Assembly: GCA_003225175.1 (NCBI GenBank)
Contig: QIBA01000032.1
Coordinates: forward strand, 124,001-188,000
Length of the DNA: 64,000 nucleotides
Source of the DNA: Acidobacteriota bacterium
Lineage (GTDB): Bacteria > Acidobacteriota > Terriglobia > Terriglobales > Acidobacteriaceae
Direction: 5' to 3'
Position 1 is the first letter of the stretch; each line of letters begins with the position of its first letter. Of this stretch, positions 1 through 64,000 are shown one piece after another. The notes under the pieces were generated by a model. It searched no databases and was not told where the DNA came from. It was given only the letters and a program-made list of their open reading frames with translations. Position numbers and translations under genes: made by a program.

Positions 1-953
1 ATCAATTTCTCACTTCAGCGCTTATGAACGTCAGCCGCGCGCGCGTGCAGGAACTGATCGAGCAGCAAAAGGTTCAGGTAAATGGCGCGATTGCTAAGCC
101 TTCGCTGAAGTTGCATGGCGACGAACTGATCGAGGTGCTTGGCGAGGCGGAGCGTCCGCCACTGAAAGCTACTCCCGAGGACATCCCGCTGGAGGTGGTT
201 TACGAGGACGAATATCTGGCGGTTATCAACAAACCTGCAGGAATGATTGTTCATGCTGGAGCAGGCGATGAGGAGCGCAATCGTGGAACGCTGGTGAATG
301 CTTTGTTATTTCGCTTTCAAAAGTTGAGTGAACTTGGAGGCGAAGCCAGGCCCGGAATCGTACATCGCTTAGACAAAGAAACCAGTGGCCTGATGGTTGT
401 GGCGAAGACCGAGGAAGCGCATCGCAAGTTGGCGGCGCAATTTTCGTCGCGGCAAGTCAAGAAGAAATATATCGCACTAGTGAGTGGTTGGCCGGCGGAG
501 AAGGGAATGATTTCAGCTGAGATCAGCCGCGACCGCCTGCGTCCAATGCGCATGACCACCCGGCGTGAAGGCGGGAGAGCGGCGGTGTCGCATTTCGTCA
601 TCCGGCGCAAACTGGACACGCGTTACGGCAAATTCGCCCTGCTGGATGTGGACATCGAAACCGGACGGACTCATCAGATACGGGTGCACTTATCATCACT
701 TCATCATCCCGTTGTGGGAGACACCCTCTATGGAGCACCAAGAGTGCTGCAGGCGCAAAGGCCAGTGACGCGAAGTAAGCGAGAAAATCGTGGTAGCGAC
801 GAGCAACTCTCTCTGACTCGGAATTTTCTTCACTCCGCCCGGCTGGAGTTCGTACATCCGATTACTCACGAGCGTCTTCATTTTGAGCGTCCCCTCCCTG
901 AGGAGCTTCAGAACTTCCTCAAAAAACTGGAGTTGAAGGATTCATATTCATAA
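1..953 (+). CDS. rluD: Ribosomal large-subunit pseudouridine synthase, RluD family (5' truncated by window edge)
   Basis: RluA/RluD-type enzyme that isomerises uridines in 23S rRNA. The reading frame is open to the left edge, and residues before the first Met (QFLTSAL, then MNVSRARVQ) already belong to the N-terminal S4 RNA-binding domain, so the true start lies outside the window. The catalytic core follows, with the family signature HRLDKETSGL holding the catalytic Asp about 117 residues after the first visible Met. Further on is GRTHQIRVH, the second family motif. The sequence between the last two core motifs (about nt 750-830) is somewhat longer than usual. Only 20 nt separate it from a spacer leading to the VWFA gene. 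Family assignment is firm; which uridines are modified (RluD versus RluA/C-like) is inference. Confidence 0.9.
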   Translation, partial: QFLTSALMNVSRARVQELIEQQKVQVNGAIAKPSLKLHGDELIEVLGEAERPPLKATPEDIPLEVVYEDEYLAVINKPAGMIVHAGAGDEERNRGTLVNALLFRFQKLSELGGEARPGIVHRLDKETSGLMVVAKTEEAHRKLAAQFSSRQVKKKYIALVSGWPAEKGMISAEISRDRLRPMRMTTRREGGRAAVSHFVIRRKLDTRYGKFALLDVDIETGRTHQIRVHLSSLHHPVVGDTLYGAPRVLQAQRPVTRSKRENRGSDEQLSLTRNFLHSARLEFVHPITHERLHFERPLPEELQNFLKKLELKDSYS

Positions 954-1026
954 GGTGCTGTGGAATCGGAGCAGTGTTGGCAGACGACTTGCTATCGGTA
1001 ACATGCATCCCTGTTTTCAGGACAGC

Positions 1027-1032
1027 TATAAT
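1027..1032 (+). promoter_or_regulatory. Possible -10 box of the first VWFA gene, leaderless or nearly so
   Basis: A perfect TATAAT lies 10 nt before the proposed ATG at 1043, and no Shine-Dalgarno sequence is visible in front of that ATG. A transcript starting from this box would have almost no 5' leader. No convincing -35 box is present. Confidence 0.3.
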
Positions 1033-1042
1033 AGTGTTTCCG

Positions 1043-2242
1043 ATGAGAGTCTCACGTTTAATTCTAATCGCGCCATTGGCTGCGGCTCTGGCGTTTAGTG
1101 CCTCTGCCCAAGATGGCAGCAGCTTGCCTTCGGCGCCTTCAGCAACTCTGGAACAGCAACGTCCGCCGGCTCCGCCGCCGCAACCTGCTCAACCGGCCGC
1201 TCCCCCTGCGTCCGAAGATGCTAAGCCACAGCAGCCGGTGCTCGAGACTCTCGATCCGAAGCTCAGACCACATCAACCGGCGAATGGCGTTCCCCAAACG
1301 GAACCGGCAGCTCAGGCGCAGACGCCTCCTGCTCCTAATAAGAACGAAGCTGAAGGGAGTCAGGATAAACCGTTCAACATCGTTGTTCCAGTGAACGAAG
1401 TAAATGTCGTCTTCACCGTTACTGATAAGCACAACCACTATGTCAAGGATCTCAAGGAAGCGGATTTCCGCATTCTCGACAACAACAGGCCGCCGGCGAA
1501 CGTACGCAATTTTGCTTCGGAGACAAATCTCCCACTTCGGGTAGGGCTGTTAGTAGACGCCAGCAACTCGATTCGCGATCGCTTTCGTTTTGAGCAGCAG
1601 GCTGCGATCGAGTTCTTGAACCAGATCGTTCACCCGGATCGCGACCAGGCGTTCGTGATTGGCTTCGATACGACTCCTGAGATCACGCAGGACTTCACGA
1701 ATAATCCGGAGAAGCTCGCCGCGGGCGTTCGCATGCTGCGTCCGGGCGGAGGCACCGCGCTGTACGACGCGGTGTATGGAGCCTGTCACGACAAGCTCAT
1801 CAAGACAACGAGCAACCGTGGAGGGCAGCGCCGCGCCATTATCTTGCTATCCGACGGCGAAGACAACCAGAGTCGGGTAACGCGCGACGACGCGATCGAA
1901 GAGGCACAGCGCGCTGAAGTGATTGTGTACACGATCAGCACGAATGTCAGCGGCACCAAGAGCCGTGGAGACAAGATTCTCGAAGTCATCGCAAACGCCA
2001 CGGGCGGACGTGCTTTCTTCCCGTTCAAGATCGAAGAAGTTTCCGACGCCTTCTCGCAGATTCAGGAAGAGCTGCGCAGCCAATATGCGGTTTCCTACAA
2101 GCCAGCCGACTTTTTGACTGATGGAAAATACCGCAGCATCGATATCGAAGCGCTCAATAAGAAGTACAAGGTTCGTAGCCGTAAGGGCTACTTCGCACCG
2201 CGGTCAGCGGAGAGAGCTTCGGCAGCAGTGGGTGCTCAGTAG
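1043..2242 (+). CDS. VWFA-related exported protein (acidobacterial type), paralogue 1
   Basis: Exported von Willebrand factor A protein of the family expanded in acidobacteria. The ATG at 1043 is chosen because it begins a clear signal peptide (MRVSRLILIAPLAAALAFSA, cleavage near SAQD); an in-frame codon at 974 would bury it. A Pro/Ala/Gln-rich linker of about 90 residues follows, then the VWA domain. The metal-ion-dependent adhesion site is intact: DASNS early, a Thr in GGTALYDAV, and an Asp in LLSDGEDN. The C-terminal end has the usual QYAVSYKP and RKGYFAP segments of this family. Two more paralogues follow at 2345-3445 and 3555-4835. Role unknown; surface or periplasmic protein binding is the usual assumption. 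Confidence 0.85.
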   Translation: MRVSRLILIAPLAAALAFSASAQDGSSLPSAPSATLEQQRPPAPPPQPAQPAAPPASEDAKPQQPVLETLDPKLRPHQPANGVPQTEPAAQAQTPPAPNKNEAEGSQDKPFNIVVPVNEVNVVFTVTDKHNHYVKDLKEADFRILDNNRPPANVRNFASETNLPLRVGLLVDASNSIRDRFRFEQQAAIEFLNQIVHPDRDQAFVIGFDTTPEITQDFTNNPEKLAAGVRMLRPGGGTALYDAVYGACHDKLIKTTSNRGGQRRAIILLSDGEDNQSRVTRDDAIEEAQRAEVIVYTISTNVSGTKSRGDKILEVIANATGGRAFFPFKIEEVSDAFSQIQEELRSQYAVSYKPADFLTDGKYRSIDIEALNKKYKVRSRKGYFAPRSAERASAAVGAQ

Positions 2243-2248
2243 GGCGCA

Positions 2249-2337
2249 GGATGCTGCGTTTCTCCATGCTGTTTGGTTAGCCTTCGTCGCGATTTGCCGG
2301 TGCGCAAACTGGAGAGGGAGGATGCTTGCGTCTCTCG
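2249..2337. repeat. Two GGATGCTKGCGTYTCTC units (dispersed repeat family A)
   Basis: Two related units, GGATGCTGCGTTTCTCC at 2249-2265 and GGATGCTTGCGTCTCTC at 2320-2336, lie in the spacer between two convergent VWFA genes. They resemble the GCATGCTGCGTCTCTAC units at 40439-40456 and 62236-62412. Confidence 0.5.
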
Positions 2338-2344
2338 CTTTGAC

Positions 2345-3445
2345 TCAGCTCGCGGCTGCGTAGTATCCCTTCCTCGCCTGGACCTTATAACCTTCCTTGG
2401 TCTTGATTTCCACCTTACGGAACGTGCCGTCATGTTTGTTGTTGGTTGGCGTGTAGCCAATGCTGTATTGGCTGCGGAGTTCCGTTGAAACCTGGTCGAA
2501 GGCTTTCTCGAGCTTGTCACGATTGTTGCCAACGTGGATCACGCGTCCGCCGGTTTCTTCGCAGAGCTTTTTCATGAGTCCAGCGCCAGTTCCTGCGGCG
2601 ACTCCGCTATCGCTGATCAGCAGGACGTAGACAATGGCATCGGATTTTTGGGCGGCTTCGAGGGCGTCTTGCAGCTTGAGCTGGCTCCCCTGGTCTTCGC
2701 CATCGGTTAATAGGACGAGAGCTTTTCGACCGACTTCACTCCGCAGTTTGTCGTGTGCTGCCAGATAGACCGCGTCGTAGAGCAGTGTGCCCTTCGGATT
2801 GCCGATAGGCACTGGCCCCTGCCCGATACCGGGCAGCCCCCCGACCGCGCCACCGCCGTTGATCTTGGCGGTGTTCATTCCTTTGCGAATGTCGTGTTCC
2901 GAGTTGGTGAAGTCCTGAAGGAGATCGACATTCACGTCGAAGCTGATGAGAAAAGCTTCGTCCTCTTTGCGCAACAGTCGTTGCAGAAATTGAGCGCCAA
3001 CTTCTTTCTCGATAGGAAGCACGCGATCCTGGCTGAAACTGGTGTCGAGAAGGATGCCAATCGTGAGTGGCAGGTTCGATTCCGCTTTGAAGTACTTGAT
3101 GTTTTGCGGCTTTCCGTCTTCCACGATCTGAAACTCGTCCTTGTTCAGGTTGGGAAGCAGGTGTCCGCCTTTGTCCTTCACGTTGAACAGCAGGCTCACG
3201 ACGTCGACGTTGACCTTCAGGGTCTCGACTGCATTGTCCTCCTGCTTTTTAGTGCGATCGCGAATGGTAGGACCGGCGCCTTCGTCGCTATTGGTCTGTG
3301 GGCCGGTGTCGGGACTCGTTGGGGGCGGCAGGTTCTGAGTTTGTGAGGCCGACGGCAAGGCCAGCATCATCCAACACAGGGGAAGGAGAAATAATGAGAG
3401 AATCCGGCGAATTACGTTGCAAAAGAACGGGTCTTGGAACTTCAT
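2345..3445 (-). CDS. VWFA-related exported protein, paralogue 2
   Basis: Second member of the acidobacterial VWFA family, convergent with paralogue 1. The N-terminus has a hydrophobic stretch (LSLFLLPLCWMMLALPSAS) suited to a signal peptide, then an Asn/Thr/Pro linker. The VWA adhesion site is complete: DTSFS, the Thr of GTLLYDAV, and the Asp of LLTDGEDQ. A Gly-rich insertion (GGGAVGGLPGIGQGP) lies between the first and second metal-binding segments and is missing from paralogue 1. The C-terminus again ends in QYSIGYTP and RKGYYA. An upstream Met (3482 in another frame) was not used. Exact function is unknown. Confidence 0.85.
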   Translation of the reverse strand: MKFQDPFFCNVIRRILSLFLLPLCWMMLALPSASQTQNLPPPTSPDTGPQTNSDEGAGPTIRDRTKKQEDNAVETLKVNVDVVSLLFNVKDKGGHLLPNLNKDEFQIVEDGKPQNIKYFKAESNLPLTIGILLDTSFSQDRVLPIEKEVGAQFLQRLLRKEDEAFLISFDVNVDLLQDFTNSEHDIRKGMNTAKINGGGAVGGLPGIGQGPVPIGNPKGTLLYDAVYLAAHDKLRSEVGRKALVLLTDGEDQGSQLKLQDALEAAQKSDAIVYVLLISDSGVAAGTGAGLMKKLCEETGGRVIHVGNNRDKLEKAFDQVSTELRSQYSIGYTPTNNKHDGTFRKVEIKTKEGYKVQARKGYYAAAS

Positions 3446-3554
3446 AAGGATACAGGTGGCTTTTTGCTAAGCTTAGACACAATTGTAGTGTGTTTGTCGT
3501 GCGGTTGGCTCGGCGATCATCGTGGCGGTCTTACTTTTGAAAGGTAGGAAGTGA

Positions 3555-4835
3555 ATGCAGGCAGGACCATGGCGAGGGCTGTTGCTGACTTTCCACTTCG
3601 TTCTTGCAGTTGCAATGGGTGTTAGCGCCCAATCCCAGCCGAAGAATCTTCCCGACGCGCCGCAGCCGCAGAAGACCTTTCCGCCTCCTGCGCCCCCCGC
3701 TTCTCCGGAATCCAGCTCGCACGACTCTGCGCCTCCGGCGGCGCAGCCCAGAGTAGATCAGCCCGCACAGCCTGAGGCTGGAAACTCGGCCAGCGCCAAT
3801 AGTGACAATCCTCCTGCTGCAAGTCAGCCGGTTCGCAATCCAGTAACCCCAGATACTGATCGCTTGTACAAGCTCGTCAGCACTACAAATTTTGTGGAGA
3901 TTCCGGTCACGGTCAAGGACAGCTACGGCAAGATGGTGGAAGGCCTGCTGCCGAAGGACTTTACGGTTTACGAGAATGGCGCGCGCCAAAAGGTGACTTA
4001 CTTCACCAGCGATCCTCTAGCGATTTCGGCGGCGGTATTGATTGATGTCGGCATGGCGGATACATCATTGCGCAAAGTGCAATCCGGTGTTCAGGCTTTG
4101 CAGGGAGCATTTAGTCAATACGATGAAGTGGCTGTTTATACGTATGGAAATTCGGTCATAAGAGAATCGAGTTTCACCACCGCTGGAGATCGATTGACCG
4201 CGGCCCTCAATCGCATTGTGGAGACCAAGCGCGGACAACAGAGCGGCGGAGTTCCTGTAAGCGGTGGTCCGTTCGAAGGTGGTCCTACAGTGAATGGGCG
4301 ACCGCTTGATCCAAGCGTTCCGCAGATACCGATTATTCCTAAAGATCGTCGAGTGTTAAACGACGCCATACTGCAGGCTGCGCTCGATCTTTCCAAAGTG
4401 CAGCCCGCTCGGCGTCGCGTGATCATGATTGTGGGAGATGGAAGAGAAGACGGCAGCCGCGCCTCTTATGCCGATGTGTTGAAGATTTTGTTGACCAACA
4501 AGATCTCTGTCTATGCGATCGGCGTGGGGCCGGCGGGCATTCCAGTCTGGCGGAAGCTGGAGCAGGTGAATGTTCCCGGCACGGGCACCGGCAACATTCT
4601 TCCGAAGTATGCGAGCGCAACCGGCGGAGAAGTTTTCAGCGAGTTCACCAAGCAAGCGATCGAGAACGCTTACTCTGCAGTGACCCTGGTCGCACGCAAT
4701 CAGTACACGCTTGGCTATTACACGCAAGGCACTCTGGCTGAGAATTATCGCGACATCGAAGTGCGCGTGGCTCGTCCGGGGCTGCGCGTGACGGCCAAGG
4801 CGGGATACTATCCGTTACCTCCGGGGCGACAGTAA
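3555..4835 (+). CDS. VWFA-related exported protein, paralogue 3, with altered metal site
   Basis: Third family member, divergent from paralogue 2. It starts with a signal peptide (LLLTFHFVLAVAMGVSAQ) followed by a Pro/Ala-rich linker of about 80 residues and the VWA domain. The usual DxSxS motif is replaced here by DVGMA, so two of the serine ligands are absent. The later Asp segment is VGDGREDG and the C-terminus ends with QYTLGYY and AKAGYYP as in the relatives. The metal-dependent binding of the other two may therefore be lost or changed. A long insertion (around residues 230-260, PVSGGPFEGGPTVNG) separates strands of the domain. Family call is firm, function unknown. Confidence 0.83.
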   Translation: MQAGPWRGLLLTFHFVLAVAMGVSAQSQPKNLPDAPQPQKTFPPPAPPASPESSSHDSAPPAAQPRVDQPAQPEAGNSASANSDNPPAASQPVRNPVTPDTDRLYKLVSTTNFVEIPVTVKDSYGKMVEGLLPKDFTVYENGARQKVTYFTSDPLAISAAVLIDVGMADTSLRKVQSGVQALQGAFSQYDEVAVYTYGNSVIRESSFTTAGDRLTAALNRIVETKRGQQSGGVPVSGGPFEGGPTVNGRPLDPSVPQIPIIPKDRRVLNDAILQAALDLSKVQPARRRVIMIVGDGREDGSRASYADVLKILLTNKISVYAIGVGPAGIPVWRKLEQVNVPGTGTGNILPKYASATGGEVFSEFTKQAIENAYSAVTLVARNQYTLGYYTQGTLAENYRDIEVRVARPGLRVTAKAGYYPLPPGRQ

Positions 4836-4852
4836 GAGTACCTCAGTGCACA

Positions 4853-4894
4853 ATGCAATTGCATGAAACTGGTATGGTATAAGAACCGGTTTCA
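4853..4894. promoter_or_regulatory. Two palindromes in the mglA upstream region
   Basis: ATGCAATTGCAT (4853-4864) is a perfect 12-bp palindrome. It is immediately followed by arms TGAAACTGGT (4864-4873) and ACCGGTTTCA (4885-4894), which pair at 9 of 10 positions. They lie 60-100 nt before the TTG start of the GTPase gene, with a TATAAG string between the arms. Operator role is inference. Confidence 0.35.
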
Positions 4895-4952
4895 GCATTG
4901 TTTACCGCAAGACGAACCCCGCCGAAATGCGGCTCATTGTGAGGACGACTAA

Positions 4953-5537
4953 TTGAGCTTCATCAATTTCGCTGCCCGCGAGATTAATTGCAAAATCGTA
5001 TATTACGGAGCGGGTTTAGGCGGGAAGACTACCAATCTTCAGCACATCTTCGAGAGGACCAACGAGAAGCAAAAGGGCAAGATGATCTCGCTGGCCACCG
5101 AAACCGACCGAACGCTCTTCTTCGACTTCCTTCCACTCGATTTGGGAACGGTCCGTGGTTTCAAGACGCGTTTTCACCTCTACACCGTGCCTGGACAGGT
5201 CTTCTACGACGCCAGCCGTAAGCTCATCCTACGAGGAGTTGATGGAGTAGTCTTCGTCGCGGATTCACAGCCGGAGCGTATGGACGCCAACATCGAGGCA
5301 CTCGACAACTTGCAGGACAACCTCAAAGAACACGGCTACGACTTTGCAAAAATTCCCTACGTCCTTCAGCTTAACAAACGGGATCTGCCGAACGTGATGC
5401 CTGTGGAAGAGCTGAAGAAGGACTTACTGAAGAGGAATGAGCCAGTGTTTGAGGCGATTGCATTTCAGGGAAGCGGGGTTTTTGAGACTCTGCGCGAGGT
5501 GGCTCGGCAGGTGCTCGTGGAATTGAAAAAGGGCTAA
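4953..5537 (+). CDS. mglA: MglA-type small Ras-like GTPase
   Basis: Bacterial Ras-family GTPase of the MglA type, 194 residues, the normal length. MglA proteins set cell polarity and motility in myxobacteria. The P-loop is [10 protein letters not shown] near residue 20, the switch region holds [10 protein letters not shown], and the base-recognition motif is NKRDLP near residue 145. The start is TTG at 4953, supported by GAGG about 8 nt upstream and by the conserved beginning [10 protein letters not shown]. No MglB-type roadblock gene, the usual GTPase-activating partner, is found next to it. The family assignment is strong. A role in motility here is not shown by the context. Confidence 0.88.
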
Positions 5538-5539
5538 TT

Positions 5540-5722
5540 CACCGTGGCGACACGGAGAGAAGCAAAACTGCAATGGAACATGGAGGACACAGAGGGCACG
5601 GAGGTTTCCATTGGGTGAAGAGGTATTGCACAAACCGTTCAGATCATTGAAGTAACATCGAAAAAAGAAGTGAGATCGAGAAAAACCGCATCCCTCTGTG
5701 TCTTTCGGGTCCTCCGGTGTTC
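5540..5722. repeat. CACGGAGG-type inverted repeat element (family B)
   Basis: Spacer with a left arm rich in GACACGGAG / GGACACAGAGGGCACGGAGG (5548-5603) and a right arm of the opposite sense, CCCTCTGTGTCTTTCGGGTC and CCTCCGGTGTTCA (5693-5722). Elements of the same type lie at 41339-41485 and 60676-60820. No gene is seen within it. Confidence 0.5.
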
Positions 5723-5763
5723 AATCCGCCTTTTGGCTTTCTTCCTGTCTCCTCGGCGAAAAA

Positions 5764-7197
5764 TCACTTTAATCTGAGCGTCCTCAACATCTGCTCGAAT
5801 GTGGGACGTAACTGATCAAACTGATTCTGCGGTGCGATGAACACCAGGTAGAGCAACGTCCCATCCTGCTGGCCGACGGTCACTAACCAATCGCGCTCTC
5901 TTTGTGCGCGTCCGTTGTTGCTCTGAATCGGCGAAGTTCCGATCAGATCGGCGGAGCGGCCAGGCACTCCGTTCACACGAATCGTTTCGTCGTTTCCGAC
6001 TTGTCTCAAATCGGGATTTGATTGTCGAAGGCTTGCAACCAGGTCGTGGGTCGCCTGATCGAGGGGACGGCCCTGCTCCGGCTCGAAGCGATCTATGATT
6101 ACGCCGACCGCTACTGAGCTCTGCCCGTTGGAGTCCTTCCCAACCCCATTTTGTGGCGCGATGGTGACCGCGGACTGAGTATCGCCGTAGACCTGCCAGT
6201 TCGACGGGTAACTAATTGTGAAGGCGCCATGATTCAGTTGCTGGAAATTGCCGCTGGCGGAATATCCGGTGTCGCGCGATACCGAACTCACTTGCCCGCC
6301 CGTGGAACCATCACTCACACCGCTAGGGTTAAAGCCGCCGCGTTGGTCCTGTTCCGCTATTTGTTGCGCAGTCAGCGGACGCATGTTCATCACCAGACGG
6401 TGAATCTCAGCGAATTGCGGACTGTCTTCGCGGAATCGCTTTGAGGGAAGCGTCTGAACCTCGGCTTCGCAGTAGGCGACGCGGTTGCCTGGGTTTGGGT
6501 GATCGCTGAGAAACTGGGGACCCTGACTGCCCTCGGCTTCGATCTTTTCAAAAAACTTTGGCAGCTGGATGGGATCGTAGCCCGCGTCGTACATGATGTC
6601 GGTTCCGAGCAGATCAGCTTCCTTCTCGGATTGCCGCGAGTTCTTCAGAAAGTAGGAGCCTGCTGCGAAGGAAATGCCGGCAGCAGCGAGTTGTCCTCCG
6701 ATGCTGCCGCCTAGGACTGCGCCGAGAATTCCCAAGCCCACCTGTGCCTTGTATTGCTTGGTAGCTGCGCGAGTGGCATGGCGTTGAATGATGTGCGAGA
6801 GTTCATGCGACATCACGCCGGCGAGCTGAGCCTCGTTGTCCGCAGCCTGAATGGTTCCCACGTTTACATATAGCGGTCCACCCGGCAGGGCGAAGGCATT
6901 AATCTCCTTCTGATTGACCACGTGAAACTGGTAGGGCCACTTTTCTCCTGGAGCGTACTGAACAAGTCTACGTCCCAGTTGTTGGACGTATTGGGTGACT
7001 TGGCTTGAATCGGGCAAAACCGGATATTGGCGGTTGGTCTGCGCGACCGCTTCCTGGCCAGCCTGAATCTCCTGATCGACTGTGAACATGTTCGAGCCGC
7101 TAGTGGGCTGAACACGCGCGAGAAGTCCTTCAGGAGCTAAGAGCAATAGACAGAGCACTACTGCAGTTACTCGAGTTGTGCGCGGATAAAGCGTCAT
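5764..7197 (-). CDS. M48 family zinc metalloprotease, exported
   Basis: Exported zinc endopeptidase of the M48 (Ste24/BepA/LoiP-like) family. A signal peptide (TAVVLCLLLLAPEGLLA) opens the protein. The zinc site is HELSH near residue 131, and the third ligand lies in SEKEADLLGTDIMYDAG about 60 residues later. The second half (from about residue 300) is a separate domain of roughly 170 residues without recognised catalytic residues, typical of acidobacterial relatives. ATG at 7197 is preferred over GTG at 7203 because the GAGGAGAG ribosome site ends only 1 nt before the GTG but 7 nt before the ATG. A role in outer-membrane protein quality control is inferred from BepA-like members. Confidence 0.85.
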   Translation of the reverse strand: MTLYPRTTRVTAVVLCLLLLAPEGLLARVQPTSGSNMFTVDQEIQAGQEAVAQTNRQYPVLPDSSQVTQYVQQLGRRLVQYAPGEKWPYQFHVVNQKEINAFALPGGPLYVNVGTIQAADNEAQLAGVMSHELSHIIQRHATRAATKQYKAQVGLGILGAVLGGSIGGQLAAAGISFAAGSYFLKNSRQSEKEADLLGTDIMYDAGYDPIQLPKFFEKIEAEGSQGPQFLSDHPNPGNRVAYCEAEVQTLPSKRFREDSPQFAEIHRLVMNMRPLTAQQIAEQDQRGGFNPSGVSDGSTGGQVSSVSRDTGYSASGNFQQLNHGAFTISYPSNWQVYGDTQSAVTIAPQNGVGKDSNGQSSVAVGVIIDRFEPEQGRPLDQATHDLVASLRQSNPDLRQVGNDETIRVNGVPGRSADLIGTSPIQSNNGRAQRERDWLVTVGQQDGTLLYLVFIAPQNQFDQLRPTFEQMLRTLRLK

Positions 7198-7318
7198 TGA
7201 CACTCTCCTCTTACTCGACGGGTGCGCAATTCAAACCTCCTATTGTAGAGAACCTCAGTTTCCCGCTGGAGTTGCGCAGGAGGGCCATGCGGTGGCTAGT
7301 AGATGCCGATAAAGACAA

Positions 7319-7344
7319 AAGAGAGCGACGCAGGCCGCTCTCTT
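7319..7344 (-). terminator. Terminator after the Clp-type ATPase gene
   Basis: Perfect 9-bp stem AAGAGAGCG / CGCTCTCTT with an 8-nt loop. On the minus strand the stem is followed by TTTTGTCTTT. It sits 24 nt past the stop of the gene ending at 7368. Confidence 0.7.
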
Positions 7345-7367
7345 CTAGCCATCTAAATGAAGATGAA

Positions 7368-8531
7368 TCACTTATCGACTAGGCTGGATGGGCCGAAATC
7401 GCGTTTCGTGAGTGGCGATCTTGCGGGGCGAGCAGCCGCCCCAGCGGCAGCGGCTCCGACTTCCTGACCATACTTTTCGAGCAACACCGGAACCAAGGCT
7501 CCCTCCGCTTCTTTGACGAAGGAGAGCTTGCTTTCCTGCATGTCGATGCGCACGAAGTCGCCAAGCTTTAACTGACCGGTTGCGACAAGATTCGCCAGTG
7601 GGAATACGACATTCTTCTCGATCGCGCGCTTGAGATGCCGAGCTCCATACTTGCTGTCCGTGCCTTCCTGCAGCAGGAACTTTTTGACCTTCGGCGTGCA
7701 GCTGAAGACAAATTGAGCATTGCCGGTTGCTTGCAGAATCCGCTGCTGAACCATTCCTAACTCGATCTCGAGAATCTGCTCCAGATGCTCCGGTTTGAGC
7801 GTCTTGAACACTACTGCCTTGTCGATGCGGTTCATGAACTCAGGCGAAAACTTCCTGCGAGCCGCTTCGGTGGCGGTGCGAGTGATCTTGTCATCGAGCT
7901 TGGCATCGATCTGATTGGACTTCTGCCCAAAGCCAAGACCTCCGGTGATGAGTTCGCTCATCTCTCCGGCGCCGAGGTTCGACGTCATGACAATGACGCA
8001 TTGAGAAAGATCGACTCGACGGTTGTCTCCAAGCGTGAGCGTGGCCTTATCGAGAATGCCGAGCAGCAATTGCCACAGCGAGTCGCTGGCCTTTTCAATC
8101 TCGTCAAAGAGTAGCAGCGAGAGACGCAGCTTTTCTGTGTGCCACTGGTTCAACGCTTCCTGCGTGAGCAGAGGATGAGTCTCGCGATGTCCCAGGTAGC
8201 CAGGTGGCGAACCGATGAGTTTGGCAATTTCGTGACTATGCTGGAATTCCGCGCAATCGATCTTGATGCAGGCGCGAGTTTCGCCAAAGAGCGTCTCCGC
8301 GACCGCTTCTACCACACGAGTCTTGCCAGTACCAGTAGGGCCAAGAAAAAGAAGATTGCCGACAGGACGATTGGGAGGATTCAATCCTGCCAGAAACATC
8401 TGATAAATCTCGGTCATTTTTTGAATTGCGTCGTCCTGACCGACGATCCTGCGACGCAAGTTGCGCTCGAAATCTTCGGCGTCCGAACCCCGCCGAGTGG
8501 GGTCAAGCGCGGCATTTAGGCCGGTTCTCAT
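7368..8531 (-). CDS. Single-domain Clp/Hsp100-type AAA+ ATPase (ClpB D2-like)
   Basis: AAA+ ATPase that corresponds to only the second ATPase module of ClpA/ClpB. Walker A is GPTGTGKTR near residue 70 and Walker B LLLFDEIEKA near residue 140. The sensor-2 segment is GARHLKRAIEK, in the small C-terminal D2 subdomain. The N-terminal Clp repeats, the first ATPase ring and the ClpB coiled coil are all absent (387 residues versus about 850). No ClpP-binding IGF loop is evident. It is probably a stand-alone unfoldase or remodelling factor, and its substrate is unknown. The C-terminal 50 residues are Ala-rich and low in complexity. It has its own terminator. Confidence 0.82.
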   Translation of the reverse strand: MRTGLNAALDPTRRGSDAEDFERNLRRRIVGQDDAIQKMTEIYQMFLAGLNPPNRPVGNLLFLGPTGTGKTRVVEAVAETLFGETRACIKIDCAEFQHSHEIAKLIGSPPGYLGHRETHPLLTQEALNQWHTEKLRLSLLLFDEIEKASDSLWQLLLGILDKATLTLGDNRRVDLSQCVIVMTSNLGAGEMSELITGGLGFGQKSNQIDAKLDDKITRTATEAARRKFSPEFMNRIDKAVVFKTLKPEHLEQILEIELGMVQQRILQATGNAQFVFSCTPKVKKFLLQEGTDSKYGARHLKRAIEKNVVFPLANLVATGQLKLGDFVRIDMQESKLSFVKEAEGALVPVLLEKYGQEVGAAAAGAAARPARSPLTKRDFGPSSLVDK

Positions 8532-8586
8532 TAGAAGTCCCTCATCAATGTTCCATGGGACCGCCGCTCAGTGTAGAGCGACCGTA

Positions 8587-8600
8587 TATCTGGTCAGATA
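8587..8600. promoter_or_regulatory. TATCTG-GT-CAGATA palindrome in a divergent spacer
   Basis: Perfect 6-bp arms around a 2-nt centre, lying 56 nt before the Clp-type gene start (minus) and about 200 nt before the lipoprotein gene (plus). It could be an operator; nothing else supports this. Confidence 0.25.
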
Positions 8601-8797
8601 CATAAACCGGCAAGTTGAGTTGTTTGAAAGTTTTGCACAGGCCATTGCTGCATCCTGTACCGCATCTGCCGCGTATCAAAACTGGCAGGCAATGGCTAGC
8701 CAACCCTTTGGTAACCAGTCAGCTCCGAATGCAAAAGAGGTACTCTGGAATCAATGCTATAGTCCGGATTACTTCAGAGACTCAGGACAAAAAATCC

Positions 8798-10291
8798 ATG
8801 CAATCCTCTCCCGTTCGTACCATCGGGTCTGTGATAACTCTCGCGTTTATTTTTGCGATTTCTGGATGCGGCGTCTCCAAGGCCGCCACTCAAAACCCAG
8901 CATCGGCTCCCCAGAGCGCTACGGCGGCAGTGCCCACCAGTCCTGCACTTCCTCCGAACACAATTTCATATGCCGTGGAGAAGACCGAACCGGTAAGTGC
9001 GATTGCTCATCACTATTTGCCGCAGTCATCGGTCATGCTGGCCAGCGACTTGGAAACGCAGATTCGTAATGTCAATCACCTGCCTGAAAAGCAACTGTAC
9101 GTGAAGAAGGGGCAGACATTATTGATTCCGTGTATCGAGCCCCAGCCCATAGTTGAGCACTCGGTACCGATGGCTAAGGATGAAGAGGTGCGCGCGATTT
9201 ATCTCACGGGCGCGATGGCCGGTAGCGCGAAGGGGATCAAGATCATTCAGCACTGGCATGAGGTGGGCGGAAACTCTGTGGTCTTCGATATCAAAGACAG
9301 CGACGGTTCACTGAGCGTGCCGTTCGAGGATGCGCTGGCCCCGCACAATCATCGGGCGATTCCCAATTTGCCGAAGTTCGTTCGTTATCTCCACTCGATG
9401 AACCTACATGCGATTGCTCGCATTGCGCTTTTCCGCGACGAACACATTGCTCGTGATCATTCGGAACTCGCTGTGCAATCGCGTTCTACAAGGCAGCCAT
9501 GGCGTGAAAACGGGAAGCTAGTGTGGACTGATACTTCCAATCCCCAAGTTCAGGAATACGACATCGCCTTAGCGAAGTGGGTGGCAAAGTCTGGAGCCGA
9601 CGAGATCCAGTTCGACTATGTGCGTTTTCCGGCTGAAGGGAACCAGGCGGACGCGAAGTTCCATTTCCAGACGGCACATCCTGATTGGAAGCGCGCTGAT
9701 GTAATCGCCGACTTCCTTGATCGTGCGTATCAGCAGCTGCATCCTGAAGGCGTCCTGGTCTCGCTCGATGTATTCGGAATTATGGCGTGGCAGCGCAACG
9801 TCGATCTGGCGCATACCGGGCAAGACATTGTGCGTATGGCCAAGTACTGCGATGTCCTCTCGCCGATGATCTATCCTTCGCACTTCTTTGGAATGGACGG
9901 CTACGCTCATCCCGGCGACGAGCCCGAGCACTTCATCGGAACGTCGATGGTCCGATTTGAAACCATCACGGCAGGCAGTGGCGTTGTGATCCGTCCCTGG
10001 CTGCAGGCATTCTCCTGGCGCACGAAGAGCTATTCGCCGCAGTACATTCTGCGTCAAGTAAGCACTGCACGAGATCAAGGCGGCATTGGCTTCCTGTTCT
10101 GGAACGCGCGCAACGACTACTCCAAACCTTATTTAGCGATGCCAACTATGCAGGCGCACGCCGATAAATATTTCGGAAAGCGCCCGCCGCAGATAGCTGT
10201 TACTGCTGCGGTGACGGAGAAGAAACATCCGAAAGCCACGGTGAAGTTGGCGAAGGCGAAACAGGCAGCTACGGTTCCACTAGCGAAATAG
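8798..10291 (+). CDS. Lipoprotein with LysM-like region and DUF4015 glycoside-hydrolase-like domain
   Basis: Predicted lipoprotein: the ATG at 8798 starts a signal ending in FAISGC, a good lipobox, with AGGA about 10 nt upstream. Longer upstream reading frames lack such a signal. Residues 50-120 resemble a LysM-like peptidoglycan-binding segment (VKKGQTLLIPC). The remaining 380 residues match the putative TIM-barrel glycosidase family DUF4015: DIKDSDGSL, ADEIQFDYVRFP and LVSLDVFGIMAW are recognisable strands, with acidic residues in the strand ends. The C-terminus is Lys/Ala-rich. Catalytic activity has not been established for this family to my knowledge. A cell-wall or exopolysaccharide role is inference. 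Confidence 0.75.
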   Translation: MQSSPVRTIGSVITLAFIFAISGCGVSKAATQNPASAPQSATAAVPTSPALPPNTISYAVEKTEPVSAIAHHYLPQSSVMLASDLETQIRNVNHLPEKQLYVKKGQTLLIPCIEPQPIVEHSVPMAKDEEVRAIYLTGAMAGSAKGIKIIQHWHEVGGNSVVFDIKDSDGSLSVPFEDALAPHNHRAIPNLPKFVRYLHSMNLHAIARIALFRDEHIARDHSELAVQSRSTRQPWRENGKLVWTDTSNPQVQEYDIALAKWVAKSGADEIQFDYVRFPAEGNQADAKFHFQTAHPDWKRADVIADFLDRAYQQLHPEGVLVSLDVFGIMAWQRNVDLAHTGQDIVRMAKYCDVLSPMIYPSHFFGMDGYAHPGDEPEHFIGTSMVRFETITAGSGVVIRPWLQAFSWRTKSYSPQYILRQVSTARDQGGIGFLFWNARNDYSKPYLAMPTMQAHADKYFGKRPPQIAVTAAVTEKKHPKATVKLAKAKQAATVPLAK

Positions 10292-10298
10292 TGTAGAA

Positions 10299-12020
10299 CT
10301 AACCCGTTCGGCTTTTGGCGCTTCGGCTGTGAATAGCTCCTGCATCACCGCCGAAGACTTCAGTATCACGGCGCGCATTCTCCATCCGATCAAAATTCAC
10401 GATCGCAACCCACTGCCGGCCACGTCTCTCCTCCCAAGTGATGCGGCCTCCAAGGGTTTCGGCTGCAGCTTGCGGGGAGAGATCTCGGTGAAATCCGAAG
10501 TAGTTGTGGCTGACGCGCTCCCACCAGGGCCACCTGTCGAGCAATGAAGTCTGGGGTGTCTGTTTCGTAGAGAACAAGAGGGCAACGTCGTATTCTCCCG
10601 AGGCCATGCGACCAAGTTGCAGTTGCTCATACGAGAAATCCGCAATGCGAACCACGCTCATCGGTTGCTTTACGTAGCCCAGAAATGGCTTTGTGAGTTC
10701 GTCCGTCGCTGTCCAGGCAGTTAGCACACGAGCGTGGGGGTCGCGTTGTTGCAGTCGGTCTACAGCCTGCTTGTGCAACATCACATAATCCCGATACGAC
10801 AGGTTGTCTTCGGGAGCGCTATAGCCAAATGGATTCGCGAAGAGGGATAGCACGAATCCTGCGAGAATCAGGCCTACGACGGCGGTCCACTCTGCAAGGC
10901 GTCGGCGCACAGTTGAAATGCCGATCAGGATCACTAGCGGGTAGACCGGAAGTAGATAGCGCGCGAGCGCTGCTCCTCCAACCAACGAGAACAGAAGTGC
11001 ATTCGCTACGAGAATCGCGGCAATACGGTATTGAACTTGCAGCGCGATGCGGGGATGCTCACTGCCATCGCGCTCTTTAAGCGCTGGATAACGCATAGCC
11101 CACAGCGTAGCCAGCGTAAGCAGCCACAAGTTCATGTAGCCAAGCATTTGCCATGAACGGAGGCCAATCGACAGGATGACCCGCAAAGGTGCGAGAGTTC
11201 CTGCAACGTTGTAAGCATAGAATTCCGGATTCCCGAAAAAGAACCCAGTACGTAGCCGGTGGTAAAGGTACCAAATCCCAAGAGGTATCACGCTCGAGAG
11301 CAGCAGCGCTGAGCGCACAACAATCTGCACCGAACCTGCGGGCTTGCATCGCAGTTTGGCCATTAGGTCATAAATCGCGAGAGAAATCGGAATGATGACG
11401 GATGTCTCTTTTGAGAGTGCGCTCACCCAGAAGAAGGCTGCTGCCAGCCATGCATCGCGTTGCCGGTGCGGTGCTTCGGGCGTCATCTCCTGTCTCGTAG
11501 CAAAAGTCGGTGGTGCGCCAAGGGAGCTGCGAAAGTAAAAGTAAAGTCCCCATAAAGAGAATGCTGCAGCCGGCAAATCGGCGTGCGCCAGCGAGGTCTG
11601 CGCAAACCAGACGGGATAAAGCGCGGTGCAAATAGTCACTGCTATCGCAATCTGCGTATTAGCCAACATTTGCGAGAGTTTGAAAATGACGACTAGCGCA
11701 AAAGCAGCCACCAGAAGCATCGCCGTCCGCGTTACGGCGGGCTTGAACGCCGAGAGCCTCCACCAAAAGGCTAAATAAATCTGCGGAAGCGGAGGGTGCG
11801 CGTTACTGGGGACAGAGCTCGGAATCAAAGACCCGCGCGTGAAGAAATCGTACGCGGCGGGAATGTAATAGCCGGCCTCATCCCAAAAGTAAGGAAGGCG
11901 GAGCAATGGCGAATGCAGAAGGAAAATCGTCGTAAAGATTAGTGCGAAAATGTGAACGCCACGAATTCCAAGAAAATTTAAAGACGTGATTGCATTCTCT
12001 CTGGCGGGCCTCAAGCGCAT
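10299..12020 (-). CDS. Membrane glycosyltransferase, GT39/ArnT-like (PMT_2 family)
   Basis: Integral membrane protein of 573 residues with about ten or more hydrophobic segments. It has the layout of lipid-linked-sugar transferases such as ArnT and protein O-mannosyltransferases. The first extracytoplasmic loop carries YFWDEAGYY, the acidic motif expected of the catalytic base. Basic loops such as RRRLAEW mark cytoplasmic faces. The last 130 residues are soluble. ATG at 12020 has AGGA 5 nt upstream. Donor and acceptor cannot be read from the sequence. Convergent with the lipoprotein gene, 7 nt apart. Confidence 0.78.
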   Translation of the reverse strand: MRLRPARENAITSLNFLGIRGVHIFALIFTTIFLLHSPLLRLPYFWDEAGYYIPAAYDFFTRGSLIPSSVPSNAHPPLPQIYLAFWWRLSAFKPAVTRTAMLLVAAFALVVIFKLSQMLANTQIAIAVTICTALYPVWFAQTSLAHADLPAAAFSLWGLYFYFRSSLGAPPTFATRQEMTPEAPHRQRDAWLAAAFFWVSALSKETSVIIPISLAIYDLMAKLRCKPAGSVQIVVRSALLLSSVIPLGIWYLYHRLRTGFFFGNPEFYAYNVAGTLAPLRVILSIGLRSWQMLGYMNLWLLTLATLWAMRYPALKERDGSEHPRIALQVQYRIAAILVANALLFSLVGGAALARYLLPVYPLVILIGISTVRRRLAEWTAVVGLILAGFVLSLFANPFGYSAPEDNLSYRDYVMLHKQAVDRLQQRDPHARVLTAWTATDELTKPFLGYVKQPMSVVRIADFSYEQLQLGRMASGEYDVALLFSTKQTPQTSLLDRWPWWERVSHNYFGFHRDLSPQAAAETLGGRITWEERRGRQWVAIVNFDRMENARRDTEVFGGDAGAIHSRSAKSRTG

Positions 12021-12062
12021 GTTGTCCTGAGCGATTTTGTCACTGAGAAGCTTGGGACAAGA

Positions 12063-12362
12063 TCAGTTCACCGGTCCCTGCTGTGCAAACTGTGGATCGA
12101 GCTTGATCTCGCCGAACGCGCTTTCGTATTGCGAGACATTCTGCTGAAGAATCATCAGCAGCGCTTTGGCTTGCTGCGGGCTCAAATAGATTCCCTGGAA
12201 ATTGGCCACCTCGACCTCAGTGGGTGTTTGGGCGCGGAGTGTACCAAAGGCCAGAAAGAAGTCCCATACGCTTACGCGTACCTGCACGCTGTTGGAGTAG
12301 CTCTCGCGGTAATCGTTTGTGGAAGTGAGTTTTACGCTGGGCGGTTGCGGCGGCACGGGCAT
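12063..12362 (-). CDS. DUF3467 family protein
   Basis: Small soluble protein of 99 residues that matches DUF3467. The pattern is typical: an N-terminal Y-x-N-S-V-Q-V segment, a central FLAFG, and ISP-like LSPQQAKALLMILQQNV near the end. GAGG lies 5 nt before the ATG. Family members are widespread but have no assigned function. It lies 42 nt upstream of the GT39-like gene on the same strand and 34 nt after the PhyH-like gene, so the three may be cotranscribed. Confidence 0.72.
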   Translation of the reverse strand: MPVPPQPPSVKLTSTNDYRESYSNSVQVRVSVWDFFLAFGTLRAQTPTEVEVANFQGIYLSPQQAKALLMILQQNVSQYESAFGEIKLDPQFAQQGPVN

Positions 12363-12396
12363 GAGTCCTCGGCGATGAAGTAATCGCTAGGATACT

Positions 12397-13197
12397 TCAT
12401 GCCGAGTAAACGCGGTGACGCCATTCAAGTCCATGCGGCAGATCATCCGCAGCGTAGTCGAGATGAATCACTCTGCGGTGCGTAGGATTAAGCGCTGACG
12501 ATGAGCCGTGTACAACGAAAGGCTTCATCATCAGCGCCCCCCCAACTGGAACACGACACTCGACCGGAGTCTCCGACTCAATGATCTGGTCGATTTGCGA
12601 CTGGGTTAGCCGCCCATTTTTATGACTACCGCGGAAGATGCGCAGTGGACCGTTGTCGCTGCGCGAATCATCCAGATGAAGACGGACAGAAACGATGCGC
12701 TTCAGGATTTCAGTCGGTGGTTGAACACACTGGATTTGATCCTTTACCCTCCAATTGCAGAAGCCAGGCGCATCCTTTCTGAACTGCACTTCAATAGTCA
12801 CGTCCTGATGAAAGCATAATTTCCAATTAGCATTCGAGGGTTTATCAAAGAAGATTCCTCGCACAGCGAAACAATCGTTACCCAAAACGGACTGCGCCAG
12901 TCCTTTCACCGATTCTGAGCAGGCCAGTTCGCGAATCATCTGCAGATCGAGCAGATTGCGAATGCCATGGGCATCCTTGGGGAAAACGTTTCGCAGCTCT
13001 TGAATGCGTTCCTGATCGAGAACTCCGTTTACTAAGCAGATGCCGACGTCAGTCATGCTCTTGCGCACTGATTCAGGATCGAAGAAGTAAGCCACGCGGA
13101 GGTCCTGTAAAAGGCCAGAATCGATGTGGCCATACGCCGATGGGTTGCATGCGGCGATCCAACTTCCCTCGTGATGTAGACCAATTGCGCTATACAT
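12397..13197 (-). CDS. Phytanoyl-CoA dioxygenase (PhyH) family protein
   Basis: Fe(II)/2-oxoglutarate-dependent dioxygenase of the PhyH family. The metal-binding facial triad appears as HQD (LCFHQDVTIEV) and a later His in KPFVVHGSSSALN. The Arg that binds 2-oxoglutarate is probably in NPTHRRVIHLDY. The ATG at 13197 is preferred because GGAG sits about 9 nt upstream; a TTG at 13224 is a possible earlier start. The substrate is unknown: PhyH relatives hydroxylate lipids, ectoine, mitomycin precursors and others. Nothing in the neighbourhood points to a pathway. Confidence 0.8.
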   Translation of the reverse strand: MYSAIGLHHEGSWIAACNPSAYGHIDSGLLQDLRVAYFFDPESVRKSMTDVGICLVNGVLDQERIQELRNVFPKDAHGIRNLLDLQMIRELACSESVKGLAQSVLGNDCFAVRGIFFDKPSNANWKLCFHQDVTIEVQFRKDAPGFCNWRVKDQIQCVQPPTEILKRIVSVRLHLDDSRSDNGPLRIFRGSHKNGRLTQSQIDQIIESETPVECRVPVGGALMMKPFVVHGSSSALNPTHRRVIHLDYAADDLPHGLEWRHRVYSA

Positions 13198-13278
13198 TTG
13201 ATCCACTCCAGCCAATGCACTCAACCTGCTGGTTCGGCCGATCTAGCCTTGGCCGCTGCAGGTCCGTAACATACTTCC

Positions 13279-13491
13279 TCACCCAAGCAGCGCGCTGATT
13301 CGCCGCAAAGCCTGCCACGCGAACTGCGCGCGATCGGAGGCTTCATTCGACGAAACCTGATCTCCGTCATCTTCTTCCTTCAGGCCGAAAAACTCGCGCT
13401 CCTGAGGGGTCATGCTCCGACCCATCGCTTCTCTGAATCTGACTTCAAAGTCCGGGGTATTCCAGGGCTTGGGGTTTCCTTTGGGGGGCAT
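13279..13491 (-). CDS. Small hypothetical protein, acidic C-terminal half
   Basis: Short soluble protein of about 70 residues that I do not recognise. It begins MPPKGNPKPWNTPDFEVRFR and contains SMTPQEREFFGLKEEDDGDQ, a pattern of a Pro-rich start followed by a charged helix. ATG at 13491 has GGAG 6 nt before it; ATGs at 13497 and 13509 are alternatives giving 2 or 6 extra residues. It precedes the PhyH-like gene on the same strand by about 80 nt. The good ribosome site and protein-like composition support a real gene. Confidence 0.5.
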   Translation of the reverse strand: MPPKGNPKPWNTPDFEVRFREAMGRSMTPQEREFFGLKEEDDGDQVSSNEASDRAQFAWQALRRISALLG

Positions 13492-13652
13492 AACCATCTC
13501 CGTGTTCATGCCTTGGCTTTTGCAACCCGAATGCCAGCGTCCTAAAATCGGGATGTCTACCTAGTTGTAGATGTAAGCCACTGATTCTTAAGGACATCGA
13601 TGCACTCGCCCGTTTTGCACAGGGGCGAATCGTTATGTCTTCGATTGGGTCT

Positions 13653-13692
13653 GCTAACCGGACGGTTAGCAGCGGCTCACCGTCCGGTTAGC
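13653..13692. promoter_or_regulatory. Strong 14-bp hairpin upstream of the sigma-54 activator gene
   Basis: GCTAACCGGACGGT (13653-13666) and ACCGTCCGGTTAGC (13679-13692) are perfect inverted copies around a 12-nt loop. The left arm overlaps a second nested palindrome, GCTAACCG-GA-CGGTTAGC (13653-13670). The structure ends 57 nt before the GTG start at 13750 and has no T-run after it. It could be an operator for a dimeric regulator or a leader RNA structure with two alternative folds. Confidence 0.5.
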
Positions 13693-13749
13693 GCAGAGAT
13701 GGATTGCAGGATGGGAACTGTGCTACACACATCCAAGGCCTAAAAGTCT

Positions 13750-15690
13750 GTGGACAGTCGCTCAGCCCCCAAACTAGTTGCTATTGCCGGAGAAATGGCC
13801 GAGTCCGAAATCCCGTTGCGGGATGTGGAGCTCACTATCGGCCGTGGGTTATCGAATCACGTCTGCATTTCGGATCCGATCCTATCCCGGCAACACTGCG
13901 TGATTACAAGCGAGAACGGCCAGTTTGTAATTCGCGATTTGGGAAGCCGTCATGGAACGCTTGTGAATGGTGTCCCCATTAGCCAGCAAGTACTGCACCA
14001 CGACGATAAGATTTCTCTGGGCAGTTCAGTCTTTGCGTTCATGTTGCGCGAGGATGAGGAGGTGGCTCAACCGCAATCGAGCCACGCGGAGTTGGAAGAT
14101 ACCTCCGAAGTGGCAGGCGCGCAGACTATGCTTCGGCAGGAGGATGCGCTGTATCTCCAGCCAGAAACGATTACGAGAGATTTCGTTCAAGGCGGACGCA
14201 TCGCGCGCGACCTGAACACTCTGCTGGTCATCGCGAAAAATATCAGCAAGCTTCGTGATCGCGAATCGCTGGCCTGGCAACTTCTCGGGATGATCTTCGA
14301 CGTGGTTCCTGCCGATCGCGGCGCTATTCTCGGTTTCGGCGATGATCCCGGTCAGATCGCCTGGTCGGTAGGATGGGACCGACGGCGGGGACCAGGATTT
14401 CCTGTCAAGGTTAGTCGCACGATCGTATCCAAGGTAGTCCGCGAACGTAGTGGGCTGATGATCAGTGAAGTTCCAGAAAATGCCGAACTGCGCAAGAGTT
14501 CCAGTTTTACCGATCTTCCCATGCACGCTCTCATGTGCGTGCCTCTTACCTTGGCGGGCAAGGTTGGAGCGGTGATCTATCTGGACACTCAGGATGCCAG
14601 AGTCAGCTTCGACGAGAACCATTTGCAAATCCTGGCCGCCATCGCAAGCCTTACGGGGCTGGCACTTGAAAACATCAACTACGTGGAGAACCTGAAGCTC
14701 GAAAATCGTGAGCTGCGCAGCCAGATTGCCGTTGAGCACAATATGGTCGGAAGCAGTTTGAGTATTCAGGAAGTCTTCGAATTCATCCGGCGCGTGGCTC
14801 CCACTGATTCGACTGTCCTTATCGAGGGCGAGAGTGGTACCGGCAAAGAGTTGGTTGCCCACGCCTTGCATACGAACAGTACACGCGCGAGCGGGGCCTT
14901 TGTCGCCATCAACTGCGCCGCCATCGCTGAAACTTTGCTCGAAAGCGAATTGTTCGGATATGAGAAAGGCGCGTTCACAGGAGCAACCGCTCAGAAAAAG
15001 GGAAAGATCGAAATTGCCAATGGAGGAACGCTATTTCTGGATGAGGTCGGCGAGCTTGCCGTGTCGTTGCAAGCCAAGCTGCTGCGGGTTCTTCAGCAGC
15101 GTGAGTTCGAACGCGTAGGCGGAACGCGTCCTATGAAGATTGATTTGAGGCTAATTGCTGCTACGAATCAGGACCTTGAGGAATGCGTGAAGTCAGGGAA
15201 GTTTCGCAAAGATCTCTTTTACCGGCTCAACGTCGTATCCATCGAGGTTCCACCCTTGCGAGAGCGACGCGAAGATATCGCTGATCTCGCAGAATATTTC
15301 ATTTCCAAGGCAGCGAAGAAATGTAATGTGCGGTCGAAGGGACTGAGCGAGGGCGCAAGGCTTTGTCTCAGTGCGTACGACTGGCCGGGAAATGTTCGCG
15401 AACTTGAAAACGCCATTGAACGCGCCTTGGTCCTTGGTTCTGCCGACGCGATTCTGGCGGAGGATCTTCCGGAAGCAATCGCGGAAGCCGCAACTCCTGC
15501 CGGAGTCCCGGCTACAAAGTACGCGGGCGCGATGAAGGATACAAAGAGGCAAGTGATCTTGCAGGCCCTCCAAGATGCCAACGGAAGTTACATCGAAGCA
15601 GCCAAAGCACTGGGACTACATCCCAACTCGCTCCTGCGGCTGATCCGTCGTCTGGATCTGAAGCTGGAGGCGAAAAAGATGATGGGCTAA
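13750..15690 (+). CDS. Sigma-54-dependent activator: FHA - GAF - AAA+ - Fis-type HTH
   Basis: Bacterial enhancer-binding protein that activates sigma-54 RNA polymerase. An N-terminal FHA domain (residues 1-100; [19 protein letters not shown]) would bind phosphothreonine. A GAF domain (about 150-320) follows. The AAA+ domain has Walker A GESGTGKE, the GAFTGA loop that contacts sigma-54, and Walker [10 protein letters not shown]. The C-terminus (about 600-646) is a Fis-type helix-turn-helix ([18 protein letters not shown]). The input is FHA plus GAF instead of a receiver, so it probably reads a Ser/Thr kinase signal. Start GTG at 13750 with AAGG about 10 nt upstream. No kinase gene is nearby. 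Confidence 0.92.
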
Positions 15691-15852
15691 AGCGGCTTTC
15701 GCCATGCGGCTCTCAGCATTCGGCCAATCCGCATTCGGTCTTAATCAGTCCAACCCCTGAGACATGGCAACGATCACACGCAAAAAAATGAAGAATTGAT
15801 CTTGCAGAGCGTAGAATCACAATCAAGCTGGAGCGCTGATTGCTACTGCTTT

Positions 15853-15937
15853 TGGTGCGAAAGGAGGGACTCGAACCCTCACGGTTTTACCCGCCAGATC
15901 CTAAGTCTGGTGCGTCTGCCAATTCCGCCACTTTCGC
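15853..15937 (-). tRNA. tRNA-Leu (anticodon UAG)
   Basis: An 85-nt gene folding as a class II tRNA. The acceptor stem is GCGAAAG / CTTTCGC with discriminator A and an encoded CCA. The anticodon stem is CCAGA / TCTGG around loop CTTAGGA, giving anticodon UAG (CUN codons). A long variable arm (CGGGTAAAACCGT) and T stem GAGGG / CCCTC with TTCGAGT complete the cloverleaf. Confidence 0.95.
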
Positions 15938-16046
15938 ATTGGTGACTTCTATAACCTTAGCTTAGTTCTGGGGCTTCTGCCACTACTTGCGCCCCTCAGG
16001 AGCTGACGGGTGGGTCTAGACCAAAAGTCGATCCGTGAAAGCTGAT

Positions 16047-16466
16047 TTACGCGGCGCTCAAGGTCTTCTGAGCCTGCGTCGCGGAGCCGGCACTACCATT
16101 CGAAGTAGTGCCAACCCGGTTCATTAGTTCCTCCCAAGTTGAAACGACATATTCACGACCGGGAAGATTTTGGTTCTCGCTGGCCACCATCAAAATCTGC
16201 TGCTGCGGATTATTCCGCCGGATTCCATCGCAAAACTCCATCGCGAGCTCGCCGTTTTCGCCTGCGATGACAGCTATTAGATCGAATGCGCCTGGCTTGC
16301 AGCGAGCGCGGGCATGCTCGATCTTCAGGACTGGAAATACCCTGAATCCCTCTTTTTGCAGAAGGCCTGTCCTCTCCTTGCGGCGGTATCGGTCGTTATC
16401 TCCGTCCAGAAGCAGCGCTTTGCGCGTTTTCTCAGTCGCCGGTCTTTGATTCGTTTCAATTGGCAT
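16047..16466 (-). CDS. Receiver-like protein lacking the phosphoacceptor Asp
   Basis: Cytoplasmic protein of 139 residues shaped like a response-regulator receiver. An acidic pocket (ALLLDGDNDRYRRKERTGLL) opens it, and the strand that should carry the phosphorylated Asp reads FDLIAVIAG with no Asp at its end. No output domain follows: after residue 120 the chain is low-complexity Ser/Gly/Ala. GAGGATGATCC precedes the ATG. It is probably a non-phosphorylated pseudo-receiver. The receiver fold is inferred from pattern, not from high identity. Confidence 0.6.
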   Translation of the reverse strand: MPIETNQRPATEKTRKALLLDGDNDRYRRKERTGLLQKEGFRVFPVLKIEHARARCKPGAFDLIAVIAGENGELAMEFCDGIRRNNPQQQILMVASENQNLPGREYVVSTWEELMNRVGTTSNGSAGSATQAQKTLSAA

Positions 16467-16632
16467 GGATCATCCTCAGGCTGTTCCAGGGGAATAACTA
16501 CTTCATTAACAGAGAAGCTGATACGGCAGAGTAGGTTGCCGCGCGAAACTACAAAATACGGCCTCAGGCTCGCCGAAAGTGACCTGGAAGGGAGGTCGAT
16601 GCGAGGAAGTCAGGCAAAATCGTGGGCGGTTT

Positions 16633-16911
16633 CTAGAAATTCTTGTACATGTCGTAGGCTCCGAGGCCAGCCATTACGACAAGGAGCAAGACTGACAGTG
16701 CCCCGCAGGCTCGAACAAAGGGCTGAAGCTTGCTCATTTTCTTCTGGAGCTCCGCCTGCTCTTGAGCCATCGCGCTCTCGCCCTCGCTGAGAAAGAGCTG
16801 ATCGTCTTCGTGCATGCTCAGGGTACTGCGATAAATGAGAAGAACTACTAGAACCAGCGTGATCGCGCCCCACAGGATGAGCAACATGATTATCGGCGAC
16901 ATTCCAGACAT
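16633..16911 (-). CDS. Small membrane protein with two transmembrane segments
   Basis: Short protein of about 92 residues. Segment one (IIMLLILWGAITLVLVVLLI) and segment two (ALSVLLLVVMAGLGAYDMY) flank a charged middle of about 40 residues with a likely short coiled coil (EQAELQKKMSK). ATG at 16911 is preferred to GTG at 16917 since GAGG lies 5 nt before the ATG. Family not recognised. The promoter would lie in the GC-rich 16918-17100 stretch. Confidence 0.65.
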   Translation of the reverse strand: MSGMSPIIMLLILWGAITLVLVVLLIYRSTLSMHEDDQLFLSEGESAMAQEQAELQKKMSKLQPFVRACGALSVLLLVVMAGLGAYDMYKNF

Positions 16912-16917
16912 ATCCAC

Positions 16918-17509
16918 CTCGATGGGTCTCTAATCTGGTCCCTCGAACTCGTTGTCCGGAGGCGACGCGGGTCCGAAGGGGCCGCTATCCGTGGGCCTCA
17001 TGGCCCATATTTGCGGGCATTATAGTCCTGTTTTGGCGATGTGGGACGATCGGCCTTAGAACTTATTTTCCAGGCAGCTCTGGACATCAGACGAGACGCA
17101 ACATATGACGAGTCACACAAGCGTTCGCCCTGCTAGTCCGAGCCCGTGCGTGACAGAGGAGATTTCGCAACTCGCCTGAGGCTTTGCCCTGACAAGAATG
17201 TGGATGTGAGCCGAACGCAGATGCAGCTTGAAATTGAGCTGTAGACGTACGAGCGCGTCTTTCTCACAGGTCCTAACGTACGCGTGGAAAAAACGACCGC
17301 AGGCAGCGCACACCTGACATCTCCACAGCGTTTCGGCGGTCAGCTGTAGACGCGGTACTCTGGGCTTTGTCAGCACTGCTGAGTCCGTCAACCATGAAGG
17401 TTTGCAGAAAGCTGGGAAATATAGAGAGTCTTAAACTTCCTGCTGGAAATACCGAATGCTATGCAGCTATGCTGCTGTATTTCAATGACTTAAATCGGAG
17501 CTGAACTGA
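16918..17509. other. 592-bp stretch with no firm gene
   Basis: Contains the short hairpin GGGCC-TCAT-GGCCC at about 16995-17010 and a weak minus-strand reading frame, listed separately. The part just before 17510 is AT-richer and probably holds the promoter of the prolyl oligopeptidase gene. Nothing else is recognised. Confidence 0.4.
17113..17391 (-). CDS. Doubtful small protein with a zinc-finger-like Cys/His pattern
   Basis: Reading frame of 92 residues with a TTG start and no good ribosome site. It contains CQVCAACGRFF and, about 20 residues later, LHLRSAHIH, which together resemble the Cys and His ligands of a C2H2-type finger with an oversized loop. The overall composition is borderline. 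It may be a real small DNA-binding or metal-binding protein or a chance frame. Confidence 0.25.
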   Translation of the reverse strand: MTDSAVLTKPRVPRLQLTAETLWRCQVCAACGRFFHAYVRTCEKDALVRLQLNFKLHLRSAHIHILVRAKPQASCEISSVTHGLGLAGRTLV

Positions 17510-19642
17510 ATGTTAAAGCTGACTCGCCGCGTAGTCCCGCTTCTTGTACTCTTTAGTGTGTCCTTCCCTACTCTTACGCTCGAAGCCGCCGATGCGCCAT
17601 CGGCGCCATCCGCTCCTCCAGTCGCCAAGCAGACTCCTAAGGTCACCGAGATCAACGGGCATGAGCTTGTCGACAATTATTTCTGGCTGCGCGACAAGAA
17701 GAACCCTGACGTCAAGGCCTACCTTGACGCTGAAAATGCTTATACCGAAGGGGTGATGAAATTCACCGAGCCTCTTCAGAAAAAGCTTTACGGCGAACTG
17801 CTCAGCCGCATCAAGGAAACCGATGTCGATGTTCCTTACAAATACGGCGGCTATTTCTATTATGCGCGGACCGAAGCGGGAAAGCAGTATCCGATCCGCT
17901 GCCGTCGTAAAGGCAGCATGGAGTCGCCGGAAGAAATCGTACTCGACGTAAACGAACTGGCAAAAGGTCAGAGCTTCATGGCAGTCGCTGCCTATCAGGT
18001 TAGCGACGATGGAAACCTGCTCGCTTATTCCACTGACAACACCGGATTTCGGCAATACACGCTTGCAGTAAAGGACCTGCGCACAGGCAATCTGCTCTCA
18101 GATCACATCGAGAAGACTGGCTCGGTTGCCTGGGGCAGCGATAACAAGACCTTGTTTTACACGGTTGAAGATTCGGCAAAACGGCAATACCGCTTGTATC
18201 GCCACACCGTGGGAACGACGGGCCCGGACGATCTGACCTACGAAGAGACGGATGCACGCTTCAGCGTCGAAGTCTTCAGGACGCGTAGCAAGGCATATCT
18301 CTTTCTCATTTCGGGAAGTCACACGACCAGCGAGGCCCGCTTCATTCCTGCGAATCAGCCGGCAGCGGAGTGGAAGGTAATCGAACCACGCAAGCAGGAC
18401 GTCGAGTACTATCCCGACCACAACGGCGATTTCTTCTATATCCGCGCGAACGACACCGGGCGAAATTTCCGCCTCGTCAAGGCTCCAGTGAACGCCCCGG
18501 ACAGGTCAAATTGGCAGGAAGTGATTCCCCATCGGCCGACGGTCATGCTGGACGACACTGACTTTTTCAAGAACTACTACGTCACCTGCGAGCGCGAGAA
18601 TGGTTTGCCACAGATTTCTGTGGCAGACCTTCAGAGCGGAAAGTCACACCGAATCCCGTTTCCGGAAGCTGCCTATGTGTCCACGCCGTACATAAACCGA
18701 GAATATGACACGACGGAGTTCCGTTACAGCTATCAATCGTTTGTAACACCGCAGTCGGTCTACGAATACGACATGGCGAGTGGCGCCTCCACGTTGCTCA
18801 AGCAGAAAGAAGTTCCTGGTGGATATGATCGGACGCGGTATCGCGTCGAGCAACTTTACGCTGCTGCGGCCGATGGAACCAAGATTCCCATTTCAGTGGT
18901 GTACCTCAAAGGGAAAAAACTAGACGGTACAGCTCCTCTGTATGTGTACGGATACGGCTCTTATGGGATCTCAATCGACGTCAACTTCAACTCGAACATT
19001 TTCAGTTTGGTCGATCGTGGAATCGTTTACGCCATAGCCCATCCGCGTGGCGGCGGAGAGATGGGGAAGACATGGCACGATGACGGCCGCATGATGCGCA
19101 AGAAAAATACCTTTACCGACTTCATAGCCTGCGCCGAGTACCTGGTCGGCAAAGGGTACGGCTCCAAGGAAAAGCTGGTGATCGAAGGTGGCAGCGCCGG
19201 CGGATTGCTGATGGGTGCCGTTACGAATATGCGCCCGGATCTCTTTCATGCTGTGATCGCCAAGGTGCCATTCGTCGACGTGATGAACACCATGCTTGAC
19301 GAATCGTTGCCGCTGACCGTTACAGAGTTTGAGGAATGGGGAAATCCCAAGGAGAAGCCGGCATTCGATTACATGATTAGTTACTCGCCCTACGACAACA
19401 TTCAAAAAAAGATATATCCCAACATCCTCGTGAAGACCTCATTCAACGACAGTCAGGTAATGTACTGGGAACCGGCGAAATACGTAGCGAAGATGCGCGC
19501 TACGCGCGATGACAAGAAGATTCTGATTCTCAAGACCAACATGGGAGCAGGACACGGAGGAGCATCCGGCCGCTACGACCGGCTGCATGAATTTGCGTTT
19601 GATTACGCGTTCATTCTGAACCAGGTTGGGATACACGACTAG
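17510..19642 (+). CDS. Prolyl oligopeptidase family serine peptidase (S9A), exported
   Basis: Serine peptidase that cuts short peptides after proline. A signal peptide (VVPLLVLFSVSFPTLTLEA) directs it out of the cytoplasm. Residues 60-420 form the seven-bladed propeller that gates access, beginning with the typical DNYFWLRDK. The alpha/beta hydrolase domain holds the triad: Ser562 in GGSAGG, Asp647 in SFNDSQV and His682 in AGHGGAS. Length (710 residues) is normal for the family. ATG at 17510 has GGAG 8 nt upstream. No close operon partners; the next gene is convergent. Confidence 0.9.
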   Translation: MLKLTRRVVPLLVLFSVSFPTLTLEAADAPSAPSAPPVAKQTPKVTEINGHELVDNYFWLRDKKNPDVKAYLDAENAYTEGVMKFTEPLQKKLYGELLSRIKETDVDVPYKYGGYFYYARTEAGKQYPIRCRRKGSMESPEEIVLDVNELAKGQSFMAVAAYQVSDDGNLLAYSTDNTGFRQYTLAVKDLRTGNLLSDHIEKTGSVAWGSDNKTLFYTVEDSAKRQYRLYRHTVGTTGPDDLTYEETDARFSVEVFRTRSKAYLFLISGSHTTSEARFIPANQPAAEWKVIEPRKQDVEYYPDHNGDFFYIRANDTGRNFRLVKAPVNAPDRSNWQEVIPHRPTVMLDDTDFFKNYYVTCERENGLPQISVADLQSGKSHRIPFPEAAYVSTPYINREYDTTEFRYSYQSFVTPQSVYEYDMASGASTLLKQKEVPGGYDRTRYRVEQLYAAAADGTKIPISVVYLKGKKLDGTAPLYVYGYGSYGISIDVNFNSNIFSLVDRGIVYAIAHPRGGGEMGKTWHDDGRMMRKKNTFTDFIACAEYLVGKGYGSKEKLVIEGGSAGGLLMGAVTNMRPDLFHAVIAKVPFVDVMNTMLDESLPLTVTEFEEWGNPKEKPAFDYMISYSPYDNIQKKIYPNILVKTSFNDSQVMYWEPAKYVAKMRATRDDKKILILKTNMGAGHGGASGRYDRLHEFAFDYAFILNQVGIHD

Positions 19643-19645
19643 CAG

Positions 19646-19806
19646 AGAGAGGACGTGGGTCCGGGCACCCTCGCTTGGGGTGTTGCAATATTGTAATTTC
19701 GCGATTTTATGATCAGGCGATTGAAAAGTCGCGAACCCACAGAGTTATGACGTCACACAAGGCAGAACACCCGGCGAGGGGCGCCCGGGTCCGCGTTCTC
19801 TGGACT
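19646..19806. repeat. Inverted repeat element between convergent genes (family D)
   Basis: The left arm near 19651-19675 (GACGTGGGTCCGGGCACCCT) and the right arm near 19773-19800 (GGGGCGCCCGGGTCCGCGTT) are imperfect inverted copies separated by about 95 nt of AT-richer sequence. The element separates prolyl oligopeptidase from adk and could act as a bidirectional terminator. Confidence 0.45.
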
Positions 19807-20510
19807 CAGAGAGCGCCCTTATCTAATGCTCTAAACAACTGGTCCGTTACTTGCTCCGGTGCGGAGTCTCCACTGATTTCTATCAGAATCCCACGCTGGC
19901 GGTAGTAGTCACTGAGCGGGAGTGTGTCGTTCTCATAAGCCTTTAAGCGCGTGCCGATCGCTTCTTCGCTGTCGTCTTTACGAAATGTCAGCTTCGAACC
20001 GTCCCGATCGCAAACCTCATCTACCTTCGGCGGATTGGTGTACATGTTGTAGATGGTTCCACAAACGGGACATGTACGCCGTCCCGTAAGACGCTTTAGC
20101 AGCTTGTCATACTCGACAGTGATCTTGATCACCCGTAGCGGCAGCTTTGACCCACGTGCAGCCAGAAATCCATCGAGCCATTCCGCCTGGCCGACGGTAC
20201 GGGGAAAGCCGTCGAGGATGAATCCGCGAGCGCAGTCCGGACGGGCGAGACGTTCAGCGACCATGTCACATACCAACTGGTCCGATACTAGTTTGCCGGA
20301 ATCCATTACCGCTTTTGCTCTTTTCCCGAGTTCAGTTCCAAGCTTTACGTTTTCGCGCAACAAATCGCCCGTAGAGATCTGGGGAACGCCGTAGCGTTCC
20401 ACAATCTGTTTCGCTTGCGTGCCTTTGCCGGCGCCGGGAGCGCCTAGAAGAATGATTGGTCCGACCGCGCGTGCGGCGTAGTCAGCCACAGAAGTTGCAG
20501 GAGTATTCAT
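19806..20510 (-). CDS. adk: Adenylate kinase with zinc-type LID
   Basis: Catalyses ATP + AMP to 2 ADP. The P-loop is GAPGAGKGTQA near residue 24, with an N-terminal extension of about 18 residues before it. The LID domain holds CPVCGTIYN and a later VCDRDGSK, i.e. three Cys plus Asp ligands typical of zinc-binding LIDs. The AMP site TGDLLREN and the GFPRTVGQAEWLD segment are intact. It lies 70 nt downstream of the two PPK2 genes on the same strand. Polyphosphate:AMP phosphotransferase makes ADP, and Adk turns ADP into ATP, so the three probably work together. Confidence 0.95.
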   Translation of the reverse strand: MNTPATSVADYAARAVGPIILLGAPGAGKGTQAKQIVERYGVPQISTGDLLRENVKLGTELGKRAKAVMDSGKLVSDQLVCDMVAERLARPDCARGFILDGFPRTVGQAEWLDGFLAARGSKLPLRVIKITVEYDKLLKRLTGRRTCPVCGTIYNMYTNPPKVDEVCDRDGSKLTFRKDDSEEAIGTRLKAYENDTLPLSDYYRQRGILIEISGDSAPEQVTDQLFRALDKGAL

Positions 20511-20580
20511 GAAAATAGAGTTCCTCGTGGGCGCTACGGCCCGGTATGAACCTGCGTCAGACGGGGATGGCGCTCTTTCC

Positions 20581-21288
20581 CTAGTTTAATCGGTTCTCGA
20601 TCGACTCCACGACCGTCTCCACGACTTTCACTCGGGCGTAACTCTTGTCGTTCGCTTCGATGACGGACCATGGTGCATGGGGAGTGCTGGTCCGAACCAG
20701 CATGTCTTCGACGGCAGCCGTGTATTCAGGGATTTTCGCCCGATTGCGCCAATCTTCCTCGGTGAGTTTGTACTGTCTGAAAGGGTCGAGCTCCCGATTC
20801 TGAAAGCGGCGCAGTTGCTCCTCCGGAGTGATGTGGAGCCAGAATTTGCACAGCACCATGCCGAACCCCGCCTGATGCGATTCGAATTCGTTGATCTCCT
20901 GATAAGCTCGCTGCCATTCAGCATCGGTTGCGAAGTGCTCCACGCGCTCCACGAGCACTCGTCCGTAATAGCTGCGATCGAAGATCGATACGTGCCCAGT
21001 TCGCGGCAAGTCACGCCAGAAACGCCAGAGGTAGTGATGCGTCTTCTCCTCCCCTTGCGGAGCTGCATAGCTTGAGACCGAGAAACCACGCGGGTCGAGC
21101 ATCTCCGTGAGACGCTTGATGGCGCCGCCTTTGCCTGCGGCATCCCAGCCTTCGAAGACGCACAATACTGACACTTTTTGCCTGTAAATCTTGAGTTCCA
21201 GCTTGCGGAGACGCGACTGAGCGCTCTTGATTTGCTCGCCGTACTCGGATTTGGAAAGCTTCTTGCTTATGTCGAGCTTCTCAAGCAT
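20581..21288 (-). CDS. Polyphosphate kinase 2 family protein, catalytic-looking half
   Basis: PPK2-family protein of about 235 residues that transfers phosphate between polyphosphate and nucleotides. Walker A is EGWDAAGKGG near residue 46, and the family Walker B segment FDRSYYGRVLVERVE is intact. The basic lid ends in DPFRQYKLTEEDW. The ATG at 21288 overlaps the stop of the preceding PPK2 gene by 8 nt and has GGAGG 6 nt upstream, so translation is probably coupled. A GTG at 21318 lies inside the previous gene. Class I single-domain enzymes act on ADP/GDP and class II enzymes on AMP; the pairing here suggests class II (see findings). Confidence 0.85.
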   Translation of the reverse strand: MLEKLDISKKLSKSEYGEQIKSAQSRLRKLELKIYRQKVSVLCVFEGWDAAGKGGAIKRLTEMLDPRGFSVSSYAAPQGEEKTHHYLWRFWRDLPRTGHVSIFDRSYYGRVLVERVEHFATDAEWQRAYQEINEFESHQAGFGMVLCKFWLHITPEEQLRRFQNRELDPFRQYKLTEEDWRNRAKIPEYTAAVEDMLVRTSTPHAPWSVIEANDKSYARVKVVETVVESIENRLN

Positions 21289-22141
21289 TGGCAACCTCCG
21301 CCTCGAGATGACCACCATTCACTCGAGAGCGTTTGCCGCGCTTTTTTGCGGCGATCTTATGGACTTCCTCAATGATCTCGGTCGCCTGACCCGGCCTTTC
21401 CTCCCGGCCTCGTTTGTCCACCTCTTGCTCAATTGTCTGTGCGAGCACTTCAAAAATTCTTACTGCCGCCCAACGTTGGTCGTTGGCTTCGATCACATGC
21501 CATGGGGCATAGCTGGTTTCCGTTCTTGCCAGCATTTCTTCGACGGCGGAGACCCATTCCTCGTAGTCGCGATGCTGCCGCCGGTATTCCTTGGTAACTC
21601 GCCACGCCAAATTGGGATCTGAAAAGTATTTCTTAAAGCGCCGCTTCTGTTTCTTTTTGGAAATATGCATCCAGAACTTGATGACTAACTGGCGATCATC
21701 GGTAAGCCAGCGCTCGAATTCGTTGATCTGCTGGTATGCGATCAGCCATTCGGACTTCTTGATCTTTTTATTGCAGCGATCCTCCAGCACCTGGCGGCAC
21801 CAGCCATGGTCGAATACTGCTATTTCGCCGTAGTTCGGGAGCGCAAGCTGATGACGATGCAAGAAGTGATAACGCTGCTCAAGCGGTGTCGGCGGAGTGC
21901 CAGCGACAACCCGAAAGAGGCGCGGATCGAGCTTCTGAGTCAGCTTGCGAATGACGCGACCTTTTCCGGCTGCGTCCCATCCTTCGAGGCAGACGATCGT
22001 AGTAACGTTGGCAGCCTTAGCGGCATATTGCAATTTGCGGAGCCCCTCCTGAAGCTCGGGCATCGCCTTCCGGTATGCGCCTTTCGAAAGACTTTTCTTG
22101 AGATTGACGGTTTCCAGCAATTTCTCAAAACCTTTGACCAA
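21281..22141 (-). CDS. Polyphosphate kinase 2 family protein with altered Walker B
   Basis: First gene of the PPK2 pair, 286 residues. Walker A (EGWDAAGKGR, near residue 53) is present, but the segment that reads DRSYYGR in the partner is DHGWCRQ here, so the active-site Arg and aromatic residue are changed. The order (degenerate domain first, intact domain second) matches two-domain class II PPK2 proteins such as polyphosphate:AMP phosphotransferase, in which both domains are fused. TTG at 22141 is the only start in a frame opened by a nearby stop; no clear ribosome site is visible. The C-terminal 40 residues are Lys/Arg/Glu-rich. Confidence 0.8.
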   Translation of the reverse strand: MVKGFEKLLETVNLKKSLSKGAYRKAMPELQEGLRKLQYAAKAANVTTIVCLEGWDAAGKGRVIRKLTQKLDPRLFRVVAGTPPTPLEQRYHFLHRHQLALPNYGEIAVFDHGWCRQVLEDRCNKKIKKSEWLIAYQQINEFERWLTDDRQLVIKFWMHISKKKQKRRFKKYFSDPNLAWRVTKEYRRQHRDYEEWVSAVEEMLARTETSYAPWHVIEANDQRWAAVRIFEVLAQTIEQEVDKRGREERPGQATEIIEEVHKIAAKKRGKRSRVNGGHLEAEVANA

Positions 22142-22300
22142 GAATGGGCGAGTGTACTCGCGCCCTCAGGAACCGCGCAAATTCCTGGCGCGCACGCGAA
22201 AACAGGGACATTCTGCGTGTTATATGGTGCAGACACCCTGCGAATTTGCATTGCACTTCCCCGGATGCATGATCTTCCTAACGTGCTCCAATTTCGATCC

Positions 22301-22631
22301 ATGGCGGTCTTCGGACTCATCTTCGTGAGTCTGGTGTTTTTGAAACGCTGTGGTCTTGTTGCCAGCATCTGCGGCGATCCCAAGCGAGCCTGCTCCTTGC
22401 CACCAGGACAGTTCAACACCAGCACCTGTCAGTCACCCTCACTCCAATCATGACTGCTGCACACTAGGCCACAATCGCGCTTTACCGTCTCACGCAGCAA
22501 GTGTTTCGGGATTGGTGTCTACGTCATTCACGCAAATCAGTCCAGATATCCATTTGATTGATTCCCAACGTTGCTCGTCGCCGGATTTCAACGATTCCGG
22601 TCCGCCGGGATCAGCGCCACTCCGAATCTAG
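22301..22631 (+). pseudogene. Frameshifted remnant of a Cys/His-rich exported protein
   Basis: A hydrophobic start (MAVFGLIFVSLVFLK from ATG 22301) in one frame gives way near 22345 to another frame that begins VLLPASAAIPSEP. That frame then reads HPHSNHDCCTLGHNRALPSHA and ends in DSGPPGSAPLRI. The His/Cys-rich pattern resembles small exported metal-associated proteins that I recall beside copper genes in acidobacteria. Joining the two frames would give a signal peptide plus mature part. It lies 85 nt before the His/Met-rich gene start at 22717. The GTG at 22350 alone could also start a short protein. Confidence 0.35.
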
Positions 22632-22716
22632 CCAATACCACTCTTTGCTCTGAGCGTCTCAGCGAAAGCTAGATGCCTGCCTATTTGTCGCCAGAACAGA
22701 ATCCTACGGAGGGAAA

Positions 22717-23221
22717 GTGCGAAAAATCGCGTTAGTTCTCGCGCTCACCGCAGCTGCGGCGATGCGATTAGAGGCTCAGGGTTCGAGTGCCGGCTCGGAA
22801 ATGTCACAGCAGATCGACTCCAACCATGCCATGCACCACATGCGCGGCGACGATCACGACATGATCAACATGCAGTCCGACTCGCTCCTTCAGCTTATCG
22901 AGCACCATGCTACCGCCGGCACCGATGCCGAGCCCAATTCAACTCCGGGCAACATGATCATGACCATCAAACGCGACTGGATGCTGATGTTCCACGGCGT
23001 TGCCTTCCTGGCCGACACACAGCAAACCGGCCCGCGCGGACGCGACAAGTTTTTCTCGACCAACTGGATCATGCCCATGGCGCAACGCAGACTAGGGCAG
23101 GGAACACTCACCTTCCGTACGATGCTCAGCTTTGAGCCGGCAACCATTTCGCAACGCCGGTATCCGCTGCTCTTCCAAAAGGGAGAGACGGCATTCGGAA
23201 AGCCGATTGTGGATGGACAGG
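22717..23221 (+). pseudogene. 3'-truncated exported His/Met-rich protein
   Basis: Begins with a GTG preceded by GGAGGG and a signal peptide (ALVLALTAAAAMRLEAQ). A His/Met/Asp-rich segment follows (NHAMHHMRGDDHDMINM), then KRDWMLMFHGVAFL, RGRDKFFSTNW and ETAFGKPIVDGQ. Full-length acidobacterial relatives continue after DGQ with HPHDFF and a beta-rich outer-membrane-like region of several hundred residues. Here the homology stops at about 23221 and the frame runs on through antisense of a LysR-type gene to a stop at 23421. The gene is therefore cut and fused to foreign sequence. Metal handling is inferred from composition and the neighbour. Confidence 0.55.
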
Positions 23222-23514
23222 AGGGCGTAGTCCTCGAATTCTCCAATTACTACTGGATGAATTTCATGGCTTTCGAACCAGAAATCCAGATTTCTCCGCA
23301 AAGCGGTGTTGTCGGTGGGAAGGAGCATCGGCACTCCATTCAGACACTGCGGAAATTTTTCTTTCAGGCGTTTCGCAATCCGTGGAGATGCAGCGAACGA
23401 GATGCCGCACTCCCCGAGTAGGTGCGCGTAGGCACGGATCTTCAGGTTCGCATCGACTGGGGAATCGGAAAGAACCACATCGAGTTCATGCGTGCTAATG
23501 GCAAGGCTGTCCAT
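23222..23514 (-). pseudogene. Fragment of a LysR-type (NhaR-like) regulator, substrate-binding domain
   Basis: On the minus strand this interval reads HELDVVLSDSPV, RAYAHLLGECGISFAA, NTALRRNLDFWF and GEFEDYALL, the order of motifs in the effector-binding half of NhaR-like LysR regulators. There is no N-terminal HTH. At about 23222 the homology breaks off where the His/Met-rich gene on the other strand also ends. At the other end, an ATG at 23534 with AAGGAG before it opens a different frame, so the fragment is flanked by breakpoints on both sides. Confidence 0.55.
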
Positions 23515-23580
23515 TGATTTCGAGTACGTTTCATGACAAGTAGCTCCTTCTTATTTGAGAACACATTCACTAAATTCCGA

Positions 23581-23598
23581 AGGGACCGCGAGGTCCCT
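23581..23598. terminator. Hairpin AGGGACC-GCGA-GGTCCCT
   Basis: Perfect 7-bp stem with a GNRA-type GCGA loop and no T-run on either side. It lies in the spacer of the rearranged region and may be an attenuator or a repeat fragment. Confidence 0.3.
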
Positions 23599-23878
23599 CC
23601 GTTTCCGATTCCGGCCGCTTTTCTCCCCATTGGGAACTAGCGAGTGAAACGCTCAGTATTTGCGGACCGATAACGGGATTGATCAAGAGTTGCACCGCCG
23701 TGCTGCAGTCGAGCGAATCTCGAGTCAGAAGTTCCGCTTTTTGAGATTCTGTCCTGCTATCTCAATAGACGCTTATGAGACTGTTAGGTTCTTTAGATAA
23801 AAAGGAAGAGATACTTAATATTTGATTAATGGAGCTGTAAGTTGCGTCTCGGTGCTCCTGCTGTGTAAGGTGTCTCCC
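23599..23878. other. Spacer with no recognised gene
   Basis: Together with 23515-23598 this is about 360 bp between the LysR fragment and the next gene. The section 23765-23830 is AT-rich and is the likeliest promoter region for the gene at 23879. A minus-strand frame of 131 residues (23762-24157) overlaps the next gene and looks like a shadow. Confidence 0.4.
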
Positions 23879-24847
23879 GTGCGCGCGTTTACTTTCATGA
23901 CGGTTATTGCGTTTCTTTATATTTCTGCCGTCGGACAGACTGCGCGTGAGCGATTCTGGCTCGCTGGCCGGTACGATGGGAACCGAGTACTCGTCTACTT
24001 CCAAGGCGTAAAGTTCAAACACACTATCCCGCCAAATGCCCGCCGCCTTCCGGACGCCGTAGTTGACGGCTTCTTTGATCAGGTTGAACTTCCTGCAGAC
24101 TACATCGCGCACTTCCAGAAGGGACCGGACGCAGAGCACTTTGCGATGGGAGACCAATACGACCTGTTAATGGGGGACGGAAGGGCTGTTCCGGTTACGG
24201 TGAGTGCGCTTCTGGGAAGCGAATCAGACGAGGATGTTGGCAATGATTCTTCTATCGGAGCGATTGCTACAGTAAACAATCGGAATGACCTATTGTCGAG
24301 CCGCGGTTATTACCTTTTACGGCGTCATCAGAACGTGCCGGACGATATCGCAAAGCCCGGTTCCGATCAGGTATTCGCGAGCCTTGTGGATGAGCCGGTT
24401 CGGAGCGACATTCAAAATCGAATGGCTTCGCTGCTCACTGGTCGCATGAAGACGATGGCAGATGCAGACCAGCGCCGCGAAGCGGAGCGAGTCCCGCCGG
24501 CTCTTGCCGTGCAGCCGTTCCGTGTTGCAGACGGTAGTCTCCGATACTACGTAAGGGCACAGTGGAAATCACTCGGGAAAAAAGATGATTCATCCTACCT
24601 TCTGGCGGCATGGATGACGTCGCAACCAGCACTGCACATACTCGCCGTTGAGACAACCACTGCCAATTACGGCTTCGAGTCTGACCTGCCTAAACTGCTC
24701 AATGTCGTTGATCTCGGTCGTGGCAGGACTGCGATTATCGTTTCCTCAAAAGGCATCGACTCCAGATCACTCGATCTGATGGAGTATCGCGACGGCCTAA
24801 GCCTGAGGCACATGCCGTCTCTGGATTCGGTCGGTTGTGGGGAATGA
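23879..24847 (+). CDS. Exported protein of unknown function
   Basis: I do not recognise this family. GTG at 23879 with AAGGTG 6 nt upstream starts a signal peptide (AFTFMTVIAFLYISAVGQTA); a TTG at 23822 would add 19 residues before it. The mature chain of about 300 residues contains LAGRYDGNRVLVYF, a conserved-looking LPADYI, and a second half with YYVRAQWKSL and LPKLLNVVDLGRGRTAIIVSS. No transmembrane segment follows the signal, so it should be periplasmic or secreted. It stands alone, downstream of the rearranged region. Confidence 0.6.
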   Translation: MRAFTFMTVIAFLYISAVGQTARERFWLAGRYDGNRVLVYFQGVKFKHTIPPNARRLPDAVVDGFFDQVELPADYIAHFQKGPDAEHFAMGDQYDLLMGDGRAVPVTVSALLGSESDEDVGNDSSIGAIATVNNRNDLLSSRGYYLLRRHQNVPDDIAKPGSDQVFASLVDEPVRSDIQNRMASLLTGRMKTMADADQRREAERVPPALAVQPFRVADGSLRYYVRAQWKSLGKKDDSSYLLAAWMTSQPALHILAVETTTANYGFESDLPKLLNVVDLGRGRTAIIVSSKGIDSRSLDLMEYRDGLSLRHMPSLDSVGCGE

Positions 24848-25011
24848 AGCAGCATCTGGCTACCCATTCTCCGAAAGTTGGATTAGGGCAGGCAATCAAA
24901 ATGAACGGAACCACCTGCCGTAGCGGGTGTTGATGTTGGAGTTGTCGTCGACGCAGTACGAACTGCAATGGAAGGACTAAGATTGACAGCCGCTACCGAA
25001 ATCACCACCCG

Positions 25012-26034
25012 CTACCGCGAGGTGGTCCCGAAAATGCTCTTCGGCATCATGACGTGCATGCCTTTGTTGCCGTCGACCAGCTCCGTGATGTCTACATCTC
25101 CAGCGACGCTGGTCAACATGTAGGCATCGTCGCGACTCAGGTGTTTTTCGGCAACCAGGAAGTCAATCATCTGGCGCACGGCGATGCGCGTGGCTTCGCT
25201 TAGGTCGTCGTCGAATCCCATGCTGATGTAGCACGTCGGTGTCTCGGCACGCGGGTACCTTACCTTCAGATCCGTGCGCACGATGAATTGCAGGGTTCCG
25301 GTTAGGGAAGTCTCGAGCGCAGTAATGTCGACTTCACCGTTGCCTTGTCCTGCGTGGCCATCGCCGATCTCGAACAATGCTCCTTTCACGTGAACCGGCA
25401 GGTAAACGGTGGTGCCGGCTAAAAGCTTCTTATTGTCCATGTTGCCGCCGTGGATTCCCGGGGGTGCGCTGCTGATTCGTCCATATGCCTTAGGCGGAGC
25501 AACTCCCATGCTGCCGAAGAACGGATGCAAGGGAAGCTCGATTCCCGGAGCGAAGCTCGCGACCATGCGCTCGCGGTTGAGTGGAATGATCTTCGTGCGG
25601 GCGTAAGGGAAGTCCTGCGTGAGAAATCCTGCGCCGGAGCGGAAGCCGTTGTATGCATATGGGATCGCAAGCTCGATCTTCTGGATGTGGATCTCGAGCG
25701 TGTCGCCCGGTTCGGCTCCATCGATGTAGACAGGACCGTTGAGGATGTGTCCCCCGGGACCGTGGCTGGTGATCTCCTTATAGATGTCGCGCAAATTCTG
25801 CTGCACCTGGTCGGGAGCGAGGCCCGCTTTCTCCAGGCCGGTAGGGCTATTTGTGAGTAACGTCTCGAAGGTGACCGTGTCGCCGGATTGGATGTGCAGC
25901 ACAGGGATGGCCGCAGCATCGTAGTAGCCCCAGGCGACGGTCTTCGGCGTTGCCGCCAGAGTGTAAGTATGGTTGGACTGCGAGTAGAGGTTCGTGGACA
26001 ACACAAGCAGACATAGCGCAAGGAACCGGTGCAT
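25012..26034 (-). CDS. Acetamidase/formamidase family protein, exported
   Basis: FmdA/AmdA family amidohydrolase that releases ammonia from short amides. ATG at 26034 opens a signal peptide (FLALCLLVLSTNLYSQ) and is preceded by GAGGAGG at 4 nt; the longer frame to 26220 has no such support. Family segments include HIQSGDTVTFETL, GPVYIDGAEPGDTLEI and EIGDGHAGQGNGEVD, the last containing likely metal ligands. The C-terminal part has MGFDDDLSEATR. Classical members are cytoplasmic; the exported form with a signal is common in soil bacteria. Substrate is not known. Confidence 0.85.
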   Translation of the reverse strand: MHRFLALCLLVLSTNLYSQSNHTYTLAATPKTVAWGYYDAAAIPVLHIQSGDTVTFETLLTNSPTGLEKAGLAPDQVQQNLRDIYKEITSHGPGGHILNGPVYIDGAEPGDTLEIHIQKIELAIPYAYNGFRSGAGFLTQDFPYARTKIIPLNRERMVASFAPGIELPLHPFFGSMGVAPPKAYGRISSAPPGIHGGNMDNKKLLAGTTVYLPVHVKGALFEIGDGHAGQGNGEVDITALETSLTGTLQFIVRTDLKVRYPRAETPTCYISMGFDDDLSEATRIAVRQMIDFLVAEKHLSRDDAYMLTSVAGDVDITELVDGNKGMHVMMPKSIFGTTSR

Positions 26035-26250
26035 GTTCCTCCTCAAAGAGTCGTGGACGGCGTGGCGACCATCATAGACGGGTTCAAGAGGTGCCTTCAG
26101 CGCTGTATAGAGAGGATCCGCTGATTCCTGGGGAGCAATTGTCAAGGCGGACAAAAGCGTTTTCTGCGGCCATTTTCGGGCTATGATGTCGGGCCAAACC
26201 GGTGTGAAGATTAATCTCATAAAGCACGTAGGTCGACTCGGGGAGAACGC

Positions 26251-27549
26251 ATGCTGACGAAACTTGAAACAGAAAACTTCAAAGCCTTTGGGGAGCGGGT
26301 GAGCTTCGACCTGCGTCCACTAACGGTCTTGATCGGCGCCAATGGCAGCGGTAAGAGTTCTGTACTCGAAGCGATTGGCCTGCTTTCCCAGAATGCTGCT
26401 CCGCCCGAGGGTAGCCCAGAGTTCAAGTGGAAGGACCAGCATGTTGATCTAGGAACCACGGGAAGCTCTGCGTTTCACAAACCGGACCACGACCTGCATC
26501 TTTGGCTTTCGGTTGAAATCGAGGCCGGCGACTATTTCCTTAAATGGCTGCGAAAACACAATCACGACACGGACGCTGCAGCCGCGACTCTAGGCTATGG
26601 CGTTGGACATCGGCGAGGAAGCGGGGAATGGAAGCATCAGTTGGTTGTTGATGGCGAGACGATCGCCACCAATTCCACCATGCCGCTGGGACGTGGCCTG
26701 ATAAAGAAAGGTCATGCGGCGCTTTTGGAGTGTACGCCCTCGCATTTATCCGAGCGCATGTTTGAGCCCGTCGTGAGTGGACCTGCGGTGCTCTCTCCCA
26801 AACTCTTCATGGGCACGCAGGCAATTGGCGGGCAGGCGGTGAATGAGCCGATGCACCATCGCTTCCTTACTTTTGGCCTGTTCACTTCTTATGTCGCTGG
26901 TTATCTCCGTCGGCGCGTATTCATGGTTGGACCAAATCGGCTCCCAACGCGCGAAGCGCCTCGTGCAGATTCCGCTCCCCTGAATGTGGGACGCCGGGGC
27001 GAGCGTACGATCACCGTTTTATCGGCGATGTTTGCCAGCCCGCGTCATCTTGCGCAATCAAGAAAGATCCAGCAGTGGGCGGAAGTATTCGGGCTCGGAT
27101 CGCTGACCAGCGGCTGGGTTATGGAAGAGCTGCTGCATGCTGGATACCTCGATTCCGAATTCGAGACTCCCCTGGGCTTCGAGTCAGCCGGCTGCGGAGC
27201 ACAGCAAATTCTTCCCATCATCGCGCAAATCTTCGCAGCTCCGGCCAACAGTGTGATCCTGATTGAGGAGCCCGAGGCGGGATTGCATCCTCAAGCTCAA
27301 CGCGATTTGGCGAAGATGCTGTGCGATGCGGCAAGCCAGGGATTGCAGCTCATCATTACCACGCACAGCGAAACATTAATAAAGATGCTGGCCGAGGCCG
27401 TGGAGACAAATCATCTGCGCCGTGACGATCTCATTGTGTACGAAATTACGAAATCTCCGTCGGGTGCGAAGCCAACGAGAGTGCCGATGAAGGCGCGGAG
27501 CGAAGTTCCCGCCACTTTCGCTGCGAGTGCGGGACGGCTTTCGGCTTAA
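26251..27549 (+). CDS. AAA family ATPase of the AAA_15/AAA_21 (RecF/OLD-like) type
   Basis: Single-gene ATPase of 432 residues. The P-loop is GANGSGKSS near residue 31, preceded by the typical ENFKAFGERVSF beginning. The Walker B and D-loop region is VILIEEPEAGLHPQAQ, and the switch His is in IITTHSETL. The chain has no TOPRIM nuclease domain and no partner gene such as a nuclease beside it. ATG at 26251 has GGGGAG 6 nt upstream. Many relatives belong to defence or retron-like systems but others are housekeeping, so no role is assigned. Confidence 0.75.
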   Translation: MLTKLETENFKAFGERVSFDLRPLTVLIGANGSGKSSVLEAIGLLSQNAAPPEGSPEFKWKDQHVDLGTTGSSAFHKPDHDLHLWLSVEIEAGDYFLKWLRKHNHDTDAAAATLGYGVGHRRGSGEWKHQLVVDGETIATNSTMPLGRGLIKKGHAALLECTPSHLSERMFEPVVSGPAVLSPKLFMGTQAIGGQAVNEPMHHRFLTFGLFTSYVAGYLRRRVFMVGPNRLPTREAPRADSAPLNVGRRGERTITVLSAMFASPRHLAQSRKIQQWAEVFGLGSLTSGWVMEELLHAGYLDSEFETPLGFESAGCGAQQILPIIAQIFAAPANSVILIEEPEAGLHPQAQRDLAKMLCDAASQGLQLIITTHSETLIKMLAEAVETNHLRRDDLIVYEITKSPSGAKPTRVPMKARSEVPATFAASAGRLSA

Positions 27550-27583
27550 AAGTTCAAAAGCACGATTGGATTGGTCGAGAGAA

Positions 27584-27615
27584 AAGGGCGCGGATGGTTT
27601 GCCGCGCCCTTCTTC
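27584..27615 (-). terminator. Intrinsic terminator, mainly for the FecR-like gene
   Basis: AAGGGCGCGG / CCGCGCCCTT, a perfect 10-bp stem with 8-nt loop. Reading the minus strand it ends in TTTTCTC. It lies between two convergent genes and can also stop the ATPase transcript. Confidence 0.75.
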
Positions 27616-27633
27616 GTTCACCTCTCCCAATTC

Positions 27634-30390
27634 TTACTTGGGATCGGAATCCTTCCCGTGGCCGCGGTCCTGAAACTGGGAACTGCCACGAGCATTACCG
27701 TTTGAACCCGAATCTTTATTCGGCGCCGAGCGAGAGTCGGGTTGCGGCGAATGCCCAGATTCAGGGGCTCTCTGCGGCTGCGCCGTCCGCGGTGCAGGCT
27801 GTGATGGATGTGAATCGCCGCGATCAACCTGGGTTTGTCGCATCATCGTGTGGTCTTGCTGCGGTGCTGGTGGTGCGGCATTGCGATCGCTCGATGACGG
27901 CGAAGGAGACGGTGCAGGAGCAGGTGCTGGCCGTTCCATAACGGGTCGACGGGCACGCATCGCATCCGTCTGCTGAGAAGGCTGCTGGCCATCGCTTACG
28001 CGTGGATTCTCCTCGCGCTGCTTTGGAGCTGGATAATAGGCTCCCCCCGATGACGGTGCCTGATTGTTGTTGGAGTTGCCGTTGCCGTTGTGGCTCGGCG
28101 GACGTGGAACTTGCCGTGTATCCGAGGCGTCATTGCGTTGATTCCGATCCGAAATTGGATTCGAATTGCGCTGTGCCCCTCGGCCATAGCCGTTTCGTTC
28201 GTTGTCGTTTGCGCCAGGATTCTCATCACGCTGCTTGGGAGCCGGACTATTGCTGCCGGCGGAAACAGGCTGTCCGTTCTCGTTGCCTGCGCTGCTGTTT
28301 CCGTTATTGCCTTTATTGTTGCCATTGTCGTCCCGGCTGGGCGGACGGGGAACTCTCCCCCTGGCACCCCGATCGTCACCCTGGCTGACTTGCGAGTCGG
28401 GGCTATTGTGTTGTCCCTTGTTGTTGTCGGCGCGGTCTCCGACGGCATCAGGATTTTGATCGTGCTGCCTGGGTGCCGAGTTATATGCCGTACCTGAATT
28501 GGACTGGCCACGATCGTCGTTGTTGCCACGCGGTGGACGCGGGAATCGGCGTTCGCCAACGCTGTTGTCAGACTGTGAGCCGCCGTTTGCCTGATCGCCC
28601 CCGTTTACGCGCGGATTCTCATCACGCTGTTTCGGAGCCGGATAGTTGCCTCCATTGGAAGCTGACTGTCCGCGCTTATCGTCGTTCTGACTTGGCCGCT
28701 CCCAGCGACGTGAGCCTAGGTCGGCCGAAGCGTTATCGTCGTGTTTTGCATTGTCACGATCTGATCGGCGATTCGCATTTCCATGGTCGTCTGCGCGATC
28801 GCCATTGCGATAGCCAGGATTTTCGTCACGCTGCTTCGGAGCTGGATGACGATCGTCGCCCGCTGAAGCTGAGCGAGCGTGGTCGTCGCGGTCATCACGT
28901 AGAGGCGGCATCCGTCTGCGCAGACGATCTTCTTCATCTTTGTCGAGTGGGCGTCCGTGGTGATCTTCGAGATCGACACGTTTGGTCTCAAAGGGAACCG
29001 GGCGCTCGGGCGGTGGCAGTTTCATAACCACGCGTCGATTCATGAGCCGCTCAGGCGGCTCATGGAGGTCCCGGCGGCCTGCGAGTACGGAGTCATGTGA
29101 CGGCGGAACTTGAGGGCCGTTCGTTACCCAGCGGTCGTGCGCGTCGTGCATGTCGCGATTGTGATCGATGTAGACATTCCGATCGATTCGCCGCGAGTTG
29201 ATAATTACGTCGTTGTTGACGATCGTCGTCGCCGTCGTCTGATTGATGTAGCGGATGTTGTCAATACGAACGTTGTTGACGTTGTAATAGTTATTGGTGA
29301 CGTACGTGATGTTGGTGATGCGCGTGTTGCTGACGTTTACCGTCTGAAAGTAGTTTCGGCTCACGCGGTAGTACGGGATATAAGGCTCACCGTAGCCCAA
29401 TGGGAACCAGCCCACACCCACACCCACGCCACTTCCACCAATCCAGGCGACGAGCGCAGGCGCGTAGCAAGGACGCACGCTAACAGGACCAGGCACCCAG
29501 CCCCAGCGTCCGGTGATGAATACCCAACGCCCATAATGGAACGGAGCGAAGCCCCATGCCGCATCGTCGATCCAGGTCCAGCCCCAGGGCTCGATCCAGC
29601 CCCAGTGTCCGTAGCGATAAGGCGCCCATCCTGCTTCGACTCGAGTTGGGAACCAAACGCCGCCGTAGCTGCCGACTTCCCGCCACGCACCGTACTCATC
29701 CAGGTCTTCATATCCAATTACATCGGGTGAAACGTAGCGGACCGAAACGACACGGCCTTCCCGATCTGAGCGGACGCGGCACCATTCGTCGAATCCATCA
29801 AAGCGCGGAGCATGATAGGTCTGGTGCGCCAGTGACATTCCGCTGAAGAAGCGAACCTGGTGGTTCGATTCAATCTGCACCGCGTCGCCATCGCCGGTAG
29901 CGATGCCCTTACCTTTCCACACCGTGATTAGCGTTACATCGCCTTGCGAATCGACATCGAAGCGGTAGTCGCCCGAGTTCAGCAGCGTGAACGCCATGTT
30001 CGGCGTATCCACTTCATAGATCTCATGGTCACGAAGTCGCCCCACGTGCAGACTCAGAATGCCCTCGTCGAGCTCAAGCTGCACCGTGTTGTCGGAGAGA
30101 TTAGTGAGCGTGAGGCTGGTTTCGCCGTTCATGCGCAGCGCCGCGCTGCCAAGGTGCAGTTCGGCACGCGAGTCTTTGTCAGTCCACAGACGATCGGCGG
30201 TTGTCATGGGGCGGTTGATGGTGGCGGTTGCCCAGTCATTGACTCCCCCGGGCTGCATCGACACTTCGCCGCTTATGTACTTCAAGCGGGCGACGCGAGA
30301 CGGCGGATCGTCGCCGAATGCCATCACCGATGACGCCATGAACAACGATGCTGCGATAGTTCCAAAAGCGAATTGCCGCAAAGTTTGCAT
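27634..30390 (-). CDS. Exported FecR-domain protein with Trp/Gly-rich DUF6600-like module and Asn/Asp-rich repeat tail
   Basis: Large secreted protein of about 918 residues. ATG at 30390 opens a signal peptide (FAFGTIAASLFMASSVMA) and follows GAGGAG; the frame upstream of it lacks a signal. Residues 30-190 form a FecR-like domain (RLKYISGEVSMQPG). Residues 220-360 form the Trp-rich module seen in acidobacteria (GHWGWIEPWGWTWID, GRWGWVPGP). From about residue 480 the chain is low-complexity, rich in Arg, Asp, Asn and Pro, with five copies of a PAPKQRDENP-like segment. The tail is likely unstructured and could bind a surface or wall polymer. Function unknown. Confidence 0.75.
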   Translation of the reverse strand: MQTLRQFAFGTIAASLFMASSVMAFGDDPPSRVARLKYISGEVSMQPGGVNDWATATINRPMTTADRLWTDKDSRAELHLGSAALRMNGETSLTLTNLSDNTVQLELDEGILSLHVGRLRDHEIYEVDTPNMAFTLLNSGDYRFDVDSQGDVTLITVWKGKGIATGDGDAVQIESNHQVRFFSGMSLAHQTYHAPRFDGFDEWCRVRSDREGRVVSVRYVSPDVIGYEDLDEYGAWREVGSYGGVWFPTRVEAGWAPYRYGHWGWIEPWGWTWIDDAAWGFAPFHYGRWVFITGRWGWVPGPVSVRPCYAPALVAWIGGSGVGVGVGWFPLGYGEPYIPYYRVSRNYFQTVNVSNTRITNITYVTNNYYNVNNVRIDNIRYINQTTATTIVNNDVIINSRRIDRNVYIDHNRDMHDAHDRWVTNGPQVPPSHDSVLAGRRDLHEPPERLMNRRVVMKLPPPERPVPFETKRVDLEDHHGRPLDKDEEDRLRRRMPPLRDDRDDHARSASAGDDRHPAPKQRDENPGYRNGDRADDHGNANRRSDRDNAKHDDNASADLGSRRWERPSQNDDKRGQSASNGGNYPAPKQRDENPRVNGGDQANGGSQSDNSVGERRFPRPPRGNNDDRGQSNSGTAYNSAPRQHDQNPDAVGDRADNNKGQHNSPDSQVSQGDDRGARGRVPRPPSRDDNGNNKGNNGNSSAGNENGQPVSAGSNSPAPKQRDENPGANDNERNGYGRGAQRNSNPISDRNQRNDASDTRQVPRPPSHNGNGNSNNNQAPSSGGAYYPAPKQREENPRVSDGQQPSQQTDAMRARRPVMERPAPAPAPSPSPSSSDRNAAPPAPQQDHTMMRQTQVDRGDSHPSQPAPRTAQPQRAPESGHSPQPDSRSAPNKDSGSNGNARGSSQFQDRGHGKDSDPK
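28003..28845 (-). repeat. Five degenerate PAPKQRDENP coding repeats
   Basis: DNA units of about 30 bp at 28816-28845, 28611-28640, 28450-28479, 28216-28245 and 28003-28032 encode PAPKQRDENP, PAPKQRDENP, SAPRQHDQNP, PAPKQRDENP and PAPKQREENP. Spacing varies from 161 to 234 bp. Each unit is followed by Asp/Gly/Asn-rich sequence and most are separated by an RxPRPP motif. Confidence 0.7.
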
Positions 30391-30750
30391 TGCCCCCAAT
30401 CTCCTCTTCTTTAGTCCAGCCTGATCACTGCTTGCTGGCCGGTTCTTTTTTGCCCTGCACTCGTGACAACCCTCGAACAACCCGCCCTGTTGCGGCGGGT
30501 CCTTGGGATGAACACGATTACCTAAGTCATGGCTATGCATCGGTCATGCGCGACTTTAGCCAGGCTGCCAAATGGGCCGATTTTCCGGGGGAGGAAACTG
30601 CTATTAGTGCCGATGGGAATGAATTAAACGAGAGCCTTCCAGGGGATAGTGACCCGGCTCTACCAGAGTGGCAAATTACGGAAGGCGGTCACCTACCGGC
30701 ACATATGGGAATTGGTATTGACCCGCAGCGCCCCGGGCACTCCGTGATGT
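30391..30750. other. 360-bp upstream region of the FecR-like gene
   Basis: No convincing gene. It contains GCAAATTACGGAAGG at 30671-30685, an exact copy of which occurs at 31343-31357 upstream of the next gene. The hairpin CCCGCC... GGCGGG (about 30481-30500) is also visible. It probably carries the promoter for the gene starting at 30390. Confidence 0.45.
30671..30685 (-). promoter_or_regulatory. Shared 15-bp upstream motif, copy 1
   Basis: GCAAATTACGGAAGG, 280 nt upstream of the FecR-like gene and repeated exactly at 31343. Candidate regulator site or remnant of a duplicated leader. Confidence 0.35.
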
Positions 30751-31218
30751 CTATTTCGCCACCACAAAGCCGGATACCCGCCTTGTCGCGAGTGTGCTGT
30801 TGCCCTTTCGCGCCTGATGATCCGCTGCCGCAGGTTGCGGAATCCCTCGGTAGCCAGGGTGTTGAACTACTTCTGCGCCGAGATTCTCGTCGTGGTGCGA
30901 TTGCCCAGCACTTGAGCTGTGGTGAGGAATCCCTCCGTAACCGCCACGATCCTGATTGCCTTGACTAGGGCTCTGGAGACCATCTACAAAGGCGGGGCTG
31001 AGATCGGCTTCAGTCGTTCGGCGCGGTAGACGCGGATACCGTTGCAAAAGGGAATTGTCGTCGTATTGGATCAGCCCACGATTCAGGCCATTGCGCACCG
31101 GAATTCCTTGATATCCGGCACGTTCGTTCTGCGGGCCAGCGGCGAACATCCGGGCCGCACCGTTAAAGAAGAGCGATGCTGCAAAGAGCCCAAGAGCAAA
31201 ACGCTGCAAGATCTTCAT
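30751..31218 (-). CDS. Small exported protein with three GYxGIP repeats
   Basis: Exported protein of 155 residues. ATG at 31218 opens a signal peptide (FALGLFAASLFFNGAARMFAA) and follows GAGGAACG at about 9 nt. The mature part contains GYQGIPVRNG, GYGGIPHHSS and GYRGIPQPA, three copies of a GYxGIP motif, with Gln, Ser and His between them and no predicted fold. The start MKILQRFALGLFAASLF resembles that of the FecR-like protein (MQTLRQFAFGTIAASLF), and the two share an upstream 15-mer, so they may be functionally linked. Function unknown. Confidence 0.6.
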   Translation of the reverse strand: MKILQRFALGLFAASLFFNGAARMFAAGPQNERAGYQGIPVRNGLNRGLIQYDDNSLLQRYPRLPRRTTEADLSPAFVDGLQSPSQGNQDRGGYGGIPHHSSSAGQSHHDENLGAEVVQHPGYRGIPQPAAADHQARKGNSTLATRRVSGFVVAK

Positions 31219-31342
31219 AGTTTTCGTTCCTCGAACAGGCGAATTCGAAGAATTGAGCTCAGACTTGCCTTCTTCTGCTGAATGAGCGCATCTCATCTAC
31301 GCGGAGCTTTGTGCGGATAATGAGCCCGCTTTGCAAGCCGGA

Positions 31343-31357
31343 GCAAATTACGGAAGG
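31343..31357 (-). promoter_or_regulatory. Shared 15-bp upstream motif, copy 2
   Basis: GCAAATTACGGAAGG, identical to 30671-30685 and 125 nt upstream of the GYxGIP gene. Confidence 0.35.
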
Positions 31358-31411
31358 AGGGCCGCCACTTGGGGCAATCCGCTCCCGACTGACATTTCTG
31401 GCAGTGGAAGG

Positions 31412-31457
31412 ATTGTGTCTCTATGGCTGCAATGTTTTGCAGCGGTTCAGACACAAT
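31412..31457. other. Structured hairpin ATTGTGTCT ... AGACACAAT
   Basis: Outer arms ATTGTGTCT (31412-31420) and AGACACAAT (31449-31457) are perfect. Inside, GCTGCAA (31426-31432) pairs with TTGCAGC (31437-31443) around TGTT, with a 5-by-5 internal loop. It lies between divergent small genes. It could be an RNA element or an operator; no T-run follows. Confidence 0.4.
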
Positions 31458-31568
31458 ACGTCTTCGGCTACTGCACGATTTTCATGTAATTTCTGGGTGT
31501 TTTTGCCCGGCCTACCAGTACGGTGCACGTGGGCATTTGATTGCAACTTCAATGGCAGGAATGGTTTC

Positions 31569-31736
31569 GTGAGGATTACGGTCAAGGGTATGTTGATTTT
31601 TTGTTCTCTGCTTGCCGGACTAGTCGCGGCGGAGGTGATGGCGGCTCCCAATGCACCGGAAAACATGTCTGGCGCGGGCGCTCCAGATGTTCTTTGGCTG
31701 GCCGGCACCGGCCGTCTAGCGAAATCGCACTCTTAA
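31569..31736 (+). CDS. Very small exported protein (55 residues)
   Basis: GTG at 31569, with AGGA about 9 nt upstream, opens a clear signal peptide (MLIFCSLLAGLVAAEVMAA) leaving a mature peptide of only about 30 residues. A longer frame to 31311 is not supported. A strong terminator follows 16 nt after the stop, which favours a real transcription unit. No family is recognised. A processed secreted peptide or chance signal-like frame both remain possible. Confidence 0.4.
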   Translation: MRITVKGMLIFCSLLAGLVAAEVMAAPNAPENMSGAGAPDVLWLAGTGRLAKSHS

Positions 31737-31752
31737 GTCAAATCAGAAAGAG

Positions 31753-31777
31753 ATGCCGTCCCGAGTTGGGACGGCAT
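31753..31777. terminator. Bidirectional terminator between convergent genes
   Basis: ATGCCGTCCC-GAGTT-GGGACGGCAT, a perfect 10-bp stem. It is followed by TCTTCC on the plus strand and TCTTTCTGATTT on the minus strand. Confidence 0.7.
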
Positions 31778-31799
31778 TCTTCCTGTAAGAGTCTGACAG

Positions 31800-32357
31800 C
31801 TACTTGCCAGCTGCGCGACGTGCCTTCTTCGCGCCTTTGACTTGCAGTTCATTCACAACCTGGGTCACGTTAGGAATCTTCGCCGCCATCTTTTCGGCTG
31901 ACGCCCTCTGGGCTGGTGTATCTACATCGCCTGTGAGGGTAATAACGCCATTGTTGGAATCAAAGCGGATGTGCTGGTTGTCCATTCCGTTCTCGGTCAG
32001 GGCTGCCTTGAAGTTGTCTTCGATGCCCTTATCAAGGTTCTTGTCGACTTTCTTGGCCTCGCCTGCGCTGCCTTCCGGCCGAACACCAATTTCATTCGCG
32101 ACGATCAGCCCACCGGCGCTCTTGCGGGCGATGTCCTCGGCTTGAGTCTTCTCTTCGTCCGACTTCACATCGCCGGAGAGGGTTATAACCCCTTTGTCCT
32201 TGTCTTCGGTGACTTTTACGTCGCCCAGATTGTTGGCCTTGAGGGAATCCTTGATCTGATCGGTGACGTCCGGGGTGTTCGCCTTTTGTTGCGAGCAGGC
32301 GATGGTAAACACCGCTGCCAATAGAGTGAGTAAAGCTAAAACGCGGGCAATTCGCAT
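31800..32357 (-). CDS. BON-domain lipoprotein
   Basis: Lipoprotein of 185 residues with two BON domains, which bind membranes or phospholipid (OsmY family). ATG at 32357 starts a signal ending in AAVFTIAC and is preceded by GGAGGAG; the frame to 32471 is ignored. The first BON repeat carries GVITLSGDVKSDEE and the second GVITLTGDVDTPAQ. A Lys/Arg/Ala-rich tail (GAKKARRAAGK) ends the protein. Periplasmic or outer-membrane stress protection is the usual role of the family. Confidence 0.85.
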   Translation of the reverse strand: MRIARVLALLTLLAAVFTIACSQQKANTPDVTDQIKDSLKANNLGDVKVTEDKDKGVITLSGDVKSDEEKTQAEDIARKSAGGLIVANEIGVRPEGSAGEAKKVDKNLDKGIEDNFKAALTENGMDNQHIRFDSNNGVITLTGDVDTPAQRASAEKMAAKIPNVTQVVNELQVKGAKKARRAAGK

Positions 32358-32498
32358 GGAGTGTCTCCTCCCGAAACTTAGTTGTGTTTTGAGTTGCGCA
32401 CCCATGGAAGCGATAAACCGATTCCAGAGCTGCGTCACCCACGGGAGAGTCTCCCGGCGGTGCTTTCTCAAAGATGCCGTCTCTAGTCGGGGGGAGGG

Positions 32499-32615
32499 CT
32501 AAGGCCCGGAGGAAAGCCTTCTTGATATGCGGGATTCAAGAACTCTGTTCTGACGGCTAGGTCTCGAATGCTCTTGTTTTTTCTTCATGAATTGCCCAAC
32601 TTTTGCAATTGTCAT
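32499..32615 (-). CDS. Possible 38-residue basic protein
   Basis: MTIAKVGQFMKKKQEHSRPS and a further 18 residues rich in Arg and Ser. The ATG at 32615 is preceded by GGAGGAG at 5 nt, which is one of the strongest ribosome sites in the area. No homology is recognised. It lies upstream of the BON lipoprotein gene, separated by 140 nt. Confidence 0.3.
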   Translation of the reverse strand: MTIAKVGQFMKKKQEHSRPSRQNRVLESRISRRLSSGP

Positions 32616-32720
32616 CGGCTCCTCCACGTCAACGTGAGCAAAGCAGAGCTCTGTAAAAATTTTATGGCGGAGGCATTTCCGCGCATCTCCGGCCAGAGGT
32701 GCGCAAGGACGCATCCAACT

Positions 32721-32741
32721 TCATGGGCTGTAAGCCCATGA
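32721..32741. repeat. Short palindromic hairpin TCATGGGCT-GTA-AGCCCATGA
   Basis: Perfect 9-bp stem with a 3-nt loop in a 280-bp spacer between divergent genes. This type of short palindrome is often repeated in genomes; only one copy is seen here. Confidence 0.4.
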
Positions 32742-32897
32742 AAATACGACTGTCCACCAATCCGATTCCCTTGTTCAACTTGGCAGCGGCATTGCTAGTG
32801 GTGAAGATAAGAAGTTTGCCAGCGGGCTGCTGGCCACCGTCTTGTCCCACGCTTGGAAGTTCCGGGGTGTAGGGGTTAGGGGTTAAGGAGCCAAGAA

Positions 32898-33632
32898 ATG
32901 ATTGTCAATCGCTCATTGTTAATTGTCGTGGCGGGCGCGGCGATGGTCTTCAACGCCGGATGCGCCACCAAGAAGTATGTGCGCAACGAAGCTGCGCCAG
33001 TAATCAACAAGACCAACGAACTCGACGACCTGACTGCGAAGAACACGCGCGACATCCGGGACGTCGATACTCGCTCTCAGCAGGGAATTCAAGGTGTAAA
33101 TGACCGGATCGCTTCCGTCGATCAGAAGGCGCTCGCTGCTGGTCAGGCAGCCGATCAGGCGAACCAGGCCGCCACTCAGACTTCAGGCAAAGTCGATGCA
33201 CTAACCAACACCGTAGCCAATCTCGATAACTATCGGCCAGTGGCGGAGACCTCGGTGCACTTTGCTTTCAACAGTGCCGTACTCAGCAAGAAAGCCAAAC
33301 AAGCTCTCGATCAGCTCGCCAACGACATTCCGAACACAAAGGGATATGTAATCCAGTTGATTGGTGGGACCGACTCGGTGGGTGGCTCTCAGTACAACTA
33401 CAAGCTCAGTGAGATGCGTGCGGCGGCGGTTGTTCAATACCTTGCCAGCCAGTACAACGTGCCCGCGTACAAAGTCTACGTGGCGGGATTGGGCAAGGAT
33501 AAGGAAGCTGCGTCTAACCGCACCGCCAACGGCCGTGCCCAGAATCGGCGGGTCGACGTGCAGCTCATGACCAACGTGCAGGAAAACACTGCTGCGCAAA
33601 ACGTTACTCCGGCTGCCCCCAACAGCCGGTAA
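32898..33632 (+). CDS. OmpA-family lipoprotein (Pal-like)
   Basis: Lipoprotein of 244 residues. The signal ends in VFNAGC, a lipobox. Residues 35-110 form a coiled-coil-like segment resembling Lpp/OprI (DIRDVDTRSQQGI). The OmpA C-terminal domain follows, with the peptidoglycan-binding pattern LIGGTDSVGGSQYNYKLSEMRA and NRRVDVQL. It should anchor the outer membrane to the wall. ATG at 32898 has AAGGAG (in GTTAAGGAGCC) 6-8 nt upstream. A very strong terminator follows, so it is a monocistronic unit. Confidence 0.88.
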   Translation: MIVNRSLLIVVAGAAMVFNAGCATKKYVRNEAAPVINKTNELDDLTAKNTRDIRDVDTRSQQGIQGVNDRIASVDQKALAAGQAADQANQAATQTSGKVDALTNTVANLDNYRPVAETSVHFAFNSAVLSKKAKQALDQLANDIPNTKGYVIQLIGGTDSVGGSQYNYKLSEMRAAAVVQYLASQYNVPAYKVYVAGLGKDKEAASNRTANGRAQNRRVDVQLMTNVQENTAAQNVTPAAPNSR

Positions 33633-33664
33633 GTCTTCCTCGACACCCCGAGGAAGCCCCGGAA

Positions 33665-33700
33665 GGGCCGTTCCGAATGAAATCGGAATGGCCCCTTTTT
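33665..33700 (+). terminator. Strong intrinsic terminator of the OmpA-type gene
   Basis: A 12-bp stem (GGGCCGTTCCGA / TCGGAATGGCCC, one G-U pair) with a 6-nt loop, followed by CTTTTTATTT. Confidence 0.9.
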
Positions 33701-33724
33701 ATTTGTCTCAATCCTAAATCTGCC

Positions 33725-33870
33725 TACGTGTTCCGGCCGCCCTCGGCCGGTCTGCGGCATACAAGTGCAGCGGACTCTATTTCGACGACGTCAAGTTGGT
33801 TTAGTTATTGGTTTTTTTAGGCCGCCTTGGTTTTGCGAACGACTTACGGGCCCAGGCGGCCGGAACCACG
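33725..33870. repeat. Inverted repeat element with GTTCCGGCCGCCCTCGGCCG units (family C)
   Basis: The left arm at 33725-33750 (CGTGTTCCGGCCGCCCTCGG) and the right arm at 33854-33870 (AGGCGGCCGGAACCACG) are opposed. Related units occur at 52457-52603 and, inverted, at 53361-53389. Confidence 0.5.
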
Positions 33871-33880
33871 GAACCATAGA

Positions 33881-34513
33881 CTACTCGCGTTTCGCAGCGC
33901 CGTCGAAGACGAGAGCGACAACCTGTTCCACGTAGTCTTCAGTGAGCCCCGTCTGCCGAATCAGAAAGCGCATATACAGCGAGCCGTAAAGGATGTCGAG
34001 TGCCAGATCGAGGTCGACATGTTCCGGCAACTCACGACGCGCCATGCCGCGGCGGAGTGTCTGGTAGGCCTCTTGCCGGCGAGGCATCATGAAGCGGTCG
34101 CGGAATGCCTGGATAAGCTCAGGATCCGACTGGCCTCCGCCGATGAGTGCCGCCACGATTCGTCCACGACGTCCGCGCAGGATGCGCACCAGATGTTTCA
34201 TTTGGATGCTGACGTCGTTGCGCACAGATCCTGTATTGGGAAAGCGCAATTCCTCGTCCGCACTGCGTGAGAACGCCTCGGCCACAAGCGATGCCTTGTT
34301 GGGCCACCAGCGGTAGACGGTAGCTTTGCCCACATCGGCGTCGGCAGCGATCGCTTCGATCGACAGGTCCGGGAATCCCATCTCCTGCAAAAGCTTCAGC
34401 GTGCTGCGCAAGATGGCCTTGCGGGCGTCCTCGCTGCGCGGCCTTCCCGGAGCTCGCTTCCCACTACTGGCCCTTGCTTCTGCGCTCTCCACGGGAGCGT
34501 AGGTTTGCGGCAT
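33881..34513 (-). CDS. TetR/AcrR-family transcriptional repressor
   Basis: Regulator of 210 residues. The N-terminal 20 residues are flexible (APVESAEARASSGKR), followed by the TetR HTH: DARKAILRSTLKLL, LSIEAIAADADVGKATVY and WWPNKASL. The C-terminal half (RRGRIVAALIGG, DLALDILYGSLYMRFL) is the TetR_C_11-like ligand domain. It is divergent from the RND pump genes with a palindrome between them, so it probably represses the pump and itself. The inducer is unknown. Confidence 0.87.
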   Translation of the reverse strand: MPQTYAPVESAEARASSGKRAPGRPRSEDARKAILRSTLKLLQEMGFPDLSIEAIAADADVGKATVYRWWPNKASLVAEAFSRSADEELRFPNTGSVRNDVSIQMKHLVRILRGRRGRIVAALIGGGQSDPELIQAFRDRFMMPRRQEAYQTLRRGMARRELPEHVDLDLALDILYGSLYMRFLIRQTGLTEDYVEQVVALVFDGAAKRE

Positions 34514-34535
34514 AAGATCACGTTAACATAAAATA

Positions 34536-34560
34536 AATCCGATACGTTCTGTTTCGGAAT
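34536..34560. promoter_or_regulatory. Candidate TetR operator in the divergent spacer
   Basis: AATCCGA (34536-34542) and TCGGAATT (34554-34561) form an imperfect palindrome with TCCGA/TCGGA perfect and an 11-nt spacer. It is 23 nt before the tetR start (minus) and 55 nt before the pump start. Confidence 0.5.
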
Positions 34561-34614
34561 TAAAATAAGAACTTACCACTTTAGTTGCAGAATTGACCGG
34601 GGGTCTCTCGTTCG

Positions 34615-37600
34615 ATGTGGATAGTGTCGTTAGCCTTACGGCGGCCTTATACCTTCGTGGTGATGGCGCTGTTGATTCTGATCCTTACTCCCATCGTGCT
34701 TCTGCGCACTTCGATCGACATCTTTCCCGAAATCAATATTCCAGTCATCAGCATCGTCTGGCAGTACTCCGGCATGCAGCCGCAGGAGATGGCCGACCGT
34801 TTTCTCAGCAACACCGAGCGTGGCCTGACGACACTGGTAAACGACATTCAGCACATCGAGTCCGTTGCCTTGCAGGGACGGGCCATCGAGAAGATTTATT
34901 TTCAGCCCACGGCGAACCTGCAGATGGCCATCGCTCAGGTAACCGCTGTCTCGCAGCAGATGGTGCGCCAATTACCCCCGGGAACGCAGCCGCCCTTAAT
35001 AATTGTTTATTCGGCATCAAGCGTTCCCATCGTGCAGGTCGGCATCAGCAGCAAAAGCATTCCCGAGCAGGAACTCAACGATCTCACGCTGAACTTTGTT
35101 CGCTCTCCTTTAACAACGGTCAAAGGCGCCGCAATTCCGTACCCCTACGGTGGAAAAGCGAGAGTGATCGCCGTCGACCTGGACACGCAGGCTCTTCAGG
35201 CGCACGGGCTGACTCCGGTAGACGTAGTGAATGCGGTCGACGCGCAGAACCTGATTCTTCCCTCCGGCACCGCAAAGATCGGCGGCCTGGAAATGAATGT
35301 GCGCATGAATGGCAGCACGCAGACAGTTGCCGAGCTGAACGATCTCCCTATCAAAACCAAGAACGGCGCGACGATCTATGTGCGTGACATCGGACATGTA
35401 CGCGACGGCTTCACCCCACAGACCAACATCGTTCGCCAGGACGGAGTACGCGGCACGCTGCTGAGCATAATGAAGAATAGTGGCGCCTCGACCCTGGACA
35501 TTGTCGCTCAGATCAAAGCGCGCTTGCCTACTATCGCCGAAAGCCTGCCTCAGGACCTCCAGATCAAAACACTCTTCGATCAATCGCTATTCGTCAGAGG
35601 TTCGATTCAGGGAGTGTTGCGCGAGGGCGCCATCGCTGCCGTGCTTACGGCGCTGATGATATTGCTGTTTCTGGGCGATTGGCGGCCAACTGTAGTCATT
35701 ACTGTTTCCATTCCTCTCTCGATCTGCGTCTCCATCATCCTGCTGAGTGCCCTCGGCGAAACGATCAACATCATGACGCTCGGAGGGCTCGCTCTAGCCG
35801 TCGGAATCCTGGTCGATGATGCGACCGTCGCGATCGAGAATATCGAGCGCAACCTCGCCATGGGCAAAGACATGAAGCAGGCCATCCTCGATGGCTCACA
35901 GCAGATCGCGCTTCCGGCCTTTGTCTCAACGATCTGCATCTGCATCGTGTTCGTGCCTATGTTTTTCCTGACGGGGGTGGCCAAGTATCTGTTTGTTCCT
36001 CTGGCTGAGGCGGTTGTATTCGCCATGCTGGCGTCGTATTTCCTTTCGCGAACTCTCGTCCCAACCATGGTGCTGTACATCATGCGAGGACACGAGCACA
36101 AAGCGGCCACGCCGAAGACGATCCTCGGAAGGCTCCAGCGTGGTTTTGAAAGCGCCTTCGAAAAGTTTCGTGAGGCTTACCGGGATCTGCTGGGTAACGC
36201 GCTGGAGCACCGCAAGATATTCGCGGCGGCCTTTCTCAGCTTTTGCGTTTTATCTTCTGGACTGATCTTCTTTCTAGGCCAGGATTTCTTTCCTGCGGTC
36301 GACGCCGGAGTTTTCCGTTTACACGTGCGTGCGCGTGCCGGTACTCGGATCGAAGAAACAGCGCGCCTCTGTGATGAAGTCGAGAAGGTACTGCGGCAGG
36401 AAATTCCCAGAAACGAACTGGTAACCATCCTCGACAATATTGGTTTGCCATTCAGCTCAATTAACACCACCTACAGCACCAGCGGAACAATAGGCACCTC
36501 CGATGCCGAGATACTGGTCTCTCTAAATCAGGAGCATCATCACCCCACTGCAGATTACGTAAAGAAGCTTCGCGAGGATCTGCCGCTCTATTTTCCCGGC
36601 ACGGAGTTCTTTTTCCAGCCCGCCGATATAGTGAGTCAGATTCTGAACTTTGGCCTGCCTTCACCCATTGACGTTCAGGTGATTGGCCGCAATCTCAACG
36701 GGAATTACGCGATTGCCGAGCAAATCGCGAACCGGATGCGCCACGTGCCAGGCGCCGCCGACGTGCATGTGCAGCAGTTGATGAACGGCCCTGCAATCGA
36801 CCTGAACATCGACCGCTCGCGGGCCAAGGAAGTTGGACTCGACCAACAGGACGTTGCGCGCAACCTGCTGGTCTCGTTGAGTGGCAGCTTCCAGACCGCG
36901 CCAAGTTACTGGCTGAATCCGGAAAATGGAGTCACGTACAACGTTGCCGTTCAGACTCCCGACTATCGCCTCGACTCCATGCAGGCCCTCATGAACACGC
37001 CGGTTAGTTCGTCGTCGGCGCCCTCACCACAAGTGTTGGCGAATCTTGCGACGATCAAGCCGAATACGACTCCCGCAGCGATCTATCACTACGACATCAC
37101 GCCCGTAGTGGACGTCTACGCCTCGGTTCAAGGACGTGATTTGGGTGGATTGGCTAGCGACGTTCGCGCAGTACTGAAGGAATTCAATGGCAAACTGCCG
37201 CGAGGAACGCACATCACGCTTCGAGGACAGGTTGAAACCATGACCTCATCCTTCGTAGGACTGGCCTTCGGACTGATCATGGCAATCGTTCTGGTTTACC
37301 TGCTAATTGTGGTGAATTTCCAGTCCTGGCTCGACCCATTCATCATTATTACTGCACTGCCGGGCGCGCTGGCCGGCATCATGTGGATGTTGTTGCTGAC
37401 GCACACGCGCATGAGTGTGCCCTCGCTTACGGGCGCGATCATGTGCGTGGGAGTTGCCACGGCAAACAGCATTCTTCTGGTTTCGTTCGCGCGCGAGCGC
37501 ATGGATGCCGGACTTCCGGCGTTTCAGGCGGCCATGGAAGCTGGGTTCACTCGCATCCGTCCCGTGATCATGACCGCTCTGGCAATGATCATCGGCATGG

Positions 37601-37791
37601 TGCCCATGGCGCTGGGGATGGGCGAAGGCGGCGAGCAGAACGCGCCCTTGGGCCGCGCCGTCATCGGCGGCCTGCTCTTTGCCACCGTGGCGACTCTGTT
37701 TTTTGTGCCAGCGGTCTTTACAATGATTCACGGACGCAAGTCTGGGCACGTGATAGAACGGGCAGCACCAGAATGGGTTCACGAGGAGTAG
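34615..37791 (+). CDS. RND-family efflux pump inner-membrane permease
   Basis: AcrB/MdtB-like proton-driven pump of 1058 residues. The first transmembrane helix (TFVVMALLILILTPIVLL) is followed by the first porter domain; the second cluster of membrane segments follows from about residue 340. The transport pathway carries GGLALAVGILVDDATVAIEN, with the two consecutive Asp of RND proton channels. The second half repeats the pattern, ending in GEGGEQNAPLGRAVIGGLLF. It is transcribed away from a TetR gene and followed by its membrane fusion protein, whose frame overlaps it. Substrates are unknown; an outer-membrane factor is not in this operon but a TolC homologue lies at 57.6 kb. Confidence 0.93.
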   Translation: MWIVSLALRRPYTFVVMALLILILTPIVLLRTSIDIFPEINIPVISIVWQYSGMQPQEMADRFLSNTERGLTTLVNDIQHIESVALQGRAIEKIYFQPTANLQMAIAQVTAVSQQMVRQLPPGTQPPLIIVYSASSVPIVQVGISSKSIPEQELNDLTLNFVRSPLTTVKGAAIPYPYGGKARVIAVDLDTQALQAHGLTPVDVVNAVDAQNLILPSGTAKIGGLEMNVRMNGSTQTVAELNDLPIKTKNGATIYVRDIGHVRDGFTPQTNIVRQDGVRGTLLSIMKNSGASTLDIVAQIKARLPTIAESLPQDLQIKTLFDQSLFVRGSIQGVLREGAIAAVLTALMILLFLGDWRPTVVITVSIPLSICVSIILLSALGETINIMTLGGLALAVGILVDDATVAIENIERNLAMGKDMKQAILDGSQQIALPAFVSTICICIVFVPMFFLTGVAKYLFVPLAEAVVFAMLASYFLSRTLVPTMVLYIMRGHEHKAATPKTILGRLQRGFESAFEKFREAYRDLLGNALEHRKIFAAAFLSFCVLSSGLIFFLGQDFFPAVDAGVFRLHVRARAGTRIEETARLCDEVEKVLRQEIPRNELVTILDNIGLPFSSINTTYSTSGTIGTSDAEILVSLNQEHHHPTADYVKKLREDLPLYFPGTEFFFQPADIVSQILNFGLPSPIDVQVIGRNLNGNYAIAEQIANRMRHVPGAADVHVQQLMNGPAIDLNIDRSRAKEVGLDQQDVARNLLVSLSGSFQTAPSYWLNPENGVTYNVAVQTPDYRLDSMQALMNTPVSSSSAPSPQVLANLATIKPNTTPAAIYHYDITPVVDVYASVQGRDLGGLASDVRAVLKEFNGKLPRGTHITLRGQVETMTSSFVGLAFGLIMAIVLVYLLIVVNFQSWLDPFIIITALPGALAGIMWMLLLTHTRMSVPSLTGAIMCVGVATANSILLVSFARERMDAGLPAFQAAMEAGFTRIRPVIMTALAMIIGMVPMALGMGEGGEQNAPLGRAVIGGLLFATVATLFFVPAVFTMIHGRKSGHVIERAAPEWVHEE

Positions 37792-39050
37792 AGACAAGAT
37801 TGGGAAAGGAATTACAGGAAGACGTGAGTTATCCCGAAGTCATTAACTTTCCGTCGGAAACGGAACACCCGTCCGCCAGCCGTCCGCCGCAGAACAAGTC
37901 GGCACGGAAGGCGGGATGGATCGCAGGCGCAGTCATCCTCGTCTTGGTCATCGCCGGCGCTATAACGATCGCGAGCAAGCTGGGCGAAAAGAAAGCTCTC
38001 GCAGCGGAGACAGAGCGCCTCGCGATTCCAAATGTCACGGTCACTCATCCTACGCAGGAACAATCGCACGAGGAACTGGTCCTTCCCGCCACTGTGCAGG
38101 CATACAAGGAATCTCCAATCTACGCGCGCACCAACGGATATGTCCTGCACTGGTACAAAGACATCGGCTCACACTTGAATAAAGGTGACTTGCTCGCCGA
38201 CATCGACACTCCGGAAGTCGACCAGGAATTGCTGCAGGCACGCGCGACTCGCCAGCAGATCCAAGCCCAACTGGGCTTGGCGAAGAGTTCGGCAGAACGC
38301 TGGCAGAATCTGCGCAAGAGCGACTCCGTCTCGCAACAGGAAGTTGATCAGCAGGTCAGCGGATATCAGCAAGCGCAGGCAAATCTTGCGGCCGCAGACG
38401 CGAACGTGCGCCGGCTCAAGCAGATGGAGTCGTTCAAGCACGTGTACGCGCCGTTCGGCGGGGTGCTTACGAAGCGCAATATCGATGTTGGCGCTTTAAT
38501 CAACGCCGGGAACACGGGATCTGACAAGGAGCTGTTCGATGTGGCGCAGGTCGATCCGCTCCGGGTGTATGTCAACGTGCCGCAGACTTATAGCCCTGCC
38601 ATTCACATCGGCATGAAGGCATTTCTCGAGCAGCGCGAATATGCGGGTCAGCAGTTCGAAGGAAAGGTCGTGCGAACCTCCGAAGTCATTGATCCCTCGA
38701 CGCGGACTTTGCTCTCTGAGATCGATGTTCCCAATCCGGGAGGAAAAATTCTGCCCGGAGCCTACGCTCAGGTGCACTTCGCGGCAAAGATCGATGCTCC
38801 ACGGTTGACGATTCCGATCAACACCTTGCTTTTCCGACCTGAAGGTCCGCGCGCGGCGGTTGTCGATACCGATAATAGAGTTCATCTCCGCGCGGTAACC
38901 ATCGGCCGCGATTACGGCAGTTCAGTCGAAGTGGTTGCTGGACTTCAGGCTGACGATCAGGTGATCGTGAATCCGGCGGATTCTTTGGAAGAGGAACAGC
39001 AAGTTAAGGTGGCTACCAGCAAAGCGGGAGCGCAGAAGCAGGGAAGCTAG
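37773..39050 (+). CDS. RND efflux periplasmic adaptor (membrane fusion protein, HlyD family)
   Basis: Adaptor protein of about 425 residues. A cytoplasmic N-tail of some 50 residues is followed by one membrane segment (AGWIAGAVILVLVIAGAITI). The lipoyl/barrel-sandwich halves (YARTNGYVLHWYKDIGSHL; AFGGVLTKRNIDVGALI-like) frame an alpha-helical hairpin (ELLQARATRQQIQAQLGLAK). The ATG at 37773 overlaps the pump gene by 19 nt; a TTG at 37800 or GTG at 37824 are alternative starts that follow GAGGAG or AGGAAG better. Translation coupled to the pump is likely. Confidence 0.85.
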   Translation: MGSRGVETRLGKELQEDVSYPEVINFPSETEHPSASRPPQNKSARKAGWIAGAVILVLVIAGAITIASKLGEKKALAAETERLAIPNVTVTHPTQEQSHEELVLPATVQAYKESPIYARTNGYVLHWYKDIGSHLNKGDLLADIDTPEVDQELLQARATRQQIQAQLGLAKSSAERWQNLRKSDSVSQQEVDQQVSGYQQAQANLAAADANVRRLKQMESFKHVYAPFGGVLTKRNIDVGALINAGNTGSDKELFDVAQVDPLRVYVNVPQTYSPAIHIGMKAFLEQREYAGQQFEGKVVRTSEVIDPSTRTLLSEIDVPNPGGKILPGAYAQVHFAAKIDAPRLTIPINTLLFRPEGPRAAVVDTDNRVHLRAVTIGRDYGSSVEVVAGLQADDQVIVNPADSLEEEQQVKVATSKAGAQKQGS

Positions 39051-39075
39051 AAGAGAACCTCCAAGGATGAAAAAA

Positions 39076-39103
39076 GGGCAGCCGCTTCTGGCTGCCCTCT
39101 TTA
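39076..39103. terminator. Terminator between the efflux operon and the next convergent gene
   Basis: GGGCAGCC / GGCTGCCC, an 8-bp stem with loop GCTTCT, followed by TCTTTAA. On the minus strand it is followed by TTTTTTC, so it can serve both directions. Confidence 0.8.
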
Positions 39104-39118
39104 ATTCGCACTGAGTTT

Positions 39119-39538
39119 CTAGCGCCAACCGAAACCGGTGTAGCGCGTCCAGTCCCAAACGCGATTGTAGCGGTCTCTGCGGGCCACTTGCCGATCGCGT
39201 TGGATGTCGCGGTATCGTTCGCGCATCTCCTCGCGCTCACGCTCTGCCGCACGATAGTTGCCTTCGCGTTCAAACTGGCGAAGTTCCCAACGATCGTGTT
39301 CCAGTTCGCGTTCGTCGCGCCGGATGTCACTGTGGATGTCGCGACGCTCACGACAGCCACGATACTGATCGTGGCGGACGTAGTCACCGCGCTGCCAGTT
39401 CCGGTCATTGTTATGGCGACCATAATCGGCGCGTCGCCAGTCGCTGCTGCCATGCGATCGCCAGTTACGGTTTTGTGCCATCACGGTGCCAGTACCGGCC
39501 AGTGCTAACAGCAAAATCCCCACTGCTATTCCTTTCAT
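39119..39538 (-). CDS. Arg/Asp-rich secreted protein, intact paralogue
   Basis: Exported protein of 139 residues. The signal peptide is MKGIAVGILLLALAGTGTVM with cleavage near AQN. The mature part is Arg/Asp/Glu-rich: RRDIHSDIRRDERELEHD, REREEMRERYRDIQRDRQ, ending in WTRYTGFGWR. It should form a long charged helix or coiled coil. A second, frameshifted copy lies at 39781-40108. Function unknown; such proteins are common in acidobacteria and related to Trp-rich/Arg-rich periplasmic proteins. Confidence 0.68.
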   Translation of the reverse strand: MKGIAVGILLLALAGTGTVMAQNRNWRSHGSSDWRRADYGRHNNDRNWQRGDYVRHDQYRGCRERRDIHSDIRRDERELEHDRWELRQFEREGNYRAAEREREEMRERYRDIQRDRQVARRDRYNRVWDWTRYTGFGWR

Positions 39539-39701
39539 TTGAGTTTCTCGCTTGATCAGAATTCGGCTTCAGGGGTTAGCCGTTATCGCTAGCAACACCA
39601 ATTCACGAGAGAGTTGCGGTTTTTGTATGCCTGTTTGCGCCAGAGCTTGGGATGGAGGGAGCCGGGCCAAAACATGTGAAGATGTCAGGGAAAAGAGAAA
39701 A

Positions 39702-39724
39702 GGCAGTCTTCACGCTAGACTGCC
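39702..39724 (-). terminator. Terminator after the frameshifted Arg-rich gene
   Basis: GGCAGTCT / AGACTGCC, 8-bp stem with 7-nt loop. On the minus strand it is followed by TTTTCTCTTTTC. Confidence 0.7.
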
Positions 39725-39780
39725 CCTTCTACTTGGCGGAAGCTTCTTCAGCAGGAAGTGCCGGCTTCCGCAGTTAAAAT

Positions 39781-40108
39781 TTAACGCCAACCCCAGTACC
39801 GGTCATGGCGGACGTCACGGGTATCGCGGCGAGCATCCCAGCGGTCGCGCTTGATGTCGCGGTATTCATTCCGCAATTCCGCGCTCTCGCTGTGCTCCGC
39901 GCCAGTCGCCTTCACGAAGCTCCTCACGAAGTTCGCGGCGATCCTGAGCAATCCTGGCTCGATCATGACTCATGTCTCGATAATCAGCGCGGCGGTCTGC
40001 GTAGTCGCGTCGAAGATCGCGGTCGGCTCTCCAGTCGCGATCTTCCGCCATCAACGAGCCGGCGCCTAGGATTCCCATGAGAACTATGCCAATCAGAGTG
40101 CGTTTCAT
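39781..40108 (-). pseudogene. Arg/Asp-rich secreted protein, paralogue broken by a frameshift
   Basis: ATG at 40108 starts a signal peptide (MKRTLIGIVLMGILGAGSL) and an Arg/Asp-rich mature part (RDWRADRDLRRDYADRR) that ends early at a stop at 39866. The expected continuation lies in another frame: AELRNEYRDIKRDRWDAR and ending DRYWGWR at 39781. A single indel around 39895-39905 would restore a full-length protein of about 109 residues like its neighbour at 39119. Either a recent mutation or a sequencing error. Confidence 0.6.
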
Positions 40109-40226
40109 AATCTTTTTCTCCTCGTCACGGCCCGCCGGCAGGCCTACCAGTAGAAACACGACTCGGCCCAAGAGTTGCGGTGATTAAAAAGTGGCACAGA
40201 CACAATGGACTGCTCAGCGTGTGAGG

Positions 40227-40405
40227 CTTTGAAGGGGTACGGTTTCAACGAAGCGCAGTCGTGCCGTTAAAACCGGCCTGAAATCCGGCTTTAAGCCGCT
40301 GACGTGCTCTTTCTAAATTGCAATAAAGACGCCGAGGCTGAAGCCCGATTTTAAGTCTGGACTGATGGCACGGCTCCGCTTCGCTGAAGCCATGCCCCTT
40401 CAAAA
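40227..40405. repeat. Large imperfect palindromic element (about 179 bp)
   Basis: Outer arms of about 40 nt at 40227-40268 and 40364-40405 match in inverted orientation with few mismatches. For example, the left arm begins TTTGAAGGGGTACGG and the right ends CCATGCCCCTTCAAA. Inner arms (CGGCCTGAAATCCGG and CCGATTTTAAGTCTGG) also nearly pair. No coding frame; resembles a MITE or REP-like element. Confidence 0.6.
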
Positions 40406-40438
40406 CCATTTCCGCAAAGCTAATTTGGCCAAGCCCCC

Positions 40439-40456
40439 AGCATGCTGCGTCTCTAC
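40439..40456 (-). repeat. Family A repeat unit GTAGAGACGCAGCATGCT
   Basis: Inverted exact copy of the 18-bp unit at 62236-62253. It lies just beyond the large palindrome and before the ABC permease stop. Confidence 0.55.
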
Positions 40457-40489
40457 TCTGCAGCATGTTCGTGCCAGTCCTGTGAGCGC

Positions 40490-41323
40490 TCACAGCCCAG
40501 CTTCAATCCGCGAGCGTGGATCGAGATAATCGCGCAGTGCATCACCAATAAAATTGAACGACAGCACGGCGAGCATCACAGCCGCGGCAGGGAACAGGAC
40601 CAGGTGGGGCGCATCGAAAAGATGCGAGCGGCCGTCGTTCAACATGGAGCCCCAACTTGCTGTCGGTGGCGGTATTCCTAACCCGAGAAAGCTCATTGTT
40701 GCCTCGGCAAGCACAGCTCCCGCCATGCCAATTGCCGCCTGCACAATGACCGGCTGGATAATGTTCGGCAGAATATGACGTGTAATTACCCGCCAGTCAC
40801 TGGCTCCCAAGGCCCGAGCAGCTTCCACAAATTCCCGTTCCCGAACCGACAGCACCTGTGCTCGCACGAGTCGCGCATAGCCAACCCATCCGCCAATCCA
40901 GAGCGCAAGAATCAGGTTGAAGATTCCCGGTCCGAGGAAGGCCACGAAGGCGATGGCCAGCAGAATTCCAGGGAACGACAAAAACGCGTTCATCACCACA
41001 ATATTGAAAAAGCGGTCAATGCCGCCGCCGTAGTATCCGGCGATGCATCCGAAAAATAATCCGAGCAGCAATGAGCCGGCGACTACGCTGACTCCTACGA
41101 GCATTGAGATACGCGCGCCATAAATCACGCGCGAAAGGATGTCGCGTCCAAGCTCATCCGTGCCAAACCAATGCCCATGGCTCGGCCTTTCAAGGCGAGT
41201 CGACAGATCAAGCTGCGCCGGATCACGCGGCGCAATCAACGGCGCAAATAGCGCAAAGATCACGAACAGACAAACAAGCACGACGCCAAAGGCAGCGAGG
41301 CGATTGCGGAGGACTGAGCGCAT
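40490..41323 (-). CDS. ABC transporter permease, DppC/OppC type
   Basis: Dipeptide/oligopeptide-type inner-membrane permease of 277 residues with about six membrane segments. The N-terminal OppC-like start (LAAFGVVLVCLFVIFALFAP) and the loop FGTDELGRDILSRVIYGARIS are typical. The cytoplasmic EAA loop reads EAARALGASDWRVITRHILP, where the ATPase docks. The partner permease (DppB), substrate-binding protein and ATPases are not adjacent on either side. The gene is isolated between repeat elements, which suggests rearrangement or partners encoded elsewhere. Confidence 0.9.
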   Translation of the reverse strand: MRSVLRNRLAAFGVVLVCLFVIFALFAPLIAPRDPAQLDLSTRLERPSHGHWFGTDELGRDILSRVIYGARISMLVGVSVVAGSLLLGLFFGCIAGYYGGGIDRFFNIVVMNAFLSFPGILLAIAFVAFLGPGIFNLILALWIGGWVGYARLVRAQVLSVREREFVEAARALGASDWRVITRHILPNIIQPVIVQAAIGMAGAVLAEATMSFLGLGIPPPTASWGSMLNDGRSHLFDAPHLVLFPAAAVMLAVLSFNFIGDALRDYLDPRSRIEAGL

Positions 41324-41338
41324 GAGACGAACTCATTT

Positions 41339-41485
41339 AACCACGGACGCGAGGGAGCCGGGAGAAAGCAAAAAAAAAACTAAACAGTGAAGTACACGAA
41401 GGATCACGAAGAATAAAACCAGTGAGCTCTGTGCTCCGGGATTCCTTCCTTTGTGCTCCTTTCTGCGCTTCATGGTTTTACTCGG
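41339..41485. repeat. Decayed family B inverted repeat element
   Basis: A left arm ACCACGGACGCGAGGGAGCC and a right arm with TCCTTTGTGCTCCTTTCTG and CTTCATGGTTTTAC flank about 90 nt. No gene. Related to 5540-5722 and 60676-60820. Confidence 0.4.
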
Positions 41486-41568
41486 GTCAGGCTAGCGTAG
41501 TTGCCATGAGACGTAAGTCTCAAGAATCAATTACTTACGCTCTGATCAGAAATTCACAAGCAACCCGC

Positions 41569-41606
41569 TTGACATCTATTGCAATAAGTAATATTGTTAT
41601 TGCGAT
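41569..41606 (+). promoter_or_regulatory. Promoter with overlapping palindromic operator of the XRE-flotillin operon
   Basis: TTGACA (41569-41574) is followed after 17 nt by TATTGT (41592-41597). The palindrome ATTGCAATAA (41578-41587) / TTATTGCGAT (41597-41606) spans the spacer and -10. The GTG of the regulator gene lies at 41627, so the site is where an autorepressor would bind. Confidence 0.65.
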
Positions 41607-41626
41607 TTGTGATAGAGAGAAAAACC

Positions 41627-42157
41627 GTGAAGCTAGGCGAGAAAATTCGGTACCTGCGTGAGGTGGAAGGCAGCATTCGCGGGCTTGGTCGCGAGATGAC
41701 GCAGCAGGAGATCGTTCGTGCACTAAAGAAAGAGTCGGGCGCGAGCATCAGTCAGTCATATCTGTCGCAGATCGAGAAGGGCGCGCGTCCGCACCTCACC
41801 AACACCACGCGCTTGTTGCTCGCACGCTTCTTCAAGGTTCATCCGGGATACCTGGTGGATGACCCCGAGGGCTATCACACTGAATTGATTTCGGAGGTGC
41901 GCACGCTTGAGGAACGTCTTGATCTTTGGCTGATCGCCGGGGCCGAGCGCTTCCGCCGCGATGCGCAGGTAAGCCACGCGCTGCTGGAGGCGGCCAAGCA
42001 CGACGACTCGCGCGGTTGCCTCGTGTTGCTCGGCGCCATTTTGGACACGCCGGGACTGGCGGAACGCTTGCTTCAGGTCCTGAAACCGAATGGGCACAGC
42101 CGCGAAAACGGGAAGCGCAAACTGGATGGCAGCACGCGCGGAGAGGAGATCTTATGA
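41627..42157 (+). CDS. XRE-family helix-turn-helix regulator
   Basis: First gene of a five-gene operon. GTG at 41627 begins KLGEKIRYLREVEGS, and the HTH includes SQSYLSQIEKGARPHLTN and a preceding loop with REMTQQEIV. The HTH is atypical in that the first helices are separated by an insertion. Residues 95-175 form a helical, unrecognised domain (RTLEERLDLWLIAGAERFRR). Palindromic DNA overlapping the promoter suggests autoregulation. The ATGA at its end starts the next gene, so expression is coupled. Confidence 0.82.
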   Translation: MKLGEKIRYLREVEGSIRGLGREMTQQEIVRALKKESGASISQSYLSQIEKGARPHLTNTTRLLLARFFKVHPGYLVDDPEGYHTELISEVRTLEERLDLWLIAGAERFRRDAQVSHALLEAAKHDDSRGCLVLLGAILDTPGLAERLLQVLKPNGHSRENGKRKLDGSTRGEEIL

Positions 42158-42747
42158 ATTGGGAACTCTTCTATCTGATCTGTTTCATTGTGGGATTCGG
42201 GTTCAGCGCGCTCTCGTTCTTGACGGGAACTCTGCATCTTCATCTGCCTGTGAAATGGCATTTACATCTGGGCAAGGGTTTGGGTTCGAGCGGCGGTCTC
42301 TCCATTTTTAATTCGTTCTCACTCATGGCGTTCCTGACCTGGTTTGGCGCCATGGGATATCTGATGACCCGGCATTCGAGCTTCTGGTTCGGATTTATTC
42401 TTGCCGCGGCAACGCTTGGCGGCAGCGTCGGGGGCTCGATCATTTTCCTCTTCCTTGCAAAGTTCCTGATGAAGTACGACGTCGGGGTTGACGCTGCGGA
42501 ATACGAGATGACGGGGGTGCTTGGCCGCGTGACTAGTTCGATCCGCAGTGGCGGTACGGGAGAAATGGTCTTTGAACAAGTAGGCACGCGGCGTAGTTGC
42601 GGCGCACGGAGTGAAGACGGAACGCCGATCGCGAAAGGAACAGAAGTGGTCGTTACGCGTTATGAGTGCGGTATCGCGTACGTGCGTACCTGGGACGAGA
42701 TTTCCGGAGAGGCCGATGCCAAAGCCGGAGAGTTGAGCAAACAGTAG
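42154..42747 (+). CDS. NfeD-like membrane protein with C-terminal OB fold
   Basis: Membrane protein of 197 residues whose ATG overlaps the stop of the regulator gene (ATGA) with GAGAGGAG before it. Two to three membrane segments (YLICFIVGFGFSALSFL; FWFGFILAAATLGGSVGGSIIF) are followed by an OB-like domain of about 75 residues (MTGVLGRVTSSIRSGGTGE; ARSEDGTPIAKGTEVVVTRY). This is the YuaF/NfeD pattern that accompanies flotillins. A true NfeD protease domain is absent. Its job is probably to help anchor or organise the flotillin encoded next. Confidence 0.78.
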   Translation: MNWELFYLICFIVGFGFSALSFLTGTLHLHLPVKWHLHLGKGLGSSGGLSIFNSFSLMAFLTWFGAMGYLMTRHSSFWFGFILAAATLGGSVGGSIIFLFLAKFLMKYDVGVDAAEYEMTGVLGRVTSSIRSGGTGEMVFEQVGTRRSCGARSEDGTPIAKGTEVVVTRYECGIAYVRTWDEISGEADAKAGELSKQ

Positions 42748-42781
42748 TTGGATCCCTTATTGGGATGCAGGGAGAAACGTT

Positions 42782-44233
42782 ATGTCACATGACTTACAGA
42801 TTTGGGTGGGTTTGGGGCTCCTTGGACTTTTCCTCCTTTTGACAGGAATCGCCAAGCTGTTCGTAAAAGCTGGACCAAATGAAGCATTGATTGTTTATGG
42901 ATTTCGAGGAAGACGAGTACGAACGGGACGCGGGACTCTCATATTTCCACTGGTTGAGAGTTCAAGAATGTTGTCGCTGGAGCTGATGTCGTTCGATGTA
43001 GCTCCGCAACAGGATCTGTACACGAATCAGGGAGTCGCCGTATCGGTAGAAGCCGTGGCACAGATCAAGGTGAAGTCGGACGAAGTTTCGATCTTCACGG
43101 CAGCCGAGCAATTCCTGACCAAGACGCCAGGGCAGCGCGAAGGCCTGATTCGTCTGGTGATGGAGGGTCATCTGCGCGGCATTATCGGTCAACTCACGGT
43201 GGAACAGATCGTTAAGGAGCCGGAGATGGTTGCCGATCGCATGCGATCGACTTGTTCTGACGATCTGAACAAAATGGGCCTCGAAGTGGTCTCGTTCACG
43301 ATCAAGGAAGTGAAGGACAAGAACGAATACATCGCCAATATGGGACGTCCGGATGTTGCTCGCATCAAGCGCGATGCCGACGTTGCCGCCGCCGAAGCGG
43401 AGCGGGATACGGCGATCAAGCGCGCAGAAGCGCTACGCGAGTCCGCGATCGCAAAGGCCAAGGCCGATCAGGAGCGCGTGCTCGCCGAGACGCTCTCGCA
43501 GGCCAAGCAGGCCGAAGCACAGCGCGATCTTGAGGTCAAAAAAGCTGCCTACTCGGAGCTGATTAAGAAGCAGCAGGCGCAGGCCGATAAGGCTTATGAG
43601 ATCCAGGCCAACATTCAACAGCAGTCGGTGATCGCCGAGGCTGTGAAGGTTCAGCAGATTGAGAAAGAACAGCAGATCAAGGTGCAGGAAGCCGAAATCC
43701 TGCGTCATGAGAAGGAGCTGATCGCGACCGTGCTCAAAGAGGCTGAGATCGAGCGTCAGCGCATTCAGACGCTGGCCGAAGCCGAGCGTCAACGCCAGAC
43801 GCTCGAAGCGGAAGGCCGTGCCTCTGCGACGCGCGCGCAAGGGGAGGCAGAAGCCGAGATCATCTTCAAGAAAGGCGAGGCCGAAGCCAAGGCGATGAAC
43901 GTGAAGGCCGAAGCTTATCAGGAGTGGAACCAGGCGGCCGTTGTCGACAGGCTGATCACCAGTCTTCCCGAAGTGGTCCGTGCGATGGCGGCGCCACTCG
44001 CGAACGTCGATAAGATCACGATCGTCTCCACCGGCAACGATGGAGCGGCAGGCGCCAGCAAAATCACCGGCGACATGGCGAAGATCGCGGCACAAGTTCC
44101 AGCACTGTTCGAAGCCTTCTCCGGCATGAACATGAACGAGCTGCTTGGCCGGGTGAAGCAGTTGAAGTCCGACAAGACAGACGGCGACGCTTCGAAGAAG
44201 AAGTCGGCGGGTGCCGGTTCGCAGACACAGTAA
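42782..44233 (+). CDS. Flotillin family protein (FloT/YuaG-like)
   Basis: SPFH/flotillin protein of 483 residues that scaffolds membrane domains. A short N-terminal membrane segment (GLGLLGLFLLLTGIAKLF) is followed by the SPFH domain (residues 30-190; GQREGLIRLVMEGHLRGIIG). The remainder to about residue 390 is a long Glu/Ala/Gln/Lys coiled coil (EAERDTAIKRAEALRESAI). The C-terminus is Ser/Gly/Lys-rich. GGGAGAAACGTT precedes the ATG. A small imperfect hairpin (44245-44274) lies just after the stop. Confidence 0.9.
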   Translation: MSHDLQIWVGLGLLGLFLLLTGIAKLFVKAGPNEALIVYGFRGRRVRTGRGTLIFPLVESSRMLSLELMSFDVAPQQDLYTNQGVAVSVEAVAQIKVKSDEVSIFTAAEQFLTKTPGQREGLIRLVMEGHLRGIIGQLTVEQIVKEPEMVADRMRSTCSDDLNKMGLEVVSFTIKEVKDKNEYIANMGRPDVARIKRDADVAAAEAERDTAIKRAEALRESAIAKAKADQERVLAETLSQAKQAEAQRDLEVKKAAYSELIKKQQAQADKAYEIQANIQQQSVIAEAVKVQQIEKEQQIKVQEAEILRHEKELIATVLKEAEIERQRIQTLAEAERQRQTLEAEGRASATRAQGEAEAEIIFKKGEAEAKAMNVKAEAYQEWNQAAVVDRLITSLPEVVRAMAAPLANVDKITIVSTGNDGAAGASKITGDMAKIAAQVPALFEAFSGMNMNELLGRVKQLKSDKTDGDASKKKSAGAGSQTQ

Positions 44234-44301
44234 TAAGTTCACAAGGGAGACGCCCGCCAAAGCGAGCGTTTCTCCTGGAAGAATGATTTGCAGGAGTAGT
44301 T

Positions 44302-44451
44302 ATGAATCCATGGAAAGGTGCATTCGTGGCGGTGCTGCTGAGCGGGGTGGTCTTCGGCATTCTTAACGGACACCTCGCCGTGTGGACCGCCGTCGGAGCG
44401 GCACTGGGCGCTGTGCTCGCAGGTCGGGAAAGAAATCGGGTTATGACTTGA
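44302..44451 (+). CDS. 49-residue membrane protein within the flotillin operon
   Basis: MNPWKGAFVAVLLSGVVFGI followed by LNGHLAVWTAVGAALGAVLA and a short basic tail (GRERNRVMT). Two hydrophobic segments are separated by a short polar turn. The ATG at 44302 has AGGAG 5 nt upstream. It sits between flotillin and PspA in the same direction with no terminator before it. No family is recognised. The site, ribosome binding and composition support a real gene that would be missed by length cut-offs. Confidence 0.7.
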   Translation: MNPWKGAFVAVLLSGVVFGILNGHLAVWTAVGAALGAVLAGRERNRVMT

Positions 44452-44541
44452 TTGAGCGATCAGATGGCTCACGACAAATCGTCAAAGGCCCCGAGCACTC
44501 AGATGCAAGGAAATAGCTGATCTACGGAAAGGAGTTGAGTC

Positions 44542-45204
44542 ATGGCATTACTGGAAAGAGTTTCGACATTAATCCGGGCCAACATCAATGACCTGGTCGA
44601 TAAGGCAGAAGATCCCGAGAAGATGATCAAGCAGGTCATCCTCGACATGCAGAACCAGCTTCTTCAGGTGAAAACACAGGTAGCGATTGCGATCGCCGAC
44701 CAGCACCTCCTGGAGAAGAAACAGAAAGAGAACCTCGAGAAAGCAGCCGAGTGGACACGCAAGGCGGAGCTTGCTGTTTCGAAGAAGCAGGACGATCTCG
44801 CACGGGCCGCTATCGAGCGCTCGCTAAGCACGAAACAGACTGCGCAGAACTTCGAGCAGCAGGTTGCCGATCAAAAGATCGAAGTTGAGAACTTGAAGAC
44901 CGCTCTCCGCAAGCTCGAGCAAAAGCTCGAAGAGGCGCAGTCGAAATGCGATGTGCTGGTTGCCCAGGCTCGCCGGTCTCGTGTGGTCGGGAAGGCTCGC
45001 ACCGCGCAGTCCGCTGCTGGCGATGGCAAGCATGTTGAGACTTTCGACCGCATGAAACAAAAGGTTCGGCGCGGCGAAGCTATCAACCACGCGCATCAGG
45101 AGCTAAGCGGCGATTCCATCGAGGATCGTTTCGCGACCTTGGAACGCGAGGACGAAATCGAGCGCCTATTGGCCGAGATCAAGAATAAGAGCGCGTCAGC
45201 GTAG
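44542..45204 (+). CDS. pspA: PspA/IM30/Vipp1 family protein
   Basis: ESCRT-III-like membrane-stress protein of 220 residues, almost entirely helical. The amphipathic N-helix (ALLERVSTLIRANINDLV) is followed by the long coiled coil with AEDPEKMIKQVILDMQNQL, the canonical PspA start. It binds and repairs inner membrane and, in other bacteria, is induced by membrane stress. AAGGAG lies about 8 nt before the ATG. The C-terminus ends in EDEIERLLAEIKNKS. As the last gene of the XRE-flotillin operon it suggests the whole unit responds to envelope damage. Confidence 0.9.
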   Translation: MALLERVSTLIRANINDLVDKAEDPEKMIKQVILDMQNQLLQVKTQVAIAIADQHLLEKKQKENLEKAAEWTRKAELAVSKKQDDLARAAIERSLSTKQTAQNFEQQVADQKIEVENLKTALRKLEQKLEEAQSKCDVLVAQARRSRVVGKARTAQSAAGDGKHVETFDRMKQKVRRGEAINHAHQELSGDSIEDRFATLEREDEIERLLAEIKNKSASA

Positions 45205-45389
45205 ACACGGCTGTCGGCTCTCGGGTGTCGGCGTTCGGCCGACTGCCAGCTGGGAATTCGATACCTGGATTTCCTTTGGCGCTTCGCGATCGTGAGTTGG
45301 ATGGCTCCTTGATGTTCAGTGGCCGACCGCCGACAGCCTACGTCGCAGCAGCGCTCGCGTTAGCAACTCATTTGTGCCATCCTGATTAC

Positions 45390-45659
45390 GTGAAGAGCCA
45401 AAGCCAACGCGACCTTGAAAAACACTGGGCCGAGCAATCAAAGAAACAAACGCCCGCAGAACGCCTCCGCATGAAGGCAGAGAAGTTGCGCAAACGAATC
45501 GAGCGCGACCAAGCCTTGCTCGAGCGACGCCGGAAGCCGGGTGAAGGATCCGCACTGCAACCTGCGGGACAGGCCGCATCTGCAGCTCCTTCGCAGAATG
45601 AACGCAAGTCCAGTAATTCCCAATCGGGTGGATCAGCGCGGCGCAAACTCACGAAATGA
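45390..45659 (+). CDS. Small basic coiled-coil protein, overlapping the CAP gene
   Basis: Frame of 89 residues from GTG 45390 (KSQSQRDLEKHWAEQSKKQT...). The first half is a charged helix rich in Lys, Glu and Arg, the second Ser/Gln/Ala-rich. The sequence upstream in this frame (from 45225) looks like intergenic DNA, so the shorter form is used; no good ribosome site is present. Its stop overlaps the ATG of the CAP gene in an ATGA, which supports a real coupled gene. No family is recognised. Confidence 0.45.
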   Translation: MKSQSQRDLEKHWAEQSKKQTPAERLRMKAEKLRKRIERDQALLERRRKPGEGSALQPAGQAASAAPSQNERKSSNSQSGGSARRKLTK

Positions 45660-46462
45660 TGCGAGTATCGCGCCTTGTAATGCTGCTCTCTTGTCTTGTT
45701 TCGTTGCGGCTGCTCAGTCAGGAGATCACCAGCACAACGCAAATGGAGCAGCAGATACTCGAGTGGACCAACGAGGAGCGCGCGAAGGTCAACGCTCCGC
45801 CCCTCAAGTGGAATAACCGGCTGGCGATCGCCGCACGCTTACATTCTGACGAGATGGCCAACCACAAAGAGCTGACCCATCAGCTCAAGGGGGAGCCGCC
45901 TTTTACTCAGCGGCTATCGGAGCATGGCGCAAAGTTCAGCGGCGCCGCCGAGAATGTGGGTTACGCTGACAGCCCCGAGGAGCTGCAGAGCGGGTGGATG
46001 CACTCGCCGGGCCATCGCTCTAACGTGCTTAATCCTGTGTATACCGAATTGGGAGTCGGAATCGTGCGTGCCGGTAACCGTCTCTGGGCTACCGAAGATT
46101 TTGCAACCGGGCTGCAGAATCTCTCATCGGACGATTTCGAACAAGCCGTTGACCAGCAGATTGCATCCCGTCGCAGTCGTCGCCGCCTCGGAGCACTGAA
46201 AGCGACTCATGCTCCACAGCTGCGTCGCGTCGCCTGCTCCGGTGAAAGCTCCGCGAGCGCGGCCTTTGCCGCGTTGCCGCATCGTGACATGCAGGCGTCC
46301 GCATTCAATTTCACCACGGCAACTCCGAACGATCTTCCCGCCAATGCCATGAGCAAAGTGCTCGAGCTCCCCTCCGGTGGTTACTCCATCGGAGCTTGCC
46401 CAACCAAGGCCGATAATAATGGGATGAGTACCTACCGCGTACTCTTAGTCTTGTATCGCTGA
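45656..46462 (+). CDS. CAP/SCP-domain exported protein
   Basis: Protein of 268 residues with a signal (LVMLLSCLVSLRLLSQ). The CAP domain (residues 30-150) has EWTNEERAKVNAPPL, LHSDEMANHKELTHQ and SPGHRSNVLNPVYTELGVGI, matching the two His and Glu positions. Unlike short CAP proteins it continues for about 110 residues with a Ser/Ala-rich stretch and a Cys-containing tail (RRVACSGESSASAAF). Convergent with the next gene, whose stop is 3 nt away. Role unknown; bacterial CAP proteins are mostly of unknown function. Confidence 0.82.
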   Translation: MMRVSRLVMLLSCLVSLRLLSQEITSTTQMEQQILEWTNEERAKVNAPPLKWNNRLAIAARLHSDEMANHKELTHQLKGEPPFTQRLSEHGAKFSGAAENVGYADSPEELQSGWMHSPGHRSNVLNPVYTELGVGIVRAGNRLWATEDFATGLQNLSSDDFEQAVDQQIASRRSRRRLGALKATHAPQLRRVACSGESSASAAFAALPHRDMQASAFNFTTATPNDLPANAMSKVLELPSGGYSIGACPTKADNNGMSTYRVLLVLYR

Positions 46463-46465
46463 GAT

Positions 46466-47296
46466 TCACGCAAGCACTGCGACCAGGGACAACGCTTGTA
46501 TAGCCAATGCTCGGTCTCCCCTTATCTCGACCTCGAGCGCCGCGGCCTGTGCATCAACAGCCTTGGTGAAAACGCGCCAAGCGAGCTCTTGATCCATCTT
46601 TAACGTTGCGTCCGCAGATGGCGCGTTTTCTGTAAGATGCCATCCAGCGTTGGCCCTCTCCACGAACCAGGAACCTCCAGCCTCGCCGCTGATTTCAATC
46701 TCAACGATCGTTCGTTCCCGCGCCCGCACGGACCGAAAGGCATGCGGCATGCCCCGCATGAAAGTATCGAGCACCGGGAAGTAGAGTTCGCGATTGCTGA
46801 TTCCTGGGCGCCCGACGGCCACGCGAATCTGTTGCTGATGATGCCAACGCTCCGTGTACTCGCGAGCGACGTCGAACCAGTTCGCGGAACTCTCCTCGCC
46901 AGCCCAAGTAACTCCCCAGAGAGCAGGAGCATTGGGATCAAGTCCGCGGAAGAAAGCGTGCACTTCGTTCGACGTGATCTCCATGAGATCGATCAAAACT
47001 CGCGGGCTGAGGCGACGCGCGGCCTGCACCCACTCGGCGTTGTTGCGATTGATGAAACCTATAAAGGCTTCGTAACCGTCTCGCGGCGGAGCCGTCAGGC
47101 CTAAGAATCCGTCACGCTGAATAGAGAGCCGTTTGAAATTGCCATCGAGCAGGTGCGCCGTCACATCCTTAACCGTCCATTGCTTTGCCAAAGTGGGATG
47201 CGACCACTCGTCATGGCGCAGGCACCTGAGCAGTTCGATCAGTTTGCCTTCAAGGATCGGGAACAGGTCGAGTGTGAGGATCGGCTTGAGAGACAT
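46466..47296 (-). CDS. DinB-like / maleylpyruvate isomerase N-terminal domain protein
   Basis: Cytoplasmic protein of 276 residues with the MDMPI_N (DinB-like) four-helix fold: KQWTVKDVTAHLLDGN supplies an early His and EYTERWHHQQQIR the later metal-binding His pair. The C-terminal third (SADATLKMDQELAWRVFTKA) resembles the sterol-carrier-like domain that follows MDMPI_N in mycothiol-dependent relatives. Acidobacteria do not make mycothiol as far as I know, so the thiol partner is unclear. Proposed substrate is unknown. Confidence 0.75.
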   Translation of the reverse strand: MSLKPILTLDLFPILEGKLIELLRCLRHDEWSHPTLAKQWTVKDVTAHLLDGNFKRLSIQRDGFLGLTAPPRDGYEAFIGFINRNNAEWVQAARRLSPRVLIDLMEITSNEVHAFFRGLDPNAPALWGVTWAGEESSANWFDVAREYTERWHHQQQIRVAVGRPGISNRELYFPVLDTFMRGMPHAFRSVRARERTIVEIEISGEAGGSWFVERANAGWHLTENAPSADATLKMDQELAWRVFTKAVDAQAAALEVEIRGDRALAIQALSLVAVLA

Positions 47297-47337
47297 TTGC
47301 GAATGAGTATCGCAAACCTGCTTTACGAAGCCAAAAA

Positions 47338-47362
47338 ATAAAAAGGGCTGCCGCAGCAGCCC
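47338..47362 (-). terminator. Terminator of the TonB receptor gene
   Basis: GGGCTGC-CGCA-GCAGCCC with flanking AAAAA / CCTT. On the minus strand it is followed by TTTTTATTTTTTGG, a strong T-run. Confidence 0.85.
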
Positions 47363-47380
47363 CTTGCGATTCTCTCGCGA

Positions 47381-50300
47381 TCAGAAAAGGAACTTCACCG
47401 ACAATTGAACTTGCAGCGGATCCCCAACGCCTTCGCGCAGGAACCCGTCGAAGTTGAACAGTGCCGGACTAACCAGCGGATTGACGTTGTTCTTATTGTT
47501 GAAGCTGTTGAACATCTCCACTTGCGGGATTAATGCATAACGGTCGCCAAAATGGAACGGACGGGTTCCGCGCCAGTCAAAGCTGAAGTAGCCGTTGTCT
47601 TTGCGCAGGTGATTGCGTCCGCAGTCAATTCCGTTCACGACGCGGGTCCTTGAATTATTCGAGCTGCACGGTGCGCCAGTGCCTGTGCCGAGAGGGTTGT
47701 CAGTAATCGGCTGGGCCGTATGCGCCTGGATGCGCGGACTGAATTCGATTCCGTATGGCAGCTTCATGTAGGCGAACATATTGAATCTGTGCCGCTCATC
47801 GCGGTCTGAGAATGCATAGTCTTTACGGAAGTCAAAACGATTGAAGTAGCGGAAGGTGAAGGGATCGCGCTCGTTGGAGTCATCGTCAAGATCTTCCGAA
47901 AGCGTGTAGTTGAACTCCAGCTGATAGTTCTGGCTGAAGCTCTTTCTGCCTCCGACGGTCATGCCGCGGTAGAGCGAGTGGGCAGTGCTCTGAGTATCGG
48001 TAACCGCTCCGAGATTCGTGAATGGTCCGGCAGCGTAGCTGACCGTATCGACATTGTCGGTTGGTTTAATTGGCAGTGCAGCTCCAGTATTCGGATTTAC
48101 GAATCGCGTCAGGTAAACGCCTTTCGAAATCGTGAGATCAAGATAGCCTGTCCAATTCGTGGCCAGCTCCTGCTGGAAGGCAAAGTTCCCGGTGTAAGTG
48201 CGAGGATTGTTGTAGTTGCGATTGAAGACCGTGACGCCGGGCTGGAACGGGAATGCTCCGCCAGCTGGCGGAGTGAAGTGGATGAAATCCGGCCACTGTG
48301 GCTTTGGACCGTTCGGGCTAATGAAGACTTGAGTGTAGGCTGGCGGAACTCCGGGGCAAGAGCCGTCTGCGGGAGGCGACGCCAAAGGACAAGTTGCCAC
48401 ATTTCCCGCAAACAGCGTTTGTTGCTGCACGCCGTTCGTGGTGATCGCTCCTACCTGAGTAAGCATGTTCAACTCCGCGTTGTAGATGCCCCAGCTGGCG
48501 CGCACAACGGACTTCTGGTTGTTCCTGATGTCCCACGACACGCCGATCCTCGGCTGAAACATCTTGGTTGCGTTCGGTATCTTGCCGTCGGATGGGAATC
48601 GAGAATCGCTCAAATTCGTGCCATATGCGGCCTTCGATGGCGGGATTACCGGATCGGGAAAAGTCTGAGCCTCCCAGCGTAAGCCGTAATTGAAGGTGAT
48701 GTTTGGCCGGAACTGCCATTTGTCTTGCAGGAAAAACGCGTAGTTATTGTTGTTGATGTCCGAAGCTCCGGGTGTGAGGTTCGATAAGCCTGTCGGAGCT
48801 CCCTGGAGATAGAGAAGCAATGGACTGGCTGTGGCCTTAAAACCGTCTGGGCATGTTTCGCCCTGATTCAAGAATGTGCCATTCGCGCATTCTGCGGTGC
48901 TTGGTCCAAAGCCATGGCTGGTTGCCGTTCCCGGTGTCGCGTAGTGCAGGAATCCGACAACCGAGTCGAAAATGTAGCGGCCCTCGAAGAATCCGCGGAA
49001 GACCTGCGCGTTGTTGCTGTGCAGGAACTCTCCACCGAACTTAATGGTGTGATTTCCGGAGACGATGGAGAAGTTGTCGCGCACCTGAGTACGCTTGAAT
49101 ACTTCATCAATATTAGGTCCAAGAAAGAATGGATTTCCGAAACGGAAGGTTGGTGAAGTCGGCCCGCCGAAGCCCATCGCCGTATCGGCCGGCACGTTTG
49201 ATGTAACCGCCGAGCGAGGCCGATCCTCTCGCGAGAAGGTGAAGTGACCTTCGTTTAGCTTCTTCGCCGAGACCGTGGTGAACAGGTTGAAATTGACGGA
49301 GTTGATTTTCGATGGACCTTCAATTCCGTTGGCCGAGGTGCCATATGTGGGTACGTCGAAGGTCTGATTGAGATTGTTGGACCGATCAAAGTTATAAGAT
49401 GCGCTCAGATTATTCGCCTGGTTCACGTTCCAGTCGTATTTGCCGAGTAGGGCTGTGTTGTGAATCTCGTGCTGTACCGGTAGGCCTTCGTTCTGGTTAC
49501 GGCTGCTATTAAAGAAGTTGAGCAGAGCCACGCGCTGGCATTCTGCATTGCCTCCGATCAATGTGTCACCACTTCCAACCACTGGAGTCCCTGAACATGT
49601 ACCCAGAGCAGTACTCAAATTCGGGCGATTGAGGTTTTCCAGAATCTGTTCGAAGGCGCCAAAGAAGAACATCTTCTGCTTAACGATTGGACCACCGACC
49701 GTTCCACCGAACTGCTCACGATGAAAGTCCTGTAGCGGCTTACCGTCGGAGGTATCGGCACTGAGTGCCTCCAGACGCTGAAAGTGAAAGGCGCTCCCGT
49801 GCAGCTGGTCGGTACCTGATTTTGTAATCACGTTCACAACGCCCCCAGCAGTGCGTCCGAACTCAGCTGTGGCTCCGGTGGCAACCACCTGGAATTCCTT
49901 TACGGCATCGAGCGTAATGTCAATGGCCGCACGCTGTCCGCCGACTTGTTCGCCAAAGAATCCGTTGTTGTAATCACCGCCGTCGAGGCTGATGTTGTTG
50001 TAAATTCCGCGCTGGCCGGCGAAGTTGATCTCGTCCCCGTCCGGACCTTGTACGATGCTGACCCCGGGTGTAAGCGTCAGCAGGTCTTCAAACTTCCTTC
50101 CCAGAATGGGAGTTTGATCGATGGTTATGTTGTTCAGCGTACTGCTTGATTCGGTTGCGGTGGTATCGATTGTGGTTGTGGCATTGACGGTGACCGTCTC
50201 TCCGGCTGTCGATACCTTCATCGTCATGCTCAGGCTTCTTGCCTGGCCGACGGTTAGGTCGATCCCCTGCGTGACTATTGTCGAAAAGCCTTCCTTTTTA

Positions 50301-50551
50301 GCAATGACCTCGTATCGGCCGGGAGTCAACGCCAGGAAAGCGAACCTGCCGTTTTCGTCGCTTGTGGCAGCCTGTCTTATTTGCGTGTCGAGGTTGTGCG
50401 CTTCGACAGATGCGCCGGGTATGACTGCGCCGGAGGGATCGAGCACCGTTCCTTGAATTACGCCGGTTGTGATCTGGGTTTGAGAGAAAGCAACGCCTGT
50501 CATCAGGAGAATGGCAAGCACGAATAGAGGAATACGACTCTGGGAGATCAT
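47381..50551 (-). CDS. Oar-like TonB-dependent outer-membrane receptor with N-terminal carboxypeptidase-regulatory-like domain
   Basis: Outer-membrane receptor of about 1056 residues. ATG at 50551 begins a signal (FVLAILLMTGVAFSQ) and has AGGAG 6 nt upstream. Residues 25-105 form a CarboxypepD_reg-like Ig domain (GTVLDPSGAVIPGASVEAH; NGRFAFLALTPGRYEV). The plug domain contains FEDLLTLTPG and ISLDGGDYN, and a beta-barrel of alternating strands follows to a C-terminal Phe (LSVKFLF). Such receptors take up polysaccharide or protein fragments. No SusD-like partner is adjacent. Substrate unknown. Confidence 0.9.
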   Translation of the reverse strand: MISQSRIPLFVLAILLMTGVAFSQTQITTGVIQGTVLDPSGAVIPGASVEAHNLDTQIRQAATSDENGRFAFLALTPGRYEVIAKKEGFSTIVTQGIDLTVGQARSLSMTMKVSTAGETVTVNATTTIDTTATESSSTLNNITIDQTPILGRKFEDLLTLTPGVSIVQGPDGDEINFAGQRGIYNNISLDGGDYNNGFFGEQVGGQRAAIDITLDAVKEFQVVATGATAEFGRTAGGVVNVITKSGTDQLHGSAFHFQRLEALSADTSDGKPLQDFHREQFGGTVGGPIVKQKMFFFGAFEQILENLNRPNLSTALGTCSGTPVVGSGDTLIGGNAECQRVALLNFFNSSRNQNEGLPVQHEIHNTALLGKYDWNVNQANNLSASYNFDRSNNLNQTFDVPTYGTSANGIEGPSKINSVNFNLFTTVSAKKLNEGHFTFSREDRPRSAVTSNVPADTAMGFGGPTSPTFRFGNPFFLGPNIDEVFKRTQVRDNFSIVSGNHTIKFGGEFLHSNNAQVFRGFFEGRYIFDSVVGFLHYATPGTATSHGFGPSTAECANGTFLNQGETCPDGFKATASPLLLYLQGAPTGLSNLTPGASDINNNNYAFFLQDKWQFRPNITFNYGLRWEAQTFPDPVIPPSKAAYGTNLSDSRFPSDGKIPNATKMFQPRIGVSWDIRNNQKSVVRASWGIYNAELNMLTQVGAITTNGVQQQTLFAGNVATCPLASPPADGSCPGVPPAYTQVFISPNGPKPQWPDFIHFTPPAGGAFPFQPGVTVFNRNYNNPRTYTGNFAFQQELATNWTGYLDLTISKGVYLTRFVNPNTGAALPIKPTDNVDTVSYAAGPFTNLGAVTDTQSTAHSLYRGMTVGGRKSFSQNYQLEFNYTLSEDLDDDSNERDPFTFRYFNRFDFRKDYAFSDRDERHRFNMFAYMKLPYGIEFSPRIQAHTAQPITDNPLGTGTGAPCSSNNSRTRVVNGIDCGRNHLRKDNGYFSFDWRGTRPFHFGDRYALIPQVEMFNSFNNKNNVNPLVSPALFNFDGFLREGVGDPLQVQLSVKFLF

Positions 50552-50854
50552 TCGGGACTCCTGTGCACATTTCCGGCCACACGCCAACCGGGACCTTCGT
50601 TTCAGCTTCTTGGGAAGTCGCAGAATGTTAATCCAAAAGTCGCGCAGTTGCACTAGTCAAAATTCGTATCTGTCGATGACTCCTACCAGTTGAGTGGAAG
50701 ACCTGAGGGAGCCCTGACGATAAATAGTGTTCGCGGTTAGCAGGCAGAGAACAAAAAAATAATCATCCCGCAATGGAACCCGAGAACATTTTTCCGCGTA
50801 CTCACTAACGACAACGCGAAAACGTCGTCTATAGATGCGAGAGGAGAAAATACA
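50552..50854. other. 303-bp divergent spacer with no gene
   Basis: Lies between the TonB receptor and the small membrane protein gene, so holds both promoters. A short imperfect repeat ACGAC-(11 nt)-GTCGT occurs at about 50806-50827 with TATAGA right after, near the small gene. No firm motif otherwise. Confidence 0.35.
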
Positions 50855-50971
50855 ATGTTTGACGCAAAATACAACTCACTGATCGACAACGCATGGTTCC
50901 GCATCGCCGTGAATTGCGCCGTGTTTGCGGTATGGGCTGGGGTAACTTTTGGATCGCTGGCAGCCAAGTAG
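50855..50971 (+). CDS. 38-residue single-span membrane protein
   Basis: MFDAKYNSLIDNAWFRIAVN followed by a hydrophobic span (CAVFAVWAGVTFGSLAAK). The ATG at 50855 has GAGGAG about 8 nt upstream and a strong terminator follows at 51066-51103. No family is recognised; small proteins of this kind often associate with larger membrane complexes. Divergent from the TonB receptor. Confidence 0.6.
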   Translation: MFDAKYNSLIDNAWFRIAVNCAVFAVWAGVTFGSLAAK

Positions 50972-51065
50972 TGTTTGTACGAGGTTCTTGGGTTTAGTTG
51001 TGAGGACCCTGCAGTACAAATACTCCGCATTCATAACCGGTCCTGATCGCTTGCGACGGGATCTG

Positions 51066-51103
51066 GGGCGGCTAACCGGCCGCCAAGTTTAGCCGCCCGT
51101 TTT
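51066..51103 (+). terminator. Terminator after the small membrane protein gene
   Basis: GGGCGGCTAA / TTAGCCGCCC, a perfect 10-bp stem with 13-nt loop, followed by GTTTTGGGG. The T-run is short. Confidence 0.65.
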
Positions 51104-51158
51104 GGGGTGACGAATAGTCAGGCGAAGGCAGGGCGTCTCCGCTGATGTAATAGCGAAC

Positions 51159-52421
51159 CTAGGCCTTGGTCGCGAACTCGGCCTTGTTCGCAGCGGATGT
51201 GGCAGCGGCGCCGTATCGGGTTTCGACATATTCATCGAGAATCCCGATGAATTCCTGGACGATGTGATCGCCGCGCAATGTCGTCATCAATCTTCCATCC
51301 ACAAATACGGGAGCCTTTGGCTCTTCAAACGTTCCCGGCAGTGAGATGCCTATGTTGGCGTGCTTCGACTCGCCGGGTCCGTTGACCACGCAACCCATGA
51401 CGGCGAGCTTCATCTCTTCCACGCCCGGATACTTCTCTTTCCATACCGGCATGCTGCTGCGTACGTAGCTCTGAATCTGCTCTGCGAGTTCCTGGAAGAA
51501 GGTAGACGTCGTGCGTCCACAGCCAGGACATGCCGTGACCTGCGGCGTGAAGCTGCGGATTCCGAGTGACTGCAATATCTGCTGTGCGACCAGCACCTCT
51601 TCCGTGCGATCGCCGTTCGGAGCTGGCGTAAGCGATACCCGAATGGTATCGCCGATACCTTGAGTAAGCAGGGGAGCCAATGCTGCTGCGCTCGCAACAA
51701 CTCCCTTCATTCCCATTCCAGCTTCGGTTAAGCCCAGATGCAAAACGTATGAACATCGCGAGGCAAGGCTGCGGTAGACATCCAGCAGGTCCTGCACGCC
51801 GCTAACCTTGGCGCTAATAATGATCTGGTCTGCTCGCAATCCATACTTCTCGGCAATGACCGCAGAGTTCAGCGCACTCACCACCATGGCTTCCATGGTC
51901 ACTTCGCGCGCGTCAAGCGGCTCTGGAAGACGAGAGTTTTCGTCCATCATGCGTGTAAGCAGCTGCTGATCAAGCGATCCCCAGTTCACGCCGATACGTA
52001 CCGGCTTCTGGTTCTCGACCGCCACTTCCACCATGGCGCCGAAGTTCTGGTCATCCTTCTTGCCAATGCTGACATTGCCAGGGTTAATGCGGTATTTCGC
52101 CAAACTGCGAGCGCAGGCGGGATACTTCTTCAGCAGAAGATGTCCGTTGTAGTGAAAGTCGCCGATCACCGGAACGTTGACCCCGATCTTTTCCAGTCCT
52201 TCGACGATATGCGGCACAGCTTGTGCGGCGGCGTCGTTGTTGACCGTGACGCGTACTAGCTCCGAGCCGGCGCGGGCGAGTGCCGCAACCTGCTTGGTTG
52301 TGCCGGGAACGTCGGCAGTGTCGGTGTTTGTCATTGACTGCACAACAATCGGTGCATCGCTGCCCACGCGCACATTGCCAATGTGGACTGTCGGAGTACT
52401 TCTACGCTGAATCTGAGACAT
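51159..52421 (-). CDS. ispG: 4-hydroxy-3-methylbut-2-enyl-diphosphate synthase
   Basis: IspG/GcpE, the [4Fe-4S] enzyme of the non-mevalonate isoprenoid pathway that converts MEcPP to HMBPP. An N-terminal TIM-barrel ([26 protein letters not shown]) is followed by the iron-sulfur domain with TACPGCGRT and [19 protein letters not shown], which together provide the Cys ligands and the catalytic Glu. It is the shorter, flavodoxin-type form (420 residues), without the plant-type insert. ATG at 52421 has weak ribosome binding. Not in an operon with other isoprenoid genes. Confidence 0.97.
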
Positions 52422-52456
52422 GGAATCTTAAGTTTAACAAAGAGCCGGAAGAGCGA

Positions 52457-52603
52457 AGAGATAAGGAGAACCGGACGCCTCGGCGTGTTTTGCTTGCAAC
52501 TGCTACAAAGTTAATTCTCTCCACCACCAACTGCGATTATCCAGGCTTTTTTGGAGGTGGATGCAAAAAACACGGCCGAGGCGGCCGGTTCTCCTTAGTC
52601 TCG
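52457..52603. repeat. Palindromic element with AAGGAGAACCGG arms (family C)
   Basis: The left arm at 52457-52491 (AGATAAGGAGAACCGG, CGCCTCGGC, GTGTTTT) and the right arm at 52565-52603 are nearly perfect inverted copies of about 34 nt, separated by some 73 nt. It lies between ispG and the TPR gene and could act as a folded spacer. Confidence 0.6.
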
Positions 52604-52620
52604 TCTTAAGGTGTTGCTCG

Positions 52621-52980
52621 CTAGAGCGACTTGTCCTTGCCTTCGCGGAGCTGCTGCTTCCAGCCAAGAATTCGCGCCTGATTCGCGGCGGCCTCCGCTT
52701 CTGCGATCATGCCTTTCTTCTGATACGCGATCGAAAGGCTGGTGTGAGCAAGAATGTCGTCAGGATCGAGTTCGACTAGTCGCTTCGAAATCTGAATCGA
52801 TTCGTCCAGCCGATTCGCGTCCTGATAGGCACGAGCCAAGCCGTGCAGCGCCTCGGCGTGGCGAGGATCGATCGCCAGGCACTTTTCATATTCAGCGACG
52901 GCTTCCTCGTGCTTGCCCTCCCCGAAGAGATCGAGCGCCGCGTAGTAGTGATCCTCAGCCTGCTGCCTGGAGTCGGACAT
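52621..52980 (-). CDS. Small TPR protein
   Basis: Cytoplasmic protein of about 119 residues made of three tetratricopeptide units: AALDLFGEGKHEEAVAEYEK, ALHGLARAYQDANRLDESIQ and AHTSLSIAYQKKGMIAEAEA. ATG at 52980 is used; a TTG at 52986 adds 2 residues, and neither has a clear ribosome site. TPR proteins act as protein scaffolds; no partner is evident. Divergent from the 77-residue gene. Confidence 0.75.
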   Translation of the reverse strand: MSDSRQQAEDHYYAALDLFGEGKHEEAVAEYEKCLAIDPRHAEALHGLARAYQDANRLDESIQISKRLVELDPDDILAHTSLSIAYQKKGMIAEAEAAANQARILGWKQQLREGKDKSL

Positions 52981-53031
52981 GAACAAAAAAGTCTAGCAGT
53001 TTTGAACCGCTATACTGCCAATCGAGAGCTC

Positions 53032-53265
53032 ATGAAAAAAGTTTTGCGATTCATTTGGATTGCCAGTCGTGGACATCGGCTGGCTCCCTGGCGCAGCCCG
53101 TACCTGCGCTGGAGGATCGAGACTTACACGGGTCTCAAAATGGACAAAATCGGATTCATTGAATTCTGGGGATTTCTTTGGCGCGAGCGGCGGGAGCTGA
53201 AAAGATTCTTGGAGTGGACTGCAACTATGGAGGATTATGCGCGGCCTAGACCGAAGAATCCTTAG
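53032..53265 (+). CDS. Conserved small basic protein, 77 residues
   Basis: MKKVLRFIWIASRGHRLAPW, then RSPYLRWRIETYTGLKMDKI and a Trp/Glu/Arg-rich part (FEFWGFLWRERRELKRFLEW-like) ending in YARPRPKNP. It is rich in aromatic and basic residues and looks folded. I recall near-identical small proteins in other acidobacteria, but of unknown function. GAGAG precedes the ATG. Start of the TPR gene lies 52 nt away on the opposite strand. Confidence 0.6.
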   Translation: MKKVLRFIWIASRGHRLAPWRSPYLRWRIETYTGLKMDKIGFIEFWGFLWRERRELKRFLEWTATMEDYARPRPKNP

Positions 53266-53360
53266 TACCGTATTTTCAGTTCACCGTCGACTCGAAAAAG
53301 GTGCTCCCAATTCCGTTTCTGATATTCAAGTAGATGGAATCGTCGTCCCGAACAAACGTC

Positions 53361-53389
53361 CTACCGCCCGAGGGCAGCCGGAACTACGT
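53361..53389 (-). repeat. Family C unit CGTAGTTCCGGCTGCCCTCG (inverted)
   Basis: On the minus strand this reads CGTAGTTCCGGCTGCCCTCG then GGCGGTAG, matching CGTGTTCCGGCCGCCCTCGG at 33727. In a 166-bp spacer with no gene. Confidence 0.45.
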
Positions 53390-53431
53390 TGGTGCTGCAC
53401 TCTGGATGACACGTGTAAGTGCGTTCTGAAA

Positions 53432-54232
53432 TCAACCCAACACCACAGTGACTTCACTGCCTCTGTCCGCACCCGCCAAGCGGTTCGCCGCAGCGCGATT
53501 GGCTGAGATCTCCAGGTAGCCCATGCTGCCGAGGATTCCGAACAGCTCTCCGGGCGTGGCCTGGGCGTAGGCATTCTTCATCTTCGTAACTTCTGCTTTG
53601 CCCACGGCGACCTTGAACGCAGGCGGCGTGTCCTCAAAGAGTTGTGGAACGTCTTTGGGCGTGATGTTGGTGATGAGGTTGCCGAACTTGTCCGTTTTGA
53701 GGACTACCGCTTTGAAACTCTTGCCATCGACGGGCTTTGGTTTGGGCGCAGCGAAGCGAATATAGTCCGTAATCTCGTCTCCGAACTTGCTGATCTCGAC
53801 TCCCTTGCTAAGCCAACCAGCACAGGCCGCAAATACGTCGCGTCCGTGAAAAGTTTGACTCACGGGCTGCAGAAAATAGTGCTCAGAGGTCACGTGTCTT
53901 ACGCTCAGCCGTTCGGAGCGCTCGTAGACCAGAGACAGCACTCCATTATCGGGAGCCAGAAAAGCATGTCTCTCATTTACCGCGAGAATGGGCCGGCGCT
54001 GCGATCCCACCCCGGGGTCCACGATTACGACGTGCAGCGTGTCAGAAGGGAAATATGAAGCCGCCGCGGCAATGGTCAGAGCCCCATCGAGGACGTCAAA
54101 CGAATTCACCGCATTGCAGATGTCAACTATCTGCGCCTGCGGATTTATGTTAACGATCACGCCCTTCATGGCGCCGACAAAATGATCGTTGAGTCCGAAA
54201 TCGGTAGTGAGGGTGACTAGTCGGTTGGGCAA
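53432..54232 (-). CDS. SAM hydroxide adenosyltransferase (DUF62 family)
   Basis: Enzyme that hydrolyses S-adenosylmethionine to adenosine and methionine, related to fluorinases. Conserved pieces are TTDFGLNDHFVGAMKG near the start, VIVDPGVGSQRRP, APDNGVLSLVY and QTFHGRDVFA, the Asp/Arg/His triad of the family. The C-terminal domain has NLITNI and FGILGSMGYLEISAN. Start TTG at 54232 with GAGGAA a few nt before. Physiological role (SAM salvage or unknown) is not settled for the family. Confidence 0.9.
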   Translation of the reverse strand: MPNRLVTLTTDFGLNDHFVGAMKGVIVNINPQAQIVDICNAVNSFDVLDGALTIAAAASYFPSDTLHVVIVDPGVGSQRRPILAVNERHAFLAPDNGVLSLVYERSERLSVRHVTSEHYFLQPVSQTFHGRDVFAACAGWLSKGVEISKFGDEITDYIRFAAPKPKPVDGKSFKAVVLKTDKFGNLITNITPKDVPQLFEDTPPAFKVAVGKAEVTKMKNAYAQATPGELFGILGSMGYLEISANRAAANRLAGADRGSEVTVVLG

Positions 54233-54343
54233 GAGCGTTCCTCAAAATTTGAGCTAGGCATGGAAGCTGCGCGAAGTTAACTTGCACGCGAAGCGAAGTC
54301 AAGGAAGCAATGGTCCTCCGTCAATCCTGAGTAATCAGCGCTG

Positions 54344-54895
54344 CTATTCGGTTGAAGACTCTTCGGCTTCCGATGACAATGCGGTGAGAACCTCGTCCTC
54401 CACATCCCACCGCTTTAAGACCTTGAAAATTGTCCCAGCCGAGAATCCGGCTCGCACGAGCCTGCGAAAAATGCGCGCGGATTCGCGTTCATTTTGTGGC
54501 TTCTTAAGCCGCTTGCGTTCAAGGAACTGGCGCGCGAGCTGCTCCTCATTCACATCGTTATAGGCGGCGCTAACAGCCTGCTGAATAATCTCGCTGTGAA
54601 CACCTTTCGCTTTGAGATCGGTCACTACGCGTCGTCGTCCGAACTTCTCGTTGCTCTGCCGATATTGGGAGTACGAGGACGCGTAACGAGAATCGTTGAG
54701 GTACTTTTGTTCTTTGAGCTTGGCGATCACTGCTTCTACGGCCAAGGCTCCCTCCTCGCTAGCCTCGACTCGCTGCCGCAGTAATCGCTTCAGTTCGGCG
54801 ACCGTACGCATCTTGCGCGCCAGCGAGCCTATCGCGTAGTCGTAGAGCTCGACATCAGTGAGCGTGCGCTTTCGTTTACTTCCCGAGAACGACAT
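54344..54895 (-). CDS. recX: RecX, regulator of RecA
   Basis: RecX blocks RecA filament extension. The chain of 183 residues has three helical RecX repeats: YDYAIGSLARKMRTVAELKR, YLNDSRYASSYSQYR and ARIFRRLVRAGFSAGTIFKV. ATG at 54895 precedes MSFSGSKRKRTLTDVEL; the frame to 55021 overlaps the opposite gene and is not used. No clear ribosome site. recA is not adjacent in this window. Confidence 0.88.
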   Translation of the reverse strand: MSFSGSKRKRTLTDVELYDYAIGSLARKMRTVAELKRLLRQRVEASEEGALAVEAVIAKLKEQKYLNDSRYASSYSQYRQSNEKFGRRRVVTDLKAKGVHSEIIQQAVSAAYNDVNEEQLARQFLERKRLKKPQNERESARIFRRLVRAGFSAGTIFKVLKRWDVEDEVLTALSSEAEESSTE

Positions 54896-55008
54896 GGGCA
54901 GAGCGTAGCAGAAACGTCTGCAAGCAACGAGAGTGCATTCGATTTTTCCTGAGACTCTGGCACGCCGCAGCTCATCCGATAGTGCCGGTTGAGATAGCCT
55001 CGAATTGG

Positions 55009-55506
55009 ATGAGCAAACCAAGGGGACATTCTAAGATCGCAATTGAAATACGGCCGGCGAGAGAAGGGGACAAACAGCGCATCCTCAAGTGCCTGGCAGA
55101 AGCCTTCGAACCATATCGAGAGCAATACACTGCGGGAGCTTACGCTGATACGGTTCTCGACGATGCTTCCCTCGGCACGCGCATGCAGTCGATGCACGTG
55201 CTGGTTGCTGTCTCTAGCGGAGAAATTATTGGAACAGTCGCGGGAGGCGGCCCGCATTCCGGCAAAGGACATCTTCGCGGCATGGCGGTGCTACCCCAGT
55301 ACAAAGGCTCCGGCGTGTCCGCCGAATTGTTGAGTGCAATTGAAGCCTGGCTGGGGATGCGCGGCTGCACTCATGTAACTCTCGATACCACTCAGCCGCT
55401 AATCACCGCGATGAGGTTCTACGAGAAGCATGGTTATTCCCGTTCTGGCCGCGCCTCGGATTTCTTTGGCATGCCTTTGATCGAGTATGTGAAGCAGATC
55501 GGCTAG
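55009..55506 (+). CDS. GNAT family N-acetyltransferase
   Basis: Acetyl-CoA-dependent transferase of about 165 residues. Motif A is RGMAVLPQYKGSGVSAELL, the CoA pyrophosphate loop, and a motif B segment reads ITAMRFYEKHGY. The N-terminal half starts IEIRPAREGDKQRI. ATG at 55009 is taken; GTG at 54982 would add 9 residues. Divergent from recX. Substrate not predictable. Confidence 0.85.
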   Translation: MSKPRGHSKIAIEIRPAREGDKQRILKCLAEAFEPYREQYTAGAYADTVLDDASLGTRMQSMHVLVAVSSGEIIGTVAGGGPHSGKGHLRGMAVLPQYKGSGVSAELLSAIEAWLGMRGCTHVTLDTTQPLITAMRFYEKHGYSRSGRASDFFGMPLIEYVKQIG

Positions 55507-55575
55507 CGCTCTTCCGATTGCGTTAATGCCTTCAATCCGCACAATGCGGAGCCTGATCCCGGAGCCGGGCGAGAC

Positions 55576-56037
55576 TCAGACGTTCGCAATTCGCCGAATC
55601 ACCTGATCCAACACCTCCGCACTGCGCTCCAAGCTCTCCAACTGAGGGTCGCCACACTGCTTCAGGGCCTTCGCCAGTGACTCTACGCGGCGCTGCTTGC
55701 CCGCAAGCAAAAGGTCTCTGCCTAGTTTCGTAGGAGTAATCAAAATTGAGCGCGCATCCTCCTTCGCTGGCGTGACCCGGACCAGCCGTTCGCGTTGCAT
55801 GCCAGCGATCAGACGGCTCATAGTCGGATTTTTCACCTGCTCGGCCGAGGCGAGTTCGGCCAGCGTGAGTGGCCGTCCTGAAAATACGAGCACGGACAGG
55901 GCAGAGAGTTTTGCCGGCCCGATACCGCTGGCGAGGTCCTGAATCCGCAGCCGGCGTAGCAGGTGAATGGCCGCCGAATGCAGCCTGTCAGCAAGCTCCC
56001 ATTCGCGTTTGGCCTGGGCAGTTGACATCTCTTGCAT
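55576..56037 (-). CDS. MarR-family transcriptional regulator
   Basis: Regulator of 153 residues with the MarR winged helix: AKLSALSVLVFSGRPLTLAE, EQVKNPTMSRLIAGMQRERL and the wing RVTPAKEDARSILITPT. Helices at both ends form the dimer interface. The divergent VOC-family gene begins 56 nt away, and a near-perfect palindrome at 56042-56060 sits between, immediately next to this start. Ligand unknown. Confidence 0.87.
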   Translation of the reverse strand: MQEMSTAQAKREWELADRLHSAAIHLLRRLRIQDLASGIGPAKLSALSVLVFSGRPLTLAELASAEQVKNPTMSRLIAGMQRERLVRVTPAKEDARSILITPTKLGRDLLLAGKQRRVESLAKALKQCGDPQLESLERSAEVLDQVIRRIANV

Positions 56038-56041
56038 GGGA

Positions 56042-56060
56042 TAGTTAGCATAGCTAACTA
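56042..56060. promoter_or_regulatory. MarR operator palindrome TAGTTAGC-ATA-GCTAACTA
   Basis: Perfect 8-bp arms around a 3-nt centre (19 bp), positioned 4 nt before the MarR start codon and 33 nt before the VOC gene. A partial half-site TAGCATAAC follows at 56073-56081. Typical size for MarR sites. Confidence 0.65.
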
Positions 56061-56093
56061 AATTTCGATCCTAGCATAACCATGGAGGTTCGT

Positions 56094-56483
56094 ATGCAGG
56101 CTGGAACCCAGATAGCACTGGACAAGATTGGGCAGATCGCGATCCTGGTCAAGGATGTCTCCCGAGCAACCGAGTTTTATCGCGATAAGCTTGCGATGAA
56201 GTACCTGTTCTCCGCAGGGAACCTCGCTTTCTTCGATTGCGGCGGTATTCGCCTCATGCTTGACAAGCCGGAAAAGCCCGAAGCGGGAACATCGATTATC
56301 TATTTCAAAGTTGCCGACATTGGCGAAGCGCATGAACAGATGAAGGCGCGAGGCGTCAAGTTCGTGGATAATCCACACGTAATTGCAAGATTGCCGGATC
56401 ACGATTTATGGATGACATTCTTTCGCGACAGCGAAGGCAACATACTAGGCCTGATGAGTGAAGTGCGACCGGCAAAGAGCTAA
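56094..56483 (+). CDS. VOC (glyoxalase/bleomycin-resistance) family protein
   Basis: Protein of 129 residues with two beta-alpha-beta-beta-beta modules. ATG at 56094 has GGAGG 5 nt upstream and is preferred to the in-frame ATG at 56082, which has no such site. In the first strand the usual metal His is replaced by Gln (KIGQIAILVKD), while the second half holds GNILGLMSE with a Glu. Metal binding may therefore be altered. Divergent from marR and probably regulated by it; substrate unknown, perhaps a toxic aldehyde or drug. Confidence 0.82.
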   Translation: MQAGTQIALDKIGQIAILVKDVSRATEFYRDKLAMKYLFSAGNLAFFDCGGIRLMLDKPEKPEAGTSIIYFKVADIGEAHEQMKARGVKFVDNPHVIARLPDHDLWMTFFRDSEGNILGLMSEVRPAKS

Positions 56484-57232
56484 TACTCGACGCTGACCAA
56501 AAACAGTCCGCCAGCCGGGGCCGTGGGTCCAGCCTCGGCACGACGGCGCGCTGTCAAGATCTGAGTTATTGAATCCACCGCCACGCTGCCCTTGCCGACG
56601 AGAAGAAACGTTCCTACCAGATTTCGCACCATGTGGTGCAGGAAGCCGTCTCCGCGCACTCTGTAAACGAGCAGATCGCCCTGCCTGCTCCATTCCGAAG
56701 AAAAGATCGTGCGGACGTTGTCGAGGTCATCATCTTTGCCACGCTCCGGATCGACGGCGGCAAAGCTGGTGAAATCGTGACGTCCAAGGACAAGCCATGC
56801 CGCCCTGTTCATCGCATCGTGGTCCAGCGGATACGGATGATGATGAACGTACCGCGCTGCAAATGGCGGGCAAACGTTGCCGCGAAAAATTCGATACTCG
56901 TAAGTCTTAGCCTTGGCCGAGTGACGCGCGTGAAATTCGGGCTCGACTTCCTTCGCTTCGACCAAGCGAATTGAATTCGGAAGTGTGTGATTCAGCGCAA
57001 TGAGCAGATTTTCCGCTGGGATCGGCGACTCCAGCGCAAAGCTCGCAACCTGCGCGAGTGCATGCACGCCGGCATCAGTGCGCCCTGAACCCTGAGGTAG
57101 AACGCGCTCTCCGGTTACGCGTTCAACGGCATCGGAAAGCGTGCCTTGAATGGTCAACCGCTGCGGTTGTACCTGCCATCCGCAAAAATCGGTTCCATCG
57201 TACGCAAGCGTGATTTTGAAGTTTCTTGCGAT
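56480..57232 (-). CDS. truA: tRNA pseudouridine(38-40) synthase with apparent ATC start
   Basis: TruA modifies uridines 38-40 in the tRNA anticodon stem. Catalytic Asp is in GSGRTDAGVHA. The frame contains ITLAYDGTDFCGW and QVQPQRLT, the conserved TruA N-terminus, upstream of the only canonical start (TTG, 57157). No ATG, GTG or TTG lies between the upstream in-frame stop and that region. The best candidate start is ATC at 57232 (preceded by AAGGAACGG), giving 250 residues, a normal length. The stop overlaps the VOC gene stop region by 4 nt. A sequence error at a lost start codon is also possible. Confidence 0.8.
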   Translation of the reverse strand: MARNFKITLAYDGTDFCGWQVQPQRLTIQGTLSDAVERVTGERVLPQGSGRTDAGVHALAQVASFALESPIPAENLLIALNHTLPNSIRLVEAKEVEPEFHARHSAKAKTYEYRIFRGNVCPPFAARYVHHHPYPLDHDAMNRAAWLVLGRHDFTSFAAVDPERGKDDDLDNVRTIFSSEWSRQGDLLVYRVRGDGFLHHMVRNLVGTFLLVGKGSVAVDSITQILTARRRAEAGPTAPAGGLFLVSVEY

Positions 57233-57588
57233 CCGTTCCTTGTCCTTGTCGTTTTGGTGTCCTGTCGCACGTCTTACTTATGCTGGCAAGATTTTTTTAA
57301 GCTCGAGAAATGTAAAAAAGTGGCTAAGAATGAATCGAAATGTTCGCCTGTTCATCGAACGCAATCGTAACGTAATTCTGCGGAAGCGCCATTTGGGTCC
57401 ATTGCATGATTTATACTAACCGCTTCCCATATCGAATCATGGCCGGCGTTGTGCTCGGGCTGCTGATGGAACTTATCGGTCCAGTGGATCGTATTTCAGG
57501 TTTGACGCGGAACAACGTTTCGTGGTGACAATTCGCCGGTCGCGGCAGTCTCAATCTCATTCATTTCCAGAGCAATTGGAGATCGCAC
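57233..57588. other. 356-bp spacer without a firm gene
   Basis: A 40-residue plus frame (57406-57528, MIYTNRFPYRIMAGVVLGLL...) lacks a ribosome site and is not annotated. TATACT occurs at 57411-57416 and may be a -10 element. The region serves as the promoter area for both truA and the TolC-like gene. Confidence 0.35.
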
Positions 57589-59694
57589 ATGTGTGTGTTG
57601 TGTTTTAAAAGAAGTAAAAAGAGTATTCGCCGGATAGCCGCAGGCGTTGCGCTAACCGGCGGTCTGCTGCTGGGACGTTCGCTCTTCGCGCAAGAAGCGC
57701 CCAACGCGCCGGTTCCGCAGCCTGCCAGTACCGCGCAAAGCAGCCGTGGAGAATCCTTTGGCGGACTGAACTATGTCAACGGATACAGCTTTCTCAAAGG
57801 TCCGATAGCTCCGTACAAGAGGAGGGAGGTCCCCGCGCCGAATCTTTCGAACTCTCCTCGTATGGATCAGTTAGTACGCGACGGCAAGATCTATCTCTCT
57901 ATGTCGGATGCGGTCGCTTTAGCGTTGGAAAACAACCTCGATCTCGCAATCGCGCGTTATAACATGCCAATTGCGGATACCGACATCCTGCGCGCCAAGG
58001 CCGGACAGAATTTGCGTGGCGTCGCCACTGGATTGGTTCAGGGCACGCCGGGTGGACAGGGCGGTACCGGGACTGGCACCGCCAGTCAGGGAGCCGGAGC
58101 AGGTGGTACAACGAGCGCCGCGGGCGGCGCGGGCACTGGTACCTCCGGAATTGTGCTGTCGACTGCAGGGGCTGGCCCTGGTGTGCCCGAATTTGATCCT
58201 ACGGTAACCAGCAACCTTTCTGAAGAACACGCGATCTCACCGCAAGCCAATCAGGTTTTCACCGGTGTTCCCAATCTGCAATCGAATACCGGAACCGTGA
58301 ACTTCAGTTACAACCAGGGCTTTGCGCCAGGCACGAATCTGTCCGTGGGGTTTCAGAACAACCGGCAGACTACGAACAGCCGATTCAACACTCTGAATCC
58401 AACGCTAAATTCGAGTTTCCGCGCGACCATCACTCAACATCTTCTGCAGGGTTTCGGACTCGGGCTCAACACGCGTTTTATTCGTGTTGCCCGCAATGAC
58501 CGCGAGATCGTTGACGTCGCCTTCCGCAATCAAGTGATCGAAACTGTTTCCCAAATTGAAAATATCTATTGGGATCTTGTAAACGCCTATGAAAATGTGA
58601 AGGCAAAGGAGCGCTCCTTAGGCTTGGCGCAGAAGACGCTTTCCGATAATCAGAAGCAGGTTCAAATCGGGACACTCGCTCCGATCGAAGTAGTGCGCGC
58701 GCAAAGCACGGTAGCAGCAAATCAGCAGACGCTGATCGTGGCGCAAACCAACCTGCAACTGCAGCAGCTCCTGATGAAGAATGCGTTATCCCGAAGCCTG
58801 TCGGATGCGATTCTGGCCGCTGCTCCGGTAATTCCAACCGATACCATGGCGGTTCCGAGCGAAGAGCCGGTAACCCCGATTCAGGATCTCATCAATGATG
58901 CGCTGTCGCATCGTCCTGATCTCGCGCAGTCACGCATCGACCTTACCAATCGTGAGATAAACCGCAAGGCTGCTGCGAACGGACTGCGGCCCAGCGTGGA
59001 TCTGGTGGCGTTCTATGGGGCCAGCGGTTTAGGAGGCACGCAGAATGCCTTGTCGGCGTGCGGTCCCAATTCGAATCCGCTCTTTTGCACTCCTGCGGGA
59101 ACTATCCCTCAACACGGATTCGGCAACACTTTTGGGGACTTGTTCAATAGCACGGCTCCGGACAAGGGTATGGGGCTGCAAGTGAGCATCCCGATCCGGA
59201 ACCGCTCCGCACAGGCCGATCAGATGCGCTCCGAGCTCGAACTGCGCCAGGCTGAGATGCGCTTGCAGCAGTTGCAAAACCAGGTGGCCATCCAGGTGCG
59301 CAACGCGCAATTTGCTGTCCAGCAGAATCGAGCCCAGGTTGAAGCCGCGGACAAAGCGCTTGAGCTGGCGCAACAGAGTCTCGACGCCGAGCAGAAGAAG
59401 TACGCGCTTGGCGCGTCGACTAATTTCGCTGTCCTGCAAACCGAAAGCGATCTGGCGACGGCAGACAGCAATCGCGTGCAGGCTCGCTCCGCCTACGCAA
59501 AGTCACGCGTGGAACTCGACCGCGTCACCGGATACACGCTTGTTCGCAACGGCATCGTGCTCGACGATGCTTTTAACGGAACGGTGACAAAGCAGCCCGT
59601 GGTGCCCTACGTCATGCCGCGGACGGACACGACGCCTACGCAACAGCAACAAGCTCCGCAAGGGGCAGTGCAGAATCCTGGCGCGCCCCGGTAG
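57589..59694 (+). CDS. TolC-family outer-membrane efflux protein
   Basis: Trimeric outer-membrane channel subunit of 701 residues, longer than usual (about 450). ATG at 57589 with GGAG 8 nt upstream opens a signal (ALTGGLLLGRSLFAQ). The first TolC repeat begins DAVALALENNLDLAI. A low-complexity Gly/Thr/Ala insertion (about residues 145-190, GGQGGTGTGTASQGAGAGGT) interrupts the domain. Coiled-coil helices (EIVDVAFRNQVIETVSQIEN; LELAQQSLDAEQKKYALGA) follow. No transporter gene is adjacent; it may serve the RND pump at 34.6 kb or others. Confidence 0.85.
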   Translation: MCVLCFKRSKKSIRRIAAGVALTGGLLLGRSLFAQEAPNAPVPQPASTAQSSRGESFGGLNYVNGYSFLKGPIAPYKRREVPAPNLSNSPRMDQLVRDGKIYLSMSDAVALALENNLDLAIARYNMPIADTDILRAKAGQNLRGVATGLVQGTPGGQGGTGTGTASQGAGAGGTTSAAGGAGTGTSGIVLSTAGAGPGVPEFDPTVTSNLSEEHAISPQANQVFTGVPNLQSNTGTVNFSYNQGFAPGTNLSVGFQNNRQTTNSRFNTLNPTLNSSFRATITQHLLQGFGLGLNTRFIRVARNDREIVDVAFRNQVIETVSQIENIYWDLVNAYENVKAKERSLGLAQKTLSDNQKQVQIGTLAPIEVVRAQSTVAANQQTLIVAQTNLQLQQLLMKNALSRSLSDAILAAAPVIPTDTMAVPSEEPVTPIQDLINDALSHRPDLAQSRIDLTNREINRKAAANGLRPSVDLVAFYGASGLGGTQNALSACGPNSNPLFCTPAGTIPQHGFGNTFGDLFNSTAPDKGMGLQVSIPIRNRSAQADQMRSELELRQAEMRLQQLQNQVAIQVRNAQFAVQQNRAQVEAADKALELAQQSLDAEQKKYALGASTNFAVLQTESDLATADSNRVQARSAYAKSRVELDRVTGYTLVRNGIVLDDAFNGTVTKQPVVPYVMPRTDTTPTQQQQAPQGAVQNPGAPR

Positions 59695-59732
59695 CACAGC
59701 AATCTCCGAAATAGTCCAAATCCAGCAGCGAG

Positions 59733-59770
59733 AACCCGGAGCAGCAAGATGGCTCCGGGTTTTTCTTTGT
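59733..59770 (+). terminator. Terminator of the TolC-like gene
   Basis: AACCCGGAGC / GCTCCGGGTT, 10-bp stem with 9-nt loop, followed by TTTCTTTG. Confidence 0.85.
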
Positions 59771-59803
59771 GCCCGTGACTCGCGAAAGTTATCCTGACCC
59801 GGC

Positions 59804-60628
59804 ATGAGTCTCTCGGTTGTGATCATCACGCGAAACGAAGAGAGGAACATCGGACGCACGCTGGCAAGTGTCGCCTGGGCCGATGAGCGAATCATCGTGG
59901 ACTCTGGCTCCGCAGATCGCACGCTCGAAATTGCTCGCGAGCAGGGCGCCAAGGTCTTTGCAGAATCGTGGAAAGGCTATGCGCAGCAGAAGAATTCCGC
60001 GATCGCGAAAGCTTCGAGTGACTGGATACTCTCGATCGACGCAGACGAGGAAGTCTCTGCGGAACTAGCCGAGAGCATAAGACGTGTGGTGAGCGATCCG
60101 ACGTCGAACGTGGCGGGGTACTTCATCGCCCGGCGCAATCTTTTTCTTGGCCGCTGGATTCGCTATGGCGGCTTCTATCCCGATCGCAAGCTGCGACTGT
60201 CTCGGCGCGGCACAGGACAGTTCGTCGAACGTGCGGTGCACGAGACCATGCGCGTCGAGGGCCCTACAGCCGCGCTCGAAGGCGACTTGATTCACAACGC
60301 TTATCCAACTTTAACTGCCTATATCGAAAGCATGAACCGCTATTCTTCGCTAGGAGCAGAAGTAGCGCTGCAGAAAGGACAAGTCAGTGATTCCTGGCTG
60401 TCGTTTCTCGTTAACGTCTACTATCGGCCAGCTCTGAATTTTTCCTGGAACTACTTTTTTCGCCTTGGCTTTCTCGACGGACGCGAAGGATACCTGCTGC
60501 ATCTTTATCACAATGTGTATGTCAGCTGGAAATACGCCAAGGCGTGGGAAGCAGCGAGGAACCAGACAATAAGCGATAGGGCCATAGGCGATAAGCAAAA
60601 CCAAGACAATTCGAAGTTCCTGATTTGA
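59804..60628 (+). CDS. Family 2 glycosyltransferase (WaaE/KdtX-like)
   Basis: Transferase of 274 residues with a GT-A fold. The N-terminus SVVIITRNEERNIGRTLASV, SGSADRTLEIA and DWILSIDADEEV give the nucleotide-sugar site and the DxD motif. The FYPDRKLRLSRRG segment, ERAVHETMRV and a C-terminal membrane-associated part (LSFLVNVYYRPALNFSWNYF) match LPS-core beta-1,4-glucosyltransferases (WaaE type). The C-terminal 30 residues are Asn/Asp/Ala-rich and probably disordered. No other LPS gene is nearby. Confidence 0.87.
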   Translation: MSLSVVIITRNEERNIGRTLASVAWADERIIVDSGSADRTLEIAREQGAKVFAESWKGYAQQKNSAIAKASSDWILSIDADEEVSAELAESIRRVVSDPTSNVAGYFIARRNLFLGRWIRYGGFYPDRKLRLSRRGTGQFVERAVHETMRVEGPTAALEGDLIHNAYPTLTAYIESMNRYSSLGAEVALQKGQVSDSWLSFLVNVYYRPALNFSWNYFFRLGFLDGREGYLLHLYHNVYVSWKYAKAWEAARNQTISDRAIGDKQNQDNSKFLI

Positions 60629-60675
60629 AAAGATGGCTGCCTCTCCAGGAGCCTCGGAGAAAAAAACCGGGAATG

Positions 60676-60820
60676 AACACGGAGGACACGGAGGTCGCGC
60701 AGGAAAACTGCTAAAAAACGAGAAACGCAAACCGACATCTGCGAACCAGGGCAGGATCCAATTTTCAAGGAAAGAAGAAACGCGAGCCGTTCCTCTGCGT
60801 GCTCCGTGCCCTCCGTCTTC
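60676..60820. repeat. Family B inverted repeat element AACACGGAGGACACGGAGG
   Basis: Left arm AACACGGAGGACACGGAGG (60676-60694) and right arm with CCTCTGCGTGCTCCGTGCCC (60793-60812) then TCCGTC. The clearest of three copies. Confidence 0.6.
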
Positions 60821-60848
60821 AGCTTTTTTTTGTCGCGCCAAAACGAAA

Positions 60849-60880
60849 AGACCGCCCGGCAAATAGGCGGCCTTTTCTTT
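60849..60880 (+). terminator. Probable terminator after the GT2 gene
   Basis: CCGCC (60852-60856) pairs with GGCGG (60866-60870); one further A-C mismatch and two flanking pairs extend the stem. TTTTCTTT follows. Confidence 0.5.
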
Positions 60881-61087
60881 CAAGGGAGAATAGTTCCAAC
60901 GGAGGCAAAGCCATCAGAACTTTCTGGACGAAATCTTATGGTCGTGCACAGGGGGTGTCAAGCGAATTTTCTGACGCAAATGCCTTAAAAATCAAGCACT
61001 TAGGAAAAATGTACCCTGCATCGAAAATGTGGCAGTTGCTGCCGCACTTTCCCCACTGCACTTAGTAAGAGCTGCTGTTTCAGCAAC

Positions 61088-62173
61088 TTACCTCGATTTT
61101 GAAGATTCGTCGCGCAAATTCAGGGTAATGACGTTAGCGTCCTCTGGACGGTCGAAAAAGCGGTGCGGATAGAGTTTGTTAAGCACCACGCGCAGCCCAC
61201 CGTAGGCAATGCCGAATGCGAGCGCAACTGCCAGAATCAATCCGATGAGTCCAAAGACAGCGATGATCAGATTGCCGATGTTGTCTTTGCGCGAGAGAAA
61301 CGTCGGCTCGTTGTAGGTGATATCAGCCTCGTAGTTCACTGAAGCGAGCAGCGATCGTGTCTCGGATTGCGAAGCCTGACCGCTGACGATGACGAGAAGC
61401 GGTCCGGTGCGCTTAATAGAAAAACTTCCTGACCCAGTCGCTTCGAGATTTGCATGATTCTGCTCGATGTTTCGCAGTTGCGTTCCGGCGATCTGCGGTG
61501 TGGGATACGAGATCAGCGTGAGTTTGGCTTCTCCTTCGTCGCTCTTATAGAGAGCAGTCAAAACTTCAGCACTCTTGGAGAAATCGACGGCAGAAGCAGG
61601 GAAGGGCGATCCCACCTGATTGTATGACTTCGGTCCAACCGCGAACTTCACTGAATGCTCGATGAACGCAGGCTGCGGCAGCCAATGTGCAAGACTAGGC
61701 GGTTGCCCCAGGTTTCCTGCTGGTTGCGGAAGATCCTCAGCCAGTTCACGCAGTTCGGCCGCTGACATCGCGTTCACATAGTCGAATTTTGCTTCGACCA
61801 CGATGTTGCCTTGCATGAAAAGCACGCGATCGCCAGCTGATTCACCGTGGCGTCCGATTTCTTCGGTGCGCATGCCGGGCTGGCTGTAAAGCGTATATGC
61901 GCCGTAAGCGCCTGTAGCATCATCAAAGCGCGCCGCGCGAATGCTCAGTTTGCGATCGCCCTTTGCGTAGTTTGCGGATTGAAAATCGGTGAAGCCGTAT
62001 TCCTTGAGCACCGCCGCATTGCCGGCATCGGCGTCCGCGGGATTCGTGCTGGTCCTGGCAGCAGGCTCCTGCTGCCATCCAGCAAAGGCTTTAGGGAGAA
62101 CCGCTGAGTCAGTCGCCAACGCTGCCGAGGCAAGTGAGACGATTAAAGCAAAGAGTCTGGTGCACAATGGCAT
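61088..62173 (-). CDS. DUF6599-like exported membrane-anchored protein
   Basis: Protein of about 361 residues. ATG at 62173 begins a signal (LFALIVSLASAALATDSA); upstream ATGs at 62215 and 62221 are less likely. The extracytoplasmic domain (about 270 residues) contains DRKLSIRAARFDDATGAYGA and a second half with LTLISYPTPQIAGTQLRNIE. A membrane span (NLIIAVFGLIGLILAVALAF) ends with a basic cytoplasmic tail. Matches the acidobacterial DUF6599 pattern as I know it; no function is established. Confidence 0.65.
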   Translation of the reverse strand: MPLCTRLFALIVSLASAALATDSAVLPKAFAGWQQEPAARTSTNPADADAGNAAVLKEYGFTDFQSANYAKGDRKLSIRAARFDDATGAYGAYTLYSQPGMRTEEIGRHGESAGDRVLFMQGNIVVEAKFDYVNAMSAAELRELAEDLPQPAGNLGQPPSLAHWLPQPAFIEHSVKFAVGPKSYNQVGSPFPASAVDFSKSAEVLTALYKSDEGEAKLTLISYPTPQIAGTQLRNIEQNHANLEATGSGSFSIKRTGPLLVIVSGQASQSETRSLLASVNYEADITYNEPTFLSRKDNIGNLIIAVFGLIGLILAVALAFGIAYGGLRVVLNKLYPHRFFDRPEDANVITLNLRDESSKSR

Positions 62174-62234
62174 GTACAAAGCTGGAATCGACAAATCTAG
62201 TCTATTAGACACCATCGCCACATTGCGGGATTCC

Positions 62235-62413
62235 GGTAGAGACGCAGCATGCTTGCGTCTCCTGCGTGGGACTGCTGCAGGGCTAAATCGTGCCAGCTAT
62301 TTCGGATATGGAGGTCCCGGCCGTGCCGTCATTCGACGCTGCATGGAGGAGACGCAGCATGCTGCAGGCTTGTCCTTAATTTGGATAAGCCTATAGCATA
62401 CTGCGTCTCTACC
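62235..62413. repeat. Palindromic element with GTAGAGACGCAGCATGCT ends (family A)
   Basis: Ends GTAGAGACGCAGCATGCT (62236-62253) and AGCATACTGCGTCTCTAC (62395-62412) are inverted with one mismatch. The left end itself folds (GAGACGCA / TGCGTCTC around GCATGCT), and a further GAGACGCAGCATGCTGC lies at 62349-62365. Its proximity to the 61088-62173 gene puts it in that gene's upstream region. Confidence 0.6.
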
Positions 62414-62428
62414 TCCAGGATTTGGCAG

Positions 62429-64000
62429 CTATTGCCCAGCCGTAGCAGGCTGTCTCGCGCTTGCGACCTTAATCCCACTGAGCCCCTGGGCGTAATGGGA
62501 GATGCCGCGATAGAGCGATTCCGCGATGCGTTGCCTGTACTCAGGAGTACGCAGCTTGCGTTCGTCAGTGGGATTGCTCACGAACGAGATCTCCGCGAGG
62601 ATGGAAGGCATGTTAGCGCCAATCAGCACGATGAACGGCGCCTTCTTCACTCCACGATTTTTAACGCCGGGGCTCTTCGCAGCCTCTCCGGCATGCAGCG
62701 CCTTCTGCACATTGGCAGCGAACTCGCGCGACTCGTCGATCTTGTCTTTCAGCGCGATCTTCTTCACCAGGTCCTGCAAGTCGTGCACAGAGGTTTCAGA
62801 GACCGAGTTCTCACGGGCAGCTACTTCTAGAGCCTCAGGCGATGAGGTGAAGTTCAGGTAGTAAGTCTCCACGCCGCGCGCCGAAGAATCGGAGCTTGAG
62901 TTTGCGTGGATCGAAATGAACAGATCCGCTTGATTCTGATTCGCTATAGCCGTACGCGTCTCGAGGGGAATGAAAGTGTCATCGTGGCGCGTGTAGACTA
63001 CGTCGGCTCCGAGCTTCTGTTCCAGCAGTTTGCCTAAACGCAGCGCGACATCGAGTACAAGATCTTTTTCGAGCAATCCAGTTGAACCGATCGTTCCGGT
63101 GTCGTGGCCGCCATGTCCGGCATCGACCACGATCTTGCCGATCTTCAATCCCAGCGCGCGGACCAGCGACAAATCACCGTCCGCAGTTGGTTTGGCCTGC
63201 CGAGTTACGCTTGCCATGGTGACAGGCGCTTTCCCATTGCGATTCTTCTGGCTTTTGCTTGCGGCGAATGGATGTTCAGCGGGTTTGCTGTCCGCTGATT
63301 GTGGCAGCTCGCGCTTCGCCACATTGTCGACCACAGCGCCACTCGTCGGCTTGCTCGTGGCCTTCACCTGCTTGGGATCCTCGCTGAGCGATGCGATCTC
63401 GGCTAGACCGAGGTTGCTATCTTCAAGCGGCACTTCAGCGCGCTTGGCAAGAGCAGGTTTCCTGGGAGGCGCTTTGGCACTCGTTGTGTCGACTGACTCC
63501 TCGTCATCATCATCTGACGGCGAAGGATTCTTACGATTTGCCGCAACGGTCTTGGGCTCAGCGCGCCTGGTCTGTGAAATTTGCGGCACGCCGGTGGAGG
63601 AATTGGAGCGAGGATCCGAAGCCGCATTCTGCGACCCAGCTGTCTCTAACTGCGGCGCAGCCTTGCGCCCGTGAACGTCGATGATCAACCGATAAGGATT
63701 CGGCAGGATGAAGGCCGAGTACTCGGCGAGGTTATCGACTTCGAGCACCACGCGCGCCATATTCGCCTTGTACTGCGCGACGCGTACCTTCTTCAGCAGA
63801 CCGTCTTCAATGTTGTAGCTCTTGCCAATCAGCTCCGACGCGAGCCGGCTGTCGTGCAGGTCGAAGAAGATGCGATCGGGAGAGGGAACTCGCCCGGCTT
63901 CGTACTTTACTTCGTCTTCGAGATCGATGGCGATGCGCGTGTAGTCAGGCGTGGACCAGTAACGGAGGCTGGTAATGCGCGGCAATCCCTTTTGCTTTGA
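62429..64000 (-). CDS. N-acetylmuramoyl-L-alanine amidase, AMIN + Amidase_3 (5' end outside window)
   Basis: Zinc amidase that cuts the bond between muramic acid and the peptide of the cell wall. The frame is open to the right edge, so the start and any signal peptide are missing. An AMIN domain, which targets the enzyme to the envelope, comes first (YWSTPDYTRIAIDLEDEV). A disordered Ala/Pro/Ser/Lys-rich linker of about 130 residues is next. The Amidase_3 domain holds VDAGHGGHDTG, LLEKDLVLD, FISIHANSSSD and ILAEISFVSNP, giving two zinc His, a zinc Glu and the catalytic Glu. Similar to AmiC-type amidases used in cell separation. Confidence 0.92.
   Translation of the reverse strand, partial: SKQKGLPRITSLRYWSTPDYTRIAIDLEDEVKYEAGRVPSPDRIFFDLHDSRLASELIGKSYNIEDGLLKKVRVAQYKANMARVVLEVDNLAEYSAFILPNPYRLIIDVHGRKAAPQLETAGSQNAASDPRSNSSTGVPQISQTRRAEPKTVAANRKNPSPSDDDDEESVDTTSAKAPPRKPALAKRAEVPLEDSNLGLAEIASLSEDPKQVKATSKPTSGAVVDNVAKRELPQSADSKPAEHPFAASKSQKNRNGKAPVTMASVTRQAKPTADGDLSLVRALGLKIGKIVVDAGHGGHDTGTIGSTGLLEKDLVLDVALRLGKLLEQKLGADVVYTRHDDTFIPLETRTAIANQNQADLFISIHANSSSDSSARGVETYYLNFTSSPEALEVAARENSVSETSVHDLQDLVKKIALKDKIDESREFAANVQKALHAGEAAKSPGVKNRGVKKAPFIVLIGANMPSILAEISFVSNPTDERKLRTPEYRQRIAESLYRGISHYAQGLSGIKVASARQPATAGQ

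What the first reader, a model, noticed from the sequence alone, without database searches (positions are those of the whole stretch)
41569..45204. Autoregulated flotillin-PspA operon with an unannotated 49-residue membrane protein
Five same-direction genes (XRE regulator, NfeD-like, flotillin, 49-residue two-span protein, PspA) run from a good promoter whose -10 and spacer are covered by a palindrome, ATTGCAATAA / TTATTGCGAT. Flotillin plus NfeD is a known pair and PspA is a known membrane-stress protein. Finding them together under one dedicated HTH regulator with a conserved-looking mini-protein suggests a compact envelope-stress module. The 49-residue gene would be missed by normal length thresholds.
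Basis: partly seen in the sequence, partly recalled or inferred. Interest (0 to 1): 0.6.

Follow-up and report, generated by a model that had tools for sequence, protein, structure and literature searches.

The report
Self-regulated flotillin and PspA gene cassette
A soil-bacterium gene cassette joins two membrane-care proteins, flotillin and PspA, with what looks like its own on/off switch, whose DNA landing site is conserved in nearly all relatives examined, and with a tiny two-span membrane protein that is really under selection.

Summary
Five genes read in one direction behind one promoter: XRE regulator (41627-42157), NfeD-like (42154-42747), flotillin (42782-44233), a 49-residue membrane protein (44302-44451) and PspA (44542-45204). 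The order XRE-NfeD-flotillin-PspA is intact on one contig in 20 of 23 genomes that have it (window included) and in 42 of 50 database loci; contig ends explain 3 and 7 of the rest. XRE, NfeD and flotillin occur in the same 23 of 61 genomes. The regulator's DNA-binding half resembles EspR. The 49-residue gene is a real protein (dN/dS 0.03-0.10), one of a varied class of small glycine-zipper proteins: 24 of 34 flotillin-PspA gaps of 150 nt or more hold one, but 26 of 60 loci have shorter gaps. Popp et al. 2022 already listed PspA with band7/FloT, NfeD and HTH genes in Acidobacteriota, so the gene set is not new; the operator, the EspR-like regulator and the mini-protein are additions. Repression and stress function are inferred.

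The parts
41569..41597 (+). sigma-70-type promoter, TTGACA-17-TATTGT
   Evidence: 10 of 12. A TTGAC starts 5-12 nt before the operator in 52 of 61 aligned sites.
41578..41613 (.). 36-bp four-box dyad operator ATTGCAATAAGTAATATTGTTATTGCGATTTGTGAT
   Evidence: found for 69 of 71 distinct XRE upstream regions; the only exact match of the pattern in the 5.73-Mb genome (98.9% complete).
41627..42157 (+). XRE/Cro-type regulator, 176 aa, EspR-like DNA-binding half plus a C-terminal helical domain
   Evidence: searches (HTH_3, 7.6e-6; EspR, 6e-7), model, (EspR Z 10.4). Start GTG.
42154..42747 (+). NfeD-like protein: membrane helices plus a C-terminal beta barrel; start overlaps the regulator's stop by 4 nt
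   Evidence: Pfam NfeD only 0.032, 9 of 19 family members at E 0.1 or better. Predicted fold matches the YuaF soluble domain 2k14, E 4.1e-6, and QmcA-YbbJ.
42782..44233 (+). flotillin, 483 aa
   Evidence: Band_7 4.9e-28 and Flot 2.5e-9; NCBIfam FloT model 319.5 bits, below its cut-off of 700.
44302..44451 (+). 49-residue two-span glycine-zipper mini-protein
   Evidence: Two spans judged from hydropathy by eye.
44542..45204 (+). PspA/IM30 family protein, 220 aa
   Evidence: PspA_IM30 3.4e-37; TIGR02977 1e-39, 136.5 bits, below its cut-off of 243.

Best explanation
It is a single-promoter membrane-maintenance cassette run by its own one-component switch. Inferred working: the XRE protein binds as a multimer to the four TTGC boxes that cover the -10 element, the predicted start site and, in half of the sites, everything up to its own start codon. 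It thereby shuts off RNA polymerase at this one promoter (autorepression). When the membrane is disturbed a signal releases XRE; the most likely sensor is its C-terminal helical domain, directly or through a cassette protein. The cell then makes flotillin with its NfeD partner (a membrane scaffold) and PspA (an ESCRT-III-like membrane stabiliser), plus, in many species, a glycine-zipper hairpin that may help hold PspA or flotillin at the membrane. Shown: gene order, joint presence and absence, operator conservation, fold families and selection on the small protein. Inferred: DNA binding, repression rather than activation, the stress signal, and the role of the hairpin.
For: XRE, NfeD and flotillin at E 1e-40 or better are in the same 23 of 61 genomes; PspA is in those 23 plus one same-genus genome, with 3 further weak hits. 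Order kept on one contig in 20 of the 23 genomes, window's own included, the other 3 being cut by contig ends, and in 42 of 50 loci of genome contigs. Operator for 69 of 71 distinct upstream regions; in G012 and G034, where an extra 175-aa gene precedes XRE, it sits 576 and 573 nt upstream, before that gene. One exact match in the own genome. It spans about -26 to +10 of the start predicted from the -10, which favours repression. In 32 of 61 sites it ends at the regulator's start codon. Regulator stop and NfeD start overlap by 4 nt in 18 of 23. EspR, the closest solved relative by sequence, binds TTTGC[TC][GA] and sits on its own promoter (PMC3315491, passages); the boxes here share the TTTGC core. 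In B. subtilis an SPFH protein, with two membrane proteins, places PspA at the membrane (PMC8581546, abstract).
Against: No expression or binding data. Pattern matches do not separate repressor from activator with certainty. 38 of 61 genomes lack XRE, so the cassette is dispensable. One locus (L149) has the regulator and a four-box dyad with the centre 4 bp shorter, but SPFH-like genes in place of NfeD-flotillin-PspA, so the regulator is not bound to this gene set alone. Extra genes lie inside several cassettes, and in G032 the flotillin match is split between two reading frames.
Confidence: 0.66

Rival explanations
1. XRE is an activator or dual regulator: it occupies the dyad and recruits polymerase under stress, as other XRE proteins can do.
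For: The -10 hexamer TATTGT is imperfect, and XRE-family members can activate (recalled).
Against: The dyad covers the -10 and the predicted start and in 32 of 61 sites runs to the start codon, a place for occlusion rather than recruitment. The -35 is a full consensus match in the window.
Confidence: 0.15
2. The cassette is a flotillin/NfeD membrane-fluidity or membrane-protein quality system, expressed at all times with feedback only to set its dose; it does not respond to envelope stress.
For: Autoregulation with a single exact genomic site suits dose control; flotillin with NfeD stabilises unfolded proteins in S. aureus (PMC11222466, abstract and section titles).
Against: PspA proteins are stress-induced in the model systems (recalled). 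A 36-bp, four-box operator is more than simple dose control seems to need (judgement).
Confidence: 0.25
3. The 49-residue gene is an unrelated small membrane gene that merely lodges in the flotillin-PspA gap and has no part in the module.
For: 26 of 60 loci have a gap under 150 nt and no room for such a gene; other insert genes occur in the same gaps; identity beyond the genus is only 18-37%.
Against: All 14 strong hits of the profile in 61 genomes lie at this slot (the profile was built from 12 such proteins, so this is partly circular). 24 of 34 longer gaps carry a sense-strand glycine-zipper ORF and 0 of 34 an antisense one; for hydrophobic small ORFs of any kind it is 29 against 8.
Confidence: 0.3

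Closest known systems
PspA network of Acidobacteriota predicted by Popp et al. 2022 (PMC9239133)
   Same: PspA with band7/FloT, NfeD and HTH regulators in its operons; 11 of 19 acidobacterial PspA had a band7_Flot neighbour (passages and sections 8 and 11 read).
   Different: The parts read name no regulator family, operator or small glycine-zipper protein; the term XRE has 0 occurrences in the main text. Figures and supplementary data were not open to me.
Flotillin-NfeD operons: yuaF-floT of B. subtilis, yqiJ-yqiK of E. coli (gene pairs recalled)
   Same: Flotillin next to an NfeD protein; the NfeD model matches the YuaF soluble domain.
   Different: PspA, a dedicated EspR-like XRE and the dyad operator are added.
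B. subtilis ydj operon with pspA, ydjG, ydjH and the SPFH gene ydjI (PMC8581546)
   Same: PspA coupled to an SPFH protein and membrane proteins (abstract).
   Different: YdjI behaves unlike classical flotillins (abstract); its partners are a TPM-domain and a zinc-ribbon membrane protein (PMC11237479, passage), not NfeD and a glycine zipper; no XRE head gene (recalled).
Mycobacterial psp operon with clgR, pspA, pspM, pspN
   Same: A Cro-type HTH gene and PspA in one operon, with an integral membrane protein (PMC11237479, passage).
   Different: No flotillin or NfeD is named for that operon; the regulator here resembles EspR, and ClgR did not appear among the 4 PDB matches, which does not exclude kinship.
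EspR of M. tuberculosis
   Same: DNA-binding half: E 6e-7 by profile, Z 10.4 over 82 residues; TTTGC core of the DNA motif.
   Different: EspR is a nucleoid-associated protein with hundreds of sites (PMC3315491, passages); here the pattern has one exact match in the genome. The C-terminal halves were not shown to be related.

Membership tests
Flotillin-NfeD gene pair | SPFH/Band_7 domain plus flotillin C-terminal domain | tested here: met
   Band_7 98.8 bits (cut-off 23.6), Flot 37.7 bits (cut-off 27).
Flotillin-NfeD gene pair | neighbouring membrane protein with NfeD-type OB barrel | tested here: met
   Foldseek: YuaF 2k14 E 4.1e-6, QmcA-YbbJ 8z5g 3.6e-5, though Pfam NfeD is below its cut-off (14.9 against 29.1).
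Psp (phage-shock-protein) response | PspA/IM30 family protein | tested here: met
   128.6 bits, cut-off 33.9.
Psp response of the E. coli type | PspB and PspC partners in the operon | tested here: not met
   PspB: 0 matches in the genome. PspC: one match, on contig C66, not on the cassette's contig C32.
Psp response | induction by envelope stress | not testable with these tools
   Needs expression data.
EspR-type regulator | EspR-like HTH fold | tested here: met
   but other Cro/CI proteins score Z 8-10 in the same list, so the fold alone is not specific.
EspR-type regulator | C-terminal dimerisation domain and dimer-of-dimers DNA binding | tested here: inconclusive
   The C-terminal helices 90-152 were hardly covered by the structural matches; the four-box dyad fits but does not prove it.
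EspR-type regulator | TTTGC[TC][GA] sites | tested here: inconclusive
   Boxes share the TTTGC core but the next base is mostly A or G, not T or C.
ClgR-PspA-PspM-PspN | regulator homologous to ClgR | tested here: inconclusive
   No ClgR chain among 4 PDB matches at E 0.01; absence is not proof.
glycine-zipper small membrane proteins | GxxxGxxxG-type spacing in a membrane span | tested here: met
   with G or A allowed in the middle place; Pfam glycine-zipper models match only single members, weakly.

The most novel reading that the evidence does not exclude
A one-component envelope-stress switch in which a soluble EspR-like repressor, dedicated to one promoter, is released when flotillin/NfeD or PspA assemblies change, the glycine-zipper hairpin acting (where present) as the membrane-state sensor or PspA anchor: a Psp response with neither PspF, ClgR nor a two-component system, found in Acidobacteriota and Ktedonobacter and, as far as its contig goes, in a Rubrobacter MAG.
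Probability: 0.2. Interest if true: 0.7.

Novelty: new variant of a known kind. Interest (0 to 1): 0.5.

Why it matters
How bacteria without PspF, LiaRS or ClgR switch PspA on is, to my knowledge, largely open. Here a candidate regulator, its likely landing site and the set of co-regulated genes can be named from sequence, also in named strains such as Silvibacterium bohemicum S15 (L105), so the question becomes a direct bench test. It also gives a case where flotillin and PspA, two membrane-care systems usually studied apart, appear to be set by one switch.

Tried and rejected
A fixed-register alignment from TTGAC gave only a weak dyad (41% complementary at the best axis), because the distance to the operator varies by several bases; letting the site slide solved it. 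The motif search was seeded with the G022 site and forced to be symmetric; therefore unsymmetrised columns (17 of 18 with the same top base in both halves), leave-one-out scores and shuffles were checked.

With a fixed centre of 4 bp and 220 nt upstream, 61 of 71 regions carried the site. The 10 failures were re-scanned with a variable centre and up to 2.5 kb upstream: 8 were found at 29 bits or more (2 reaching past the start codon, 2 upstream of an extra gene, 3 with a 5-bp centre including Ktedonobacter L152, 1 with a 0-bp centre). L148 (its match starts only at regulator residue 40) and L153 (65 nt of upstream on the contig) were not found. Background under the same variable scan, 41 stretches downstream of XRE: best 4.3.

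The PspA hit in the Rubrobacter MAG L153 (26%) lies inside its flotillin gene and was dropped; its contig ends after flotillin. Two of 73 upstream regions (L140, L143) were duplicates and dropped; the same two and L153 were left out of the 60 loci, as were loci without flotillin and PspA on one contig. G004 was not recovered by the motif search for the small ORF and is missing from the dN/dS pairs. At least one of the 24 glycine-zipper ORFs (L150) meets the motif only through an A in the middle. Hits of the 49-residue query alone outside the cassette slot (E 0.0026-1) were judged chance. Downstream genes 45225-45659 and the CAP protein were considered as further members and left out: in 11 relatives' loci examined the 144-aa ORF matched only in G001; the CAP protein matched at 69-84% in G001 and G003 and at 29-30% in G028 and G012. 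Paper searches for glycine zipper with PspA and for EspR, flotillin, phage shock and PspA listed nothing on this system beyond the papers cited; only open PMC papers are covered and of the 291 only 15 were listed.

Full report
What is there. In 41569-45204 five genes run in the same direction: an XRE regulator from GTG 41627, an NfeD-like gene, a flotillin gene, a 49-residue membrane protein and pspA. The regulator stop and the NfeD start overlap by 4 nt, here and in 18 of 23 genomes in all. A promoter-like TTGACA-17-TATTGT stands before the first gene and no other was found in 41300-45800, though the scan finds 1.7 in shuffled sequence. The upstream gene is an OppC-like permease on the other strand; downstream lie an unnamed 144-aa ORF and a CAP-domain protein.

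Is it a unit? Four searches of the same 61 genomes answer this. XRE, NfeD and flotillin at E 1e-40 or better match in exactly the same 23 genomes. PspA matches strongly in those 23 and in G005, a same-genus genome 83% complete where the hit sits at a contig end, and weakly in three more. In the 23 (window's own included), all four genes lie in order on one contig in 20; in G002, G004 and G029 the contig ends and the rest lies on another contig. In G032 the flotillin match is split between two frames, a broken gene or an assembly error. In 50 loci fetched from named genomes the full order is present in 42; seven run off the contig first, counting L153, whose PspA hit I dropped; and one, L149, has the regulator followed by SPFH-like genes instead. 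The 42 include Ktedonobacter racemifer, phylum Chloroflexota, where a 143-aa ORF lies between the regulator and NfeD. In a broad sample of the window's phylum the regulator is patchy: 27 of 396 genomes, 22 of them in the window's own family.

The operator. The consensus is ATtGCAAaTTGCaATAttaaTATtGCAAtTTGCaAT, two half sites of two boxes each. In G022 all 36 bases are self-complementary; in the window 20 of 36. With fixed geometry 61 of 71 distinct regions carry it; the re-scan of the other 10 finds 8 more, 69 of 71 in all. The most telling cases are G012 and G034: nothing lies directly before the regulator, but an extra 175-aa gene precedes it, and the dyad sits before that gene at -576 and -573. 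So the element follows the operon's promoter, not the regulator gene as such. In this genome the pattern has one exact match; three other places match with two mismatches, against one for the pattern read backwards. I therefore expect a dedicated switch with one target. The dyad covers about -26 to +10 of the predicted start, and in 32 of 61 sites it ends at the start codon, so occlusion of polymerase is the simplest reading.

The regulator. Its first 88 residues resemble EspR of M. tuberculosis by profile (E 6e-7) and by predicted structure (Foldseek 1.6e-3; Z 10.4, rmsd 2.5, 82 residues). Other Cro/CI-type domains score nearly as well. EspR binds TTTGC[TC][GA] and acts on its own promoter (PMC3315491, passages); the boxes here share TTTGC but continue mostly with A or G. 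Residues 90-152 form four predicted helices that the listed matches hardly cover; they could hold the dimer contacts and the signal input.

NfeD, flotillin, PspA. Pfam supports flotillin and PspA well above cut-off; the stricter NCBIfam models for FloT and PspA are matched below their cut-offs. NfeD is far below the Pfam cut-off (14.9 against 29.1 bits) and 9 of 19 family members match at E 0.1 or better, but the predicted fold (mean pLDDT 81.6) matches the YuaF soluble domain at 4.1e-6 and the E. coli SPFH-NfeD complex. PspB is not found in the genome and PspC is on another contig, so this is not the E. coli kind of psp operon.

The 49-residue protein. It is real: among four species of the genus 67-92% of the base changes fall on third codon positions and dN/dS is 0.027-0.097 in all six pairs. 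It has an AGGAG before its ATG. Beyond the genus the sequence drifts (18-37% identity) but the plan of two glycine-rich spans stays. In 61 genomes the profile of 12 such proteins gives 14 hits at E 4e-16 or better, one per genome, all at this slot; all other hits are at 6e-7 or weaker. Among 60 loci with flotillin and PspA on one contig, 26 have gaps under 150 nt; of the 34 longer gaps 24 hold a sense-strand small hydrophobic ORF with the zipper motif and none an antisense one. So it is a frequent but optional partner. My guess that it anchors PspA or flotillin rests only on analogy with YdjG/YdjH, which help hold PspA at the membrane in B. subtilis (PMC8581546, abstract).

Known or new. Popp et al. 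2022 reported for Acidobacteriota that PspA genes lie with band7/FloT, NfeD and HTH-regulator genes and suggested that the regulators control the operon (PMC9239133, sections 8 and 11 and passages). Ravi et al. 2024 describe PspA with flotillin and YqiJ/YuaF proteins in other arrangements (PMC11237479, passages). The gene set is thus known in outline. I found nothing in the listings on the operator, the EspR-like nature of the regulator or the glycine-zipper protein; these searches cover open papers only, and two listings were capped. I rate it a new variant of a known kind.

Noticed in passing
L149:2819-5297: In an acidobacterial gp7 MAG the same XRE family, with a four-box dyad whose centre is 4 bp shorter, heads SPFH-like genes (judged by eye) rather than NfeD-flotillin-PspA: the regulator may be a more general SPFH-cassette switch.
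   Followed up: partly
L042 (G012) and L028 (G034), about 530 nt before XRE to its start: An extra 175-aa membrane-protein gene, alike in both genomes by eye, heads the cassette, with the operator before it.
   Followed up: partly
L028 (G034), between NfeD and flotillin: A truncated 187-aa flotillin-like ORF lies between NfeD and the full flotillin gene.
   Followed up: no
L037 (G014) and L039 (G033), NfeD-flotillin gap of about 1.07 kb: Multi-span membrane ORFs of 307 and 323 aa, similar to each other by eye, are inserted in the cassette.
   Followed up: no
L134:6498-6940: Two different small glycine-zipper ORFs side by side in one cassette.
   Followed up: no
32 of the 61 operator sites: The dyad ends exactly at the regulator's start codon, so the mRNA leader would be only about 9 nt: possibly a near-leaderless start.
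   Followed up: no
window 39119-39538 and 39866-40171, minus strand: Two small proteins rich in Arg and Asp, secreted-looking and similar in composition by eye; the first has no Pfam match at E 0.001.
   Followed up: no
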